Part shown: positions 1-64,000 of the stretch, piece after piece
Layout: each line of letters starts with the position of its first letter
Position numbering within the stretch: position 1 is the first letter of the stretch
Made by a program: the position numbers and the translations under genes
Source of the DNA: Kribbella catacumbae DSM 19601
Lineage (GTDB): Bacteria > Actinomycetota > Actinomycetes > Propionibacteriales > Kribbellaceae
Direction of reading: 5' to 3'
DNA length: 64,000 nucleotides
NCBI RefSeq assembly: GCF_000372465.1
Contig: NZ_AQUZ01000009.1
Span: 124,001-188,000 of the forward strand
The notes under the pieces: generated by a model
The model's input: the letters and a program-made list of their open reading frames with translations, nothing else
Told to the model about the DNA's origin: nothing
The model's database searches: none

Positions 1-3000
1 TCTACTTCCACACCGCTTACGAGGGGGGACAGTTGTACGTCGTCCAGCAGCTGATCGAATTATCCGGTCCGGTCGACAGCACAACTCTGCGCAGGGCAGC
101 GGAAACCCTGCTGTCCCGGCACACTGCCCTACGGGCCGCCTTCCGCGAACTCCCCGACGGTCGCTTGGTCCAGGTCATCACCGACAGCCCGAAGCCCGAC
201 TGGTCGGAACACACCCTCACCAGCTCCGCCGAGCTGACCGCACTCGCAACCGCGGAACGCGAGCGCCCCTTCAACCTCTCCCAACCACCCCTGATCCGCT
301 ACGCCTTGGCCGACCTCGGCAATCGCCACGTACTAGTCCAAACAGCCCACCACCTGATCGCCGACGGCTGGTCTGTCCCCCTGATGATCACCGACCTACT
401 GGCGTCCTACGGCTCCGAGACCGCCGCCCGACCAGCCCCTTCCTACGCCAACCACCTAACGTGGCTGGCCTCCCGCGACACAGACGCCGCCCGAACCGCC
501 TGGTCCGAAGCCTTTGCAGGCGTAGAAGACCCAACCCATCTCGCCCCCGCCCTCGCCGCTGGCGCTGGCAATGGACAGCGGCGGAAGCGGTTTGAGGTGG
601 CGCCGGAGGTTGCTGCGGAGTTGGTGAAGACGGCACGGGAGCTTGGGGTTACCTTCAGCAGTTTGGTGCATGTGGCCTGGGGGTTGGTGGCTGGGCGAGT
701 GACCGGTCGTGGCGACGTGGTGTTTGGGTCTACTACCTCCGGGCGGGGTAGTGAGCTGGTGGGGGTGGAGGAGACCGTCGGGTTGTTCATCAACACCGTG
801 CCGGCGCGGTTGCAGGTGCGGGGTGGTGAGAGTGTTGGCGAGTTGCTCGTGCGGTGGCAGGGGGAGCAGGCTGCGTTGCTGGATCATCAGCACCTCGGGC
901 TGGCGGAGATTCAGCGAGCTGCTGGGGTCAGCGACCTGTTCGACAGCCTCGTGGTGGTGGAGAACTACCCCGTCGGCGACGAGCAGCTGACTGACGCGAG
1001 TGGCGCGATCCGGGTCGAGAGCATCGACTACACGGATGCGACGCACTACCCGCTCACCTTGCTGGCCGAGCTGGACGACACGTTGACGTTGGAGCTTCGC
1101 CACGATCTGCAGTTGATCAGCGAGCAGGCGGGCGACGTACTGGCTGAGCGGTTCGAGCGGGTTCTCGCAGCAATGGCCGCTGACCCGAGTACGCCGGCTA
1201 CGGCTGTGCCGGTGATGGGTGATGCCGAGTACGAGCTGACCCTGGGTGCACCCGCCGACGTACCGGAGATCCACGACACCATCGTCGACCGGTTCGCGAC
1301 CCAGGTGCAGCTGCACGCCGATGCGATCGCAGTGACCGCAGGCGACAGCACCTTGACCTACCGGGAGCTAGACGCCCGCTCCAACGCCCTGGCCCGCCTA
1401 CTGGTCGACCGCGGCGTCGGCCCTGAGTCGCTGGTCGCCGTTGCGCTCCCACGCTCGGCCGAGCTGATCGTGGCGCTGCTTGCCGTGATCAAGGCCGGCG
1501 GCGCCTACCTGCCACTCGACACTGCCTACCCGGCTGACCGCCTCGGCTTCATGCTGGCCGACGCGTCGCCTGTCTGCGTACTGACCACCACCAAGGCCCG
1601 TACCGCTCTACCGTCGGGCTCGCCCGTACCGCTGATCCTGCTGGACGACCAGCGTCTGCCGAGCTACAGCGACCCGGTCACAGCCAACCTGCGCCCCGCC
1701 AACCCGGCGTACGTGATCTACACGTCCGGGTCGACAGGCAAGCCCAAGGGCGTTCCGGTGCCGCACGAGAACGTACTGCGGCTGCTCGACTGCACGCAGC
1801 ACTGGTTCGACTTCGACCACACCGACGTGTGGACTATGTTCCACTCCTACGCCTTCGACTTCTCCGTCTGGGAACTCTGGGGAGCACTCCTGTACGGCGG
1901 CCGGCTGGTCGTCGTCGACCACGCGGTCGCCCGCAACCCGGAGCAGTTCCGCGAGCTCCTGGCCGCCGAGTCCGTCACAGTGCTCAACCAGACCCCGTCG
2001 GCCTTCTACCAACTGATCGAAGCCGACCAGGCGAGCTCTGCCGACCTCAAGCTCCGGTACGTCGTATTCGGTGGCGAGGCGCTCGACCTGTCACGCTTGA
2101 AGCCCTGGTACGACAGGCACGAGCAGTCGCCGCGGCTGGTGAACATGTACGGCATCACCGAGACGACTGTGCATGTCAGCTACCTCGCACTGGATGCCGA
2201 TAGCGCTTCGAACGCGGGCGGCAGCCTCATCGGCGTACCGATCGATGATCTGGCGGTCCGGGTGCTCGACGACAACCTGCAGCTCGCTCCGGTCGGTGTG
2301 GCCGGGGAGATGTACGTCGCTGGCGGTCAGCTGGCCAGGGGATACCTGGGACGGCCCGGGCTGAGTGCTGAGCGGTTTGTCGCCGACCCGTTCGGGCCGG
2401 CCGGCAGCCGGATGTACCGGACCGGCGACCTTGCTCGGCGTGCTGCTGACGGCCCGCTGGAGTACTTGGGCCGCGCGGACGACCAGGTGAAGATCCGGGG
2501 CTTCCGGATCGAGCTTGGTGAGGTGGAGGCTGCTGTTCGCAGTCACCCGCAGGTGGCGTCCGCGGCGGTTGTCGCTCGGGAGGATCGGCCTGGCGTCGTT
2601 CAGCTGATCGCCTATCCGGTGGCTGGGCGCGAGCTGGACTTGCAGGCGTTGCGGGTGCACGTCGCGCGGGTGCTGCCCGAGCACATGGTTCCGGCGGCGT
2701 TCGTACCGGTGCCCGTCCTTCCGCTGACGCCGAACGGGAAGCTGGACCGCAAGGCGCTGCCCGCACCCGACTTCAGCTCAGCCGTCTCGGAGACGAAGGC
2801 GTCCAACCCGACGGAGGAGTTGCTCTGCACGCTCTTCGCCGATGCGCTTGCTCTCGATCGCGTCGGCGCGGACGACGACTTCTTCACGCTAGGCGGCGAC
2901 AGCATTGTCGCCATCGGCCTGGTCAGCCGTGCCCGCAAACAGGGTTTGCGTCTGACCCCACGCGAGGTCTTCGAACGCCGTACTCCGTCCGCTCTCGCCG

Positions 3001-6000
3001 CAGCCGTCGTCACCGTCGAGCAGGCAGCCCCGGTGCCGGTAGTTGCCGACGGCATCGGTGCGATCACCCCGTTGCCGATCGTCTCCCGGCTGTCCGAGTG
3101 GGGCGGCCGGATCAGCCGCTTCAACCAGTCGATCCAGCTGCAAACGCCGGCCGACGCTGACGAAGCCAGCCTGATCGCTGCACTCCAGGCGGTACTGGAT
3201 CACCACGACGGCTTGCGCCTGGCCCTGAGCCGCCCTGTGCCGATCCTGTGGTCACTGGAGACCACCGAGCCGGGCAGCGTCAACGCCGCCAGCCTGTTCC
3301 GCCGGGTGGCCGCGGGTGACGCTGCGCTGGTAGCGGCGGAGGCGGAGGCGGCTGCTGGGCGGCTGGATCCGGATGCTGGCGTGACGCTGCAGGCGGTTTG
3401 GTTTGATGGCGCGCCTGGGCGTCTGCTGTTGGTGGCGCACCACCTGGTGGTTGACGGGGTGTCGTGGCAGGTCCTGGCAGAGGACCTTGCGGCCGCCTAC
3501 GCAGCCGCGAAGGGCGGAGTAGCTGCCGGGCTCGCGGTTGTGGGGACGTCCTTGCGGGGCTTCGGGCAGGTGTTTGCGGAGCAGGCGCAGGATCCGGCGC
3601 GGCTGGCTGAGCTGGAGCATTGGACCACGACACTGGCCCCCGGGGGAGAGCTCCGTCCTGGGCCGGCTGCAACCACCTTCGGCGACGTAGTCGATCACCA
3701 TGCGACCGTGCCAGCTGAGGTAACGCGTGAGCTGCTGACCACCGTCCCTGCAACGGTCAAGGCGGGCATCACCGACGTACTGCTGGCCGCACTCCGTACT
3801 GCGGTCGCCCGCTGGCAGCAGGCCAACGGTGACGCCGTCACGGACCTCCTGGTCGACCTAGAGCGCCACGGCCGCGAAGAGATCACCCCAGGGCTCGACC
3901 TGTCTCGCACGGTCGGCTGGTTCACCAGCATCGCGCCGGTGCGGCTGCCCGGCGGTACCGACCCCGCCGAGGTTCTCACCCAGACCAGGGATGCCCTACA
4001 AGCCGTACCGGACAACGGCATCGGCTACGGCATGCTGCGCTACGCCAACGCCCGCACGGCTCCTCTCCTGGCGACGCTGCTGCAACCGCAGGTCCTCTTC
4101 AACTACCTGGGCCGCTCGAGTTCAGCAGACGCCGACTGGAGCTCCGAGTCAGTCCAGGTAGCCCCCGACGCAGACCTCGGCGTCCCCTACCTCCTTGCAG
4201 TAAACGCCGAATGCACCGAGACCGAGCACGGCCCTGTACTGCGAGCCGCCTTCGGCCACGACCCCAGCAAGCTGCCAGAGACCGATGTCGCCGCCCTAGC
4301 GCAGTACTGGGTGCAAGCACTGGAGGAGCTAGTCGCACTGAGCGGCAGTGGCATCCTGGCTCAGTTAAGGCCATCAGACCTCACCCTGGTCCAGCTCGAC
4401 GCCGACCAGCTCGCCCGAGTCACCGAGACCGCCGGTACTCAGCTCGCCGACGTCTGGCCGCTATCGCCCCTGCAGGAGGGCCTCTACTTCCACTCGGCGC
4501 TTGACGCCGACTCGGACGCCTACACCGCGCAGTTCTCGCTCGACTTCAACCACCACCTGGACGCAGACAGGTTGCGTGCGGCAGTAGCCGCGATGATGCA
4601 GCGCAACCCGATCCTGCGCGCCGGTTTCGCCGCCGACGGGCTGCCGGACCCGGTCCAGTTCGTCGCCGCCCAGCTCGACGTACCGCTGACTGAGGTCGAC
4701 CTCCGTGACCTGCCGCAAGGAGAGCGCGAAGCCCGAGCCGACCACCTGGCGGCCAGCGACCGGCAGCGGCCGTTCGACGTGGCCAAGCCGCCGCTGTTCC
4801 GCGTGCTGTTGATCCGGCTCGACGACAACCTCGACCGGCTGGTGATCAACCGCCAGATGCTGATCTGGGACGGCTGGTCCGGCAGCCTGGTCATCTCCGA
4901 ACTGCTCGGCCTGTACGCCGCCGCGAACCCCGCCGACGTCGCAGTACCGGCGACGACCTACGCCGACTACCTGCGCTGGCTCTCGGAGCAGGACACGGCC
5001 GAGTCAGAGCAGGCCTGGGCAGCGGCCCTCGCAGGCCTGGACGCACCGACACTGGTCGCTCCTGACGTCCGCAGTGCAGCCCCGACCACTCCCGAGCGCA
5101 CCCACCTGACCCTCGACGCCAATCTCAGCGAAGACCTCCGTACTGCGGCCCGCACCAACGGCGTGACTCTCAACGCCGTCCTGAACTCGGCCTGGGGTCT
5201 GGTACTCGCAGCTGTCACCGGCCGCGACGACGTGGTCTTCGGTACGACCGTCTCCGGCCGTCCGACCGATCTCGAGGACATCGACTCGGTCATCGGCCTG
5301 TTCCTCAACACCGTTCCGGCCCGGGTCGCGCTCGACCCGGCGGAGTCGGTGTCCGGTCTATTCGGCCGGGTGCAGAGCGACCGGATCGCGTTGATGGCAC
5401 ACGAGCACCTCGGCCTCGGTGCGATCCAGCGCGCGGCCGGGCATGCCCCGTTGTTCGACACTCTCTACGTCCTGCAGAACTTCGTGGACAGCCGCGAGGA
5501 CGACGAGCTGAGCCGGGAGCACGGCATCGTCGGTTCGAGCAGCTTGGACCACACGCACTTTCCGTTGACGATCGTCGTCGCGCCGGAGGAGCAGATCAAG
5601 ATCCGGCTGGAGTACCGGACCGATCTGCTGGATGCCGAGCTTGCCGAGGGAATGCTGAGCCGCTTCGTCGGCCTGCTGGAGCAATTGGCCGACCCGGCGA
5701 CCGCGGCCCGCCCGGTGGCGACGCTCGACGTACTGCGCCCGGCGGAGCACGCGGCGCTCGCGGAGGAATGGGCGGCAGCGGAGCACCCGTTGCCTGAGGC
5801 AACCTTGCCCGAGTTGCTCGCTCTGCAGACTGCCGCGATCCCCGATGAGATCGCGCTGGTCTTCGGAGACGAGCGAGTCAGCTACGCGGAACTCGGTGCC
5901 CGGATCAACCGCCTGGCACGCTTGCTGCTGGCCGAGGGCGCTGGTCCGGAGGAGATCGTCGCGCTGGCCGTGCCGCGCTCGATCGACACCGTGGTGGCTC

Positions 6001-9000
6001 TGTTCGCAGTACTGAGCACTGGCGCGGCCTACCTGCCGTTGGAGCTTGACCATCCCGTCGAGCGGCTGGCGGAGATGCTCGACGACGCCAAGCCTCGGCT
6101 GCTGATCACGACGACCGCTGTTGGCGCCACGCTCGCGCATACCGGAGTAGCGCTGGTGGCGCTCGACAGTCAGGACGTACGCGGCCGGTTGGCCGGCCTT
6201 GCGCCTGATGAGCTGCAGGCGGAGGAGCTTGGGCTGTTCGCTTCGGGGATGCCGCAGCGGCTGGAGCACCCGGCGTACGTGATCTACACGTCGGGGTCGA
6301 CTGGCCGGCCGAAGGGTGTCGTCACGCCGTACCGGGGGCTGACGAACATGCAGCTCAACCACCGGCAGGAGATCTTCGGGCCGACGGTCGCAGCAGCCGC
6401 GCGACGGCTGCGGATCGCTCACACGGTGTCGTTCGCGTTCGACATGTCGTGGGAGGAGCTGCTGTGGCTCGTGGAGGGCCACGAGGTGCACGTGTGCGAC
6501 GAGCAGCTCCGCCGCGACGCCGAGGGGCTGGTCGCGTACTGCGACCTGCACCGCATCGACGTGGTCAACGTGACACCGACGTACGCGCACTACCTGTTCG
6601 AAGAGGGCTTGTTGGAAGAGGGGGATGGCCGTCACCGTCCGCCACTCGTCCTGCTCGGCGGTGAAGCCGTGCCGGCCTCCGTGTGGGACAAGCTGCGAGA
6701 CACGGACGGTACTGCGGGCTACAACCTCTACGGCCCGACCGAGTACACCATCAACACTCTGGGCGGCGGCACGACCGACAGTGCTACACCTACGGTCGGC
6801 AAGGCCATCTGGAACACCCGCGGCTACATCCTGGACGCCTGGCTGCGCCCGACGCTGCCTGGTGTCGCAGGGGAGCTCTACATCGCGGGTACCGGGCTTG
6901 CGCGTGCCTATCTGGACAGGCCTGGGCTTACTGCTGAGCGGTTCGTGGCAGACCCGCAGGCTGCGGGCGGCCGGATGTACCGGACGGGTGACCTTGTCCG
7001 GCAGCGTCCTGACGGCAACCTGGACTTCCTGGGGCGTACCGACGACCAGGTGAAGATTCGTGGCTACCGGGTAGAGCTCGGTGAGGTCGAGGCCGCTCTG
7101 ACGCGGGCTCCTGGCGTCGCACACGCCGCAGTGGTGGCTAGGGACGACACTCGCGCTCCCGGGCTCCGCAAGCTGGTCGGCTACATCGTGCCGTCGGAGC
7201 CGGATGCAGCATTGGCTACGCAGGTCCGGAAGACGTTGCTGGCGCAGTTGCCGGAGTACATGGTGCCTTCGGCGCTGGTGGTGATGGATGAGTTGCCGCG
7301 GAATGCCAACGGGAAGCTTGATTTGAAGGCGTTGCCGGATGCTGAACCGGCCGCTCAGCATGCGCCCAGCCGGCCGCCGGCGAGTGCGGTGGAGGCGACG
7401 CTCTGCACGGTGTTCGCGGAGATCCTTGGGCTGGATGAGGTTGGTGCGGATGACGACTTCTTCGCGCTCGGTGGGCATTCCCTGCTCGCCACACGGCTCG
7501 TCAGTCGCGTGCGGGCCGAGCTGGACGTCCAGCTGGCGATCCGCGATCTCTTCGAGGCGCCGACGGTCGCCCAGCTCGCCTTGCGAGTCGCCAAGCCTGC
7601 TGCAACGGCTCGACCGGCTCTGACGGCACAGCCACGCCCAGAGCGCATCCCACTCGCCGCAGCCCAGCTACGCCTTTGGCTGACCGACGAACTGGACGGC
7701 ACTGCCGCCTACAACTACCCACTGGTCGCCAGACTCGAGGGCCCGCTCGACCTCACGGCACTGGAGGCCGCAGTAGGCGACGTCGTGCTCCGGCACGAGT
7801 CGCTGCGCACACTGATCGGCGAATACGAAGGCGACCCCTACCAGCGCGTCATGGACCCCGCTGACCTCCCGCAGGTCGTAGTACAGACCGACTGCGATGA
7901 GTCGCAGGTTGCTGAGCTCGTAGAGCGTGCCGCAAGCCGGCCGTTCGACCTACGGCAGGAACCGCCCATCAGGGTTGAGGTACTGCGCCTAGCGGCTGAC
8001 CAGTACGTGCTGGCGATCGTGCTGCACCACATCGCCACCGACGAGTGGTCTGACCGTCCTCTCCTCGCAGACCTGGCTACTGCCTACGCAGCCCGGCAAA
8101 ACGGCAAAGCACCGGCCTTCGAGCCGCTGCCCGTGCAGTACGCCGACTACACCCTTTGGCACCGGCAGCTGCCTGACACCGAGGCACTCGACTACTGGAA
8201 GCAAGCACTCGCCGGACTACCCGAAGAGATCCCGCTGCCGGTCGACCGGCAGCGCCCGGCTGACCGCGGTGGTGCAGGCGGTCAGGTCGAGCTGGAGCTC
8301 TCGCGCCAGACCTACGACGGTCTGCGCGCCCTGAGCCTTCGCACCGGTGCAAGCATGTCGATGCTCTCCCACACGGCCGTAGCAACTCTCCTGCACCGTT
8401 TGGGATCCGGCGACGACATCCCGGTCGGCGTACCGATCGCGGGCCGCAACGACGGTGCTCTCGACGACCTGGTCGGCTTCTTCGTCAACACCCTCGTACT
8501 GCGTACAGACTTGTCAGGCGACCCCACATTTGCCGATCTGCTGACGCGGGTGCGCGCCAACGACCTGGCTGCGTTCGACCATGCCGACCTCGGGTTCGAC
8601 CAGGTCGTCGCGGCGCTCAACCCACCGCGCGTCGCCGGCCGTACGCCGCTGTTCCAGGTCATGACCGGCTACCACCACCGTGCCGGCGACGACGACCAGC
8701 TGCTGGGCCTGCCGACCGAGTGGTACCCGGTACCAGCCGGGCCGGCCAAGTTCGACCTCGACTTCACCTTTGTCGACCGTGCCGACGAGAAGCTCATCCT
8801 GTTGCTGGACTACGCCCTCGACATGGTCGAGCCAGGGACCGCAGAGCGCCTCCTGCAGTCGATGGCACGCCTGCTGGACCTGGTGGTAGCGACTCCGGAT
8901 GTCCCAGTCAGCGCTCTGCAACTGCTGGACCAGCAGGAGCGAGCACGAGTCCTCGCCGCCTCCGAAGGCCCGGTAAGGCCGGTGCAGGACGAGTCCCTGA

Positions 9001-12000
9001 TCACGCTGTTCGCCGCCGAGGCCGCCGCTCACCCAGACCGGCGCGCGCTCGTCACCAGCGCCCGCAGCTGGACCTTCGCCGAGCTGGCCGCTCAGGCGGG
9101 TGCGGTCGCAGCAGCGCTGGGCGCTGGACCAGAAGACGTTGTAGGCCTCGACCTGCCCCGCGCGGAGATGGTGCCCGCGATTCTCGGTGTCATGGCCAGT
9201 GGAGCCGCCTACCTCCCACTGGACCAGGACTTGCCGGCGGAGCGACTCGCCTTTGTCCTCGAAGACGCAGCCCCGGTCTGCGTGCTGAGGTCTATCGCCG
9301 ACCTAGCGCCGGCCGAGCTGGACCCGGTTGCAGCGCCCGCCGACAGCGCGGCGTACGTGATCTACACCTCCGGCTCCACCGGTACGCCGAAGGGCGTCGT
9401 CGGCACTCACCGCGGTTTGAGCAACCTCTATGCCTCCGCGCAGGCAGACGTGATCCTCTCTGGGCAAGCGCGGGTCCTGCACTCGGCATCCTTCAGCTTC
9501 GACGCATCGCTGGAGATCCTGCTGTGGCTGATCGCGGGCCATGAGCTGCATGTGGTGGACGTCGAGCAGTTGCACGACCCCGCCACGCTCTACGACTACC
9601 TGCAGCGCGAGCAGGTCGACCACCTCGACATCACGCCGAGCTACCTGTCGGAGCTGATCGAGCTGGGCTTCCTTGCCCCCGACAAGTACCGCCCGGCCGT
9701 GCTGACGGTGGGTGGAGAGGCGACGCCACCCGATGTGTGGCAGCAGCTGTGCGCCGCTGACGATCTGGTCGTCCACGACATCTACGGGCCCACGGAGTAC
9801 ACCGTGGATGCCTATGCATGGCACGGTCCGGCAGGGGACAAGCCTGCCTGGTCTGCACCGATCGCCAACACCACAGCGAAGGTCCTGGACGCGCGCCTGC
9901 AACCTGTCGGCGTCGGTGTCCCAGGTGAGCTCTACCTGTCGGGTCCCGGCCTGACGCGTGGCTATCTCGGCCGCCCCGGGCTCACTGCGGGCAGGTTCGT
10001 CGCAGACTCGTACGGCGTGCCTGGTGCTCGCATGTACCGCACAGGAGACCTCGTACGCCGTCGTGCGGACGACAGCCTGCAGTTCCTGGGTCGCGTGGAC
10101 GACCAGGTGAAGCTGCGCGGCTTCCGCATCGAGCTAGGCGAGATCGAGACCGTACTGCGAACGCATGCCGACGTCTCGGCCGCTGCAGTCATCGTGCGCG
10201 AGGACACTCCTGGCGTGCAGCGTCTGGTTGCGTACGTGGTCTCCGCTGGGGTTGAGGCCGACCAACTGCGCGAGTACCTCTCCAGTCGGCTGCCGAGCCA
10301 CATGGTGCCGGCGGCGTACGTAGTACTGGAGTCGCTGCCGCGCACTGTGGCTGGCAAGCTCGACAAGCGGGCACTGCCGGTTCCCGTGGTTGAGGCTGGG
10401 AGTGCTAGGCCGTCGACGGCAGAGGAGGCGTTGCTCGCCGGGTTGGTGGCGGAGATCCTTGGGCTCGAGGAGGTCGGCAGAGATGACGACTTCTTCGTGC
10501 TGGGCGGCAACTCCCTGCTGGGGATGCGGTTGCTCAGCCGGCTGCGAGTACAGGCGCCTGTGCTGGCTGCTGGGGTGACTCTGCGGACCGTGTTCGATGC
10601 GCCGACTCCTGCTCGACTCGCTGCGCGGCTAGGCGGCGGTGTTGGCAAGAGGCGGCCCGAGCTGGTCGCAGGCGAGCGGCCGGTGCAGCTGCCGCTTTCC
10701 TTTGCCCAGCAGCGGATGTGGGTTCTCAACCAGGTCGAGGGCGGACCGGCGTACAACATTCCGCAGGCCTGGTACCTGACCGGAGTACTCGACGTCGAGG
10801 CGCTCCGAGCCGCAGTGGGTGACCTGCTGGCGAGGCACGAGGCTCTGCGCACTGTGTTCCCGCAGTGCAACGGTGTGGCCCACCAGGAGATCCTGTCGGC
10901 AGTACCCGAGCTGACCGTCTACGAGATCGACCCGAGCGAGCTTGACCGCCAGCTGACGGCAGCATCGGAGTACGAGTTCTCACTGGAGACGGAGATCCCG
11001 CTGCGGGCCTCGCTGTTCCGCACGGGCCCTGAGGAGCACGTACTGCTCCTGCTGGTCCACCACATCGCGGCCGACGAGTGGTCGGACGAACCGATGACGC
11101 GCGACCTCGGTACGGCGTACGCGGCTCGACTAGAGGGCTCTGCGCCGACCTGGACACCGCTGCCACTGCAGTACGCGGACTACTCGCTGTGGCAGCGGCA
11201 GCTGGCCGGTGACGACCAGCTGGCCTATTGGCGGTCGACCTTGTCCGGCTTGCCGGAGGAGCTGTCACTGCCGACCGACCGGTCCCGTCCGCTGGACCCG
11301 GACGGGACCGGCGGGGAGGCCCGTTTCGCCCTCGAGCCGGAGCTGACCGACCAGCTGCGAGCAGTGGCGCAAGACAGCGGCTCCAGCATGTTCATGCTGC
11401 TCCACGCCGCAGTGGCCGCCCTGCTGCATCGCCTGGGCGCCGGTGACGACCTGCCGATCGGTACGCCGATCGCCGGCCGCGACGACGAGCGACTGGCCGA
11501 CCTGGTCGGCCTGTTCCTCAACACCGTCGTACTGCGCACAGACGTGTCTGGTGCACCCACCTTCGCGGAACTGCTCAGTCGCGTGCGCAGTACCGACCTG
11601 GCGGCGTACGAGAACGCGGACGTGCCGTTCGACCGAGTGGTCGAGGCGGTCAACCCGGCGCGGTCACTATCCCGCCATCCGCTCTTCCAGGTGATGGTGA
11701 TGTACCTGAACGCGGCCGAGTCCGGGCGCGGCCTGGAGCTGCCGGGGCTCGCCGTCCGGCCGGTGCCGGTGTCGGACACGACGGCGAAGTTCGACCTGTC
11801 CTTCGACTTCGCCGACCTGGGCGGGGCGGGGACCGAGGCGAGCATCCGCTACAGCGCGGAGCTGTTCGACCAGTCGACGGCGCAGACCTTCGCCGACCGG
11901 CTGGTGGCGATCCTGCGAGCCGTCGCGGCCGATCCGTCGATTCCGCTCGGCGACATCGAGGTGCTGACCGACGCGGAGCGCGAGCTGGTCCTGCACACCT

Positions 12001-15000
12001 GGAACGCCACTGGAACGACGGTTCCGGAGACGACGCTGATCGACGAGTTCGAGCAGCGCGTCCGCGAAGTACCGAACAACCCCGCGGTCTGGGCCGAGAC
12101 AGGCCAGGCGACGTACGCCGAGCTGGACCGCGAGGCGAACCAGCTGGCTCGGCTCCTGCGCGAGTACGGCGTACGGCCCGGTGGCATCGTCGGAATCGCG
12201 GTACCGCGGTCGGTGTCGATGGTGGCGACGGTCCTTGCCACGTTGAAGATCGGCGCGGCCTACCTGCCGCTCGACCTGAGCCATCCGGCGGATCGGCTCG
12301 CCTACATGGTGGAGAACTCCGGAGCCAACCTGGTCGTCGGCACTACGCAGGTTGCAGCAGAGCTCCCGACGGCTGGTCGGGTAGTGCTGCTCGACGAGCC
12401 CGACACGGCCGGCCGCGTGGCGCAGTACAGCTCCACGTCTGTGGAGCGACCGGACCTGGGGCTGGAGCAGGCGGCGTACGTGATCTACACGTCTGGCTCT
12501 ACCGGGAAGCCGAAGGGCGTTGTGGTGCCGCACGAGGGCATCGGCTCTCTGGTGGCGACTGCTGTCGAACGGATGGGGCTGCAGCCGGACAGCAAGGTCC
12601 TGCAGTTCGCTGGTGTCGGGTTCGACGTTGCTGTGTTCGAGTTGGCTATGGCGCTGTGCATGGGAGGGGAGTTGGTGATCGCGCCGGAGGAGGTGCGGGT
12701 CGCCGACAAGGTCCTGTCGGACTTCCTGACCGAGACCGCCATTACCCACGCCATTCTGCCGCCGTCGCTGCTGTCGGCCATGCCTGCTGACTGCGACCTG
12801 CCGGAAGGCATGACGGTGCTGGTAGGGACCGAGACTGTGCCGCCGGACCTAGTGAGCCGCTGGGCCGAGAGGTTGAACCTCCTGGTCGCCTACGGGCTGA
12901 CAGAGGCGACTGTGAACTCCACGCTCTGGCTGACGCAGCCGGGCTGGGCGGGTGCGGTTCCGATCGGCATCCCTGACCCCAACACGAAGACCTACGTGCT
13001 GGACGCGGGTCTGCGACCAGTACCGCCCGGTGTGGTGGGTGAGCTGTACGTCGCCGGTCGCGGGCTGGCTCATGGCTACCTGCGCCGGCCGGGACTCACT
13101 GGGGAGCGCTTTGTGGCCGATCCGTTCGGTGCGCCGGGCAGCCGGATGTACCGGACGGGCGACCTGGCTCGCTGGCGCGCCGATGGCAACATCGACTTCC
13201 TGGGACGCAGCGACGACCAGGTGAAGGTCCGGGGCTTCCGGATCGAGCTGGGAGAGATCGAGGCGACACTGGCCACGCATCCCGCAGTACGGCAGGTGGC
13301 GGTCACTGTGCACCGCTCCAATGGCGTTACTCGGCTGGTGGCCTATGCCGGCTTGGGGGATGAGGTGGTTGAGCCTGCGGAGCTGCGGGCGCACCTGGCG
13401 GCGACCTTGCCGGAGTACATGGTGCCGGCGCTGGTGACCGTGCTGGACTCGACACTGCCGCTAACCCCGAACGGCAAGCTGGATCGAGCGGCACTGCCCG
13501 TCCCCGACTTCTCCACTGTGACTACCGGGACAGCACCGAGTACTCCGGTCGAAGCAGCCCTCTGTACGGCGTACGCGGAGGTGCTCGGGCTGCCGCAGGT
13601 CGGAGTGGATGACGACTTCTTCGCGCTCGGCGGCGACAGCATCGTGGCGATCCGGCTGGTGAGCAAGGTGCGGGCGGCAGGCTTCCGGGTGACACCGCGG
13701 CAGGTGTTCCGGCATCGCACGGTCGCGGCGCTGGCCGGGGTGGCCGCTGGCGTTGCCGTTGCTGAAGGCAACGATGACGGGGTCGGTGAGATCCCGCTGA
13801 CGCCGGTGCTGCACTCGCTGTGGGAGGTCGACGAGCCGCTGGACGGCTTCAGCTCTCCCGCCTTGGTGCAGGTGCCGGCTGGGCTTCAGGAGTCCTTGCT
13901 GCACGACGTACTGCGGACTGTCGTGGCGCGGCATGACCTGCTGCGTGCGCGTCTTGTTCGTGGCCCGGAACCGGTGCGGGACAGCGATAGCCAGGCGCCG
14001 TGGTCGCTGCGTGTGCCCGCTGAGCAGACCGACCCCGCGCAGTGGACCGAGCGGGTCGACGTGAGTACGGTCGAGGACTTGCCTGGCTACATCGCCGAGC
14101 ACGCCGCACAGGCGACGTACCGGCTCGATCCGGATGCCGGGCAGATGGTACGAGCGGTTTGGTACGACGCGGCCGGCCGGCCGGGCAGGTTGCTGCTGCT
14201 TGTGCATCACCTGGTGATCGACGGGGTGTCGTGGCGGATCTTGCTGGATGACCTGGCGCTTGCTGCTCGCGAGCTGGCTGCTGGGCGGACTGCGGAGTTG
14301 GCTCCGGTGCCGACGTCGTTCCGGCGCTGGTCGCAGCTGTTGGTGGATGCTGCGAGTGCGCGGGCTGTGGAGTTGCAGCTGTGGACTGACGTGCTTGCCG
14401 GTGCATCGGGCTTGCCTGTCAAGCGTGCTGTGGATCCCAAGCGGGATGTGCTCGGCAAGGAGACGGTCAGGGTGACGCTTCCGACTGAGGTGACGAGTGC
14501 CTTGCTGTCGTCGGCGCCGGCTGCCTTCGGGGTCGGTGTGGACGACCTCTTGCTGGCGGCGCTTGGGCTGGCCGTTGCGGACTTTGGTGAACGCCCTGTG
14601 GTGGCTGTGCAGACGCATGGTCGGCAGGAGCAAGTTGCTGGTGAGGTTGATCTGTCCAGGACTGTTGGGTGGATCGCTGATCTTGTGCCGGTGCGGTTGG
14701 ATCTTGCGGGGGTTGACGTTACGGATGCGTTGGCTGGGGGCGGAGCGCTGGCTACTGTGCTGGAGCGGGTTGCTGGCCATAGGTCCGCGCTACCTGACGA
14801 TGGCGCTGGGTACAGCCTGCTGCGGCACCTCAATCCGGACACCGTGCCGGTGCTGGCTGCTGCGGGAGTGCCGTCGATCACCTTCAACTACGAGGGCCGC
14901 TTCGACCGACCGGAGTCGGTTGACTGGGCCAGCGCGGCAGAGTCGGATGACGTGTTCGCCGACTGGGGTGCCGATCGACCGGCGCACTACGCCCTATCGG

Positions 15001-15146
15001 TCTTCGCGCGCACAGCTGACCGCCCCGAGGGCCCGGTGCTGATGGCCGAGTGGCACGCGCCAGAAGGCGTACTCGAACCAGCCACAGTCGAACACCTCGC
15101 AGCCACCTGGACGCAGGCCCTGACTGCTATCGCTAGCTCGACCTGA
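1..15146 (+). CDS. Nonribosomal peptide synthetase, four modules visible, 5' end outside window (probable hydroxamate siderophore)
   Basis: The reading frame is open from base 3 and enters inside a condensation (C) domain at residues YFHTAYEGG, so the gene starts upstream. Domains in order (approximate bases): C 1-1230 (HHLIADG at 348-368), A 1280-2790, PCP 2800-3010 (GGDSI), epimerisation E 3040-4400 (HHLVVDG at 3438-3458), C 4430-5730, A 5790-7340, PCP (GGHSL), C 7630-8940, A 8990-10390, PCP (GGNSL), C 10680-11970, A 12010-13510, PCP (GGDSI), E 13790-15140. No thioesterase follows. Adenylation pocket codes read by alignment to the GrsA Phe domain are DFWNVGMVH (threonine type), DMENLGLIN (the code associated with N-hydroxyornithine), DAEDTGIVD (acidic residues at 239 and 278 suggest a basic ornithine-like substrate) and DVFILGAVN (unassigned). 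The product therefore contains at least D-Thr, hydroxyornithine, X and a D-residue. Threonine, hydroxyornithine and the nearby formyltransferase recall coelichelin, but there are more modules. The second C domain lacks the catalytic HH motif (see findings). Substrate calls are inference. Confidence 0.97.
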
Positions 15147-15180
15147 CAGGGCGGTTACGGTCGGGCTCGCGACGCCTCCT

Positions 15181-15204
15181 CTGCGGCGGACTCATCCTCC
15201 GCAG
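15181..15204 (+). terminator. Possible hairpin terminator after the NRPS gene
   Basis: CTGCGG at 15181-15186 pairs with CCGCAG at 15199-15204, with three further inner pairs and a CTCA loop. It starts 35 bases after the NRPS stop codon. There is no T-tract, which is common for actinobacterial terminators, so the call rests on the stem and position only. The rest of the 309-base gap to the next gene holds the repeat at 15251-15335 and nothing else I recognise. Confidence 0.35.
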
Positions 15205-15250
15205 CCGGCGCAGTTTTCAGCCGGTACGTCGTCGGCGGGCGGTTGTCGAC

Positions 15251-15335
15251 TGTGGGGTTGACCCCTCGTCGTGGGGTTAGCCCCTTGGTAGAGCAGGGGG
15301 CGAAGCCCTGTTCGAGGGGCTAACCACATCGATGG
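15251..15335 (+). repeat. Hairpin-forming repeat, family R1, copy 1
   Basis: This GC-rich intergenic element shares a layout with 16201-16289 and, reversed, with 58861-58963. It begins GGGGTTGACCCC, continues with GTTAGCCCCT (15276-15285) that pairs perfectly with AGGGGCTAAC (15315-15324), carries TGGTAGAGCAGGGGGCGAA in the middle and ends CACATCGATGG. It lies between the convergent 3' ends of the NRPS gene and the small secreted-protein gene. Function is unknown; it could be a non-autonomous mobile element or a bidirectional terminator. Confidence 0.7.
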
Positions 15336-15455
15336 CTTGCCCAACCCCACCGGGCTCGACCACCTGTATGTCAGACAGTCGAACACTCTGCAGCCGGCAC
15401 TGCAAAGGCTCCGACCCGGACACCATGATCAACGGTGCCCGGGTCGATGTGCCCT

Positions 15456-15920
15456 TTAGCAGATATCGAGGTGATCGAAGTCGTACGTCGCGGAGTCCGC
15501 GACCGTGTAGATCCTGTCGTCTGCAGGGATGAAGACCTGCTTATTGGGCCCCCAGAAATGGACTTGGGCTCCGCCAGTCTGGTTGTTTTTAACAGCGAGC
15601 GCGTCGATGAAGTTCGCGAGCGTCCGCGTTTCGCACCTGAACAGGTGGAAGACGCTGTGTTTGCCGTCGCCTTGGCCGACCGACACGCAGGCGACTCCAT
15701 CTGCCCAGGAGCACAGAGCCAGCGCCGCGTTCCGATCGGCACTCGACACATTCCGCTGGACCGACTCGCCTGCCAACAGCGGGTAGATCTGCGGTGTCCA
15801 TCCGGTCGTTCCGGCCGTGACGTTCGGTGCTGCCTGTGCCGCCAGCGGAACAAGGACCGCCGCGGCGATCATCGTCACGACCGTTGCAGCCGCGCGTGTT
15901 CCGATTCTTCTCAATCTCAT
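15456..15920 (-). CDS. Small secreted protein of unknown function
   Basis: The 154-residue product has a clear N-terminal signal peptide: MRLRRIGTR, then a hydrophobic stretch ending LAAQA, with cleavage likely near residues 30-31. The mature part of about 124 residues has four cysteines, including one four residues into the motif ALALCSW and one at the extreme C-terminus (DHLDIC), compatible with two disulfides outside the cell. I recognise no catalytic motif or family. A GAGGGG ribosome-binding sequence lies about six bases before the ATG. It is convergent with the NRPS gene and flanked by two R1 repeats, so its presence in the siderophore region may be coincidental. Confidence 0.75.
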   Translation of the reverse strand: MRLRRIGTRAAATVVTMIAAAVLVPLAAQAAPNVTAGTTGWTPQIYPLLAGESVQRNVSSADRNAALALCSWADGVACVSVGQGDGKHSVFHLFRCETRTLANFIDALAVKNNQTGGAQVHFWGPNKQVFIPADDRIYTVADSATYDFDHLDIC

Positions 15921-16200
15921 TTTATCCCCTCTGTAGTCGCAACCGATCCAGCCATTTCTGACTCACCCGCTGATTCGGTCCCGACCTTCGACGTGTATTC
16001 GTCGGCGACCCTAACTGGCAGCGCAGCCAGCGGTCCACGTATTGCGTCAGGACTAAAACCTCAGTCAAGATCGGCTCGGATCGGAAGGATCTGGCGTGGC
16101 CAGACCAGCCCACCCAGCCGGCTAGTGTTGCCCTAGGCAAGCGCCTGGCGCCGCCCCAAGAGAGTCGCGATCAGGTCACAGCGTCAACGGCGCCAGTCGC

Positions 16201-16289
16201 CATCGATGGGGTTGACCCCTGTTGGTGGGGTTCGCTCCCTGGTAGAGCAGGGGGCGAACCCCCGTACGAGGGGCTATCCACACCGATGG
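16201..16289 (+). repeat. Hairpin-forming repeat, family R1, copy 2
   Basis: The copy runs from CATCGATGGGGTTGACCCCT to CCACACCGATGG. Inside, GGGGTTCGCTCCCT (16227-16240) pairs with AGGGGGCGAACCCC (16249-16262) over 13 of 14 positions, with an 8-base loop GGTAGAGC. The loop and right arm match copy 1 at 15286-15305 almost exactly. It sits in the 425-base gap between the promoter side of the small secreted-protein gene and the 3' end of the ABC exporter gene; the rest of that gap shows no gene. Confidence 0.7.
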
Positions 16290-16345
16290 TGCCCGTCGCC
16301 AGGCCGACGCGTCCGCGGCGCAGGCGTCGCGAGCACTCGCGGGTG

Positions 16346-18106
16346 TTAGGTGCGGGTGCCTGACCAGGCTGACCAGAGTTCGGAGTAGCGGCCGCCGGCG
16401 CTGACCAGGGCGTCGTGGGTGCCGCTTTCCACCACGCAGCCGTGGTCTAGGACCACGATCTGGTCGGCTGTTGCTGCCTGGGTGAGGCGGTGGGCCACCA
16501 CTAGTGCAGTGCGGCCTTCGAGCGCCGCACCGGCTGCCTGCTCGAGGATGCGTGCGCCCGCGCTGCCAGCCTCCGCAGTGGCCTCGTCGAGGATCGCGAC
16601 AGGCGGGTCAATAAGGATGAGCCGGGCAAGAGCCACCTGCTGTGCCTGCGCCGCCGTCAGCTGGAGGCCGTCCTCGCCCACGTTAGTAGACAGGCCATCA
16701 GGCAAGGCCAAAGCCCAATCCACAGCGCCGACCTTCGTAAGGGCCGCAACCAGCTCCTCGTCGCTAGCACCCGGCCGAGCCAGACGTAGGTCATCCGACA
16801 GCGGTCCGGCAAAGACGTGGACCTCCTGCGTGATCAGTACGACCTGTCGCAGCGCCTCATCAGCACCAGTGATGCTGATACTGCCTTCGGTAGGTTCATG
16901 TACCCCAGCGACCAGCTTCGCCAGTGTCGTCTTGCCTGCCCCACTAGCGCCGACCAGCGCAGTACGACTGCCTGCAGCCAGCTCAAGATCGACATCGCGC
17001 AGTACTAGATGCCCAGGCTCGTACGAGTGAGTCACTGCCTTCACAGTGACCGCCGCCGGAGTACCAGCTGCCTTGGCGACCGGTCGAGGCGCCGAGGTGT
17101 CCAGTTCGACCACGCCGACCAAGCGAGCCAGGCTGACTGTCGCCATCTGGACCTCGTCGAAGAGGAACAGTACGGACGTGATCGGCCCTAGAAGTGCGTG
17201 GAAGTAGAGGGCGGCAGCAGTGGCTGCACCGACGCTCACTGCGTCGACGCGGACCAGCCAGAAGCCAGTCAGCAGCACGCTCGTCAGGCTGATCACTTCG
17301 GCCAGGTTGAGCCGGTTGAAGAACCGGGTCTGCAGCAGGATCTCGGTGATGCCCAGCTCGGCGTTCGCTCGGGAGCGGCGCTCGACCTGGCGTTCGTGGT
17401 CGTCGGTGATGCGTAGCGCGCGGACAGTGGCTGCGCCGCCGATCGTGTTGAGCAGCTGGTGCTGCTGGTCTCCGATGATCGTGCGGTGCTTGGCGTAGAG
17501 CGGCATGGAGCGGCGTACGTACCAGCGGGCTGTCCAGACCTGCAGCGGCACAGCAACAGCGGCCGCGAGCATGAACCGCCAGTCCAGTACGCCGAGCCCG
17601 ACCAGCGTCAAGGCGATCATCAGCGACGACCGAGTGAACTCCGGTACGGCGTACCGCAGCGCCTCGCCGATCTTGTTGACGTCGTTGGTGATCCGCGACG
17701 ACAGGTCGCCCGAGCCGGCACGTTCCAGCTGACCCAGAGGCAGCTCGACCGCCCGCTCGACGAAGGCCTCCCGCAGCCGGCTCAGCAGCACTTCGCCCAG
17801 CCGGGAGCCGGTCGACGTACCGAGCGCATTGAGCACGCCTACCCCGACGGCCACCACGGCCAGCGAGATTGCGGGGAGGGTCATCGAACCGGCGCCGCGG
17901 CCGTCGACGACCAGGTCGACCATGTGTCCGAGCAGTGGCGAGACCAGTAGCCCCACAGCAGTCGCTGCGATCAGCAACACCAAGGCGCCAAAGGCCAGCG
18001 CGCGATGCGGACGGACAAGGCGGCCCAGCGCAGCCCAAGTCCGGCGAGCAGAGGCCACAGGCAGAATGTCGCGCGAAGGAGCCTCTAGATGATCGGTCAC
18101 AGTCAT
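16346..18106 (-). CDS. ABC exporter half-transporter (membrane domain fused to ATPase), partner A
   Basis: This 586-residue protein has an N-terminal membrane domain (about residues 35-330) fused to an ATP-binding domain. Walker A is GASGAGKTT (386-394), Walker B is VAILDEAT with its catalytic Glu (503-510), and the H-loop is VVAHR. The signature motif is degenerate: LTAAQ at 483-487 in place of LSGGQ. The neighbour at 18125-19801 has the opposite defects, so the two should form a heterodimer with one working ATP site. The start is 18 bases after the partner's stop codon, with GGAAGG before the ATG. Its place in the iron-boxed operon behind the formyltransferase suggests siderophore export, though reuptake or drug export cannot be excluded. 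Confidence 0.92.
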   Translation of the reverse strand: MTVTDHLEAPSRDILPVASARRTWAALGRLVRPHRALAFGALVLLIAATAVGLLVSPLLGHMVDLVVDGRGAGSMTLPAISLAVVAVGVGVLNALGTSTGSRLGEVLLSRLREAFVERAVELPLGQLERAGSGDLSSRITNDVNKIGEALRYAVPEFTRSSLMIALTLVGLGVLDWRFMLAAAVAVPLQVWTARWYVRRSMPLYAKHRTIIGDQQHQLLNTIGGAATVRALRITDDHERQVERRSRANAELGITEILLQTRFFNRLNLAEVISLTSVLLTGFWLVRVDAVSVGAATAAALYFHALLGPITSVLFLFDEVQMATVSLARLVGVVELDTSAPRPVAKAAGTPAAVTVKAVTHSYEPGHLVLRDVDLELAAGSRTALVGASGAGKTTLAKLVAGVHEPTEGSISITGADEALRQVVLITQEVHVFAGPLSDDLRLARPGASDEELVAALTKVGAVDWALALPDGLSTNVGEDGLQLTAAQAQQVALARLILIDPPVAILDEATAEAGSAGARILEQAAGAALEGRTALVVAHRLTQAATADQIVVLDHGCVVESGTHDALVSAGGRYSELWSAWSGTRT

Positions 18107-18124
18107 TGCCTTCCAGTGCTGCGA

Positions 18125-19801
18125 TCAGGCCAGCACAGTCGCGCGGTAGGCCTCGTGGTCTCGGATCAGTTCGGCATGCGTGCCGGACGCAGCCACAGCG
18201 CCAGCCTCGACCACAGCAACGCGGTCAGCCGCTGCAAGCAGGGCAGGGCTAGTGGTCACCACAACAGTCGTCATACCGGCCCGCAGCGAGCGGATGCCAG
18301 CAGCGATCCGTGCCTCGGTGACAGTGTCCACTGCTGTGGTCGGCTCATGCAGTACGAGGATCTGCCGGTCGGCGGCGAAGGCACGGGCCAGTGCGATCCG
18401 CTGCCGCTGTCCGCCCGACAGTGTCTGGCCCCGCTCGGTGATGGGGGTGTCCAGTCCAGCATGCAGACCGTCAGCGACCTCGTCGGCACTGCTAGAACGC
18501 AGTACTCGCTCAAGGTCGAGCGAGCCCGCTGCAGTGACGTTGTCCCGCACAGTGCCCTCAAAGAGCGCCGCGCCATGGTTAGCGACCAGTATGGCCGCCC
18601 GTACGTCGGCCGGCCGCAGGTCGGTCAGTTTGACTCCGTCCAACGAGACCCAGCCCGCACCAGGCTCGACCTCGCGAGCCAGACAACGCAGCAGAGCGAT
18701 GGAGTCGGCCGGGTCGGAAGCGACCACGCCGAGGATCTCGCCAGCTTCCACATCGAGGTCGAAGCCGTCCAACGTGTCATGGGTCAGCCCGCGGATGCGC
18801 AATGAGCCGCGCAACGGTGTCGGCAGTACTGCGTTCCCGCTGCCGACCGCCGGAGCAGCGGCCAGCACCGAGGCCACTCGTCCCGCGGACGCCCGGCCTT
18901 GGGCGAACTCCGCATTGACGACGCCCAGCAAATGCAACGGATCGACCAGGAACTGCGCGAGCCCGACCGCCGCGATGAGCTCCCCGATGCTGATCGAACC
19001 GGTGGCCGCGAGCCGCCCGCCGATCAGCGCCACCACGGCGAGGAAGATGCCGTTGACGATCAGGATCGAGCCGTCGTACCACGCGTTGGCCCGGGTCGCG
19101 CGAAGCCTTGCCTGCAAGGACTCCTGGCTCGTCGCGCGGTAGCGATCGACCGCCGCGGGCTGGGCGCCGATGCCGATGAGTACGCGCAGACCGGAGATCA
19201 GGTCGGCGGCGATCCCGGAGGCGTGGGCGGCACGCTCCTGCTCGGCGTCGGCCCGCTGCTGCAGCGGGTGGCCGAGCTTGTGGATCAAGAGCAACAGCAA
19301 GGGCGTACCGAGCAGCACCAGCAAGCCGAGCGGAAGGGAGATGCGCAGCAAAGCGACCGCGGCTACGAGCAGGCCGATGACTGCACTGATGCCGTGGGCA
19401 ACGGATCCGTTGACGTAGCTGATCCGCTCGGCATCCGACGTCGCGATGCTGGTGAGACTGCCCGGCAAGCGGCCGGTCTCGGCGCCACCCTGGTGGTCGA
19501 GCACGCGACGCGTCAGCTGCATCCGCAGGTCGTGCTCGGCGTTGACCAGCGAGCGGCGGCAGGCGCGGGCGCCGTACAGGTAGCTGTAGGACAGCATCAC
19601 GAAAACGGCGAGCAGTACGCCGAGCCAGCCGGCGATCGCGCGGCTGTCGCCGGTCGCGACGCCACGGTCGATGACCGCGCCGATCACCAACGGGACAAGG
19701 GTTTCACCGACCTGATAGCCGGTGAACAGCACCGCCGCGACCGCTACCTGCCGCCACTGCCCACGGATCGATCCGAGCAGGACAGACCGGCCGGTCGCCA
19801 T
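18125..19801 (-). CDS. ABC exporter half-transporter, partner B with degenerate nucleotide-binding motifs
   Basis: This 558-residue protein has the same fold order as partner A (membrane domain about residues 20-300, ATPase domain after 335). The P-loop position reads VVASDPADSI (359-368) and has lost the GxGK(S/T) lysine. The Walker B region is ILVLHEPT, with Asp replaced by His, and the H-loop histidine is replaced by Thr (VVVTTSP). The signature LSGGQ (461-465) is intact. This is the classic pattern of an asymmetric heterodimeric exporter in which this subunit supplies LSGGQ to the active site of partner A. The ATG overlaps the formyltransferase TGA by one base (TGATG), so the genes are translationally coupled. 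Confidence 0.9.
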   Translation of the reverse strand: MATGRSVLLGSIRGQWRQVAVAAVLFTGYQVGETLVPLVIGAVIDRGVATGDSRAIAGWLGVLLAVFVMLSYSYLYGARACRRSLVNAEHDLRMQLTRRVLDHQGGAETGRLPGSLTSIATSDAERISYVNGSVAHGISAVIGLLVAAVALLRISLPLGLLVLLGTPLLLLLIHKLGHPLQQRADAEQERAAHASGIAADLISGLRVLIGIGAQPAAVDRYRATSQESLQARLRATRANAWYDGSILIVNGIFLAVVALIGGRLAATGSISIGELIAAVGLAQFLVDPLHLLGVVNAEFAQGRASAGRVASVLAAAPAVGSGNAVLPTPLRGSLRIRGLTHDTLDGFDLDVEAGEILGVVASDPADSIALLRCLAREVEPGAGWVSLDGVKLTDLRPADVRAAILVANHGAALFEGTVRDNVTAAGSLDLERVLRSSSADEVADGLHAGLDTPITERGQTLSGGQRQRIALARAFAADRQILVLHEPTTAVDTVTEARIAAGIRSLRAGMTTVVVTTSPALLAAADRVAVVEAGAVAASGTHAELIRDHEAYRATVLA

Positions 19802-20754
19802 CAGGAGGTCGGCGAGGACGTCAGATACCCGCCCATGGTGGTGAAGTAGTCCAGCGCCGCCAGCTCCTGGCCGTCCTCGGTCCGGACCCGCTCGATCACG
19901 ACGGCGGGGTTCTCGCCGGTGCGCGCGTCGGCACCGGCGACGATCGCGACGCCGGGGCCTTCGCGGAAGAAGATGCGGCCGGGCGTACCGCCGTACCGGG
20001 CGGTGGACAGGGATGCCTTGAGGATGCTCAGGCGCTTGCCCTTGTGGAAGGTGTAGGCGTTCGGGTACGGGTCCGGCTGGGCGCGGACGAGGTTGACCAC
20101 GGACTGCGCGGGCCAGGTCCAGTCGATCCGGTTGTCGATGTCGGCGCGCTTGTGGAAGAAGGTCGCCTTCGACCGGTCCTGCGGCGGCCAGTCGGTTCGG
20201 CCGGTCGCGATCAGGTCGATCGCGTCGACGGTGATCGGGCCGAACAGCGCCAGGGTCGCGTGGAACAGATCGACCGTGGTGTCGGCCGGGCCGACCGGGA
20301 CGGATCGCTGCAGCACGATGTCGCCGGCGTCCAGCTCGGCGTTCATCATGTGCGCGGTCACGCCGACCTCGGTCTCGCCGTTGATGATCGCCCAGTTCAG
20401 CGGCGCGAACCCGGCGTACCGGGGGAGCAGGGCGTCGTGCACGTTCAGGGTGCCGTAGCGGGGCAGCTCGAAGACCGCCGGCGGGATCAGTGTGCGCCAG
20501 TTGGACGCCACGATCAGGTCCGGGTCAGCCTCCTTGAGCTGCTGCAGCAGTTCGGCGTCGTCCGGCCGGTTGCGCTCGATCACCGGTACTCCGGCGGAGG
20601 TGGCCAGCTCGGCGACGGAGTCGCTCCAGATCTGCTCGTACGCGCCCTCCGCGGGTGGGTGCGTGACGACCAATACGACCTCGTGCTCGGACTCCAGCAG
20701 GGCCTGCAGGGTCCGATGTCCCCAGGTCATGGCACCGAGCATGACGACGCGCAT
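19801..20754 (-). CDS. Formyltransferase, probably N-hydroxyornithine formyltransferase for siderophore synthesis
   Basis: The 317-residue protein belongs to the methionyl-tRNA/GART-type formyltransferase fold. Asn104, His106 (in LNVHDALLPRYAG) and Asp142 (in LDAGDIV) have the same spacing as the catalytic Asn108-His110-Asp146 of E. coli Fmt. It lacks the tRNA context and is first in an iron-boxed operon with the exporter genes, opposite mbtH. In coelichelin-type clusters an equivalent enzyme (CchA type) transfers a formyl group from 10-formyl-tetrahydrofolate to N-hydroxyornithine, which the NRPS then loads. No ornithine N-hydroxylase gene is visible here; it would be expected upstream of the window. 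The substrate is inferred from context. Confidence 0.85.
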   Translation of the reverse strand: MRVVMLGAMTWGHRTLQALLESEHEVVLVVTHPPAEGAYEQIWSDSVAELATSAGVPVIERNRPDDAELLQQLKEADPDLIVASNWRTLIPPAVFELPRYGTLNVHDALLPRYAGFAPLNWAIINGETEVGVTAHMMNAELDAGDIVLQRSVPVGPADTTVDLFHATLALFGPITVDAIDLIATGRTDWPPQDRSKATFFHKRADIDNRIDWTWPAQSVVNLVRAQPDPYPNAYTFHKGKRLSILKASLSTARYGGTPGRIFFREGPGVAIVAGADARTGENPAVVIERVRTEDGQELAALDYFTTMGGYLTSSPTS

Positions 20755-20787
20755 CCGTTGTTCCTCCGGCGGGTGGTGAGCGATAGG

Positions 20788-20806
20788 TCAGGTTAGGCTT
20801 GCCTAA
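20788..20806. promoter_or_regulatory. Iron box (DtxR/DmdR/IdeR-type operator), site 1
   Basis: The sequence TCAGGTTAGGCTTGCCTAA matches 16 of 19 positions of the palindromic iron-box consensus TTAGGTTAGGCTAACCTAA. It lies 34 bases upstream of the formyltransferase start. Iron-loaded DtxR-family repressor would be expected to block the formyltransferase-exporter operon when iron is plentiful. Confidence 0.85.
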
Positions 20807-20856
20807 ATTTCAGCCGAGGTCAAGGCGCGCCCAGCCGGATTGACGGGGCGGTCTTA

Positions 20857-20875
20857 GTAGGTAAGGCTAACCTGA
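20857..20875. promoter_or_regulatory. Iron box (DtxR/DmdR/IdeR-type operator), site 2
   Basis: GTAGGTAAGGCTAACCTGA matches the same consensus at 16 of 19 positions, with the whole AGGCTAACCT core intact. It lies 31 bases before the mbtH ATG. A TTGACG at 20840-20845 could be the -35 hexamer of the rightward promoter. The two sites are 69 bases apart and serve divergent genes. Confidence 0.85.
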
Positions 20876-20906
20876 CTAACGAGCCGAAGTAAGAGAGGTC
20901 CCGGAG

Positions 20907-21125
20907 ATGACGAACCCGTTCGAGAACCCGGACGGCACGTACAAGGTGCTCGTCAACGACGAGAACCAGCACAGCCTCTGGCCGACTTTCGTGGCGGTCC
21001 CGGCCGGCTGGACGCAGGTCTTCGGCGACGACGGCAGGCAGGCCTGCCTCGACTACATCGAGACCCACTGGACCGACCTACGGCCGCGCTCCCTGGCCAC
21101 CCTCATGGACGGCCAAAACGCCTGA
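20907..21125 (+). CDS. mbtH: MbtH-like NRPS accessory protein
   Basis: The 72-residue protein carries the MbtH signature: [12 protein letters not shown] (residues 17-28), VPAGW, and C-terminal [17 protein letters not shown]. MbtH proteins bind NRPS adenylation domains and are often needed for their folding and activity, so this one probably serves the synthetase at 1-15146. AGAGAGG lies about 8 bases upstream of the ATG and an iron box 31 bases upstream. It is transcribed divergently from the formyltransferase and ends 35 bases from the convergent next gene. Confidence 0.97.
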
Positions 21126-21160
21126 CCCTGCCCGCCGAGCCAAGCGCGCCCTGGCCGGCA

Positions 21161-22687
21161 TCAGCCCGCGAGTCGCTTCCTGAGCTCCTGCAGATCCGCA
21201 GTGGCGGCCGCGACGCGGTCGGCCTGCCCTGCCCGGTACGCAGCCAGCTCGGCTGCCCCTTCGTCGGCCTGCTGTCGCAGTCTCGCGATCCGGGCGACCA
21301 CCTCGGCCTGCTCGCCGGCCCGCTTCTTCCGGGCCGACCAGTAGCCATAGGCGGCTGTGGCAAGAATCACCGCGCCGGCGAAGATCCAGAACGGGTGGGT
21401 CAGGCCCAGACCGATCCCCACCACCAGACCGGTCGCGGCGAGCGCCAGCGGTCCACGCAGATCGCGAGCGGACAGCGGCTGCACAGTCGAGGCGATCGCG
21501 GCTTCGGCTGCGGCCAGCGACTGCCGCTCCGGGCCGTCGGGCAGAAGGGTGACCGGCCGCCACTCGAGTTCGGTGCTCACCTTGTCCGGGCTGGACAGGC
21601 TCGCCGTCTGGGCCAGCACCTCGGCGTCGGCCAGTACGCCGCTTGCCACCACCCGCAACGCCGTCGCTGCAAGGTGCGGCTCGTCGGCGTTGCCGAGATC
21701 CGCCTCGAGCAGCTCGTCGATCGTCCCGGCCGAGTCGTCGATCGCGCCGGCGACAGGCTCGCCGCCAGAGCTCACCTGGCTCTGGAGCTCGGCAACCCGG
21801 GCGAGCGCGTCCCGCTCGGGCTCGCTGCCTTCGGAGATCAGCTGCCGCAGTACGGCGGAAGTGCTGTCCGGGTCGGGCTTGTCGCCTGCTGCGTAGGCGA
21901 GATCGCGGTCGGGTTCGAGCACGCTGGTGTCGTCGGTGATGGCCTCGACGGCGGACCGCAGCCGGCTGAGCTGGGCGCGGGCCTTGGCCTGGTTGGCGAT
22001 CTCCTTGAAGTTCGGGCCGGTCGTCGTGACTTTGGCGGCACGGTTCTCGACGTGGCCGGCCCAGCGCTGCGGCGCGGCTGTGCTCGGCACCTTCAGGCGC
22101 GTGACGATCGCGTCCGCACCTTCGGTCCCGAACCCGCCACGAGCCGCGGTCGTCCACAGCGCGCGCTGCGCACGGGTGATGGTGCCGTCGGCGGCCAGCT
22201 TGCCGAACGCGGTTTCCAGCCACTGCGCCCGGACCTCGTTCCGCCGGCCGAGAGCGGCTAGCGCGAGACACAGGAAGATCGACGTACGGCGCTCGTCCAG
22301 CGCCATCGCGTTGGCCAGCACGCTCTCGTCCGGGCTACCGGCAGCGAGGCCGCGAACCGCTTCCACGGCAGGGCCGAGCCAGTACCCGTGTACTTCGCGT
22401 CCTGGCGCGGGAGGAGTCTCGTCGGATGCCAATGCCGACAGCACCTGCCGCGCATGCCGGCGTGCCTCGGCGGCGTCCGCGTAGCCGATCAGGTCGAAGC
22501 GGATGTCGGACAGCTCGACGAAGGCGTCGAAGGCGGTCGTGAGCCGCTGCAGCCGGGTCTCCATGCCGCCCTGGATCTGGGACAGCCGGAACCGCATCGT
22601 CGAGGCCTCGGAGGCCGCCGCCGCCATCTGATCCCTGAGCTCTTCGAGCGCACGGTTCTGGCGACCGTCGGTGTAGTAGTCGTTCAT
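21161..22687 (-). CDS. Coiled-coil membrane protein of unknown function
   Basis: I start the gene at MNDYYTDGRQNRALEE because AGGAG lies 11 bases before that ATG; an in-frame ATG 14 codons upstream is possible. The 508-residue product opens with a charged, heptad-like segment (about residues 10-60), has an Ala-rich helical middle, and carries two adjacent hydrophobic segments near residues 420-465 (LALAATGLVVGIGLGL and IFAGAVILATAAYGYW). A long basic/acidic coiled-coil tail follows (RKKRAGEQAE to the end). No catalytic motif is visible. It resembles the hypothetical actinobacterial proteins built around two closely spaced transmembrane helices. It is convergent with mbtH and not obviously tied to it. 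Confidence 0.75.
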   Translation of the reverse strand: MNDYYTDGRQNRALEELRDQMAAAASEASTMRFRLSQIQGGMETRLQRLTTAFDAFVELSDIRFDLIGYADAAEARRHARQVLSALASDETPPAPGREVHGYWLGPAVEAVRGLAAGSPDESVLANAMALDERRTSIFLCLALAALGRRNEVRAQWLETAFGKLAADGTITRAQRALWTTAARGGFGTEGADAIVTRLKVPSTAAPQRWAGHVENRAAKVTTTGPNFKEIANQAKARAQLSRLRSAVEAITDDTSVLEPDRDLAYAAGDKPDPDSTSAVLRQLISEGSEPERDALARVAELQSQVSSGGEPVAGAIDDSAGTIDELLEADLGNADEPHLAATALRVVASGVLADAEVLAQTASLSSPDKVSTELEWRPVTLLPDGPERQSLAAAEAAIASTVQPLSARDLRGPLALAATGLVVGIGLGLTHPFWIFAGAVILATAAYGYWSARKKRAGEQAEVVARIARLRQQADEGAAELAAYRAGQADRVAAATADLQELRKRLAG

Positions 22688-22830
22688 CGGCCCTGCTCCT
22701 GTTCGGTCGGAACGTGCGCGGAACAGCATCGCGTGCCACCGGGGTCAGCGCAGTACCGGGTCGGTCTGGGCAAGGGTGTGGAACCGTGGGGAAGGAAGGG
22801 TGGCACCGCAGTGGGGTGGGTGGCGGGCCC

Positions 22831-22930
22831 GGACCGCCAGCACTCACAAACCTGCTCCATGCAGCCCAAGGCACACCCACCCACGCCTGACCAGGACCGT
22901 CCAGGTGAGGTTTGTGAGTGGGGGCGGTCC
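22831..22930. repeat. 100-bp inverted-repeat element, family R2, copy 1
   Basis: A 23-base arm at 22831-22853 (GGACCGCC..CACTCACAAACCT) pairs with 22908-22930 (AGGTTTGTGAGTG..GGCGGTCC) with two mismatches. The element is exactly 100 bases long, as is the second copy at 29705-29804. It lies in the 399-base gap between two divergent genes (21161-22687 and 23087-23839); I see no gene in that gap. Confidence 0.8.
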
Positions 22931-23086
22931 GGGGCCGAGACCGCGCCGCTGATCATTGCCTTGCGCAACCGTATCCGCGCCCGAGCGGCGCCACCGACTG
23001 CATTTCCCAACCCCCGCCGGAGAACTAGCCGCTGGGTGCACCCCGTGCATGGCAGTATCGGAGCGAGGCTAACCACGGGGGTGGGA

Positions 23087-23839
23087 ATGGCACGCGACGA
23101 GATCAGACTTCCTGGGCGGCAGGCGGTGATGGATGCCTCCCTCCGCTTGCAGCTGGTGCGCGCGGCTCACTGCGACGAGTGGGCCAGTGGCCGGTCGTGC
23201 CGGGCGGAGGTGCACCTCTTCGGCCGCGATCTGCAGGGGATGCGGGACTGGCTGCACGACGAATGCACCGGTGCCGGCGAGCTGATCGCCGTCACCTCCA
23301 CCCGGCACCAGACGGTGGAGTCGTTCGCGCCGAGCCACCGGGTGAACTGCGAGCTGGTCGAGCGCGGCGTCCGGATGAAGAGTTTCTTCGATCCCAGCGG
23401 CGGTTCGGGCGCCGTCACCGACTTCATCATCGGCGCCGAGGAGATGCCGTACTACGTCGCCTGCGGGCCGATCCAGATGAAGCTGATCGACGGCGAGCGG
23501 GTGCTCGTCGAGGGGCCGGTCACCGACGGGCAGCGCAGCCTGATGCTGATGAGCGGCCCGGAGGCGGTCAACGCGGCCGGCCAGTACCTCAAGGCCGTCC
23601 GCCGGTCCGCGATCCGGGCGGGTGAACTGCGCGACCGGGAGGTCGACCTGACGCCGCGCCAGCACCTCATCGCCGACCAGCTGAGCGAGGGCTGTACCGA
23701 CGACCAGATCGCCGAGCGGCTCGACATCAGCGTGCGCACCGTCCGGTACGAGGTGTCGCGGCTGCTCGAAGTACTGGTGGTCAAGACCAGGTTCGCGGCA
23801 GGCGTGCGCTACGCCCGGATGAAAACCCCGGCCGGCTGA
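23087..23839 (+). CDS. LuxR-type helix-turn-helix transcriptional regulator
   Basis: The 250-residue protein ends in a LuxR-type DNA-binding domain (about residues 190-245: LTPRQHLIADQLSEGCTDDQIAERLDIS, then VRTVRYEVSRLL). The N-terminal region has no receiver-domain aspartate pattern and looks like an orphan sensor domain. I start at the ATG at 23087, preceded by a purine-rich GGGGGTGGGA; the open frame extends further upstream but covers the repeat at 22831-22930 and reads as non-coding. The next gene downstream is on the other strand, so a target cannot be inferred. Confidence 0.85.
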   Translation: MARDEIRLPGRQAVMDASLRLQLVRAAHCDEWASGRSCRAEVHLFGRDLQGMRDWLHDECTGAGELIAVTSTRHQTVESFAPSHRVNCELVERGVRMKSFFDPSGGSGAVTDFIIGAEEMPYYVACGPIQMKLIDGERVLVEGPVTDGQRSLMLMSGPEAVNAAGQYLKAVRRSAIRAGELRDREVDLTPRQHLIADQLSEGCTDDQIAERLDISVRTVRYEVSRLLEVLVVKTRFAAGVRYARMKTPAG

Positions 23840-23915
23840 TCGCGGGAACCGTCACGCGCTCCCGCCGAGCACTCCAATGAGAATGCTCAGCGGATCGGGC
23901 GCCGGATCGGTGTGA

Positions 23916-24023
23916 CTACTTACGGCCTTGCTTCGTCGGCGGGATGATCGTCGAGTCGCTGGTCTTCGGCTGTTTGGGTTGCTTGGGTTTGCGGACTTCG
24001 CGTCCGCCCTTGTTCTTGGCCAT
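23916..24023 (-). CDS. Small highly basic protein (35 residues), function unknown
   Basis: A short frame reads MAKNKGGREVRKPKQPKQPK, followed by 15 more residues ending PTKQGRK. It has nine Lys and three Arg in 35 residues, no hydrophobic segment, and a Lys-Pro/Gln-Pro repeat typical of disordered nucleic-acid-binding tails. GGGAG lies about eight bases before the ATG, and codon third positions are GC-rich as in neighbouring genes. It is on the strand of the downstream carboxyltransferase gene but separated from it by 130 bases. Short proteins of this style are annotated as hypothetical in many actinomycetes; I know no function. Confidence 0.6.
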   Translation of the reverse strand: MAKNKGGREVRKPKQPKQPKTSDSTIIPPTKQGRK

Positions 24024-24153
24024 GAGGTGCTCCCGGGTGAGGGTGTCGCGTGGGCTGCCTGAGCTCTGCCGAGCGTCGTGCGCCGCGGAACTCCTGGTCC
24101 CCGGGGGTTGCTATGACCGTACACCCAGCCCGGCAGCCGGGCGCTGGGATTCC

Positions 24154-25536
24154 TCAAGCACTGAGGTGGCTGGCGCATTCGGCGACCACGGCGAGCGCGA
24201 GAGACTCGGCCGTGTCGTCGTCTCGTTCTGGAATCAAGTGGTGGACTGTTCCGGTGCCGTGGAGCGCGGTTGCGGTGATGTGCTGGGCCGAGGCCATGTC
24301 CGCTGCGTGAGTGGTGTCGCCATGCATGATGGCGCTCGCGCCTTCCGGGGGGAGTGGAGCGAGCCAGGCGTGTTCGGCGGCGATCACCGTTGTCGCCGGG
24401 AGCAAGGCCAGCGCGCCGCCGCCAGTGCCCTGGCCGAGCAGTACTGAGATCGTTGGCACCTTGAGGATCGCGAGCGTGGCGATGCATTGGGCGATCTCGG
24501 CCGCGACACCGCCTTCCTCGGCGGCTGGGGAGAGCTCCGCGCCGGGGGTGTCGATCACGGTGACGAGTGGCAGGCCGAGGTCTTCGGCCAAGCGCATGCC
24601 GCGTCGTGCCTGGCGCAAGGCGGTCGGCCCCATCGGCTTGTGCTGCGAGCGGTCTTGGCCGACGAGCACACACGGCTGGCCGTCCAGTCTGGTCAACGCG
24701 ACCAGCACGCTTGCGTCCGCCTCGGTCAGGCGGACCGTGGCGGTGGCTCCGTAACGAAGAAGGTCCCGTACTCCGGCACGCTCGGCGCGCCTGGTTCGCA
24801 GGACGGAATCCCAGCCGTCGGCCGATCCGATCGAGCCCGTACGCCGGGCCAGCGTCGGTGCGGCCAGCGGATCGACCAGGACGCTGAGTGCTCGATCGAG
24901 CAGCACGGACAGCTCGGCGGACTCGACGACGCCGTCGATCACCCCGCGCGCGGCGAGATTCTCAGCCGTCTGTACTCCGGCCGGGAACGGCTTGTCGTAC
25001 AAGGCCTCGTAGACCTTCGGCCCGAGGAAGCCGATCAGCGCACCCGGCTCGGCGACGGTGATGTGCCCGAGCGATCCCCACGATGCGAACACGCCGCCTG
25101 TGGTCGGATGGCGCAGATGGACGAGATAAGGCAGCCCGGCCGCTTTGTGTTCCATCAGCGCGCGCGAGATCCGCACCATCTCGACGAACGCGGGCGCGCC
25201 CTCCTGCATCCGCGTCCCACCGGAGGCGGTCGACGCGAGGATGGGCAGCCGCTCGGCCGTCGCCCGCAGTACGGCGGCTGTGATCCTGGCGGCCGCGGCT
25301 CGGCCGATCGAACCGCCCAGAAACGCGAACTCGCTCACGACCGCGGCGACCGGACGCCCACGCATCAGCGCTCGGCCGGTCAGCACCGCTTCGTCCGTCC
25401 CCGCTCGCATCTCCGCCGCGTCGAGCTGCGCCCGGTACGACGGATTGCCGCTCGACGGGTCGCGCTCGACCGGCTGATCCCACGACTCGAACGAGCCGGG
25501 GTCGAGCACCACCTCGATCAGCTCGCGCGCGGTCAT
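24154..25536 (-). CDS. Fused carboxyltransferase (AccD-like and AccA-like halves), acyl-CoA carboxylase type
   Basis: The 460-residue protein joins two crotonase-fold carboxyltransferase halves. The N-terminal half carries ASTASGGTRMQEG and GHITVAEPGALIGFLGPKVYE, as in acetyl-CoA carboxylase beta subunits. The C-terminal half carries LPLVTVIDTPGAELSPAAEEGG and LLGQGTGGGALAL, as in alpha subunits. There is no zinc-ribbon at the N-terminus. The ATG at 25536 overlaps the CoA-transferase stop (ATGA), so the two are coupled. Such enzymes move a carboxyl group between biotin and an acyl-CoA, but no biotin carboxylase or biotin-carrier gene is present here. The substrate is unknown; the flanking CoA-transferase and dicarboxylate-type transporter suggest a malonate-like acid. 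Confidence 0.88.
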   Translation of the reverse strand: MTARELIEVVLDPGSFESWDQPVERDPSSGNPSYRAQLDAAEMRAGTDEAVLTGRALMRGRPVAAVVSEFAFLGGSIGRAAAARITAAVLRATAERLPILASTASGGTRMQEGAPAFVEMVRISRALMEHKAAGLPYLVHLRHPTTGGVFASWGSLGHITVAEPGALIGFLGPKVYEALYDKPFPAGVQTAENLAARGVIDGVVESAELSVLLDRALSVLVDPLAAPTLARRTGSIGSADGWDSVLRTRRAERAGVRDLLRYGATATVRLTEADASVLVALTRLDGQPCVLVGQDRSQHKPMGPTALRQARRGMRLAEDLGLPLVTVIDTPGAELSPAAEEGGVAAEIAQCIATLAILKVPTISVLLGQGTGGGALALLPATTVIAAEHAWLAPLPPEGASAIMHGDTTHAADMASAQHITATALHGTGTVHHLIPERDDDTAESLALAVVAECASHLSA

Positions 25537-26684
25537 CCCAGCCACTCCCGGATCGCGTCGCCGTGCTGATCCAGCGTCGGGGGAGCGGCGTGCTCGGCCG
25601 GCGTTGTCTCCGCATCGCCTTGGAAGAAACGCAACGGCGGCCCTGGCAGCCTGATCGCGCCCAGCGTCGAGTGCTCGACGTCGATCAGCAGTCCTTGACT
25701 CGCCGTCTGATCCCACGCATAGACCTCATCCAGCCGGCGCACCTTGCCGGCCGGAATCCCCGCTTCGCTCAACCGCTCCAGCAATGGCTCCGCCTCGAGC
25801 CCCGAGAAGCCTGTCTCCACCAGGTCGATCACCCGCTCGCGCTGGGCGACGCGCTCGGCATTCGTCGAAAGCCCTTCGCCGTCGATCCCGAACGCCGCGC
25901 AGAACCGTTGCCACAGGCCCTCACTCCCCACGGCGATCTGCACCGCGCCGTCCGCACACCGGAACAGCCCATAGGGCGCGATCGACGGATGGTGGTTGCC
26001 TTGAGCAACGCCAACCTCACCGGCCACCGTGTAGCGCGTGCCCTGGAACGCGTGGACGCCAACCGTCGCCGCCAGCAACGAAGTACGGACCACGCTGCCG
26101 ATGCCGGTCCGGCCGCGTTCGTGAAGCGCAGCGACCACGCCGTACGCGCCGTACATGCCGGCCAGGAGATCCGCGATCGGCGTACCGACGCGCTGTGGAT
26201 CATCCGGTCCCGATCCGGTCAGCGACATCAACCCTGCCTCGCCCTGGGCGATCTGGTCGTAGCCTGCGCGCCCGCCTTCAGGTCCGTCGTGGCCGAAACC
26301 GGTGATGGACAAGACGACGAGCCGGGGATTGCGCTCGCGCAACGCGTTGATGCCGAGCCCGAGCCGGTCGAGTACGCCGGTGCGGAAGTTCTCCACCAGG
26401 ACATCGGCGCGATCGACGAGGTTCAGCAACACGTCGCGGTCGGCATGGTCCTTGAGGTTGAGCGCGATCGACTCCTTGTTGCGGTTGGCCGACAGGAAGT
26501 AGGTCGACTCCCCGCCCACGAAGGGTGGTCCCCAGCCGCGGGTGTCGTCGCCCGAGCCGGGCGCCTCGACCTTGATCACCCGCGCGCCGAGGTCGCCGAG
26601 CATCATCGTCGCGTGCGGACCCGCGAGCGCGCGGGACAGATCGACCACCAGTACTCCGTCGAGCGGACCGGGCATCGGCGTCAC
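25533..26684 (-). CDS. CaiB/BaiF-type (family III) CoA-transferase
   Basis: The protein of about 383 residues opens PLDGVLVVDLSRALAGPHATMMLGDLGARVIKVE, the family III signature. The likely catalytic Asp lies in GYDQIAQGEAGLMSLTG, and the C-terminal ends GDAIREWLG. These enzymes transfer CoA between carboxylic acids. I choose the GTG at 26684, whose GTGA overlaps the transporter stop codon; an ATG three codons later is an alternative. It sits between a transporter and a carboxyltransferase, all overlapping by four bases, which points to one catabolic operon that activates an imported acid to its CoA ester. Confidence 0.88.
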   Translation of the reverse strand: MTPMPGPLDGVLVVDLSRALAGPHATMMLGDLGARVIKVEAPGSGDDTRGWGPPFVGGESTYFLSANRNKESIALNLKDHADRDVLLNLVDRADVLVENFRTGVLDRLGLGINALRERNPRLVVLSITGFGHDGPEGGRAGYDQIAQGEAGLMSLTGSGPDDPQRVGTPIADLLAGMYGAYGVVAALHERGRTGIGSVVRTSLLAATVGVHAFQGTRYTVAGEVGVAQGNHHPSIAPYGLFRCADGAVQIAVGSEGLWQRFCAAFGIDGEGLSTNAERVAQRERVIDLVETGFSGLEAEPLLERLSEAGIPAGKVRRLDEVYAWDQTASQGLLIDVEHSTLGAIRLPGPPLRFFQGDAETTPAEHAAPPTLDQHGDAIREWLG

Positions 26685-28042
26685 CAGCCCGGCAGCACGA
26701 GAGCGGCCCAGACGAGGAGCGGTCCGACGACGACCACGATCGAGCTGTAGAGGAGAATCTGCTTGTAGTAAAGAGGTTCCGTGATCGTCTCGGGCTTGTT
26801 CGCGAGCATCAGCGCTCCGTTGGTCGAGAAAGGACTGACGTCGACGATCGTGGAGGCGACCGCCAGCGCCGCGACGAAGAAGCCGGCGCTGATCCCGCCG
26901 TTGGCGATGAGCGGGACGGCGATCGGGATGATCACCGGCAGCAGTGCGGTCGACGATGCGAACGCTGACACCACGCCGCCGACGTAACAGAGGATCAACG
27001 CGCCGATCACGGCCGCGCCGAGACCGGCCGCCCACTTCCCGACGAACTCGGGCGAACCCGCCTTGGTCAGGATCGCCGCATAGGTACTGACACCGGCGAC
27101 AAGCAGCACGGTCGGCCAGGCGATCTGCCGGACCGCATCCTTGTGCTCCTTGGGTGCAAGGGTCGCGAGGATGACGGCGGCTGTGATCGAGACGAACCCG
27201 ATGTTCTTGTCGAAGACCAATGCGACCACGGCGACCCCGACAAACGCGACCAGCGTCAACACCTGATCCCGCCGTACGCGTAGTGCGCCGGTATCGCTAA
27301 CGGAACCGCCGACATGGCGCACTAGCGCCTGGGTGCCGGTCGGCGCTGTCGTACCGGTTCCGCGGGCGGGGACGGTCGCGCCGCCGCGGTGCAGGTGGTC
27401 GGCGAGTGTGTCCGGGTCGTCCGCGTCGGCGCGCTGGGCCATCAGCTTGCGGCCGCCGAGCAGGATGAAGAGGATTGCCGCCATCACCAGGTTGACGGCG
27501 AGGCTGGCCAGGAAGACGGTCAGCTCGCTGGAGGGCAGGTTGTTCTGCTCCATCACCGAGTTGGTGATCGTGCCGTAGATGCTGATCGGCGAGAACCCAC
27601 CGCCCTGCGCGCCGTGCACGACGAACATGCCCATCATCAGCGGATTGATCTTGTGCCGGCCGGCGAAGCCGAGCGCGATCGGCCCGATGATCGCGCACGC
27701 GGCCGGGCTGGCGGCGCCGATCGCGGTCAGCAGCGCGGTGACCGCGAACATCACCCAGGGAATCAGCGCGACCCGGCCGCGGACGGCCTTCACCGCGCTG
27801 CTCACTATCAGGTCGACGGTGCCGTTGTTCTTGGCGATCGCGAACAGGTACGTGACGCCGATCAGGGTCAGGACGAGATCGCCGCTGACGCCGGCCAGGA
27901 TCTCCTTCTCGCTCAGGTCGAGCGAGTACATCCCGACGAGCCACGCCGCGACGTACGCGAGCGCGCCCATGTTGATCGGTAGCAGCGTGCCCATCACGAA
28001 GAGCGCGATGAGGGCGAGGATCGCTACCCACTCTGGTCCCAT
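26681..28042 (-). CDS. Dicarboxylate-type transporter (MatC/SLC13-like permease)
   Basis: The 453-residue integral membrane protein has about 11-12 hydrophobic segments split by a charged loop near residues 195-245. The N-terminal pattern (LFVMGTLLPINMGALAYVAAWLVG, then LIGVTYLFAIAKNNGTVD) resembles the MatC N-terminal family and related SLC13/arsenite permeases that import malonate or other dicarboxylates. Duplicated segments IGAASPAACAIIGPIALG and AFASSTALLPVIIPIAVPLI are typical of the inverted-repeat architecture of this superfamily. It is the first gene of the operon, transcribed divergently from the GntR regulator. Substrate is inferred. Confidence 0.82.
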   Translation of the reverse strand: MGPEWVAILALIALFVMGTLLPINMGALAYVAAWLVGMYSLDLSEKEILAGVSGDLVLTLIGVTYLFAIAKNNGTVDLIVSSAVKAVRGRVALIPWVMFAVTALLTAIGAASPAACAIIGPIALGFAGRHKINPLMMGMFVVHGAQGGGFSPISIYGTITNSVMEQNNLPSSELTVFLASLAVNLVMAAILFILLGGRKLMAQRADADDPDTLADHLHRGGATVPARGTGTTAPTGTQALVRHVGGSVSDTGALRVRRDQVLTLVAFVGVAVVALVFDKNIGFVSITAAVILATLAPKEHKDAVRQIAWPTVLLVAGVSTYAAILTKAGSPEFVGKWAAGLGAAVIGALILCYVGGVVSAFASSTALLPVIIPIAVPLIANGGISAGFFVAALAVASTIVDVSPFSTNGALMLANKPETITEPLYYKQILLYSSIVVVVGPLLVWAALVLPGW

Positions 28043-28089
28043 GGTGTGGTCCTAACTCCGGGGCGGAAGTTCCAGCCATGCGGCGTGGC

Positions 28090-28116
28090 TCACTGGCCTA
28101 GCCAATAGCTCAGTGA
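28090..28116. promoter_or_regulatory. Possible GntR operator in divergent promoter
   Basis: TCACTG (28090-28095) and CAGTGA (28111-28116) form an inverted repeat around TGGCCTAGCCA, which itself has TGGC/GCCA arms. The site lies in the 99-base gap between the transporter gene and the GntR gene, 26 bases before the regulator start, so it could control both. The consensus of this particular regulator is unknown. Confidence 0.4.
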
Positions 28117-28141
28117 CCCAATTGTCAATAAGCTCTCCTTC

Positions 28142-28942
28142 ATGGCAGACGACCGCTACCCGCGTCCCGTACTCCGCACCAGGCTGTACGAGCAGGTCGC
28201 GGAACAGATCACCGAGTGGATCGCCGAGAACGGTCTCGGCGCCGGCGACCGGCTGCCGCCCGAGCGTGAACTGGCGGTCCGGCTGGGGGTGAGCCGCGCG
28301 ACTTTGAGCCAGGCGCTGGTGGCGCTGGAGGTGATCGGGGTGGTGGTGGTCCGGCACGGCGACGGCACCGTGCTGACCGACCGGGCCCGGACCGGTCCGG
28401 TGATCGATGCGATCCGGGCGCATGCGGACCGGCTACCCGAGATCATCGAGGCGCGTGACGCGCTGGAGTCGAAACTCGCCGCGCTGGCCGCAGTACGGCG
28501 TACTGATGCTGATCTTGCTGCCATCCGCGCCGCGCTGGAGGAGATGGAGCGCGACATCGCGGCGGGCGGACGTGGGGTCGAGGGCGACGAACTGTTCCAC
28601 GGAGCCGTGACTCGAGCGGCGCGGTCGGAGCTGCTTGCGCAGATGATGGCTGCGTTGGAAGACCTGATCAAGGAGACGCGGCTGGAGTCGCTGTCACAGC
28701 CAGGACGGCCAAGCGAATCCCTGGCTGGGCACCGGCGAGTCGCGGGCGCGATCGCCGCGAGCGACCCGGCCGCCGCGGCGAAGGCCATGCACGACCACGT
28801 CATGCTGGTCAGCGACGTCGCCCTCCTCCGCGAGCCCGACCCCGCGCCGCCGCATGAGCCTGGCGCACCGACGCGCGATGCTGGCGATGGCGCGTCACCG
28901 CGTGAGCCTGGCGACGGCGCGTCGCCGCGTGAGCGGCCGTGA
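28142..28942 (+). CDS. GntR-family regulator (FadR/FCD subfamily)
   Basis: The N-terminal winged helix reads LYEQVAEQITEWIAENGLGAGDRLPPERELAVRLGVSRATLSQALVALE (about residues 15-65). The all-helical FCD effector domain follows to about residue 230, with the EARDALES and FHGAVTRAA segments of that subfamily. The last 35 residues are a low-complexity tail with imperfect GDGASPREP repeats, unusual for the family. It is divergent from the transporter-CoA-transferase-carboxyltransferase operon and probably represses it until a carboxylate ligand binds. No strong ribosome-binding site is visible. Confidence 0.9.
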   Translation: MADDRYPRPVLRTRLYEQVAEQITEWIAENGLGAGDRLPPERELAVRLGVSRATLSQALVALEVIGVVVVRHGDGTVLTDRARTGPVIDAIRAHADRLPEIIEARDALESKLAALAAVRRTDADLAAIRAALEEMERDIAAGGRGVEGDELFHGAVTRAARSELLAQMMAALEDLIKETRLESLSQPGRPSESLAGHRRVAGAIAASDPAAAAKAMHDHVMLVSDVALLREPDPAPPHEPGAPTRDAGDGASPREPGDGASPRERP

Positions 28943-29697
28943 CGGGGCTCGAGCACCTCGCGGTTGTCGCGACCGGGTTCGGCGCCGGGGTACTCACCTC
29001 GACTGTCGGCGTCGCGTCGCTGCTGAGCTTTCCGGTGTTGATTGCCCTCGGCATCCCGCCGGTGGTCGCCAACGTGTCCAACACCGTGGGCCTGATCCCT
29101 GCCGGGCTTGGCGGTTCGCTCGGTTATCGACGGGAGCTGCGGGAGCAGCCGCGCATCACGTGGATCATCATGATCACCTGCGCCGTCGGCTCGGTCGGCG
29201 GTGCCGCACTCCTCTTGGCGCTTCCGCCGGGCGTCTTCGAATCGATCGTCCCGTGGCTGATCCTCTTCACCTGCTTGCTCGTCGGCGCCCAGCCCTGGAT
29301 CTCCCGCTGGCTGCGCTCCCGCAACCCGGGCGAGCACGTACCTCGTACCGTCATGTCGCCCGCGACCACCGTCTTCGCCGCGCTCACCGGCGTCTACGGC
29401 GGGTACTTCGGCGCCGGCGCCGGGGTGATGATGATGGCCGTCCTGAGCCTCGGTCTCGACCTGGACCTGCGCATCGTCAACGCCCTGAAAACCCTGGCCC
29501 TACTGGCCGCGAACCTCGTCGCCGGCCTGATCTTCGTCTTCGTGGCCGACATCGACTACACCGCCGCCGGCCTCCTGGCCCTAGGCTCCATCGTCGGCGG
29601 CTACACCGGCTCCCACCTCGGCCGCCTCCTCCCACCCACGCTGCTCCGCATCCTCGTAGTCCTAGCCGGCATCACCGCCGCCATCATGATGCTCTAG
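28939..29697 (+). CDS. TauE/SafE-family membrane transporter
   Basis: The 252-residue hydrophobic protein has about eight membrane segments in two similar halves. GFGAGVLTSTVGVASLLSFPVL in the first half and GVYGGYFGAGAGVMMMAVL in the second are the duplicated signatures of the TauE/SafE sulfite/anion exporter family. Its GTG start overlaps the GntR stop codon (GTGA), so it is coupled to the regulator. It may export a sulfonate, sulfite or organic anion linked to the divergent operon; the substrate cannot be read from sequence. Confidence 0.88.
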   Translation: MTGLEHLAVVATGFGAGVLTSTVGVASLLSFPVLIALGIPPVVANVSNTVGLIPAGLGGSLGYRRELREQPRITWIIMITCAVGSVGGAALLLALPPGVFESIVPWLILFTCLLVGAQPWISRWLRSRNPGEHVPRTVMSPATTVFAALTGVYGGYFGAGAGVMMMAVLSLGLDLDLRIVNALKTLALLAANLVAGLIFVFVADIDYTAAGLLALGSIVGGYTGSHLGRLLPPTLLRILVVLAGITAAIMML

Positions 29698-29704
29698 GGG
29701 CCCC

Positions 29705-29804
29705 GGACCTCCGCCACTCACAAACCTCCCGTTTCCACCCGGGAGCATGCCTGTGCACGCCTGGCGGGGTGCGAGCAGTTGAGGTTTGTGAGTGGCGGCG
29801 GTCC
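29705..29804. repeat. 100-bp inverted-repeat element, family R2, copy 2
   Basis: Arms at 29705-29727 and 29782-29804 pair over 22 of 23 positions and match the arms of copy 1 (22831-22930). The interior shares only a short CACGCCTG motif with copy 1. It occupies most of the 147-base gap between the TauE-like and AraC-like genes, both rightward, where it could also act as a terminator. Confidence 0.8.
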
Positions 29805-29844
29805 GCCCCAACGCGACGACCGCGCTGGTACCTAGAGTGGTCAG

Positions 29845-30582
29845 GTGATCATCCACCGGGAACTCGCTCTGACCGTGCCGAGCGAGGTCCGCGGGGCGAT
29901 CGAGAGCATGGTCAAGGGTGACCTTCGGGACAGTGGGCAGGTCGTTCTCGAAGGGCCCGACCACGCGGTGACGTTGGCGCTTCGGCTCGACGAAGGATTC
30001 CGGCACGATCTGGTCGTGATGGGTCCGCGAACGCGGGCGGTCTATCACGCGGCCGAACCGGGACGGTCGTGGCTCAAGCTGCGCCTGAAGCCCGAGGCAG
30101 CACAAGGGTTGCTCGGTGGAGCGGCTGCCGAGTTGGTCGACCAGGCGGCTCCGTTGGCGGCGCTGACAGGCGATCGAGTCGCCCGCCGATTGGTTGCCGA
30201 AGGCCCGCGGACGCTGCTCGCCGGGTTGTCGGCTGAAGCCGGCACAGACCGAACCATGCTGATTCGCCGCGCCACCGGGCTGCTCGCCACAGGGATGAAG
30301 GTGGCGGAGACGGCCCGGCGACTGCACGTCAGTGAACGGCAGCTGAGGACGGTCTTCGCCACCTCCCTCGGGATCTCCCCGAAGCAGTTCGCCAAGATCA
30401 GCCGGGTGCGGGCCGTGATCGATCGCGCAGAGCGGCGGCCGCTCGCACAGCTCGCGATCGACGCCGGTTACTACGACCAGGCTCACCTGACCACGGAGTT
30501 CAAAGCGCTGATGGGCGTGCCGCCGGCCGCCTTCGCCCTGGGAAAGATGCCGGCGGCAACGGCCTGTCAGTCGGCCAGCTGA
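29845..30582 (+). CDS. AraC-family transcriptional regulator
   Basis: The 245-residue protein has a C-terminal AraC helix-turn-helix pair (about residues 150-235): MKVAETARRLHVSERQLRTVF, then PLAQLAIDAGYYDQAHLTTEFK and MGVPPAAF. The N-terminal half is a small effector domain of the kind found in short actinobacterial AraC proteins. The start is GTG at 29845. Its last 16 bases overlap the end of the convergent NmrA-like gene, a frequent pairing in actinomycetes, which suggests it may regulate that oxidoreductase. Confidence 0.88.
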   Translation: MIIHRELALTVPSEVRGAIESMVKGDLRDSGQVVLEGPDHAVTLALRLDEGFRHDLVVMGPRTRAVYHAAEPGRSWLKLRLKPEAAQGLLGGAAAELVDQAAPLAALTGDRVARRLVAEGPRTLLAGLSAEAGTDRTMLIRRATGLLATGMKVAETARRLHVSERQLRTVFATSLGISPKQFAKISRVRAVIDRAERRPLAQLAIDAGYYDQAHLTTEFKALMGVPPAAFALGKMPAATACQSAS

Positions 30583-31385
30583 CTCCGCGCCCAGTCGGCG
30601 AAACTTCCCGCGGGCCGGCCGAGAACCTTTTCGACGTCACCAGTCAGTACTGCGTTACGCCCCGCCCGGGCGAAGCTGACTCCTCGCACCATCGCCTCGA
30701 TCGACGCAGCATCTTCGCCGTACTCCGCGAGTTGACGCGCAAGCTCGGCCGGCTCGACGTCGATCGTTGGGACGGTCCGCCCCAGTACCTCGCTCAGCTG
30801 GGACACCTGCTCTGGCACGGAGAGGAGTTCGGGACCGGTCAACGTGTAGGTCTGCCCATGATGGCCGGGTTCGGTCAACGCCTGGACGGCGACGGCGGCG
30901 ATGTCGGCCGGATCGATCACCCCTTGCCGTGCGTCGCCGGTCGGATTGATCACGGGCTGCCCTTCCGCGGCGAGCACGTTCGTGGCGAAGCTCGACGGAC
31001 GCAGGATGGTCCACGTCCGCCCGCTCTGCTTGACCACCTGCTCGGCGGCGAGGTTCCAGTAGCCGACCGTGCCGCCGTCGAACACCTCGCCCGCGCCGAT
31101 CCCCGAGAGCTTGACGATCCTGGCATCCCCGACGACCTTCAGGAGTGCCTCGTCGTGCCGCGTGCTCGGTGGTCGCGCGACAGTGAGCAGGAAGACCGCC
31201 TCGACGCCGTCCACGGCGCGGGCAAGTGAGTCGGGGTCGTCGAAGTCCCCTCGGACGACGTCGGCCGCGGAACCGGCGAGCTTGGCCGGATCGCGGGTCA
31301 GGGCACGGACGGGATGGCCCGCTGCGAGGAGTTGGCGCAGTACTGCGCTGCCGATGGTGCCGGTTGCTCCGGTGACAAGAATCAT
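30567..31385 (-). CDS. NmrA-like NAD(P)-binding protein (atypical short-chain dehydrogenase)
   Basis: The 272-residue protein begins MILVTGATGTIGSAVLRQLL, the GxxGxxG dinucleotide-binding motif of atypical SDR/NmrA proteins. It lacks the usual YxxxK pair at the expected place, so it may be a redox sensor or a quinone/NADPH-dependent reductase. The purine-rich ribosome-binding sequence (GGGGAG) lies inside the left arm of the strong hairpin at 31386-31500, which begins at the base before the ATG and could mask the site. Confidence 0.85.
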   Translation of the reverse strand: MILVTGATGTIGSAVLRQLLAAGHPVRALTRDPAKLAGSAADVVRGDFDDPDSLARAVDGVEAVFLLTVARPPSTRHDEALLKVVGDARIVKLSGIGAGEVFDGGTVGYWNLAAEQVVKQSGRTWTILRPSSFATNVLAAEGQPVINPTGDARQGVIDPADIAAVAVQALTEPGHHGQTYTLTGPELLSVPEQVSQLSEVLGRTVPTIDVEPAELARQLAEYGEDAASIEAMVRGVSFARAGRNAVLTGDVEKVLGRPAGSFADWARSQLAD

Positions 31386-31500
31386 GCCCCCACTCCCCGT
31401 TCATTCGCCCCTTTTTGACCCTCATCGCTCATCCCCGCAACGTCGGGCTGTCTCCACAGAGGGTCAAAAAGGGGCGAATGAACGGGGAGTGGGTGGGGGC
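31386..31500. repeat. Long inverted repeat, family R3, copy 1
   Basis: A left arm at 31386-31423 pairs with 31459-31500; the first 35 pairs are perfect, followed by a two-base bulge. The conserved core (31403-31479, 77 bases) runs from ATTCGCCCCTTTTTG to GGGGCGAAT and recurs at 49444-49518. It lies downstream of the secreted-protein gene (stop at 31527), where it can terminate leftward transcription, and abuts the NmrA-like start codon. Confidence 0.85.
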
Positions 31501-31526
31501 AGATGAGTCTTGGAGAAATCGGCGGC

Positions 31527-32531
31527 TCAGGCCAGCTTGGTGAGGGAGGCGATTGTTGCCTTGTGCAAGCGGGGGATGACGTTCAGGGTCTTGGAGTCGC
31601 CGCGGTACAGGTGCGAGCCGGACTCGAAGAGCAGGTACGCGCGGCCGCCGAACTCGGTGATGCCTTCGGACATGCTCGGGGCGCGGAAGCAGCTCAGCTT
31701 GGCCTTGTCGAGGTCGGGCTGACCCCGGCGGACGACGTACAGGTTGCTGCGCTTGTCGCGCCCGTACGACGTGCTGAAGACGAAGTGGCTGCCGGTGACG
31801 AGCAGACCCTGGGTCTTGGTCGGCACCTCCCACGCCTTGTTGATCGTGGTCAGCGAGCCGTTGCTGTTGATCTTGTACTGGTACATCTTGTCGCGGCCCT
31901 TGTCGTTGAACTTGCCCGACCACAGGTAGCCGCCGTAGCTGGTCAGGAACGACGCGCCGTAGACCTTGCGCTCCGCGCCGACCGGCTTGATGAGGGGGTT
32001 GCCGGCCGCCTTCATCGCGGTCTTCAGCGTGGACAGCTTGTACTTGCGGATGCCGTTGGTGCTGCCCTGGACGAAGGCCCAGCCGTTGCTGGTGGTGATC
32101 CCGCCGGCGTGGGTGGCGTCGATCTCGACGATGCCGACGGTCTTGCTGGTGGCCGGATCGATGCCGTAGATCCGTGACTTCGCGCCCTTGCGGTAGGCCG
32201 AGACGAGCAGCAGGTTCTTCTTGCCGTCCCAGTTCCACCAGGTGCCGATGCCCTGCGGAGTGTGAGTCCCGAGGCTCGGTACGGCGGCACTGCCGCTGAA
32301 GCGGGCGTCATAGACTTTGGACGCGGAAGGCCCGTCGTAGAAGGGCTTCCCGCCGGTCGCCGAACTGCAGGTGATCGCGGCGGCGGCCGTCGCGGTCTGT
32401 GCCTGCTGAGTTGCGGCTTGTGAGGTCTCAGGTCCGGTCAGCGCGATGGTGACCGCGGAACCGGTGGCCAGTACTCCGGCCAGCCCCAGGGCGGTGATCG
32501 TACGGCGACGGGACATCGTGGTGAAACGCAT
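31527..32531 (-). CDS. Secreted protein of unknown function, possibly beta-propeller-like
   Basis: I start at MRFTTMSRRRTITALG because GAGAGGA lies just upstream; a longer start at 32564 is possible. The 334-residue protein has a signal peptide with SRRR before the hydrophobic core (Tat-like) ending near SQAA. Repeated Gly/Tyr/Trp-rich stretches (GIGTWWNWDGKKNLLLVSAYRKG, GITTSNGWAFVQG, YGGYLWSGKFNDKG, LVTGSHFVFSTSYG, EFGGRAYLLFESGS) come at about 45-residue intervals and suggest a beta-propeller. No catalytic motif is seen. The R3 hairpin follows the stop codon. Confidence 0.8.
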   Translation of the reverse strand: MRFTTMSRRRTITALGLAGVLATGSAVTIALTGPETSQAATQQAQTATAAAAITCSSATGGKPFYDGPSASKVYDARFSGSAAVPSLGTHTPQGIGTWWNWDGKKNLLLVSAYRKGAKSRIYGIDPATSKTVGIVEIDATHAGGITTSNGWAFVQGSTNGIRKYKLSTLKTAMKAAGNPLIKPVGAERKVYGASFLTSYGGYLWSGKFNDKGRDKMYQYKINSNGSLTTINKAWEVPTKTQGLLVTGSHFVFSTSYGRDKRSNLYVVRRGQPDLDKAKLSCFRAPSMSEGITEFGGRAYLLFESGSHLYRGDSKTLNVIPRLHKATIASLTKLA

Positions 32532-32567
32532 GCATTCCTCTCGAATCGTCGGACCCCCAGACACTAA

Positions 32568-33374
32568 CTACTGGGGGAGGCCACCGATGAAGCGGGTGAG
32601 GGCGGCGGGGGCCAGATCAGCTGTGTAGGCAGCGAAGTGGGGCTGGTCCCAGCCGGAGCCGCCGAAGGGGAGATAGTGTCCGCCGGCTTGCTGGACGATC
32701 AGCTGAGCAGCGGAGACATCCCAGGCGCTGATCGAAGTACCGACGGTCGCGTCGGCCCAGCCGGCTGCCACGTGCGAGATGCTCAGCGCTGCGCTGCCCG
32801 GCCGGCGCAAGGTCCCGTACGCCGTAACAAGGTCGCCATAGGCAACCAATGCGGACTCCGCCCCGCCGGCCAGGTCGCGGGCGGCCGGGTAGCTCGTGAG
32901 CAGCATGGCCTCAGCCTCCTCGCGAGCACCCGTCGAGCGCAGTGGGTCCCCGTTGAGCCAGGCGCCGGACAGGTCGGCCGTGAACAGGTGGCCGGCCATC
33001 GGATCCAGGACCGCACCGGCGACGACTCGGCCGTCGAGCACAGCGCCGATCGACGTACAGAAGAAGGCGAGTCCGCGGGCGAAGTTCGCCGTACCGTCGA
33101 TCGGGTCGACGTACCAGGTCACCTCGCCCGAGCCTTCGTGGGCGCCGTCCTCTTCGCCGACGACGCTGCTGCCGGGGAACTGCTTGGTGAGCAGAGCCGA
33201 GATGGCTTCCTCGGCACGCCGGTCGTGCACGGTCACCGGGTCGTGCTTGTCGCGCTTGAACTCGACATCCATCCCGCCGCGGAAGGCGGCGCGAAGATCG
33301 TCAGCGACAAGGCGGGCAGCCTCGGCAGCTGTGGCGGACAAGTCCTGCGAGTAAGCAATCAGCTCAGAAGGCAT
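32568..33374 (-). CDS. Inositol-monophosphatase-family phosphatase
   Basis: The 268-residue protein carries the metal-binding motifs of the family: GEEDG, WYVDPIDGTANFARG and ISAWDVSAAQLIVQQAGG. Members remove phosphate from myo-inositol phosphate, histidinol phosphate, fructose bisphosphate or PAP; which applies here is not readable. I prefer the ATG at 33374; an in-frame TTG lies three codons upstream. It is 17 bases from the end of the LacI gene on the same strand, so it may be cotranscribed with the sugar operon. Confidence 0.9.
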   Translation of the reverse strand: MPSELIAYSQDLSATAAEAARLVADDLRAAFRGGMDVEFKRDKHDPVTVHDRRAEEAISALLTKQFPGSSVVGEEDGAHEGSGEVTWYVDPIDGTANFARGLAFFCTSIGAVLDGRVVAGAVLDPMAGHLFTADLSGAWLNGDPLRSTGAREEAEAMLLTSYPAARDLAGGAESALVAYGDLVTAYGTLRRPGSAALSISHVAAGWADATVGTSISAWDVSAAQLIVQQAGGHYLPFGGSGWDQPHFAAYTADLAPAALTRFIGGLPQ

Positions 33375-33391
33375 GGACGCCAAGTTAGTCG

Positions 33392-34426
33392 TCAGGTCGA
33401 GTCGCGGCGGACCAGGGTGGTGGGAAGGATCACGGTCGCGGGCTGTTCGCCGTTGATGACCTCGCCGAGCACCCGGACCATCTCACTGCTGATCCGCTCG
33501 AACGGCTGCCGCATGGTGGTCAGCGCCGGTACCAGGGTCGCGGCCAGCCAGGAGTCGTCGAATCCGCCGACCGCCACGTCCTCGGGCACTCGCCGGTCGT
33601 GCGTGGCCAGAGTCGCCAGGGCGCCCGCCGCCATCAGGTCGGACGCGACGAAGACACCGTCGATCTCGGGTCGCGCCGCCAGCAGTTCGGCCATCGCGCG
33701 CTGACCACCGAGCCTGGAGTAGTCGCCGTGGGCAACCAATCCCTCGTCGTAGTCGGCGCCGAGCTCGTCGCGATAGCCCTGCAGCCGCTGTACGCCGCCC
33801 GGGGTGTCCAGCGGTCCGGTGATGGTGGCGATGTGCCGGCGGCCGGTGTCGCGGAGGTGCCGCACCATCTCCCGCGCACCGGCGATGTCGTCGGCCGCGA
33901 CGTACCCGACCTTGCCTTCGTACCCGAGTGGGGTGCCGCAGGCAACGACCGGGACCTGCTCGCGCAGCAGTGACGCGACCACCGGGTCTTCGGCGTGCGA
34001 CGAGATCAGCAGGACCCCGTCGACGTGGCCCGCCGTGACGTAGTCGGTCACCCGGCGACGCTCCTCCGCAGTACCGGCGACCATCAGCAGCAGCGGCATG
34101 TCCCGCTTGGCCAGGGCGTCGGCCGCGCCGCGGAGCAGGACCGAGAAGTTCGGGTCCTCGAAGAGGAGTTGCGTCGGCTCGGTGAGCAGGAACGCGACCG
34201 AGTTGGCCCGGCCGGTGACCAGGCTGCGGGCGTGCCGGTTGGCGGCGTACCCGGTCGAGCGGATCGCGGCCTGGACCGCGGTGAGCGCTTCCGGGGACAC
34301 CCAGTGGCCGCCGTTGAGCACGCGGGAGACAGTGCCCCGCGAGACACCGGCAACGGCGGCCACGTCCTTGATGGTCGGTCGCCTGCGGCCGCCGCTGTGT
34401 TCCACAGGCGTTGAGTCTAGTGTCAC
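33392..34426 (-). CDS. LacI-family regulator of the galactan locus
   Basis: The 344-residue protein has an N-terminal LacI helix-turn-helix (TIKDVAAVAGVSRGTVSRVLNGGHWVSPEAL, about residues 17-48) and a periplasmic-binding-protein-like sensor domain (FVASDLMAAGALATL, VGGFDDSWLA). The GTG start at 34426 overlaps the permease stop codon (GTGA). It is the last regulator-coupled gene of the leftward importer operon and probably binds the two CTGTG-N6-CACAG sites at 37558-37573 and 37646-37661 until galacto-oligosaccharide is present. Confidence 0.92.
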   Translation of the reverse strand: MTLDSTPVEHSGGRRRPTIKDVAAVAGVSRGTVSRVLNGGHWVSPEALTAVQAAIRSTGYAANRHARSLVTGRANSVAFLLTEPTQLLFEDPNFSVLLRGAADALAKRDMPLLLMVAGTAEERRRVTDYVTAGHVDGVLLISSHAEDPVVASLLREQVPVVACGTPLGYEGKVGYVAADDIAGAREMVRHLRDTGRRHIATITGPLDTPGGVQRLQGYRDELGADYDEGLVAHGDYSRLGGQRAMAELLAARPEIDGVFVASDLMAAGALATLATHDRRVPEDVAVGGFDDSWLAATLVPALTTMRQPFERISSEMVRVLGEVINGEQPATVILPTTLVRRDST

Positions 34427-35259
34427 GTCTTGACCGCGCCTGCGGCGAGATCGACCTTCCAGTACCGCTGCAGAGTGAGGAACAGCGCGAGCAGCGGCAG
34501 GATCGACAGCAACGACCCGGTGATCACCGAGGTGTAGAGGCTCGGCTGGGAGGCGCCCTGGTTGAGCAGCCCCGACAGTCCGACGGTGAGCGGGAACAGC
34601 TTGTCGTCGCCGAGCATGATGTAGGGCAGCAGGAAGTTGTTCCAGATCGCCACGAACTGGAACAGGAACACCGTGACGAGCCCGGGTGCCATCAGCGGCG
34701 ACGCGATCGACCGGAAGATCCGGAAGTCGCCCGCGCCATCGGTACGGGCCGCTTCCACCACATCGTCGGGGACCGCGGCGGCCGCGTAGATCCGGGCGAG
34801 GTAGATCCCGTACGGGCTGATGATGCTCGGCAGCAGCACGGCCCAGTACGTGTTGGTCAGCCCGAGCTTCGCCAGCAGCAGGTACTGCGGAACGGCCAGC
34901 ACCACGCTCGGCACCAGCACCCCCGCGAGCAGCACGTTGAAGATGCCCTGTTTCCCGGCGAACGAGTACTTCGCGAGCCCGTACCCCGCGGCCGCCGAGA
35001 CGATCGTCGACAGGAGACCGCCGGCACCGGCGTACAGGGCGGTGTTCGCCATCCACCGCCAGAACAGCCCACCCCGGTACTGCGTGAGGTCGGCGAGATT
35101 GCCGAACAAATGGGTCGACGGGGCGAAGGTGAAGGTGGAGAACAGTTCGGTACCGCTCTTCGACGAGGCGATCAGGACCCAGAGGACGGGCAGCAGGCAA
35201 TAGCCGGCCCCCACCAGGAGGATCGCCGTACTGATCGGGCTGGAGCGCTTGGCAGTCAT
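34423..35259 (-). CDS. Sugar ABC importer permease (MalG type)
   Basis: The 278-residue protein has six predicted membrane segments and the permease EAA loop DDVVEAARTDGAGDFRIFRSIASPLMAPGL (about residues 170-200). It begins MTAKRSSPISTAILL; the ATG overlaps the TGA of the partner permease by one base. Together with 35259-36173 and the binding protein it forms a CUT1-type importer. No ATPase gene is present, so a shared MsiK-like ATPase elsewhere is expected. Confidence 0.93.
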   Translation of the reverse strand: MTAKRSSPISTAILLVGAGYCLLPVLWVLIASSKSGTELFSTFTFAPSTHLFGNLADLTQYRGGLFWRWMANTALYAGAGGLLSTIVSAAAGYGLAKYSFAGKQGIFNVLLAGVLVPSVVLAVPQYLLLAKLGLTNTYWAVLLPSIISPYGIYLARIYAAAAVPDDVVEAARTDGAGDFRIFRSIASPLMAPGLVTVFLFQFVAIWNNFLLPYIMLGDDKLFPLTVGLSGLLNQGASQPSLYTSVITGSLLSILPLLALFLTLQRYWKVDLAAGAVKT

Positions 35260-36173
35260 CAGTTCTCCTGGCTGAAGGCGCGGTTCTGGACCAACCGCAG
35301 AAAGCCGAACGACAGCACGAAGGTGGCCACGGCGAGGATCACCGAGGTGGCCGCCGCCGAGTGCAGGTCGTCGCGGGTGAACGCGTCCCGGTACACCTTC
35401 ATCAACGGCGTCCAGGTGCTGGAGATCGTGTTCGTGAGCGGCCGCAGCGTCACCGGTTCGGCGAACACCTGCAGCGTCGCGATCAGCGAGAACACGAAGG
35501 TCATGATCAGCGAGGGCAGCACCACCGGCACCTTGATCCGCCAGGCGATCGAGATCTCGCCGCAGCCGTCCAGCTTGGCCGCCTCGTAGATCTCGGTCGG
35601 GATCGCCTTCAGCGCGGTGTAGATGACGACCATGTTGAAGCCGAGGCCACCCCAGACCGCGATGTTCGCGACCGCGTAGATCACCGAGCCGGAGCCGAGC
35701 ACGCTCGGCACCTCCCAGCCGACCTTGCCGAACACGTAGTACAGCGGGCTGACCGACGGCAGGTAGAGGAAGCCCCACAGCAACGACGAGATCACCGCCG
35801 GTACGGCGTACGGGAGGAAGATCGCGAGCCGGGCGAACTTCGTCGCGCGGGCCCGCGGGCTGTCCAGCAGCAACGCGAACAGCAGCGCGAACCCGAGCAT
35901 CGCCGGGACCACGAGCACCCCGTACGCCGCGACCCGCAGGACGCTGGCGGCGAAGTCCGGGTCGGTCATCGCCTTGGAGTAGTTGGACAGTCCCGCCCAG
36001 ACCTGTTCCCGGGAACCCTTGCCGAGCCCCAGCCCGCGGACCTTGACGGTCCGCAGGCTGAGGTACACGGCGTACCCGATCGGGAGGGCGAGGAAGGCGC
36101 CGAACAGCAGCACCGCCGGCGCGAGGAAGGCGTACGGCGCGACGGAACGGCGCCGGATCGACGAGCTGCTCAC
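35259..36173 (-). CDS. Sugar ABC importer permease (MalF type)
   Basis: The 304-residue protein has six membrane segments and the EAA loop IYEAAKLDGCGEISIAWRIKVPVVLPSL. Its ATG overlaps the binding-protein stop codon by four bases. Partner of the permease at 34423-35259 in an importer that probably takes up galactan-derived oligosaccharides, given the GH42 and GH53 genes across the promoter. Confidence 0.93.
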   Translation of the reverse strand: MSSSSIRRRSVAPYAFLAPAVLLFGAFLALPIGYAVYLSLRTVKVRGLGLGKGSREQVWAGLSNYSKAMTDPDFAASVLRVAAYGVLVVPAMLGFALLFALLLDSPRARATKFARLAIFLPYAVPAVISSLLWGFLYLPSVSPLYYVFGKVGWEVPSVLGSGSVIYAVANIAVWGGLGFNMVVIYTALKAIPTEIYEAAKLDGCGEISIAWRIKVPVVLPSLIMTFVFSLIATLQVFAEPVTLRPLTNTISSTWTPLMKVYRDAFTRDDLHSAAATSVILAVATFVLSFGFLRLVQNRAFSQEN

Positions 36174-37492
36174 TTGACCGAGAAGCCGGAGCTCTTGAGA
36201 TTGTCCAGCGTCGTCTTCTGCATCGCGCGGACCGCGGCGGTGAAGCCGGCCTTGGACTTGGACTCCGCTGCCTTGCCGAACTGGTCGGTGTAGGCCGAGT
36301 AGGCGACGTTCACGTTCGGGCCGAAGGTGAAGCTGCGGGCCGTCTTGGCCGTGTCAGCGGCGACCTTGTAGAAGTCGGGCTGGTTCGCGAAGAACGCCGG
36401 CGGTGCCGCGAGGGCCGCGCTCTGGCCGGGCTGGTCGGCCGGGTAGATGCCGCTGACCTTGGCGAGTGCCTGGACGGCCTCGGGGGAGGTGTTCAGCCAC
36501 TCGATGAACTTCGCGGCCTCAGCCGGGTGCTTGGACTGCGACGTGACCGAGGTCGCCGAGCCACCCCAGTTGCCGGTCGCCGGCTGGTCCTTCGACCACT
36601 GCGGCATCGGCGCCATCTGCCACTTCCCCTTGGTGGCGGCGGCGTTGCCCTCCAGTACTCCGGGCGCCCAGACGGCCGAGAGCCAGCCGACCTGAGTGCC
36701 GTTGTTGAGCGCGGCGTTCCACTCCGGGGTGTACATCGGCAAGTTGGCGATCACACCGGACTCGACCAAGCCGCCCCAGTAGTCAGCCACCTTGAGGGTC
36801 GCCTCGTCGTCGACCGAAACGGACCAGGACTCGCCCTCGATGCCCCACCAGGATGCACCGGCCTGCTGAGCCAGGCCGACGAACCAGCCCGGGTCGTTCG
36901 CGGAGAACGTGCCGAGGTACTTCTTCGGGTCGGCGGCGTGCAGCTTCTGGGCGGTCTGCGCGTACTCCTCCCAAGTGGTCGGGACGGTCAGGCCGTGCTG
37001 CTTGAAGATGTCCGCGCGGTAGTAGAACTGCATCGGACCAGAGTCCTGCGGCACGCCGTACACGGCGTCGCTGCCCAGCGTCACGGACTTCCACACGGTC
37101 TCGGGGAAGTGCCCGGCGACGCCTTCGCCCAGGTTCTTGGAGATGTCGGCCAGAGCGTCGGCGGAGACCAGGGTCGGGATCTTCTGGTACTCGGCCTGCA
37201 TCAGGTCGGGCGCGCCGCTGCCGGCCTTGATCGCGGTCAGCAGCTTCGTCACCGCCGGGTCGCCGCCGTCCTGCTTGTTCACGGTGACCTGGATCTCGGG
37301 GTGCTTGGCGTTCCAGCCGGCCACCACCTTGTCCATATTCGGCGCCCAGGTCCAGAACGTCAGCTTGACGTTCTCGGCGGGCTTGGTGCCTTCCGCCGAC
37401 GGGCCCGACTCGGTGCCCGAGCAGCTGGCTACCAGCAGTAGCAACGCTGTGGCAGTGAGCGCCGCCCGGCGCAAGCCTCTGTGTCCTTGCAT
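36170..37492 (-). CDS. Sugar ABC importer extracellular binding lipoprotein
   Basis: The 440-residue precursor has a lipoprotein signal peptide with lipobox LVASC near residue 24, followed by the family 1 solute-binding fold (LTFWTWAPNMDKVVAGWNAKHPEIQVTV). Aromatic residues in the cleft region (WWGIEGESW) fit carbohydrate binding. It heads the leftward operon and faces the GH42/GH53 genes across a promoter region containing two LacI-type palindromes. Confidence 0.93.
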   Translation of the reverse strand: MQGHRGLRRAALTATALLLLVASCSGTESGPSAEGTKPAENVKLTFWTWAPNMDKVVAGWNAKHPEIQVTVNKQDGGDPAVTKLLTAIKAGSGAPDLMQAEYQKIPTLVSADALADISKNLGEGVAGHFPETVWKSVTLGSDAVYGVPQDSGPMQFYYRADIFKQHGLTVPTTWEEYAQTAQKLHAADPKKYLGTFSANDPGWFVGLAQQAGASWWGIEGESWSVSVDDEATLKVADYWGGLVESGVIANLPMYTPEWNAALNNGTQVGWLSAVWAPGVLEGNAAATKGKWQMAPMPQWSKDQPATGNWGGSATSVTSQSKHPAEAAKFIEWLNTSPEAVQALAKVSGIYPADQPGQSAALAAPPAFFANQPDFYKVAADTAKTARSFTFGPNVNVAYSAYTDQFGKAAESKSKAGFTAAVRAMQKTTLDNLKSSGFSVK

Positions 37493-37557
37493 CTGTCTTC
37501 CTCCTCAGGGGAGCCCAGCCGCCCCGGTGAGCGCTGCGCGCGCTGGGCTGAGCTGGA

Positions 37558-37573
37558 CTGTGCACGTTCACAG
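37558..37573. promoter_or_regulatory. LacI-type operator, galactan locus, site 1
   Basis: CTGTGCACGTTCACAG has CTGTG/CACAG arms and a central CG, the usual build of LacI-family operators. It lies 66 bases upstream of the binding-protein start. Confidence 0.6.
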
Positions 37574-37645
37574 TGGATGTCTGCTTCTGATCTTGTCAAC
37601 AACCTGTTTCATCCTGTTTCCTAGCTGGTGCCGCCAGTCAGTCGG

Positions 37646-37661
37646 CTGTGTGCGTGCACAG
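37646..37661. promoter_or_regulatory. LacI-type operator, galactan locus, site 2
   Basis: CTGTGTGCGTGCACAG repeats the same CTGTG-N6-CACAG layout with central CG, 88 bases from site 1 and 17 bases before the GH42 start codon. Two matching sites in one divergent promoter support joint control by the LacI protein at 33392-34426. Confidence 0.6.
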
Positions 37662-37677
37662 GATCAGAGGAGTCTGA

Positions 37678-39705
37678 GTGAGTTTCACGGGTACTGGAGC
37701 CGAGCCGGCGGGGTGGCTTCCTGGGGTGTCTTCGATGCTCTACGGCGGCGACTACAACCCCGAGCAGTGGCCAGAGGAGAGCTGGCCGGGCGATATCGAG
37801 CTGATGCGTCAGGCCGGGGTGAACCTGGTCAGCATCGGGATCTTCTCCTGGGCCCTGATCGAGCCGCGCCGCGGTGAGTACGACTTCGGCTGGATGGACC
37901 GGCTGTTCGAGTTGCTGCACTCGGCCGGCATCCGGATCAGCCTCGGTACGCCGACCGCTTCCCCACCCGCCTGGTTCTTCCACGAGCACCCCGAGGCCAA
38001 GGTGGTGACCCGTGACGGAACCACGCTCGGGTTCGGCTCGCGCGGCATGGCCAGCCCGAGCTCACCGGCGTACCGGGAGGCGAGCGTCTCGATCGCGACC
38101 GCACTGGCCGAGCGCTATGGCAACCACCCGGCGCTCGCCGTCTGGCACGTCCACAACGAGTACGGCGCACCCGTGTCCGACTGCTACTCCGAGCAGAGCA
38201 CTCTGGCCTTCCGGCGCTGGCTGCAGGACCGGTACGAGTCGCTGGATGCGCTCAATGCGGCCTGGGGTACTGCGTTCTGGGGGCAGACCTATCGCGAGTG
38301 GGAGCACATCTCCGCGCCGGCTGTCGCGGCCAGTGTGGTGAATCCGGCCCAGCGACTCGACTTCGCTCGCTTTACCTCCAACGCCCTGCTGCAGTGCTTC
38401 ATCGCCGAGCGGGACGCGATCCGGGCCGTTTGCCCGCACGTCCCGATCACCACCAACTTCATGGCCGGGACGTGCGAGTCGGTCGACCTGTGGAAGTGGG
38501 CCGACGAGGTCGATCTCGTTGCCAACGACCACTATCTGATCGCGGAAGACTCGCGCAGCCAGGTCGGCCTGGCGTTGTCGGCGGACCTGACCCGATCCAT
38601 CGCGCGCGGCAAGCCCTGGATGCTGATGGAGCACTCGACGTCGGGGGTGAACTGGCAGCCGCGCAACCTGGCCAAGCGGTCCGGCGAGCTGGCTCGCAAC
38701 GCGCTCTCGCACCTCGGCCGGGGCGCCGACGCGGTGCTGTTCTTCCAGTGGAAGGCGTCCCGGTCCGGCGCGGAGAAGTTCCACTCGGCGATGCTGCCGC
38801 ACGCCGGTACCGGCAGCCGGATCTGGTCGGAGGTGTGCGCGCTCGGCGAGGGTCTCAGCGGGCTGGACGAGGTGCTGGGGTCGACAGTGTCGGCCGACGT
38901 CGCTGTGCTGTGGGACTGGGAGTCCTTCTGGGCGCAGGATCTGGAGTGGCGGCCGAGTGAGGACCTGGCGCATCGCGAACGCGTGAACGCCTTCTACGAC
39001 AGGCTTTGGCGCGACCAGCTCACGGTCGACTTCGCGCATCCCGAGGCTGAGCTGGCGCAGTACAAGCTGGTTGTTGCCCCGGCCTCCTATCTGCTGACCC
39101 AAGCCGCGGCCGACAATCTGCGGCGTTACGTGGAAGCCGGTGGGACGCTGGTCGTCTCGTACTTCTCAGCGATCGTGAACGAGTACGACGCTGTGCACGA
39201 AGGCGGCTTCGTCGCGCCGCTGCGGGACGTGCTGGGGTTGACGGTGGAGGAGTTCTTGCCGCTGCGAGTCGGGGAGACCGTCCGGCTCACGCTCGATGCC
39301 ATCACCGGCGACGTCTGGACCGATGACGTCGCGCTGGCGGGTGCGGAGGTGGTCGCCGGCTTCGAGGACGGGCCCGCGGCGGGGAAGCCCGCCATCACGC
39401 GGAACACCCTCGGGGCGGGTGCCGCTTGGTACGTGTCCACCCGGCTCGACGCGGAGCAGTTGTCGGTCGTGATGGATCGGGCGTACGCCGACGCCGGTCT
39501 GGTGGCGGGAGATGGACCCGACGAGCTCGAGCTGATTCGCCGGCGGGGTGCCGTCGCGGAGTACCTGATCGCCATCAACCACGGGAACAAGCCGGTCGAC
39601 CTCCCGGTCGGCGGGACCGATCTGCTGTCCGGGGAGGCGGGGGAGTCGCTGAAGATCGAGGCAGGCGGCGTCCGCGTGATCCGGACCGACCACCGCTATC
39701 GCTAA
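37678..39705 (+). CDS. GH42 beta-galactosidase
   Basis: The 675-residue protein shows the GH42 layout: GGDYNPEQWP near the N-terminus, acid/base Glu161 in WHVHNEYG and nucleophile Glu318 in WMLMEHST, then the trimerisation and C-terminal beta domains. There is no signal peptide, so it acts inside the cell on imported galacto-oligosaccharides. The four cysteines of the structural zinc site known in some GH42 enzymes are absent (the segment reads GMASPSSPAYRE). The start is GTG at 37678 with AGAGG upstream. The gene is followed after 33 bases by the GH53 galactanase, as in bacterial gan operons. Confidence 0.94.
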   Translation: MSFTGTGAEPAGWLPGVSSMLYGGDYNPEQWPEESWPGDIELMRQAGVNLVSIGIFSWALIEPRRGEYDFGWMDRLFELLHSAGIRISLGTPTASPPAWFFHEHPEAKVVTRDGTTLGFGSRGMASPSSPAYREASVSIATALAERYGNHPALAVWHVHNEYGAPVSDCYSEQSTLAFRRWLQDRYESLDALNAAWGTAFWGQTYREWEHISAPAVAASVVNPAQRLDFARFTSNALLQCFIAERDAIRAVCPHVPITTNFMAGTCESVDLWKWADEVDLVANDHYLIAEDSRSQVGLALSADLTRSIARGKPWMLMEHSTSGVNWQPRNLAKRSGELARNALSHLGRGADAVLFFQWKASRSGAEKFHSAMLPHAGTGSRIWSEVCALGEGLSGLDEVLGSTVSADVAVLWDWESFWAQDLEWRPSEDLAHRERVNAFYDRLWRDQLTVDFAHPEAELAQYKLVVAPASYLLTQAAADNLRRYVEAGGTLVVSYFSAIVNEYDAVHEGGFVAPLRDVLGLTVEEFLPLRVGETVRLTLDAITGDVWTDDVALAGAEVVAGFEDGPAAGKPAITRNTLGAGAAWYVSTRLDAEQLSVVMDRAYADAGLVAGDGPDELELIRRRGAVAEYLIAINHGNKPVDLPVGGTDLLSGEAGESLKIEAGGVRVIRTDHRYR

Positions 39706-39738
39706 CGCAACCTCCGACACGACGCACTAGGAGCCCTG

Positions 39739-41298
39739 ATGAGGATCTTCACCGGACTGGCCCTGACTGTTGGGCTACTCGCCACTACCCTTGCGCCTGC
39801 CGAGGCGGCACCGAGCGCTTTGACTAATGGGGGCTTCGAGCAAGGATTGGGTGGCTGGACGGTCTCCGGTACGGCCGGTGCGGCGAAGATCGAGACCGGC
39901 GGGCGGAACGGCAACCGGCTGACGCACTGGGCCGCGGAGTCGTATCAGGTGACGACCAGGCAGACGGTTGAGCTGCCCGGCCGTGGCTGGTGGACCGTGA
40001 GCGCGTGGGGCATTTCTGGCGGTGCACTCAACGCGTCGAAGTTGTCGGTGACTGGTTGCGGACCGGCGGTGTCGACCGTCGTCCCGATCACGGACGCTTG
40101 GGTCCGCTCGGCGGTCTCGGTGTACGCCGACGGGCGCAAGCGCTGCACGGTGGCGCTGACGACGGCCGGTCCGGGTGGGACCTGGGCGAGCTTCGATGAC
40201 GTCGCGGTGGCCGCGGGACGGGTGTCGCGGGCCATTCGTGGCGGGGATCTGTCGGGACTCGCGAAGAACGAGGCGTTCGGTGCTTCCTACTTCTCGGCCG
40301 ACGGGCAGAAGGGTGACGCGGTCAAGCTGCTGGCGCGATCCGGGATGAACCTTGGCCGGCTGAAGGTTTGGGTGGATCCGGCCGACGGCTACAACGACAA
40401 GGCGCACGTGGTCGCGACGGCGAAGCGGATCAAGGCCGCGGGGATGAAGTTGCTGGTCGACTTCCACTACTCGGATCGCTGGACGGATCCGGGTGCGCAG
40501 GGTGTACCGGCTGCTTGGAAGGGGATGACGCCTGAGCAGATGGCGGATGCGGTTCATCAGCACACGCGCGAGGTACTCACTGCGTTGAAGGCGGCCGGCG
40601 TGACCGCGGATGTGGTGCAGGTCGGCAACGAGATCAACCCGGGCATGTTGTGGCCGTGGGGGCAGACCTGGGACGTCGACCCGGACGACGGCGTACCGGG
40701 AGCTCAGTGGGACAACCTGGCGTCGTTCCTCAAGGCTGGAGCGCGGGCGGTCAAGGAGGTGGACCCGCGGACGCAGGTGCTGCTGCATCTGACCAACATC
40801 AACAACGGCATCGGCTCGCTCACCTGGTGGTTCGACGAGGTCGTCGCGCGGGAGGTGCCGTTCGACCTGATCGGGCTGTCGTACTACGGCTACTGGCACG
40901 GCAGCCTCGCTGACCTGCAGAACGCGGTCACCACATTGTCCGCCCGCTATGACAAGGACGTGCTGAACGTCGAGACGGCCTATCCGTTCACGCTCGCGGA
41001 CGACGCACCGGCGTACGAGAACGTGATCGACCTGCCGAGCGAACTCGTGGCGGGCTATCCGGCGACCCCGGCCGGGCAGGCGGCCCAGTTCCGCGCAGTA
41101 CAGGACGCAGTCGCTGCTGCCGAGGGCGGGCGAGGCATCGGCACGGTCTACTGGGAACCCGCCTGGACCTCGGTCGCCGGCGCTGGCTGGGACCCAGCCG
41201 ACCCCACCTCCGGCAACGCCTGGGAAAACCAGGCGGTCTTCGACTTCAACAACCGCCTCCTCCCAGCAGCCCGTCACTTCGCTCCCGACCCGCACTAG
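39739..41298 (+). CDS. Secreted GH53 endo-beta-1,4-galactanase with N-terminal carbohydrate-binding-like domain
   Basis: The 519-residue precursor has a signal peptide ending near PAEAA (residue 24), then a jelly-roll-like domain (about residues 25-160: NGGFEQGLGGWTVSG and WASFDDVAVAAG, as in CBM4/9-type modules). The GH53 barrel follows: RGGDLSG, LGRLKVWVDP, DFHYSDRWTDPG, acid/base Glu298 in VQVGNEIN and nucleophile Glu412 in NVETAYPFT. It cleaves beta-1,4-galactan side chains of pectin outside the cell; the products would feed the importer and the GH42 enzyme next door. Confidence 0.95.
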   Translation: MRIFTGLALTVGLLATTLAPAEAAPSALTNGGFEQGLGGWTVSGTAGAAKIETGGRNGNRLTHWAAESYQVTTRQTVELPGRGWWTVSAWGISGGALNASKLSVTGCGPAVSTVVPITDAWVRSAVSVYADGRKRCTVALTTAGPGGTWASFDDVAVAAGRVSRAIRGGDLSGLAKNEAFGASYFSADGQKGDAVKLLARSGMNLGRLKVWVDPADGYNDKAHVVATAKRIKAAGMKLLVDFHYSDRWTDPGAQGVPAAWKGMTPEQMADAVHQHTREVLTALKAAGVTADVVQVGNEINPGMLWPWGQTWDVDPDDGVPGAQWDNLASFLKAGARAVKEVDPRTQVLLHLTNINNGIGSLTWWFDEVVAREVPFDLIGLSYYGYWHGSLADLQNAVTTLSARYDKDVLNVETAYPFTLADDAPAYENVIDLPSELVAGYPATPAGQAAQFRAVQDAVAAAEGGRGIGTVYWEPAWTSVAGAGWDPADPTSGNAWENQAVFDFNNRLLPAARHFAPDPH

Positions 41299-41382
41299 CC
41301 AGCGGGTGGACTGGCCGGTGAGGGCTGGTCGGGGTTGTGGAAGGCTCTCGGGAGGATTGCCGACTGGTGAAGGGGTGTTGGG

Positions 41383-42618
41383 ATGGGTGCGCTGACGAAC
41401 TGGGCGGGGAACATCACCTTTTCGGCGGAGGTTCAGGCGCCGGTGTCGGTGCCGGAGTTGCAGGAGCTGGTGAAATCGGCCGAGCAGCTGCGGGTACTGG
41501 GGACCGGGCACTCGTTCAACCGGATCGCGGATACCGACGGGACGCTGGTCTCGGTCGCCGCGCTGCCCAAGGAGATCTCGATCGCTGAAGACACCGTCAC
41601 GGTTTCGGCCGGCCTTCGGTACGGCGAGGTGACGGCGGCGCTGCAGGCGGAAGGGCGGGCGCTCCACAACCTCGGGTCGTTGCCGCACATCTCAGTTGCC
41701 GGCGCGTGCTCGACCGGGACGCACGGCTCCGGTGACACCAACGGCACGCTCGCTTCCGCGGTCTCGGCCATCACCTTCATCGGCGCCGACGGCGAACTCG
41801 TCACGCTCACCCGCGACGTCGACCCGGACTTCCTGGGCTCGGTGATTTCGCTCGGCGCGCTTGGGGTGACGGTCCAGCTCCAGCTCGACACCAGGCCGGC
41901 GTACGAGATCAGCCAGGTCGTGTACGACGGGCTGCCGGTGGCACGGCTCGGCGCGGATTTCGAGGAGATCTTCGCGAGCGCGTACAGCGTCAGCGCGTTC
42001 ACCGACTGGGTCGACCCGGACGTGATGGTGTGGCGCAAAATGCGCGCCGGTACGCCGTACGAGCCGTCCTGGCTGGGTGCCCGGATCGCCGATGGTGCCC
42101 GGCACCCGATCAAGTCGATGCCGGCGGACTTCGCGACCCAGCAAGGCGGAGTCGTCGGACCGTGGAACGAGCGGCTGCCGCACTTCCGCCTCGAGTTCAC
42201 CCCGAGCAACGGCGAGGAACTGCAGTCGGAGTACTTCGTACCGCGGGCCGTCGCCGCGCAGGCCTTCGAGGAGCTGAAAGCGCTCGGCGAGCGGATGGCT
42301 TCCGTCATCCAGATCTCCGAGGTCCGCACGGTCGCCGCCGACGACCTTTGGCTGAGCCCGAGCCAAGGCCGGGACACGGTCGCGCTGCACTTCACCTGGA
42401 TCCAGGACGAAACCGCCGTCCGTCCAGTCGTCGCCGCCATCGAAGACGCGCTGTTGCCGTTGGGCGCCAGGCCGCACTGGGGCAAGGTCTTCACCGCCGA
42501 CGCGGCCGCCCTCCGCGACTGCTACCCGAAGGTCCCCGACTTCGTCGCCCTCGCCGCGAAGTACGACCCGGCCGGCAAGTTCCGCAACGACTACCTGAAC
42601 ACCTACCTGCCCGCCTGA
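41383..42618 (+). CDS. Alditol/xylitol oxidase (FAD-linked, VAO family)
   Basis: The 411-residue protein begins TNWAGNITFSA and carries RVLGTGHSFN, whose His corresponds to the covalent FAD attachment site of Streptomyces AldO. SLPHISVAGACSTGTHGSG is the second FAD-binding segment, and RPHWGKVF and YDPAGKFRN lie near the C-terminus. Length (AldO about 418) and motif order fit AldO throughout. AldO oxidises the C1 hydroxyl of xylitol or sorbitol with oxygen, giving the aldose and hydrogen peroxide. It has AAGGGG upstream of the ATG and follows the galactanase by 84 bases. Confidence 0.93.
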   Translation: MGALTNWAGNITFSAEVQAPVSVPELQELVKSAEQLRVLGTGHSFNRIADTDGTLVSVAALPKEISIAEDTVTVSAGLRYGEVTAALQAEGRALHNLGSLPHISVAGACSTGTHGSGDTNGTLASAVSAITFIGADGELVTLTRDVDPDFLGSVISLGALGVTVQLQLDTRPAYEISQVVYDGLPVARLGADFEEIFASAYSVSAFTDWVDPDVMVWRKMRAGTPYEPSWLGARIADGARHPIKSMPADFATQQGGVVGPWNERLPHFRLEFTPSNGEELQSEYFVPRAVAAQAFEELKALGERMASVIQISEVRTVAADDLWLSPSQGRDTVALHFTWIQDETAVRPVVAAIEDALLPLGARPHWGKVFTADAAALRDCYPKVPDFVALAAKYDPAGKFRNDYLNTYLPA

Positions 42619-42656
42619 CGGACTCGGCACCCCGCCCACAGCCCACCCGCAACCCC

Positions 42657-42711
42657 CGACCTTGGGCACCGCCCAGCCACCCCCACCCCCCATCCCGTGC
42701 CCAAAGTCGAC
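42657..42711 (-). repeat. Repeat family R4, inverted copy
   Basis: Read on the minus strand, the segment runs GTCGACTTTGGGCACGGG ... GCCCAAGGTCG and matches the copy at 42931-42998 with a shorter middle. It starts about 40 bases after the alditol oxidase stop codon. The whole 42619-43077 space holds only these repeats; no gene was recognised. Confidence 0.65.
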
Positions 42712-42863
42712 CGCCCCTGGCCGACCGGGGAGGAAACTACGCCCGGACCGGGCCCACAATCCGCCCCAGATCCAGCGAAAACCCTCCCCAACTGGTGAGG
42801 GCGGCCGGCGCTCGTGGTGGATGAAGTTTGGTTTGGTGGCCTGGGCGACCTCGGGCCGGCCGG

Positions 42864-42998
42864 CTTTGGGCACGGGCCGGGCATCCCAGGGCGGGCTGGG
42901 CGGCTGGCCGGTGCACAAGGTGGCTGTGGTGGTCGACTTTGGGCACGGGGTGGGCGTCGTATGGCGGGTTGGGTGGCTGGCCGGTGCACAAGGTCGGC
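42864..42998 (+). repeat. Repeat family R4, two tandem copies
   Basis: Two copies with a period of 73 bases (42864-42923 and 42937-42998) share CTTTGGGCACGGG at the left and GGCTGGCCGGTGCACAAGGT at the right. Within each copy the two ends are imperfect inverted repeats (CTTTGGGCAC against CCTTGTGCAC). A third copy lies inverted at 42657-42711. Confidence 0.7.
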
Positions 42999-43077
42999 GA
43001 TTGTGGGAGTACGTCGTACGCGGCCGGCTGAGCTGTCTGGGGGTGTTGACGGGATCTGGGTGGTGATCTAACTTTTG

Positions 43078-43104
43078 TCGAAACGCTTCGACGAAGCGTT
43101 TCGA
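43078..43104. promoter_or_regulatory. 27-bp perfect palindrome, LacI-type operator
   Basis: TCGAAACGCTTCG (43078-43090) and CGAAGCGTTTCGA (43092-43104) are perfect inverted repeats around one central base. It lies 17 bases before the LacI start at 43122, suggesting autoregulation. It shares the CGAAGCG/CGCTTCG words with the four TCGAAGCGCTTCGA sites at 49311-57820. Confidence 0.8.
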
Positions 43105-43121
43105 TGACCGCCGGAGGCTGC

Positions 43122-44141
43122 ATGGCGACGATGACTGATGTGGCTCGGCGGGCTGGTGTCTCCGTCAGCACGGTGTCCTACGTGCTGACCGGGACCAGGC
43201 CGATCTCCGAGGCCACCAGGGATCGCGTGCTGGCGGCGATGGCTGAACTGGACTACCAGCCGAACGCGATGGCCCGCGGGCTGGCGAGCCGGAGGAGCAA
43301 CATCGTCGGGCTGCTGCTGCCGCTCACCGGCCGGGCGCTCGGCGCGACGGAGACGGCATTCGTCACTGGCGCGACCGAGGCGGCCAGGGAAGCCGGATAT
43401 CACCTGATGCTGTGTCCGGTCGGCACCGATGACAGCGAGGAACTGCAGACGCTGGCGACCCAGCGGCTGCTCGACGGGTTCCTGGTGATGGAGGTCCAGC
43501 TGACCGACCGCCGGGTCGACCTGCTCCGCAAGCTGGCCTCGCCGTTCGTGCTGATCGGCCGGACCGACGATCCGTCCGGGCTGGCCTGTGTGGACATCGA
43601 CTTCGAGCAGACGGTCGGCGACGCGGTCGCCCACCTGGTCGAGCTCGGCCACCAGACCATTGCCTACATCAACCACTCGGACGCCAGCCTGGCCAGTGGC
43701 TACGGCCCGGCCAAGCGCACCGCGGCGGCGTTCGAGGCGGCGCTGGAGCGGCACGGCGTCACGGGTGTGATGGTGCCGACCGAGGACACCTCGACCGGTG
43801 GCCGGGTCGCGATCCGGGAGGCGCGCGAACGTTGCCCGCAACTGACCGGCGTACTCGTGATGAACGAGAACGCCGCCCTAGGGATTCTGGCCGAGTTGCG
43901 GGAAGCGGGCCTGGACGTTCCATGGGACGTGTCGGTGGTGTCGATGGTGACGTCCGAAGTCGTCGCCGACCTGGCCAGCCCGGCCCTCACCGCGATGACT
44001 TCACCAGGTGCCGCTTTGGGAGCAGCCGCCACTCGTGTCCTGCTCGAGCGGCTCGCCGACGGCGACACCTCGACGTACCAGGAGTTGCTGCCCTGCGTAC
44101 TGGAGATCCGGGGAACCAGCGCCAAGGCGAGGAAGAAGTAG
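43122..44141 (+). CDS. LacI-family regulator (GH31/GH3 locus)
   Basis: The 339-residue protein begins MATMTDVARRAGVSVSTVSYVLTGTRPISEATRDRV, a canonical LacI helix-turn-helix plus hinge (PNAMARGLASRRSNIVGLLLPL), then a sugar-binding sensor domain. I use the ATG at 43122, which has GGAGG seven bases upstream, instead of the ATG at 43104, which lies in the operator. It is closely similar in its HTH to the regulator at 56542-57567 (STVSYVL in both), so both may read the same family of palindromes. The GH31 gene follows 70 bases downstream. Confidence 0.92.
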   Translation: MATMTDVARRAGVSVSTVSYVLTGTRPISEATRDRVLAAMAELDYQPNAMARGLASRRSNIVGLLLPLTGRALGATETAFVTGATEAAREAGYHLMLCPVGTDDSEELQTLATQRLLDGFLVMEVQLTDRRVDLLRKLASPFVLIGRTDDPSGLACVDIDFEQTVGDAVAHLVELGHQTIAYINHSDASLASGYGPAKRTAAAFEAALERHGVTGVMVPTEDTSTGGRVAIREARERCPQLTGVLVMNENAALGILAELREAGLDVPWDVSVVSMVTSEVVADLASPALTAMTSPGAALGAAATRVLLERLADGDTSTYQELLPCVLEIRGTSAKARKK

Positions 44142-44191
44142 TAGCCGTCCGCCGAACCTCCGGACATGACACCGTCAGAAGGAGTACACCC

Positions 44192-44215
44192 ATGCCGCCC
44201 GGTGGCAACAGATGA
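44192..44215 (+). CDS. Seven-codon leader ORF coupled to the GH31 start
   Basis: ATG CCG CCC GGT GGC AAC AGA TGA encodes MPPGGNR. It has a near-perfect ribosome-binding sequence (AGAAGGAG, 44177-44184) seven bases before its ATG, while the GH31 gene has none of its own. The leader stop overlaps the GH31 ATG (ATGA), so ribosomes ending the leader can restart on GH31. It is either a coupling device or a relic of an earlier start; function is inference. Confidence 0.5.
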   Translation: MPPGGNR

Positions 44216-46437
44216 AGTTCACAGACGGCTACTGGCAGCTGCGGCCGGGGTTGACCCGGTTGCGTCCGGCCGCGGTCGAGAGTGTCGAGAGCACCGAGCG
44301 GTCGCTGGTCGTGTACGCGCCGGCGAAGCAGATCATCGGGCGCGGAGACACTCTCAACCAGCCACTTTTCACCATCACCGTCCACTCACCCGCGGCCGGC
44401 GTGATCGGTGTCGGGATCCAGCACCACAGCGGCGGAGTACCGCCGCGGCCGGCCTTCCAGTTGGCGGTCGAGGAGGACCATCCGGTCAAGGTCGAGGTCG
44501 ACGATGAGGTGGCCCGGCTGACCAGCGGCGACCTGACCGCGGTGATCAAACTCAACGGGCCCTGGGACCTGCGGTTCGAGCGGGACGGCCGGGTGCTGAC
44601 CGACTCGAGCGCCCGGAGCATCGGGCTGATCACCGACCAGCAAGGCAAGCACTTCCTGCACGAGCAGCTCGCGCTCGGCGTCGGCGAGACCGTCTACGGA
44701 CTCGGTGAGCGATTCGGTCCGCTGGTGAAGAACGGCCAGGTGGTCGACATCTGGAACGCCGACGGCGGCACGTCCAGCGAGCAGGCGTACAAGAACGTCC
44801 CGTTCTACCTGAGCAGCAGCGGGTACGGCGTACTGGTGGACACTCCGTCGAAGGTCTCCTTCGAGGTGGGCTCGGAGGTGGTGTCCCGCAACCAGTTCAG
44901 CGTCGAAGGCCAGGAGCTGAGCTACTACGTCATCAGCGGCCCGACGCCCAAGGACGTACTGCGTCGCTACACGGCTCTCACCGGGCGTCCTGCTCGCGTG
45001 CCGGCCTGGTCGATGGGGCTGTGGCTGTCGACGTCGTTCACCACGGACTACACCGAGGAGACGACGAGCGGCTTCGTGGCCGGGATGGCGTCGCGCGATC
45101 TGCCGCTCAGTGTCTTCCACTTCGACTGCTTCTGGATGCGCCAGTTCCATTGGTGCGACTTCCTCTGGGATCCGGTCGCCTTCCCCGATCCGGCGGGCAT
45201 GCTGGGCCGGCTCAAGGAACGCGGGTTGCGGATCAGCCTTTGGATCAACCCCTACATCGCCCAGCGGTCGGCCCTGTTCGAGGAAGGGCGGCAGCTCGGC
45301 TATCTGCTCAAGCGGCCCGACGGCTCGGTCTGGCAGTGGGACATGTGGCAGGCCGGGATGGCGATCGTGGACTTCACCAACCCTGCCGCGACCGAATGGT
45401 TCCGGTCGAAGCTGCAGGCGCTGATCGATCTGGGCGTGGACTGTTTCAAGACCGACTTCGGCGAGCGGATCCCGGCCGAGGACGTGGTCTGGCACGACGG
45501 CTCCGACCCGCAGCGGATGCATAACTACTATCCGCACCTCTACAACAAGGCAGTGTTCGGACTGCTGCAGGAGAACCGCGGCGAGGGCGACGCAGTACTG
45601 TTCGCGCGGTCGGCGACCGTCGGCGGACAGCAGTTCCCCGTGCACTGGGGTGGCGACTGCGAGTCGACCTTCGAGGCGATGGCGGAGTCACTGCGTGGCG
45701 GATTGTCGCTGGCGTCGTCGGGCTTCGGCTACTGGAGTCACGACATCGGCGGCTTCGAAGGAACGCCCGACGCGGCAGTCTTCAAGCGCTGGGTGCCCTT
45801 CGGCCTGCTGTCGTCACACTCGCGCCTGCACGGCTCGGGGTCCTACCGGGTGCCGTGGGCTTTCGACGAGGAAGCTGTCGACGTACTGCGCCGCTTCACC
45901 AAGGTGAAGATGTCGCTGATGCCCTACCTGGCGAGTGTTGCCGAGGAAGCCCACACCGACGGTACGCCGATGATGCGGCCGATGATGCTGGAGTTCCCCT
46001 CAGATCCGGGAGTCGCCTACCTCGAGCGGCAGTACATGCTCGGGCCGGACCTCCTTGTCGCACCCGTGATGAGCAGAGACGGCGAGGTGCGGTTCTACTT
46101 GCCTGAAGGCACCTGGACCCACCTGTTGACCGGCGAGCAGCTGGCCGGGAGCCGCTGGGTCACCCAGACCCACGACTTCGACAGCCTGCCAGTACTGGTC
46201 CGGCAGGGCGCGGTGATCGCCGTCGGGGCCGTCGACGATCGCCCGGACTACGACTGGGCCGACGGCGTAGAGCTGCGCTGGTTCGCTCCGACCGAAGGCC
46301 AGGTGGCCCGTGTCCGCCTCCCCGGGCCGAACGGGGAGACGGCCGCGGTCATCGAGGTGACCTTGACGGACGGTCAGGCAGCAACGCGGGTTGTCGAGGG
46401 CACCTGCGAGCGGTTCACCGTCACTGTTCGAAAGTGA
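44212..46437 (+). CDS. GH31 alpha-xylosidase (YicI type)
   Basis: The 741-residue protein has the GH31 plan: N-terminal beta-sandwich with GLGERFGPLVKNGQ, catalytic barrel with FHFDCFWM, nucleophile Asp415 in CFKTDFGE and acid/base Asp482 in HWGGDCES, then C-terminal beta domains. These positions nearly coincide with Asp416 and Asp482 of E. coli YicI, and the CFW/KTDFGE pattern favours alpha-xylosidase over alpha-glucosidase. It has no signal peptide, so it would remove xylose from imported xyloglucan oligosaccharides. Its last 17 bases overlap the convergent GH3 gene. Confidence 0.93.
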   Translation: MKFTDGYWQLRPGLTRLRPAAVESVESTERSLVVYAPAKQIIGRGDTLNQPLFTITVHSPAAGVIGVGIQHHSGGVPPRPAFQLAVEEDHPVKVEVDDEVARLTSGDLTAVIKLNGPWDLRFERDGRVLTDSSARSIGLITDQQGKHFLHEQLALGVGETVYGLGERFGPLVKNGQVVDIWNADGGTSSEQAYKNVPFYLSSSGYGVLVDTPSKVSFEVGSEVVSRNQFSVEGQELSYYVISGPTPKDVLRRYTALTGRPARVPAWSMGLWLSTSFTTDYTEETTSGFVAGMASRDLPLSVFHFDCFWMRQFHWCDFLWDPVAFPDPAGMLGRLKERGLRISLWINPYIAQRSALFEEGRQLGYLLKRPDGSVWQWDMWQAGMAIVDFTNPAATEWFRSKLQALIDLGVDCFKTDFGERIPAEDVVWHDGSDPQRMHNYYPHLYNKAVFGLLQENRGEGDAVLFARSATVGGQQFPVHWGGDCESTFEAMAESLRGGLSLASSGFGYWSHDIGGFEGTPDAAVFKRWVPFGLLSSHSRLHGSGSYRVPWAFDEEAVDVLRRFTKVKMSLMPYLASVAEEAHTDGTPMMRPMMLEFPSDPGVAYLERQYMLGPDLLVAPVMSRDGEVRFYLPEGTWTHLLTGEQLAGSRWVTQTHDFDSLPVLVRQGAVIAVGAVDDRPDYDWADGVELRWFAPTEGQVARVRLPGPNGETAAVIEVTLTDGQAATRVVEGTCERFTVTVRK

Positions 46438-49261
46438 GGTTCTCCAGCGCGATCGACGCGCTGGAGAAAACCGCATAGAGAGCGTGCACCCCGCGAGCAT
46501 CAGCAACCGGGGTGCCGCTCTCGACCCAGTTATGGCGCTGGCCGGTCGGCGGGACCTGCAGAGTGCCGAGGAGCAAGCCGTGCAGCGGGTCGTCGAGCCG
46601 CAGCTCGATGGTTCCGGCCCCGGAGTACTCCGATGCGACGCGCGCGACGCAACGGGCAGCGCCGTCTCCCAGATCGACGTCCTCGAAGGCCAGCCAGGCA
46701 CCGGGTTCCAGCGAGCGCACAGCATCGCCGTACTCCGGGGTGGTGTCCGTCATCGTGACCGCGCAGTACTCGTCGAAGGCTGTCGCGGCCAGGGGTGCCG
46801 TGAAGACGGCCCGCGGCGGGATCCGTTCGCCGAGTACGTCAAAGGCGGCCGTCAGGCGGGTATCCGTGCTGGACCGTCCGATCAGGATGCTGTGCCGGGC
46901 TGTCTCGACGCAACGCCTGTCCCGCGTGATGTCCCAGAAGCCAAGGTCGGCGGCCGAGACGCGTAGCTGCACCTCGACGCTTTCGCCTGCGTCCAAGGCG
47001 ACTTGCCGGAAGTCCCGCAGCTGCCGCAGGGCCTGCTTGGCGCGGGATCGCTGCTGATGCGTGTAGAGCTGGACGACCTCGCGGCCCGCGCGGGCTCCGG
47101 CGTTGGTGACGGTGAGGCTCACCGACAATTCGCCGTCAGACGGGATGGAGGTGGAGCTCAACCGCAGGTCGGAGTACGTGAACGTCGTGTAGCTCAGGCC
47201 ATGCCCGAAGGGATAGAGCGGCGTACCCCGGAAGTACAGGTACGTCGAGTCGGTGGCGACGATGTCGTAGTCGAGGAGATCCGGCAGGTCGGCGGCTGAC
47301 CGGTACCACGTCTGTGGCAGCCGGCCGGATGGGTCGGAGTCACCGAACAGCACGTCCGCGAGCGCCCGGCCGTACTCCTGTCCGCCGTGGGCTGACCAGA
47401 ACAGGGCAGGCAGGTGCTGGTCGGCCCACTCGACGGCGAACGGGTAGCTGCTCGACATCACCAGTACGGTCCGCGAGTTGGCGGCGTGCACGGCCCGGAC
47501 CAGCCGGTCCTGCGCGGGCGGCAGGTCGAGCTCGACCCGGTCCTCGGTCTCTCGCCCGTTCACCAACGGGTGGTTGCCCACCACAACGATTGCGACATCG
47601 GCGGCGGCCGCCAGCTCAGCGGCTTGCGCTGCTCCGTCGACGAGCGTGACGATCTCGAAGACCGTGGCCGAGTCGGCGTCGGTAGCTGTCGCTATGACTG
47701 CCCCATCGGCGGCCACTGCGACGAAACGGCCGGTGTTGCGATGACGTAGTACGGAGGTTGTCTCGCCGATGGCCAGCAGCTCGAAGGTCTCGTTGACCTC
47801 CCAGGTACTGGGTCCGGGGTGGTCGGCCACGAGGGAGCCGGCGTCGGTCACCGTGACGTACAAACCTGCCTGCGCGGATCGCAGGGTCCAGGCGCCGCCG
47901 CCCCAGTCGAGGAGGTCGAAGGCTCCGTCCGCTCCGAGCCGGACCACCTTGTCCTCGCCGGCGCCAAGGCAGCCGGCGCTCGTGCGGAGTTCGATCCGAT
48001 CCACGCCTTCGCAGTAGTCGACCGCGTCGGAACCGAGACGTTCGACCAGTCCGTCCCGTGCGGTGACCTGGTAGGGGAGCGTGCCGGAGTACCAGTCCTG
48101 GAAGAGGATGTCCGCGAGCGGACCGACGACAGCGACTCGTTTGGTGGTCTCGGCGCTCAGCGGCAGCACCTGGCATTCGTGTTTCAGCAGCACGATCGCG
48201 TGCCGCGCAGCGTCTTGTGCCAACTGCCGGTGGGCCGGGCAGCCGACGACATCCGTGTCGGGGGAGCGGTAGGGATCCAGCTCGACCGGATCGAATTCGC
48301 CCAGCCGGAACCGGATCGCCAAGGCGTGCCGGACCGCCAGGTCGATGTCGCCCTCATTCAGTTGGCCGCGCTCCATCGCTTCGCTCAGGTGCTGGATGGA
48401 AGGGCCCGCGTTGCTGTCGTCCTGCGTGAAGCTGTCCACGCCGGCCTTCAGCGCCGCCGCGTACGCCGAGGCGCTGTCGCCGAAGTACCGCTGCAGGTCG
48501 ACCAGGTTCGCGGGGGCGCCCGCGTCGCTGACCACCAGCAGGTCGTCCTCGGTCCAGGTCCGGACCAGGTCGTTGATCAACGGGCTGAGATGCGCGGGCC
48601 GTCCGTTCACCAGGTTGTACGACGGCATCATCGCGACCGCCGCGCCGGCCTCGATCGGGGCGCGGAAGGCGGGCAATTCGTAGTCGTGCAGGACCCGCGG
48701 CGGCAGGTTGCTCGACGTCGTACAGCGGTCCGTCTCGTTGTTGTAGGCAAGGAAATGCTTGAGCGTCGGCGCGGTCTTGAGGATCCCCTCGACCTCGCCG
48801 GTCAGGCCGCGGCCGTAGGCGATGGCCATCACACCGGTCAGCCACGGATCCTCGGAGTAGCCCTCCTCGTTGCGCCCCCACCGTGGGTCGCGCAGCGGGT
48901 TCACGACCGGCGCCCAGACGTTCAGGCTGACGCCGACCGGATCCTGGTGGTGGAACACCCGCACCTCGTCGCCGATGGCGGAACCGACGGCCCGGACGAG
49001 CTCGGGGTTCCAGCTGGCGGCCAGGCCGATCGCCTGTGGGAAGACCGTCGCCGGGCCCAGCCAGGCGACGCCGTGCAAGGCCTCGGTACCGGTCCGGAAC
49101 GAGCCGATCTCCAGCCGCGGGATCGCCGCCTGGTGCTGGTGGAGCAGGCCGAGCTTCTCGCTCAGGCTGAGCCGTTCCAGCAGGTCGCCGAGCCGTTCGG
49201 TGAGTTTCCTGGCCGGGTCGCGGAAGGGCGGAAGGGGTGAGCCGGGCGGCGGATTGCTCAT
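46421..49261 (-). CDS. GH3 beta-glucosidase with a beta-trefoil-like insert and C-terminal carbohydrate-binding domain
   Basis: The 946-residue protein begins MSNPPPGSPLPPFRDP; earlier in-frame starts would run through the operators at 49311-49376, so I reject them. The GH3 N-domain holds KHFLAYNNE and nucleophile Asp246 in VVSDAGAP; the C-domain holds the acid/base segment NGRETEDR (Glu571/573). Between them, residues about 420-545 form an inserted domain (WTLRSAQAGLYVTVTD, VLRHRNTGRFVAVAADG) that looks like a fascin-type beta-trefoil instead of the usual PA14 insert. A fibronectin-III-like domain and a CBM6-like domain (about 820-946) follow. There is no signal peptide, so it probably splits imported beta-linked oligosaccharides. 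Confidence 0.9.
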   Translation of the reverse strand: MSNPPPGSPLPPFRDPARKLTERLGDLLERLSLSEKLGLLHQHQAAIPRLEIGSFRTGTEALHGVAWLGPATVFPQAIGLAASWNPELVRAVGSAIGDEVRVFHHQDPVGVSLNVWAPVVNPLRDPRWGRNEEGYSEDPWLTGVMAIAYGRGLTGEVEGILKTAPTLKHFLAYNNETDRCTTSSNLPPRVLHDYELPAFRAPIEAGAAVAMMPSYNLVNGRPAHLSPLINDLVRTWTEDDLLVVSDAGAPANLVDLQRYFGDSASAYAAALKAGVDSFTQDDSNAGPSIQHLSEAMERGQLNEGDIDLAVRHALAIRFRLGEFDPVELDPYRSPDTDVVGCPAHRQLAQDAARHAIVLLKHECQVLPLSAETTKRVAVVGPLADILFQDWYSGTLPYQVTARDGLVERLGSDAVDYCEGVDRIELRTSAGCLGAGEDKVVRLGADGAFDLLDWGGGAWTLRSAQAGLYVTVTDAGSLVADHPGPSTWEVNETFELLAIGETTSVLRHRNTGRFVAVAADGAVIATATDADSATVFEIVTLVDGAAQAAELAAAADVAIVVVGNHPLVNGRETEDRVELDLPPAQDRLVRAVHAANSRTVLVMSSSYPFAVEWADQHLPALFWSAHGGQEYGRALADVLFGDSDPSGRLPQTWYRSAADLPDLLDYDIVATDSTYLYFRGTPLYPFGHGLSYTTFTYSDLRLSSTSIPSDGELSVSLTVTNAGARAGREVVQLYTHQQRSRAKQALRQLRDFRQVALDAGESVEVQLRVSAADLGFWDITRDRRCVETARHSILIGRSSTDTRLTAAFDVLGERIPPRAVFTAPLAATAFDEYCAVTMTDTTPEYGDAVRSLEPGAWLAFEDVDLGDGAARCVARVASEYSGAGTIELRLDDPLHGLLLGTLQVPPTGQRHNWVESGTPVADARGVHALYAVFSSASIALENLTFEQ

Positions 49262-49310
49262 CGGGATCGGACTCCGGGTGCGTGCGGCCGTCTGCCGACG
49301 GGAGCGGGCT

Positions 49311-49326
49311 GTCGAAGCGCTTCGAC
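49311..49326. promoter_or_regulatory. LacI-type operator upstream of GH3, site 1
   Basis: GTCGAAGCGCTTCGAC is a perfect 16-base palindrome with the core TCGAAGCGCTTCGA. It lies 50 bases before the GH3 start codon. Confidence 0.8.
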
Positions 49327-49360
49327 AATCTGTCGAGATGATCAAGCAGAAGGCCGACTC

Positions 49361-49376
49361 ATCGAAGCGCTTCGAT
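49361..49376. promoter_or_regulatory. LacI-type operator upstream of GH3, site 2
   Basis: ATCGAAGCGCTTCGAT repeats the same core 50 bases (about five helical turns) from site 1, a spacing that would put two repressor dimers on the same DNA face. Confidence 0.8.
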
Positions 49377-49434
49377 CGGGGGGTGACACAGAGGGTCGCA
49401 CCCTCCGCCCGGACGGTCAAGATCTCAGCGAACT

Positions 49435-49527
49435 CACCTGATCATTCGCCCCTTTTTGTCCCTCGTCGCCCACCCGCAACGCCGGGCCTTGTCCACAGAG
49501 GGCCAAAAGGGGGCGAATGATCAGGTG
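49435..49527. repeat. Long inverted repeat, family R3, copy 2
   Basis: Arms at 49435-49464 and 49498-49527 pair at 28 of 30 positions. The core 49444-49518 matches 31403-31479, including GCAACG.CGGGC and CCACAGAGGG in the loop side. The right arm overlaps the last codons of the ROK gene, whose stop lies at 49521-49523, so the hairpin probably ends leftward transcription. Confidence 0.85.
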
Positions 49528-50726
49528 GTTTGGTTGACTGGCAGTCGTCCGGAGTCGAAGCGGTCCAGTGAGCGGGCGACGGCGCCGATCGAGGTGGCGT
49601 CGTGGCCGAAGGTCGAGACCACGACCTGGCAGCCGCCGGCCTCGGGTGCGAGGGCGCCGTCGATCAGCTCCTTCTCGACGGCCGGCACCAGCCAGCGGCC
49701 GAGTGCCGCGTAGGAGCCGCCTAGTACGACGAGCTCCGGGTTGAGGACGTTCGCCAGTACGCAGACGCTCTGGCCGAGCAGCGTGCCCACCTCGGTCAGC
49801 ATGTTGATCGTGTCGACCTCACCGGCTTCGGCTCGCCGGACCAGCTGCTCCGTCCGAGCCTGCGGGTCGGCGTCCGGAAGGTCGCTCGCGTCCAGCCGGG
49901 CGAGGATCGCCGGGATGCCCGCGAGTGCCTCGAGGCAGCCGCGGCGCCCGCAGCCGCACAGCGGTCCGTCCGGCTTGATCCGCAGGTGCCCGATCTCGCC
50001 GGCATAGCCGAGGTTGCCGCGCAGAGGATGCCCGTCGCAGATCACCCCGGCGCCGACACCGGTATCACCGGACAGCTGGATGAGGTTGGCGCTGCCGGCG
50101 TGCGGGCCGTAGCGGTGCTCGGCCAGCGCGCCGAGATTGGCGTCGTTGTCGACCATCACGGGAAACGCGGGCCGGCTGAGTGCCGCCACCAGATCCTTGC
50201 GCAGCTCGACATCGCGCCAGCCGAGTCCGGCGGCCAGTACGACGGCGCCGTCGCGGTTGACCAGGCCAGGCACCCCGACTGTGAGGCCGAGGACGTCCCG
50301 TCCGGACGAGTGCACCGCGGCGATCGCGCGCCGGGCCAGGGCGGCCAGCGCGGCGACGGTCTTGGCCGGGCTCGCGTCCGCTCCCGGGCCGGCCCGGTGC
50401 CAGCGGAGCAGCTGGCCGCCGGCCGAGTCGTACGCGATCGCAGTCAGGCCGAGGGCGCTCACCTCCATCCCGATCGCCGCGTACGCCGACCCGTCGAGCA
50501 CCAGCAGGGTGGCCGGACGGCCGACGTGGTTCTGGGTCTGCTGAGTCTCCTTGGTCAGCCGCCTGTCGATCAGGTCGCCGACGATGCTCGTCACGGTCGC
50601 CTTGTTCAGACCGGTGCCGGCCGCGATGGCGGCGCGCGAGCAGGGGGCGTTGGTACGCAGGAATCGCAGGACGACGGCCAGGTTGGTGGCGCGGACGTCG
50701 GTGTGGTCCGCGGTGTGAGTGGTCAA
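49521..50726 (-). CDS. ROK-family transcriptional repressor
   Basis: The 401-residue protein has an N-terminal winged helix (VRATNLAVVLRFLRTNAPCSRAAIAAGTGLNKATVTSIVGDLIDRRL) and a ROK sugar-kinase-like domain with VDNDANLGALAEHRYG and the zinc motif CGCGRRGCLEALAG preceded by GEIGHLRI. This is the XylR/NagC-type repressor plan. The frame extends upstream without a stop, but the TTG at 50726 with GGACGG before it starts exactly where the regulator homology begins. It is divergent from the ABC importer gene at 50866, and the palindrome at 50803-50833 is a candidate operator. Confidence 0.9.
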   Translation of the reverse strand: MTTHTADHTDVRATNLAVVLRFLRTNAPCSRAAIAAGTGLNKATVTSIVGDLIDRRLTKETQQTQNHVGRPATLLVLDGSAYAAIGMEVSALGLTAIAYDSAGGQLLRWHRAGPGADASPAKTVAALAALARRAIAAVHSSGRDVLGLTVGVPGLVNRDGAVVLAAGLGWRDVELRKDLVAALSRPAFPVMVDNDANLGALAEHRYGPHAGSANLIQLSGDTGVGAGVICDGHPLRGNLGYAGEIGHLRIKPDGPLCGCGRRGCLEALAGIPAILARLDASDLPDADPQARTEQLVRRAEAGEVDTINMLTEVGTLLGQSVCVLANVLNPELVVLGGSYAALGRWLVPAVEKELIDGALAPEAGGCQVVVSTFGHDATSIGAVARSLDRFDSGRLPVNQTT

Positions 50727-50802
50727 GGTCCGTCCTGTTCGACTCGGCTTGGGTGGCTGCGTCTGGCTCAGTTCTACACCTTGTGGAGGAATCCGTCCTG
50801 AG

Positions 50803-50833
50803 CTAATTTGTTTGGCTACTAGCCCAACTAACT
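50803..50833. promoter_or_regulatory. Candidate ROK operator
   Basis: The imperfect palindrome has a left half TAATTTGTTTGG and a right half CCCAACTAACT around GCTACTAG. TTGGCTA and TAGCCCAA pair with one bulged base. T-rich/A-rich half-sites with GTTTGG resemble known ROK (XylR-type) operators. It lies 33 bases upstream of the binding-protein GTG start. Confidence 0.5.
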
Positions 50834-50865
50834 CTACGGCATGCCGACCCTGAAAGGGATTAATC

Positions 50866-52536
50866 GTGACTGTTCCTGGAGGCGGCTCCACCAACCGCCG
50901 GACCTTCCTGTCTCTGATCGGGGCCGGCGCCGCGATCGCCGCCGGCGGTACGACGCTGTCGGCCTGCTCGTCGTCCGACGGAAAGAGCGCCACGGCGAAC
51001 GGCCGGGCCGAGACCGAGGACAAGCTCAGCGGCCTGCTGCCGAAGTACATCGGCTATGACTCGGTCAAGCCCGACCTGCCGGGTGAGAACGGTGCCGCGC
51101 CCGGGTTCACGAAGTACCCGGCGGAGTTGAAGCGCGCCGTGCCGGAGAAGGCGGTGAAGAGCGGCAAAGAGGTGTCCGCGATGACGCCGCTGTGGAGCCC
51201 GCTGCCGCCCGGGCTGGGCCACAACTCGTACTTCGACGCCAACAACGAGCGGATCGGCGCGCCGGTCCGGTTCAACATCCTGAGCGGCAACGACTACGGC
51301 GACAAGCTCGGCCCGCTGCTTGCCGCCGGCAACGTCCCGGAGCTGCTCTGCGTACCGGGCTGGAACATCGCCGGCCTGACCCGCTTCGCGCAGGCGGTGG
51401 ACAAGCTGTTCGAGGACCTGACGCCGTTCCTTGCTGGTGACAAGGTCTCCGCGTACCCGATGCTGGCGAACCTGCCGACCAGGGCCTGGGCCTACGGCGT
51501 GTGGAACTCCCAGCTGAAGGCGGTCCCGTTCCCCTCCGACGGCTTCCCGTGGGCGCTGTACTACCGCAAGGACATCTTCGACCAGGTCGGCGCCGAGCCG
51601 CCGAAGACCACCGACGATGTGCTTGCCCTCGGCAAGCAACTGACCGACCAGAAGGCGAAGCGCTGGGCGTTCGGCGGGATCTACGACGAGATGGTGCGGG
51701 CGTTCGGCGCGCCGTCGGACTGGCGCAAGGACTCCAGCGGCAAGTTGGTGAACAAGATCGAGACGCCGGAGTTCGAGGAGGCGGTCGCCTTCGTCCGCAA
51801 GGTGTTCCAGGCGGGCTACGTGCACCCGGAGGTCGTCGGCAACAACGACACGGACCAGAACGCGCTCTTCGAGGGCGGCCAGATCGTGATGCGCCAGAAC
51901 GGGCTGGGCGGCTGGCAGGAGTCGCTGCAGCGGCAGTCGCAGATCAACCCGAAGTTCAACCCGCAGCTGGTGCTGCCCTTCGCCCACGACGGCGGCACCC
52001 CGATCACCTGGGGCGGTGACCCGGCCGGGATCTTCACCTTCGTCAAGAAGGGCCTCGGCCAGGAGCGGGTGGCGGAGCTGCTCGGCGTCCTGAACTACAC
52101 CGCGGCGCCGTTCGGAACCGAGGAGTACCAGACCTACATGTACGGCCAGGAGGGCAAGCACTACACCCGCCAGTCGTCCGGTGCGCCGAAGCTCACCGCC
52201 CTCGGTCAGAAGGAGGTGTCGCAGACCTACATCTTCCTCGGTGGCCGGCCGACCGCCATCACCCAGAGCGAGTACCCCGGCTATGTGCAGGCGATGAGCG
52301 AATGGCAGAACGCGGCGGCCAAGGTCCGGCAGAAGAGCCTCTTCGACGGCATCCGGGTCGAGCAGCCGACCAAGATGGCGGCGCTGGCCCAGCCGTTCGA
52401 CGACAAGCTGCAGGACATCTTCCGCGGCCGGCGGCCGGTCAGCGAGCTCAAGACGGCCGTGAAGGAGTGGCAGACCAACGGCGGCAACGAGGGCCGGGAC
52501 TTCTACGCCAAGGTCCTCAGTGACAACGGTCGGTAG
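50866..52536 (+). CDS. ABC importer extracellular binding lipoprotein (Tat-exported)
   Basis: The 556-residue precursor begins with a Tat signal NRRTFLSLIGAGAAIAAGG and a lipobox LSAC near residue 37. The mature part is a large solute-binding fold of the LplA/aldouronate type (LPKYIGYDSVKPDLPG, NDYGDKLGPLLAAGNVPELL, PFPSDGFPWALYYRKDIFDQVG). It starts at GTG 50866 with GAAAGGGA upstream. Its large size and LplB-type permeases fit binding of a longer oligosaccharide; a xyloglucan fragment is likely from the neighbouring GH genes but not proven. Confidence 0.92.
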   Translation: MTVPGGGSTNRRTFLSLIGAGAAIAAGGTTLSACSSSDGKSATANGRAETEDKLSGLLPKYIGYDSVKPDLPGENGAAPGFTKYPAELKRAVPEKAVKSGKEVSAMTPLWSPLPPGLGHNSYFDANNERIGAPVRFNILSGNDYGDKLGPLLAAGNVPELLCVPGWNIAGLTRFAQAVDKLFEDLTPFLAGDKVSAYPMLANLPTRAWAYGVWNSQLKAVPFPSDGFPWALYYRKDIFDQVGAEPPKTTDDVLALGKQLTDQKAKRWAFGGIYDEMVRAFGAPSDWRKDSSGKLVNKIETPEFEEAVAFVRKVFQAGYVHPEVVGNNDTDQNALFEGGQIVMRQNGLGGWQESLQRQSQINPKFNPQLVLPFAHDGGTPITWGGDPAGIFTFVKKGLGQERVAELLGVLNYTAAPFGTEEYQTYMYGQEGKHYTRQSSGAPKLTALGQKEVSQTYIFLGGRPTAITQSEYPGYVQAMSEWQNAAAKVRQKSLFDGIRVEQPTKMAALAQPFDDKLQDIFRGRRPVSELKTAVKEWQTNGGNEGRDFYAKVLSDNGR

Positions 52537-53509
52537 CTCGTTGCGCCGCAAGCCCGGCCGGGCGCGACGGTTTCAGTCAGAACGGGTCAAGCCGGGTGGC
52601 GCGAGTTGGCAGCACCGGCTGCGGCGGGACTGGCCGCTGCTGCTGATGACGCTGCCGGTGATCGTGCTGCTCGGCGTCTTCCACTACTTCCCGACGCTCG
52701 GCAACGTGATCGCCTTCCAGGACTACTCGCCGTACGACGGGATCCGCGGCAGCGAGTTCATCGGGTTCGCCAACTTCCACCGGATGTTCGCCGAGCCGGC
52801 GTTCTGGTCCGCCTTGTGGAACACGCTCGCGATCACCGCCTTCCAGTTGGTGTTCTACTTCCCGGTCCCGATCTTCTTGGCGTTGCTGCTCAACAGTGTT
52901 CTCTCGGTTCGGATCCGCACCCTGGTGCAGGGCGTCGTGTACCTGCCGCACTTCTTCTCCTGGGTGCTGGTCGTCTCGCTGTTCCAGCAGATGATCGGTG
53001 GGGCCGGCCTGCTGGCACAGAGCCTGCGGTCGCACGGCTTCGAGGCGGCCGACCTGATGACCAGACCGGACAGCTTCATCGTTCTGGTGACGGCACAGGC
53101 GATCTGGAAGGACGCCGGCTGGGGAATGATCGTGTTCCTCGCCGCGCTGAGCACGATCAATCCGGCCCTGTACGAAGCGGCGGCCGCCGATGGCGCCAAC
53201 CGCTGGCGAAGGATGTGGCACATCACGCTGCCCGGGCTTCGTCCGGTGATCGTGCTGCTGCTCATCCTCCGCCTCGGTGACGCACTGACCGTCGGGTTCG
53301 AGCAGTTCATCCTGCAACGCAGCGCGGTCGGCGGCGGTGCCGCCGAAGTGCTGGACACCTATGTCTACTACCAGGGCCTGTTGGTCGGCGACTTCGGCTA
53401 CGGCGCCGCCGCCGGCTTGCTCAAGGGACTGGTCGGACTCGTCCTGGTCCTGGCCGCCAACCGATTCGCTCACCTCATCGGCGAGCAGGGGGTGTATTCG
53501 CGATCATGA
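52520..53509 (+). CDS. ABC importer permease (LplB type)
   Basis: The 329-residue protein has a basic cytoplasmic N-terminus (RRKPGRARRF) and six membrane segments starting at WPLLLMTLPVIVLLGVF. The EAA loop is NPALYEAAAADGANRWRRMWHITLPGL. It starts at GTG 52520 inside the end of the binding-protein gene, a 17-base overlap, so the two are translated together. Confidence 0.92.
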   Translation: MTTVGSSLRRKPGRARRFQSERVKPGGASWQHRLRRDWPLLLMTLPVIVLLGVFHYFPTLGNVIAFQDYSPYDGIRGSEFIGFANFHRMFAEPAFWSALWNTLAITAFQLVFYFPVPIFLALLLNSVLSVRIRTLVQGVVYLPHFFSWVLVVSLFQQMIGGAGLLAQSLRSHGFEAADLMTRPDSFIVLVTAQAIWKDAGWGMIVFLAALSTINPALYEAAAADGANRWRRMWHITLPGLRPVIVLLLILRLGDALTVGFEQFILQRSAVGGGAAEVLDTYVYYQGLLVGDFGYGAAAGLLKGLVGLVLVLAANRFAHLIGEQGVYSRS

Positions 53510-54495
53510 CCACGCAACAAGCACCTGTACGCCGAAAGCCGCAACCACCCACCGCGGTCCCACCCCGCGCCACCCGGCGCCGGACCGAGGAGGAGACCGG
53601 CCGCCCGGTCTGGGAGGAGGAACCCTCCTTCTTCGGGCGGCTGAGCAAGCCGGTCGTCCTGGGCCTGGTGGTCCTGATCGTCGCCTTCCCCCTGTACGTC
53701 GTCGTCGTGACGAGCCTGTCGAGTACCGAGGCGGTGACGAGGGCGGGCGGCCTGGTCATCGTGCCGCGCGAGCTCACGGTCGCCGCCTATGTGCAGTTGC
53801 TGTCCGGTGGCGTCGTCACCCGCGCCCTGATGATCAGCACCCTGATCACGGTGATCGGGACGTTCCTCAGTCTCGCGATCACCGTGCTCGCGGCGTACGG
53901 GTTGTCCCGGCCCGGGTCGCTGTTCCACCGGCCGTTGCTGTTCGTCGTCCTGCTGACCTTCCTCTTCGGTCCGGGCATCATCCCGAGCTACCTGGTGGTC
54001 AACGCGCTGGGGCTGATCGACAGCTACAGCTCGCTGATCCTGCCGACCGCGGTCTCCGCCTTCAACCTGATCGTGATGCGCTCCTTCTTCATGGGCATCC
54101 CGGGTGAACTGATCGACAGCGCCCGGATCGACGGCGCCGGTGAGTTCGCGGTGCTGACCCGGATCGTGATGCCGCTGTCCCGGGCGGTGGTCGCGGTGGT
54201 CGGTCTGTTCTACGCGGTCGGCTACTGGAACGCGTTCTTCAACGCGCTGCTGTACATCAACGACAACAACAAGTGGCCGCTGCAGATGGTTCTGCGGACC
54301 TACATCGTGCAGGCCTCGCCCCTGCCGACCGGGGCCGGCGGAATCTCGAGCGTCGGGCTGGGCCTGGACCCCGCGCCGACCCTGGCGATCAAGATGGCGA
54401 TCGTCGTGATCGCGATCGTGCCGGTGCTGGTGATCTACCCGTTCATCCAGAAGCACTTCACCAAGGGCGTCATCATCGGCGCCGTCAAGGGCTGA
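53506..54495 (+). CDS. ABC importer permease (LplC/YtcP type)
   Basis: The 329-residue protein has a long charged N-terminal tail (about 50 residues, Pro/Arg/Glu-rich) before six membrane segments and an EAA loop IPGELIDSARIDGAGEFAVLTRIVMPLS. The ATG overlaps the partner permease stop (ATGA). No ATPase gene follows, as in the galactan importer, so both systems may share an unlinked ATPase. Confidence 0.92.
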   Translation: MTTQQAPVRRKPQPPTAVPPRATRRRTEEETGRPVWEEEPSFFGRLSKPVVLGLVVLIVAFPLYVVVVTSLSSTEAVTRAGGLVIVPRELTVAAYVQLLSGGVVTRALMISTLITVIGTFLSLAITVLAAYGLSRPGSLFHRPLLFVVLLTFLFGPGIIPSYLVVNALGLIDSYSSLILPTAVSAFNLIVMRSFFMGIPGELIDSARIDGAGEFAVLTRIVMPLSRAVVAVVGLFYAVGYWNAFFNALLYINDNNKWPLQMVLRTYIVQASPLPTGAGGISSVGLGLDPAPTLAIKMAIVVIAIVPVLVIYPFIQKHFTKGVIIGAVKG

Positions 54496-54616
54496 CACAG
54501 CCCGGCCGAAGAAGTGAGCTGACGCCGCAGTCAAGGTCCGGACCGACATCGGCGTGGCCGCGCGGCTGGACCAGCGGACCAAGCGCTGGGTCCAGCTGCT
54601 CGAATGGAGAACCGAT

Positions 54617-56563
54617 ATGACCGATCTGTACTTCGGCGGCGACTACAACCCCGAGCAGTGGCCGCCGGAGGTGTGGAAGGACGACGTCGCCCTGATGCGC
54701 CAAGCCGGCGTGAACCTGGTGACGCTCGGAGTCTTCGCGTGGTCGAGTCTCGAGCCGGAGCCGGGGCGGTACGAGTTCGGCTGGCTCGACCAGGTGATGG
54801 ACCTGCTGCACGACGGCGGGGTGCAGGTCGACCTGGCCACTCCGACGGCGTCACCGCCACCGTGGTTCAGCCTGCGGCATCCCGATGCGCTGCCGGTCAA
54901 CGCTAGCGGCGTGCGGCTGACGCATGGGAGCAGGGACACGTACTGCGCCTGCGCACCGGCGTACCGGGAGGCGGCGGCTGGGATCGCGACGGCGTTGGCG
55001 GAGCGGTACGCGAAGCATCCGGCGCTGGCGATGTGGCATGTCCACAACGAGTACGGCACTAGCTGCCATTGCGATCACGCGGCCGCGGCCTTTCGCCGTT
55101 GGCTGCGTGGGCGGTATGGAGATCTGGATCGACTGAACGCGGCGTGGACGACAGCCTTCTGGAGTCAGGGGTACGCCGACTGGGAGGAGATCCAGCCGCC
55201 GCGCGCGACGCAGTACCTGGTGAATCCGACGCAGGCGCTGGACTTTCGGCGGTTCTGGTCGGACGAACTGCTCGACGCTTTCCGGGAGCAGAAGGCGATC
55301 CTGCGGTCGTTCACGCCGGACGTGCCGATTACCACCAACTTCGTCTTCGGGGGTTGGGTCCCGGTCAACCAGGCCCGCTGGGCGGCCGAGGTGGATCTGG
55401 TTGCCATCGACCACTATCCCGGCAGCGCGGATCTCGGCGCCGAGGAGCAGACCGCGTTTGGTGCGGACCTGGCTCGGGGTTGGGCCGGCGGGCGTTCCTG
55501 GCTGTTGATGGAGCAGGCGGCCGGCGCCGTGAACGACGGGCATCGGATGCACGCCAAGGAGCCCGGGCGGATGACGCGCCACTCCCTGTCGCACATAGCC
55601 CGTGGTTCGCGTGGTGCGTTGTTCTTCCAGTGGCGTGCCTCGCGCGGCGGGGCGGAGATGTTCCACTCCGGGATGGTGCCGCATGTCGGTGCCGACTCGC
55701 GGAGGTTCCGCGAGCTCGCTGAGTTCGGCGCGATGTTGCCGCGGCTCGCTGAGCTCGAGGGCAGCGAGGTGGAGGCCGACGTCGCGATTCTGTGGGACGC
55801 CGAGGCCTGGTGGGCTCTGCAGGCGACTCATCTGCCGTCGTCGGACCTCGACTACCTCGCGGCCGTTCAAGCCGCCCACCGGCAGTTCTGGGCCGCTGGG
55901 ATCGGCGTCGACCTGGTTGATCCGGGTGCCGACCTCTCGTCGTACAAGCTGGTCGTGGTGCCTGGTCTGTACCTCGTCTCGGATCAGGCTGCGGCGTCGA
56001 TCGCGCGGTACGTCGAAGGCGGCGGTCACCTGCTGGTCACGTACTTCAGCGGGATCGTGAACGAGGACGCGCAGATCCGCCTGGGTGGTTACCCGGGAGC
56101 GTTCAGCGAGGTCCTCGGGGTCAGGGTCGAGGAGTTCCATCCGGTCGCTGCGGTCGGCCTTGCCTCCGGCGGGCGCGGTCGGCTGTGGAGCGAACACGTC
56201 AACCTGGCCGGCGCTGACGCGGTCGACCGGTACGCCGGTGGCGTGCTCGATGGGATGCCTGCGATCACCAGGAACGCCTATGGCGAGGGTGTGGCCTGGT
56301 ACGTGTCGACTCAGCTCGAGGACGAGGCGTACGGAGCCCTTGTGGGGCAGGTGATGCAGGGCAGTGGTGTCGAACGAATAGAGCTACCTGCCGGGGTCGA
56401 GATGGTACGGCGAAGAGCTGGCGAGAGCGCTTGGACCGTCCTGATCAACCACGGAGAGGTGGAGGCCGCAGTACTGGTCAGCGGTTTCGAGCTGTTGTCC
56501 GGTACGGCGGTCGAAAGCCCGTTGAAGCTCGCGGCCGGCGGTCAGGCGGTGGTGCGGGCCTGA
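54617..56563 (+). CDS. GH42 beta-galactosidase, second paralogue
   Basis: The 648-residue protein has GGDYNPEQWP at the N-terminus, acid/base Glu145 in WHVHNEYG and nucleophile Glu299 in WLLMEQAAG. Unlike the paralogue at 37678 it keeps cysteines at the structural zinc region (CAC at 110-112 and CHCD at 150-153), though one of the four usual ligands seems displaced. I use the ATG at 54617 with GGAGA upstream, because the longer frame lacks homology before it. Its place behind the importer suggests removal of beta-galactose from xyloglucan side chains. It overlaps the convergent LacI gene by 22 bases. Confidence 0.93.
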   Translation: MTDLYFGGDYNPEQWPPEVWKDDVALMRQAGVNLVTLGVFAWSSLEPEPGRYEFGWLDQVMDLLHDGGVQVDLATPTASPPPWFSLRHPDALPVNASGVRLTHGSRDTYCACAPAYREAAAGIATALAERYAKHPALAMWHVHNEYGTSCHCDHAAAAFRRWLRGRYGDLDRLNAAWTTAFWSQGYADWEEIQPPRATQYLVNPTQALDFRRFWSDELLDAFREQKAILRSFTPDVPITTNFVFGGWVPVNQARWAAEVDLVAIDHYPGSADLGAEEQTAFGADLARGWAGGRSWLLMEQAAGAVNDGHRMHAKEPGRMTRHSLSHIARGSRGALFFQWRASRGGAEMFHSGMVPHVGADSRRFRELAEFGAMLPRLAELEGSEVEADVAILWDAEAWWALQATHLPSSDLDYLAAVQAAHRQFWAAGIGVDLVDPGADLSSYKLVVVPGLYLVSDQAAASIARYVEGGGHLLVTYFSGIVNEDAQIRLGGYPGAFSEVLGVRVEEFHPVAAVGLASGGRGRLWSEHVNLAGADAVDRYAGGVLDGMPAITRNAYGEGVAWYVSTQLEDEAYGALVGQVMQGSGVERIELPAGVEMVRRRAGESAWTVLINHGEVEAAVLVSGFELLSGTAVESPLKLAAGGQAVVRA

Positions 56564-57567
56564 GTGGGAGCGGCGCTGGTACTCGCGCGTGCGACCAGTT
56601 GTGCGTCTACCAGCGTCACTGCCGCGGTCTGGCTGCCTTCGAGCTTCGCAATCAGCATTTCGACCGCCTGCTGGCCGATCTCGTCGGCCGGCAGGGTTAC
56701 AGAGGAGAGGTGTGGGACATGCCGCTCGGCCACGTCGTCGGCGCAGATCGCCATCAGCGACATGTCCTCGGGCACCCGGCGGCCGAGCCGGCGCAGAACG
56801 TCGAGCAGCGGGCCGATGATCGGCTCGTTCTGGACGACCAGCCCGGTGATGTCGGGGTGCTCGCGCAGCAGTACCTCGACCGTGCCGAGTACTGCGTCGA
56901 AGGTCGGCTCGCAAGGTGTCTCGATGCCGACGACGCCGCGTCGCCCGGTCGCGGCCCGGAAGCCGGCCAGGGTCCGGGCGGCGAAGCCCGTCTGCCGCTG
57001 GTAGACGGCCGAAGGCGTTCCCAACAAGGCGATGCTGCGATGGCCGAGGTCGGTCAGGTGGTCCACGCATTGCTCGGCGGCGGCGAAGAAGTCGAGGTCG
57101 ATGCAGGTCAGGCCGTCGGTGTCGGCGGGGATCCCGATCAGCACGGACGGCATCGGCAGCTCGCGCAGCAACGGCACCCGTTCGTCGTGCAGCTCCACGT
57201 CCATCACCACCAGCGCGTCGACCAGGGCGCTCTGCGACACCCGCTCGAGTCCCGAGCGGCCCTCGTCGGCGGTCAGCAGCAGGACGTCGTGGTCGTACCG
57301 GCGGGCGGTGGTGACGACCGCGGTGGCGAACTGCATCAGGACCGGGACGTGCATGCCGGCCCGCAACGGGATCACCAGGGCGAGGACGTTGGACCGGTTC
57401 GAGGCGAGGGCGCGGGCGCTCGCGTTCGGCCGGTAGCCCAGCGCCTGGACACTTTGCTGGACCCGGTCGCGCGTCTCACTGGAGATCGAGCGCTTGCCGC
57501 TGAGAACATAGGACACAGTGCTGGCCGCCACCCCGGCGTGACGAGCGACATCGGCGATCGTGACGAT
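56542..57567 (-). CDS. LacI-family regulator with an apparent ATC start codon
   Basis: The LacI helix-turn-helix reads TIADVARHAGVAASTVSYVLSGKRSISSETRDRV, but no ATG, GTG or TTG lies in frame ahead of it. GGAGG is followed after five bases by ATC GTC ACG ATC GCC GAT GTC GCT. Aligned to the regulator at 43122 (GGAGG, ATG GCG ACG ATG ACT GAT GTG GCT) the start codon falls on ATC at 57567-57565. The first in-frame GTG (57531) would cut away half of the DNA-binding domain. The remaining 320 residues are a normal sensor domain. An operator palindrome lies 30 bases upstream of the ATC. The gene is intact otherwise; it may use a rare start or carry a start mutation. Confidence 0.85.
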   Translation of the reverse strand: MVTIADVARHAGVAASTVSYVLSGKRSISSETRDRVQQSVQALGYRPNASARALASNRSNVLALVIPLRAGMHVPVLMQFATAVVTTARRYDHDVLLLTADEGRSGLERVSQSALVDALVVMDVELHDERVPLLRELPMPSVLIGIPADTDGLTCIDLDFFAAAEQCVDHLTDLGHRSIALLGTPSAVYQRQTGFAARTLAGFRAATGRRGVVGIETPCEPTFDAVLGTVEVLLREHPDITGLVVQNEPIIGPLLDVLRRLGRRVPEDMSLMAICADDVAERHVPHLSSVTLPADEIGQQAVEMLIAKLEGSQTAAVTLVDAQLVARASTSAAPTQARTTA

Positions 57568-57596
57568 GGCTGCCTCCGTGGATCGGGCCTCTGGGG

Positions 57597-57610
57597 TCGA
57601 AGCGCTTCGA
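57597..57610. promoter_or_regulatory. LacI-type operator upstream of the 56542-57567 regulator
   Basis: A perfect TCGAAGCGCTTCGA palindrome lies 30 bases before the apparent start codon of the LacI gene, consistent with autoregulation. It is the same core as at 49311, 49361 and 57803. Confidence 0.8.
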
Positions 57611-57798
57611 TTTGTCAGGGTCCAGCGTCGAGTGAGCGGCCTGATATGTCAAGGCCGAAATGCCCATTGACGTTGGTAATGCGCAGTGACATAGTGCTCA
57701 CATTCCGTCGCGAGTCCGCCGGGGGACGCCATTCATCGATTCGACTCGAATTCGATGATCAGCCTTCCGGAGAGACGTTTTACCTTGCCTTTCGACTA

Positions 57799-57820
57799 TT
57801 CGTCGAAGCGCTTCGACGAA
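57799..57820. promoter_or_regulatory. LacI-type operator upstream of GH12 (22-bp palindrome)
   Basis: The core TCGAAGCGCTTCGA (57803-57816) is extended by TTCG/CGAA arms to a perfect 22-base palindrome. It lies 40 bases before the GH12 start at 57860. Confidence 0.82.
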
Positions 57821-57859
57821 CGAGAGACGTCGCCCGGTCTCGTGGGAAAGGGAATGTCC

Positions 57860-58552
57860 ATGATCAAAGCTTTGAGGCCGGTGGTGGCACTGGTGACGCT
57901 GCTCGCCGCCACCGCGGTCGCTGTACTGCCGGCGAACGCCGCCACCTGGGAGTCGAGCGACAAGTGGGGAACCTGGTCGAACGGGGGCTACACGGTCCGC
58001 AACGATGTCTGGGGCGGTGGCGCCGGACCCCAGACGATCTGGGCGAACTCGTACTCCAACTGGGGAGTCTGGGCCAATCACCCCAACACCGGCGGGGTGA
58101 AGTCGTACCCGCACTCGGCCAAGGCCATCGGCAAGCGGATCAGCGCGCTCGGCACTTTGCGGAGCAGCTTCAACGTCAACCGTCCGGGCAGCGGCGCCTA
58201 TGCGACGGCGTACGACATCTGGGCCGACGGCCACGCCTACGAGATCATGCTGTGGATGAACAAGCAGGGTGCGGTCGGCGCGATCGGCAGCAAGCAGACC
58301 TCCGCCACTGTCGGCGGCCACACCTGGGATGTCTACAAAGGCAGCAACGGCTCGAACCAGGTCTTCTCGTTCCTGCGGACCAGTAACACCAATTCCGGCA
58401 CCGTCGATATCAAGGCGGTCATGAATTGGATCAAGAACAGAGGCTGGATCGGCGACGCGACGATGACCGAGGTACAATTCGGCTTCGAGATCACCTCCTC
58501 CAGCGGCGGCATGAATTTCACCTCCAACAGCTACTCGGTCACCTCCTCCTGA
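57860..58552 (+). CDS. Secreted GH12 endoglucanase/xyloglucanase
   Basis: The 230-residue precursor has a signal peptide ending LPANA (residue 27). The mature single GH12 domain shows GYTVRNDVWGGGAGPQTIW, nucleophile Glu128 in YEIMLWMNKQG and acid/base Glu210 in VQFGFEIT. No cellulose-binding module is attached. GH12 enzymes cut beta-1,4-glucan backbones, including xyloglucan; the alpha-xylosidase, beta-galactosidase and shared operators favour xyloglucan. I start at ATG 57860, with GGGAAAGGGA at good spacing; the ATG two codons earlier is too close to it. Confidence 0.92.
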   Translation: MIKALRPVVALVTLLAATAVAVLPANAATWESSDKWGTWSNGGYTVRNDVWGGGAGPQTIWANSYSNWGVWANHPNTGGVKSYPHSAKAIGKRISALGTLRSSFNVNRPGSGAYATAYDIWADGHAYEIMLWMNKQGAVGAIGSKQTSATVGGHTWDVYKGSNGSNQVFSFLRTSNTNSGTVDIKAVMNWIKNRGWIGDATMTEVQFGFEITSSSGGMNFTSNSYSVTSS

Positions 58553-58707
58553 CCGGACCTAACCGGCCCCCGCCTCTCATCCGACCACCCGACCCTCTCC
58601 CGACCGCCTCGACCCTCTTCCGGTCGGCCCGGTCGGCCCGGTCGGCCCGGTCGCCCGAGGCAAGCCGAGTGCATGCCAGTGCCTCTCAGGGGTCAACCCC
58701 GAGAGTG

Positions 58708-58740
58708 TGGGTTGCCCAGCCAGATTCCGGCTGGGCAACC
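58708..58740. repeat. Perfect 13-bp hairpin
   Basis: GGGTTGCCCAGCC (58708-58720) pairs perfectly with GGCTGGGCAACCC (58728-58740) around the loop AGATTCC. It lies about 155 bases after the GH12 stop codon and may be a terminator or part of the R1 repeat cluster that follows. Confidence 0.7.
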
Positions 58741-58782
58741 CTGCATCTCAGCGGTCAACACCCAAGCCTGCTCAGCCCCGGG

Positions 58783-58963
58783 TCGTGGGGCGAACCCCTC
58801 CGGAGTACGGGTGAGGGCCCCGACCCACCTCGGCCGACGGCCAGCGGGATCCGGCGATCAATCGGTGTGCTCCGCCCCTCTGGGCAGGGTTAACCCACTG
58901 GTGGACCAATGGGTTAACCCCACGACGAGGGGCGAACCCCTTCGGAGTACGGGGTGACCCCAC
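58783..58963 (-). repeat. Repeat family R1, reversed copy plus a partial copy
   Basis: 58861-58963 read on the minus strand matches R1: GTGGGGTCACCCC at one end, CCTCGTCGTGGGGTTA inside (identical to copy 1 at 15264-15279) and CACACCGAT at the other. Its GGGTTAACCCA (58887-58897) and TGGGTTAACCC (58910-58920) form a hairpin. A partial copy at 58783-58813 shares GCGAACCCCT.CGGAGTACGGG. The 58553-59347 space has no recognisable gene. Confidence 0.6.
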
Positions 58964-59054
58964 TCAGCCCAGGCGCCGAAGGCCCGGCCCGCGGGAGACG
59001 ACCGGCCGCGGACCGCCATCACTACCTAACCCCGCCCCAACGCTTCGACACGCT

Positions 59055-59205
59055 GAGGGAAGCGTTTGCTCGCGAGGTTGGACAGTGGTGGCCACCCGCC
59101 CCGCCCCGCCCTGGCACGAGAGGTCGGCGACGAGGTCTCTGGGTGCAAGGACGGGAAGGCCGGACGGCCGTGCATACCCATCTGCGGTCGGCAAACGCTT
59201 CCCTC
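59055..59205. repeat. MITE-like element with 15-bp perfect terminal inverted repeats
   Basis: GAGGGAAGCGTTTGC (59055-59069) recurs inverted at 59191-59205, with further similarity outside it (CGACACGC on both sides), giving arms of about 28 bases with three mismatches. The 121-base interior has no convincing coding content. No target-site duplication was obvious. Confidence 0.55.
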
Positions 59206-59347
59206 GGCGTGTCGGGGCGTCGGCGCGAGGTCGTGCGTGCGCAGCCGTCCGCGCCTTCGTCTTCCGTGTCCCCTGCCTACGGTTCGGCTTCGGCGAAGTA
59301 CCCCCGAGCCGCTTAACCAACTGGCTTGGCGGTTAATCGCCTAAATG

Positions 59348-59534
59348 GCGGGTTGTCACCCGATCCCGCTGCCCGCGGTTGTCGCGCTGCTGGCCCTGGC
59401 GGTGGGCGTGGGGCTGTTCCTGCCGCTGTTCGGCGTCACCCTTTGTCGTCGTCGACCTGGTGATCGGTCTCTACCGCTGGCGGAAGGTCGCGGAGCCGGC
59501 CGAGCAAGTCGAGAGCGAAGAGCTGCTGGTGTGA
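59348..59534 (+). pseudogene. Frameshifted remnant of a membrane-protein C-terminus
   Basis: One frame reads a hydrophobic helix (LPAVVALLALAVGVGLFLPL, then FGVTL) ending near 59438. The following bases only make sense one frame over: FVVVDLVIGLYRWRKVAEPAEQ up to a stop at 59532. Together these look like the last transmembrane helix and basic tail of a larger membrane protein (PepSY-TM-like in flavour) with a one-base frameshift at CACCCTTTG. No start codon context or upstream domain remains. It could instead be chance; the family assignment is weak. Confidence 0.35.
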
Positions 59535-59540
59535 CGGGGG

Positions 59541-60032
59541 TCAGCCGGGGAGTTCTTCGATGTTGGCGTAGATGCTCCACAGCAGGTTGCGGAGGAGACG
59601 GCGGTCCTCGGGGCTGACGCCTTGGAGGGCCCGGTCGCCGGCCTGAGAGTGGAGTTGCTGGACGGTCCGGGCGACCTCGGTGCCGTGCTCGGTCAGCTCG
59701 ATGCTGACCTTGCGGGCGTCGGTGTCGTCCTTGAGCCGCCGGACCAGGCCGGCCGCTTCCATCCGTTGCGTCGTCCGGGTCGCGGTGGGGACCTCGACGT
59801 CGAGCACCTTGGCCAGTTTGGCCACGGGCAGGGAGCCGAGGTGCAGCAGTTTGGCCAGCACGATCTCCTGGCCGGTGTGGACGCCGGTGCCCGCGAGTTC
59901 GTCGCCGACCGCCTTCCGGGCCGCCCGGTCGGCGAAGCGCAGGGCGATCAGGATGTCGCCACCGCTGGCCGGTGCTTCGGGGTCCCAGCGCGTCCGCTGT
60001 TGGCCCGCGGCCTCGCAGTCCGCAGTACTCAT
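59541..60032 (-). CDS. MarR-family transcriptional regulator
   Basis: The 163-residue protein has the MarR winged helix in the middle (LPVAKLAKVLDVEVPTATRTTQRMEAAGLVRRLKDDTDARKVSIELTEHG, about residues 68-117) flanked by dimerisation helices. Its ATG overlaps the pncB stop codon by four bases, so it is the second gene of a pncB operon. Target and ligand are unknown; control of NAD salvage is possible but unproven. Confidence 0.9.
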   Translation of the reverse strand: MSTADCEAAGQQRTRWDPEAPASGGDILIALRFADRAARKAVGDELAGTGVHTGQEIVLAKLLHLGSLPVAKLAKVLDVEVPTATRTTQRMEAAGLVRRLKDDTDARKVSIELTEHGTEVARTVQQLHSQAGDRALQGVSPEDRRLLRNLLWSIYANIEELPG

Positions 60033-61363
60033 ATCGCGCTCCGCGGGGCGAACGGGTTGCGGGCCTTCAGATCACCGATGTAGTCCGTCGGGATGACGGG
60101 CTCGCCGCGGCTGAGCTGGCTGGCGCTGCGGGGGAGTTCGTCGCGGACCTTGAGGTGATGCGCCTGCGACTCCATGGGCGTCGTCCGGCCGACGATCTTG
60201 CCCGCCTCGACCAGCGGCTTCAGCAGTTCGCGGTCGTCGCCGTCGTCCAGCGGCGGCTCGCCCACGCCGATCAGCTCGGCCTCGGCGACGCCTGCCGCAG
60301 TACGGCGGCGTAGGGCGTACTTGCGGCCGCCGATGGAGATCTTGTCCGGGCTGTTCTTCGCCACCGGCACCAGCGCGCCATCGTCGCCCTCCCGGGCGAC
60401 CAGCTTGTAGACGAAGCCGCAGGTCGGGTGGCCGCTGCCGGTCACCAGCGCCGTGCCCACGCCGTACCCGTCGACGGCGGCCGGGGCGAGGGCTGCGATC
60501 TGGTACTCGTCGAGGTCACTCGTCACGATGATCCGCGTCTTGGTCGCGCCGAGCGCGTCGAGCTGATCGCGCACCTGACCTGCCAGCGACGGCAGGTCAC
60601 CAGAATCGAGCCGTACTGCGCCGAGGTCGATGCCGGTCACCTCGATGGCCGTCTTCACCGCCTCGGTCAGGTCGTAGGTGTCCACCAGCAGGGTCGTTCC
60701 CTTGCCCAGGGCATCCACCTGGGAGACGAACGCGTCTCGCTCGGCGTCGTGCAGCAGGGTGAACGAGTGCGCCGCCGTACCGGCGCTGGGGATGCCGAAC
60801 CGGCGGGCCGCCTCCAGGTTGGAGGTGGTCGCGAAGCCCGCGATGTACGCCGCCAGCGCGGACGCCACCGCAGCCTCCTCGTGGGTCCGCCGCGAGCCCA
60901 TCTCGATACACGGCCGGCCGCCGGCCCACCAGGTCATCCGGGAGGCCGCCGACGCGACCGCCGAATCGTGGTTCAGGATCGACAGGAAGACGGTTTCCAG
61001 CAGCACCGCCTCGGCGAAGCTCGACTCCACCACGAGGATGGGGGAGCCGGGGAAGAAGATCTCCCCGTCGGCGTAGCCGGCGATGTCGCCGCTGAACCGG
61101 TACGCCGCGAGCCAGTCGCGGGTAGCCTGGTCGACGATGCCACGATCGGCCAGGAAGGCGATCGTCTGCTCGTCGAAGCGGAACCGCTCCAGCGCGTCCA
61201 GGAGCCGGTTCACGCCCGCGACCACGCCGTACCGGCGGCCGTCGGGCAGGCGGCGGGCGAACAGCTCGAAGACCGAGCGGCGATGCGCCGTGCCGTCGGC
61301 CAGGCTGGCCTGCAGCATGGTCAGCTCGTAATGGTCCGTCAGCAAGGCTGTCGTAGCGTTCAC
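60029..61363 (-). CDS. pncB: Nicotinate phosphoribosyltransferase
   Basis: The 444-residue protein begins [17 protein letters not shown] and carries FELFARRLP, the [24 protein letters not shown] segment, and [18 protein letters not shown] with the phosphate-binding [12 protein letters not shown] stretch. These are hallmarks of nicotinate phosphoribosyltransferase, which makes nicotinate mononucleotide from nicotinate and PRPP in NAD salvage. The GTG at 61363 fits the family N-terminus; the open frame upstream runs into the inverted repeat at 61371-61534. It is divergent from clpS. Confidence 0.95.
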
Positions 61364-61370
61364 AGGGGTA

Positions 61371-61534
61371 AGTGTCCTCTGTCGGCGATTCGTGCACATC
61401 TCCGGCGCCCAGGCACGCACCTCGCGGCACCGGCGAAGCATCCACGATGCTCCGCATCGAGGACGCTCCTCCAGCACCGCGATGCACGCACCTGGACACC
61501 GGAGCTGAAGCACGAATCGCCGACAGAGGACACT
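61371..61534. repeat. 164-bp element with 25-bp perfect inverted repeats between pncB and clpS
   Basis: AGTGTCCTCTGTCGGCGATT plus five more bases (61371-61395) is perfectly complementary to 61510-61534. The similarity continues inward with mismatches (CTCCGGCGCCCAGG against CTCCGGTGTCCAGG; GATGC words near the centre), so the whole element can fold into one long imperfect hairpin. It begins 8 bases from the pncB start and ends 43 bases before clpS, replacing most of the divergent promoter. No duplicated target site was clear. Confidence 0.8.
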
Positions 61535-61576
61535 GCCTATTGCGAGCCAAGAACCGATGATGGAGAGAATGGCCAA

Positions 61577-61864
61577 GTGACCACCGCACCGAGCGAGCTC
61601 GAGAGCCCCGAAGTCGACGAGGCGATCGAGTTGAGCCCACCGTGGGTGACCATCGTCTGGAACGACCCGGTGAACCTGATGGACTACGTCACCTTCGTCT
61701 TCCAGACCTACTTCGGCTACTCCAAGTCCAAGGCGGAGAAGCTGATGATGCAGGTCCACCAAGACGGTAAGTCGGCCGTGTCCAGCGGCAACCGCGAGGC
61801 GATGGAACGCGATGTCGAAGCCATGCACTCCTACGGCCTGTGGGCCACCTGTGAGAAGTCGTGA
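61577..61864 (+). CDS. clpS: ClpS protease adaptor
   Basis: The 95-residue protein has the ClpS core: [27 protein letters not shown], then [39 protein letters not shown]. ClpS docks on the ClpC/ClpA N-domain and hands over N-degron substrates. The start is GTG at 61577 with GGAGAGA upstream; an ATG just before is out of frame. Its stop overlaps the next gene by four bases, the usual actinobacterial clpS-DUF2017 arrangement. Confidence 0.95.
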
Positions 61865-62412
61865 CGAGGTTCCGCAAGCGCAAGAAGACCGTGATCGTCA
61901 GCTTCGCCGAGCACGAGGCGGACATCCTGGCGAACCTGCTCCGCAACCTGGTCGAGCTCCTGTACGACGGGATGCCACCGCGCGTGTCGGAGTCGAGCGA
62001 CCCGCTGGCCGCGTTGCTGGACAACGACGGGCCGACCTCGCCGCCGGAGGACGTAGTACTGCAGCGGCTGCTGCCGGACGCGTACAAGGCCGACGACCAG
62101 GCGGCCGGGGAGTTCCGGCGGTTCACCGAGCGCGGGCTGCGGGACAGCAAGGCGTCGGACGCCCGGCGCGTCCTGGCCGCGCTGGAGGAGTCGCCCGAGG
62201 ACGGGATCCCGCTGGAGGCTGACGACCAGCTCGCCTGGCTGCGTGCCCTGAACGACCTACGGCTCGCGATCGGCACCCGGCTCGACATCAAGGAAGAGGA
62301 CGACTACAGCGTCTGGGAGAAGCTCCCCGACGACGACCCCCGTCGGCTCACCTATGACCTGTACGACTGGCTCGGTTACCTCCAGTCGGCCCTTCTCCAC
62401 AATATCCGCTGA
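61861..62412 (+). CDS. DUF2017-family protein
   Basis: The 183-residue acidic protein begins [35 protein letters not shown] and ends in a conserved [16 protein letters not shown] helix. Proteins of this family nearly always follow clpS in actinobacteria, but their role is unknown. The GTG start overlaps the clpS stop (GTGA). No catalytic motif or membrane segment is visible. Confidence 0.88.
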
Positions 62413-62445
62413 AGCCTCCGGGGCAGTTGACCTAGCATCGGCTGG

Positions 62446-64000
62446 GTGACCTATCCGAAAGCAGCGGGAGACCGGCTGAGCGCCAGCCCGGAGTTCCCGC
62501 GGATCGAGGAGCGGGTGCTCTCGTACTGGGAGTCCGATGGGACGTTCCAGGCGTCGGTCGAGCAGCGGCCGGCGGGTCGTGATGGGGCGAACGAGTTCGT
62601 CTTCTATGACGGGCCGCCGTTCGCGAACGGGTTGCCGCATTACGGGCATCTGCTGACCGGGTACGTGAAGGACGTCGTACCGCGGTACCAGACGATGCGC
62701 GGGCGGCGGGTCGAGCGCCGGTTCGGGTGGGACACGCATGGGCTGCCGGCCGAGCTGGAGGCTCAGCGGGTACTGGGGCTGAAGACGAAGGCCGAGATCC
62801 TGGAACTCGGGATCGAGAAGTTCAACGAGACCTGCCGCGCCTCGGTGCTCAAGTACACCGACGAGTGGCAGGCCTACGTCACCCGGCAGGCGCGCTGGGT
62901 CGACTTCGGCAACGACTACAAGACGCTCAACCGCGACTACATGGAGTCGGTGATCTGGGCGTTCAAGACCTTGTACGACAAGGGTCTGGTGTACGAGGGC
63001 CTGCGGGTGCTGCCGTATTGCTGGAACGATGAGACGCCGCTTTCGAACCACGAATTGCGGATGGACGACGACGTCTACCAGCCGCGGCAGGACCCCTCGA
63101 TCACCGTCGCGGTGACGCTGGAGACCGGCGAGCGGCTGCTGGCCTGGACGACGACGCCCTGGACGCTGCCGAGCAACCTGGCGATGGCCGTTGCCCCTGA
63201 CATCGACTATGTCGTCGTGAACGACTCGGAAGGCCGGCCGACGATCCTGGCCGAGGCCCGGCTGGCGGCGTACGGATATGAGGAGGTCATCCGGCGGCTC
63301 AAAGGCTCGGACTTGATCGGACTTCGCTACACACCGCTGTTCGACTTCTTCGCCTACACGTCTCGCTGGGGCACTGAGAATGCCTTCCAGGTGATCGCCG
63401 CCGAGCATGTGACAACCGAGGACGGCACCGGCGTGGTCCACATGGCTCCTGCCTATGGTGAGGAAGACCAGCTCGCCTGCGACGCGGTCGGCATCCCGAC
63501 CCTGCTGACGGTCGACGAGGGCGCTCGCTTCACCACGGTGGTTCCGCCGTACGCCGGGCAGCACGTGTTCGACGCGAACCGGCCCATCATCCGTGATCTC
63601 ACCGCGGCCGGCGCGCTGGTCCGCGAAGACAGCTACGTGCACAGCTACCCGCACTGCTGGCGGTGCCGCAAACCCCTGATCTACAAGGCGGTTTCGAGCT
63701 GGTTCGTCGAGGTGACCCGGATCCGGGACCGGATGGTCGAGCTGAACGGGCCGATCACCTGGGTGCCGGAGCACGTGAAGTACGGGCAGTTCGGCAAGTG
63801 GCTGGAGAACGCGCGGGACTGGTCGATCAGCCGGAACCGCTTCTGGGGTTCACCGATCCCGGTCTGGCGGTCGGACGACCCGGCGTACCCGCGGATCGAC
63901 GTGTACGGCTCGGTCGAGGAGCTGGAGCGGGACTTCGGCGTCGCCGTACCGGATCTGCACCGGCCGTTCATCGACGAGCTGACCAGGCCGAATCCGGATG
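62446..64000 (+). CDS. ileS: Isoleucyl-tRNA synthetase, N-terminal part (runs off the window)
   Basis: The frame starts at GTG 62446 ([25 protein letters not shown]) and is open to the window end, giving 518 residues. The class I HIGH motif appears as GLPHYGHLL within [18 protein letters not shown]. The [13 protein letters not shown] segment, the editing-domain [12 protein letters not shown], and [15 protein letters not shown] follow. CWRCRKPLI is the Zn-linked Cys pair. This is the eukaryote-like IleRS type. KMSKS lies beyond the window. Only 33 bases separate it from the previous gene, so no T-box leader fits there. Confidence 0.96.

Follow-up and report, generated by a model that had tools for sequence, protein, structure and literature searches.

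Loss of the second motif histidine in condensation domains of hydroxyornithine modules, seen from a Kribbella peptide synthetase

Described synthetases and the Kribbella locus

The role of the second histidine (His2) in the HHxxxDG motif of condensation (C) domains is under debate (PMC11546977). For FscG of fuscachelin biosynthesis, calculations gave a zwitterionic intermediate whose proton passes to His2, and the authors considered that water could accept the proton where His2 is mutated; the H2697Q variant of FscG C3 kept about 1% of the activity with Gly, which counts against His2-free catalysis (PMC8097023). ORF18 of streptothricin-type biosynthesis carries HQxxxDM and is an active C domain, so His2 is not an absolute requirement (PMC11546977). 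The coelichelin synthetase takes formyl-hydroxyornithine, Thr and hydroxyornithine (hOrn) (PMC9854754). In the open-access literature searched, as far as its text was accessible, no statement was found that C domains of hOrn modules lack His2; the searches did not bring up the first reports on coelichelin, erythrochelin and scabichelin, where an earlier notice may stand.

The window analyzed here, i.e., the whole stretch of 64,000 nucleotides from Kribbella catacumbae DSM 19601 (contig NZ_AQUZ01000009.1, positions 124,001 to 188,000), opens inside an NRPS gene. The frame 3 ORF (window 3-15146, plus strand) extends upstream and, with the adjoining stretch (L007), forms a single NRPS of 7570 aa (gene G000:C9:116434-139146, start upstream of the window), whose C-terminal 5047 residues are encoded in the window. 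All its domains lie on the plus strand. Module 4 includes a C domain (6-1235, Pfam PF00668) with a canonical HHLIADG at 348, an A domain (1293-2348, PF00501) with the Thr-type code DFWNVGMVH, and an E domain (3072-4343, found by our own C/E profile) with a canonical HHLVVDG at 3438. Module 5 is composed of a DCL-derived C domain without His2 (4461-5732; Pfam, our C/E profile, tree, AF2 model and structure comparison), an A domain (5832-6914, PF00501) with the hOrn-type code DMENLGLIN, and a carrier (T) domain (7398-7580, PF00550). Based on motif and C/E profile, the C domains of modules 6 (7653-8924, HHIATDE) and 7 (10695-11963, HHIAADE, followed by the acyl-hOrn-like code DVFILGAVN) are canonical, and a C-terminal E domain (13797-15143) carries HHLVIDG. 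The synthetase terminates in this E domain (13797-15146), with no thioesterase (TE) downstream in the same frame.

The nine-residue classical codes of the A domains in this NRPS were DVPHVSLVE (Ser-like), DVWHVSLVD (Ser), DFWNVGMVH (Thr), DMENLGLIN (hydroxyornithine), DAEDTGIVD and DVFILGAVN (acyl-hydroxyornithine-like). Here, we take DMENLGLIN to stand for hydroxyornithine, DINYWGGIG for formyl-hydroxyornithine and DVxIxGAxN for acyl-hydroxyornithine. The first two assignments agree with the known substrates of the coelichelin synthetase (PMC9854754) and with the domain order of the coelichelin-type loci described below. A starter gene (A-methyltransferase-T), whose code by eye resembles the acyl-hOrn type, and an ornithine monooxygenase gene were found upstream of the NRPS. 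Downstream, the minus strand encodes an ABC transporter that combines membrane and ATPase parts and probably serves export (16346-18106, PF00664/PF00005), a second one of the same make (18125-19801, PF00664/PF00005) and a formyltransferase (19801-20754, PF00551/PF02911) that fits a formyl-hydroxyornithine siderophore. The gene set as a whole would fit a tris-hydroxamate siderophore.

The original prediction, made from the letters of the window, had been that QMLIWDG replaces HHxxxDG in the C domain between the Thr-module E domain and the hOrn A domain, with the rest of the domain kept and HH kept elsewhere in the protein. All of this was borne out. At 4854-4874, frame 3 reads CAG ATG CTG ATC TGG GAC GGC, and module 5 C aligns to the solved C domain of McyB (microcystin synthetase) as NRQMLIWDG on NHHHIILDG without a gap at the motif, so that Gln (4854-4856) sits at His1 and Met (4857-4859) at His2, with Trp (4866-4868) before Asp. 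The codes DFWNVGMVH and DMENLGLIN were read in that order on the two sides of the domain, and HH was present in 8/8 other C/E domains of the same NRPS. The motif Asp-Gly (4869-4874) is retained and was invariant in an alignment of 27 members. The Pfam Condensation profile matched window 4200-9000 in two stretches (E 1.3e-160 for the whole piece), the better being the module 5 C domain, and this profile match with a two-lobed CAT-like fold places the domain in the NRPS condensation superfamily PF00668. It lies directly after an E domain and groups with DCL rather than LCL domains. QMLIWDG lacks the first Asp of the heterocyclization (Cy) signature DxxxxD.

A register shift, i.e., HH one residue earlier plus an extra residue, was considered and rejected: HHHILWDG (L309, L310) and HHLILWDG are equally long and differ only at His2, and several members have one His or none. 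A sequencing error was ruled out as well, since 17 other genomes (L038-L054, all of group f21) independently read NRQVL[LV]WDG at this place.

Among the known systems, canonical DCL domains (PF00668) share with the window domain the fold, the place after an E domain, the C1 motif and the tree position, and differ in that the window domain has neither His1 nor His2, has Trp before Asp and has Gln/Arg in place of Glu at position 339 (query numbering). In coelichelin-type loci, the order A(DIxYWGGIG)-T-E-C-A(Thr)-E-C* was read (L225, L226; C*, a His2-less C domain), with an hOrn A domain next (L095, L096). The third C domain of CchH, as we name it by architecture and codes (L094-L097, L225, L226), thus repeats the order of the window: Thr module, E domain, His2-less C domain and hOrn-type A domain. 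However, its YHLLLWDG keeps His1, its identity to the window domain is 40% (L096), and its module is the last one, while that of the window is internal. An NRPS of S. scabiei 87.22 (L200) is likewise of this kind.

Two four-module synthetases (L139, L318), which we assign by architecture to the erythrochelin/foroxymithine type, have an internal hOrn module like that of the window, with HHLILWDG, as well as two acyl-hOrn-type modules; they keep His1 and end in a C domain with HY, whereas the window NRPS ends in an E domain. For one Streptomyces, the assignment of a cluster to foroxymithine has been no more than tentative (PMC9769785). Fuscachelin-like terminal hOrn modules (C-A-T-TE; L131, L134, L317; named by architecture) share the A code of the window and adjoin its domain in the tree, but retain HH and have Met rather than Trp before Asp. 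ORF18 resembles the window domain in the replacement of His2, but has Gln there and couples an aminoglycoside with an oligopeptide of beta-lysine (PMC11546977). The kineochelin and albisporachelin papers, in their accessible parts, describe C-terminal cyclic or alpha-linked residues, which have no bearing on a delta link.

Distribution of the His2-less motif

A single-sequence scan of genome contigs gave 45 stretches and no relative, whereas an alignment-based scan did find relatives. No close ortholog was seen in the genome of the window and 36 others of the genus, the best match outside its own locus having 45% identity. Based on a search of 394 class genomes, 31 C domains were read (window, L009, L038-L066), and the His2 site was L, V or M in 31/31. 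Beside the window, 17 of the 31 (all f21) read NRQVL[LV]WDGWS; the others read, for example, HHLILWDGWS, RHLILWDGWS or HHVLLWDGWS. The link to hydroxyornithine emerged when the next A domain was read in the collected loci.

We then started from the A domain. Among the class matches listed with at least 63% identity, 54 hOrn-type A domains were collected; the upstream C domain lacked His2 in 50 cases and had it in 4. The f20 sample (200 genomes) added 74 places, 65 from new loci and 9 from loci already collected, and the g83 genus sample (37 genomes) added 17. After removal of 6 repeats of a genome place from 136 rows, His2 was missing in 118 of the 130 distinct hOrn modules and present in 12, the C domain being located through a set of previously observed motif variants, exactly one per locus. 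The DMxN code was visible in 133/136 rows; in G363 (first copy), G347 and G125, the code was cut off by the end of a frame or escaped the pattern used, and these three rest on the A-domain match instead. Because the loss recurs in 118/130 hOrn modules, chance is not at issue. The original prediction had left it to alignment whether the change is clade-wide in coelichelin-type hOrn modules. It is, coelichelin-type synthetases included, and the possibility it had named against itself, that related domains all keep HH, was not seen. QMLIWDG can be put down neither to a sequencing error nor to one isolated dead domain. The loss of His2 often marks hydroxyornithine modules and is no peculiarity of this protein, and the His2-less domains of these modules are a real, widespread variant of known C domains.

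The converse was assessed on the initial set of loci, which gave 417 C-A pairs, a few of them from duplicated loci. All 126 C domains without His2 stood ahead of an hOrn-type A domain; 4 pairs had His2 and hOrn, 275 had His2 and other A domains, and 12 had gaps at the motif, so that His2 was kept in 275/275 scorable domains ahead of non-hOrn A domains. It should be noted that the named loci are the best 80 of at least 583 relatives (at least 594 stretches), selected for their similarity to a Streptomyces domain, which makes this set biased, and that they were found with a pattern from His2-less domains, so that their 79 His2-less hOrn pairs count only for the statement that loss implies hOrn.

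Within the 118 His2-less domains, the His2 site was always hydrophobic (L 76, F 21, V 20, M 1). Asp was preceded by W in 99, by L in 11 and by F in 8 of them. In the 12 His2-bearing hOrn domains, the preceding residue was M in 7, W in 4 and A in 1, and Trp at this place was found in 0/275 C domains ahead of other A domains. A rule that Trp always precedes Asp was rejected, given the 19/118 His2-less domains without it; Trp also stands there in 4/12 His2-bearing domains. The domain in the window agrees with the proposed subtype in having M at His2, W before Asp and DMEN[LM]GLIN in the next A domain.

C domains ahead of the acyl-hOrn-like codes DVxIxGA[VT]N showed HH in 125/125 pairs. Presumably, the delta-nitrogen of acyl-hOrn is blocked, leaving only the alpha-amine to react. 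These pairs comprise 68 LCL-type and 57 mostly N-terminal, starter-like domains, not DCL ones, and therefore are no matched control. In the scripted readings of the A codes, letter three is wrong in many rows (E, D or Q for a true W, F or Y); it enters no grouping, and the exact codes were taken from a separate nine-residue reading. Also, chelators were counted in 80 ORFs with an hOrn module (the named set and the window): 53 contained two acyl-hOrn-type A domains, 23, including the window NRPS, contained one, and 4 contained none. In the 53 ORFs that have two acyl-hOrn modules beside the hOrn module, a third hydroxamate requires acylation of the hOrn delta-nitrogen by the chain, and the chelator count would thus argue for a delta link.

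Phylogeny, exceptions and constraint

A tree built from 214 C/E domains put the window domain into a clade of 53 rows, all without His2 (SH-aLRT 99), which adjoins the His2-bearing hOrn domains inside the DCL part. In a more careful tree of 92 rows, 31 His2-less rows stood on one side of a branch (100/100). The HHHILWDG rows, which combine His2 with Trp, join these 31 (97/83), and the fuscachelin-like rows and L089 join next, giving 43 rows (100/95). This hints at an order from HH through the gain of Trp with His2 kept (HHHILWDG) to the loss of His2, although L089, itself His2-less, lies outside that branch. L089 (G424, at a contig end, with the next domain beyond it) reads HHTLLWDG, with Thr, not a hydrophobic residue, at His2.

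In f20, hOrn-module C domains with SELILLDG were found (L127, L228-L231, L233-L237, L241, L245, L313), with His1 replaced by Glu, His2 by Leu, and no Trp. This group lay apart from the 31 rows in the quick tree, and a common origin was not rejected (p-AU 0.194). The claim of an independent second loss was dropped, as the AU test keeps one clade possible; SELILLDG domains are possibly a separate loss. As the AU test leaves room for the loss of His2 to have occurred just once, the counted rows stand for far fewer independent events.

The 12/130 hOrn modules with His2 led us to reject an absolute rule that hOrn means no His2. Ten of the 12 were shown to end in TE and two were read too short; none has a further C domain. 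Of the 118 His2-less modules, 50 have another C domain after them (distinct modules; 55 rows with repeats) and two a TE (G178, G270), while the remaining 66 were read too short or end without TE or a further C domain. These two TE-terminal modules count against the reading that the delta-nitrogen is acylated.

The largest His2-bearing hOrn group resembles the fuscachelin synthetase, and in the loci read further upstream (L134, L317) its preceding modules are Gly, Gly and Ser. In fuscachelin, a cyclic hydroxamate seryl ester is made up of Ser and hOrn, and for this Ser has to sit on the delta-nitrogen (PMC13251462). Fuscachelin-like domains thus keep His2 though the delta-nitrogen is acylated, and a hydroxylamine acceptor permits the loss of His2 but does not force it. 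The hOrn of fuscachelin bears a second chain, on its alpha-amine. This second acylation might be why these domains keep His2, although such an explanation is special pleading.

Based on 120 overlapping, non-independent pairs of named loci, the median dN/dS was 0.229 for the His2-less C domain, 0.153 for the hOrn A domain and 0.266 for the following HH C domain; the His2-less C domain is under purifying selection. The AF2 model of the module 5 C domain (pLDDT 89.6), used for the fold only, aligned to the C domain of SrfA-C with Z 40.5 and rmsd 2.8 over 413 residues, and solved C domains were matched over nearly the full length in a structure comparison that realigns Foldseek's own matches only. 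According to this confident model, the domain has an intact predicted C fold, and apart from the two lost His it is well preserved.

The columns of 54 His2-less domains (L089 with its Thr among them) were compared with those of 59 HH DCL domains. Both sets were picked by motif (WDGW and HH, respectively), so their Trp and His figures are circular and only the other columns count. No base was newly fixed at the motif. The clearest changes outside it (query numbering) were Glu to Arg/Gln at 339, Gln to Arg at 308 and Gln/His to Glu at 315. Position 354, with His in the His2-less set, differed as well.

Proposed mechanism and alternative explanations

Based on the above results, we suggest that module 5 C belongs to a functional, DCL-derived C-domain subtype for free N5-hydroxyornithine, which would form a hydroxamate through the delta-nitrogen with no general base (probability of about 0.58). 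The loss of His2 accompanies an acceptor with a free delta-N-hydroxylamine, and this pattern points to the acceptor. An N-alkylhydroxylamine is mostly present as the free base at neutral pH, its acylation intermediate should shed a proton easily, and, as an alpha-effect nucleophile, it attacks thioesters readily. Since such a group is unprotonated and strongly nucleophilic, the role of His2 as a base or in positioning may become dispensable. The module 4 E domain would deliver a D-configured peptidyl thioester, and this donor would be attacked by the delta-N-hydroxylamine of hOrn rather than by its alpha-amine, giving a backbone hydroxamate. Catalysis would be achieved by binding, orientation and oxyanion stabilization, with water taking the proton, and the bulky hydrophobic side chains could adapt the shape of the acceptor pocket to the delta-nitrogen, which reaches further. 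We infer the hOrn substrate of the module 5 A domain from its code, and the linkage and the activity likewise. On the whole, the His2-less hOrn domains suggest histidine-free bond formation rather than a dead enzyme. As a tentative generalization, held at slightly less than even odds, the subtype may make hydroxamate bonds with no catalytic His, and [HQR][LVFM][LIV][LIVA]WDGWS may predict a backbone that runs through the delta-nitrogen of hOrn.

The alternative that survives best, though we regard it as unlikely, is that catalysis has been lost and the scaffold kept, so that the domain docks both carriers and the hydroxylamine attacks the thioester unaided. Hydroxylamines do cleave thioesters without help, no base has become fixed at the His2 site, and the strong constraint seen elsewhere in the domain would also fit docking. 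The Asp-Gly invariant in the 27 aligned members and the hydrophobic His2 site in 118/118 domains are more than docking seems to need, which argues mildly against it.

Another active-site residue acting as the base is less probable still. The columns that differ between the 54 His2-less and 59 HH DCL domains, such as Gln/Arg for Glu at 339, Glu at 315 and His at 354, offer candidates; however, none is invariant (339 is Arg or Gln, 315 is Glu in 87% and 354 is His in 80%), and none lies at the motif. The suggestion in the original prediction of a different catalytic residue accordingly found no support at the His2 site itself, where L, F, V or M stands in all 118 domains.

It is rather improbable that the alpha-amine of hOrn is acylated by proximity alone, with the loss of His2 being mere tolerance in siderophore synthetases. 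The TE-terminal G178 and G270 and the fuscachelin-like HH domains blur the delta-nitrogen rule and so leave some room for this explanation, but in synthetases of this kind HH stands in 125/125 pairs ahead of acyl-hOrn-like codes, and 53/80 ORFs, by their chelator count, call for hOrn acylated at the delta-nitrogen.

That the domain is dying or inactive and bypassed by the assembly line, as the near-dead His2 mutant of FscG C3 might suggest (PMC8097023), is very improbable given the clade-wide occurrence (118/130), the purifying selection, the intact fold and the presence in coelichelin-type synthetases. Both options offered by the original prediction, an inactive domain and catalysis by another residue, fit less well than the reading of a free hydroxylamine acceptor.

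With a large natural set of C domains that lack His2 and share a single, chemically distinct acceptor, the role of His2 becomes directly testable. Such a set may also improve structure prediction for hydroxamate siderophores, warns that genome-mining filters should not call His2-less C domains dead, and offers a possible route to engineered hydroxamate bonds.

Some further altered domains were noted in the collected loci. At the C-terminal end of the NRPS in L139, L318 and many of the named loci, the C domain that follows the last acyl-hOrn-type module carries HY (LTMHYLTVDEWS) instead of HH in 47/80 ORFs, SY in six and HW in one. HY-type terminal C domains are perhaps a second His2-less class, acting in release or diketopiperazine formation. 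In Amycolatopsis (L207, L211, L218), an epimerase-like domain reads AHPVLLD, and the replacement of the second His by Pro makes epimerization there doubtful. Three f21 loci (L220, L222, L224) share the Thr-E-C-hOrn half of the window NRPS and have an adjoining gene with a heterocyclization-like (DxxxxD) domain, which is missing from the cluster of the window in the part read, as in an exchange of module blocks. Finally, short hOrn modules in the genus g83 (L263, L266-L269, L271-L273, L311) bear the strongly altered motif TTYWFGCFDGGSS, still ahead of DMENLGLIN.
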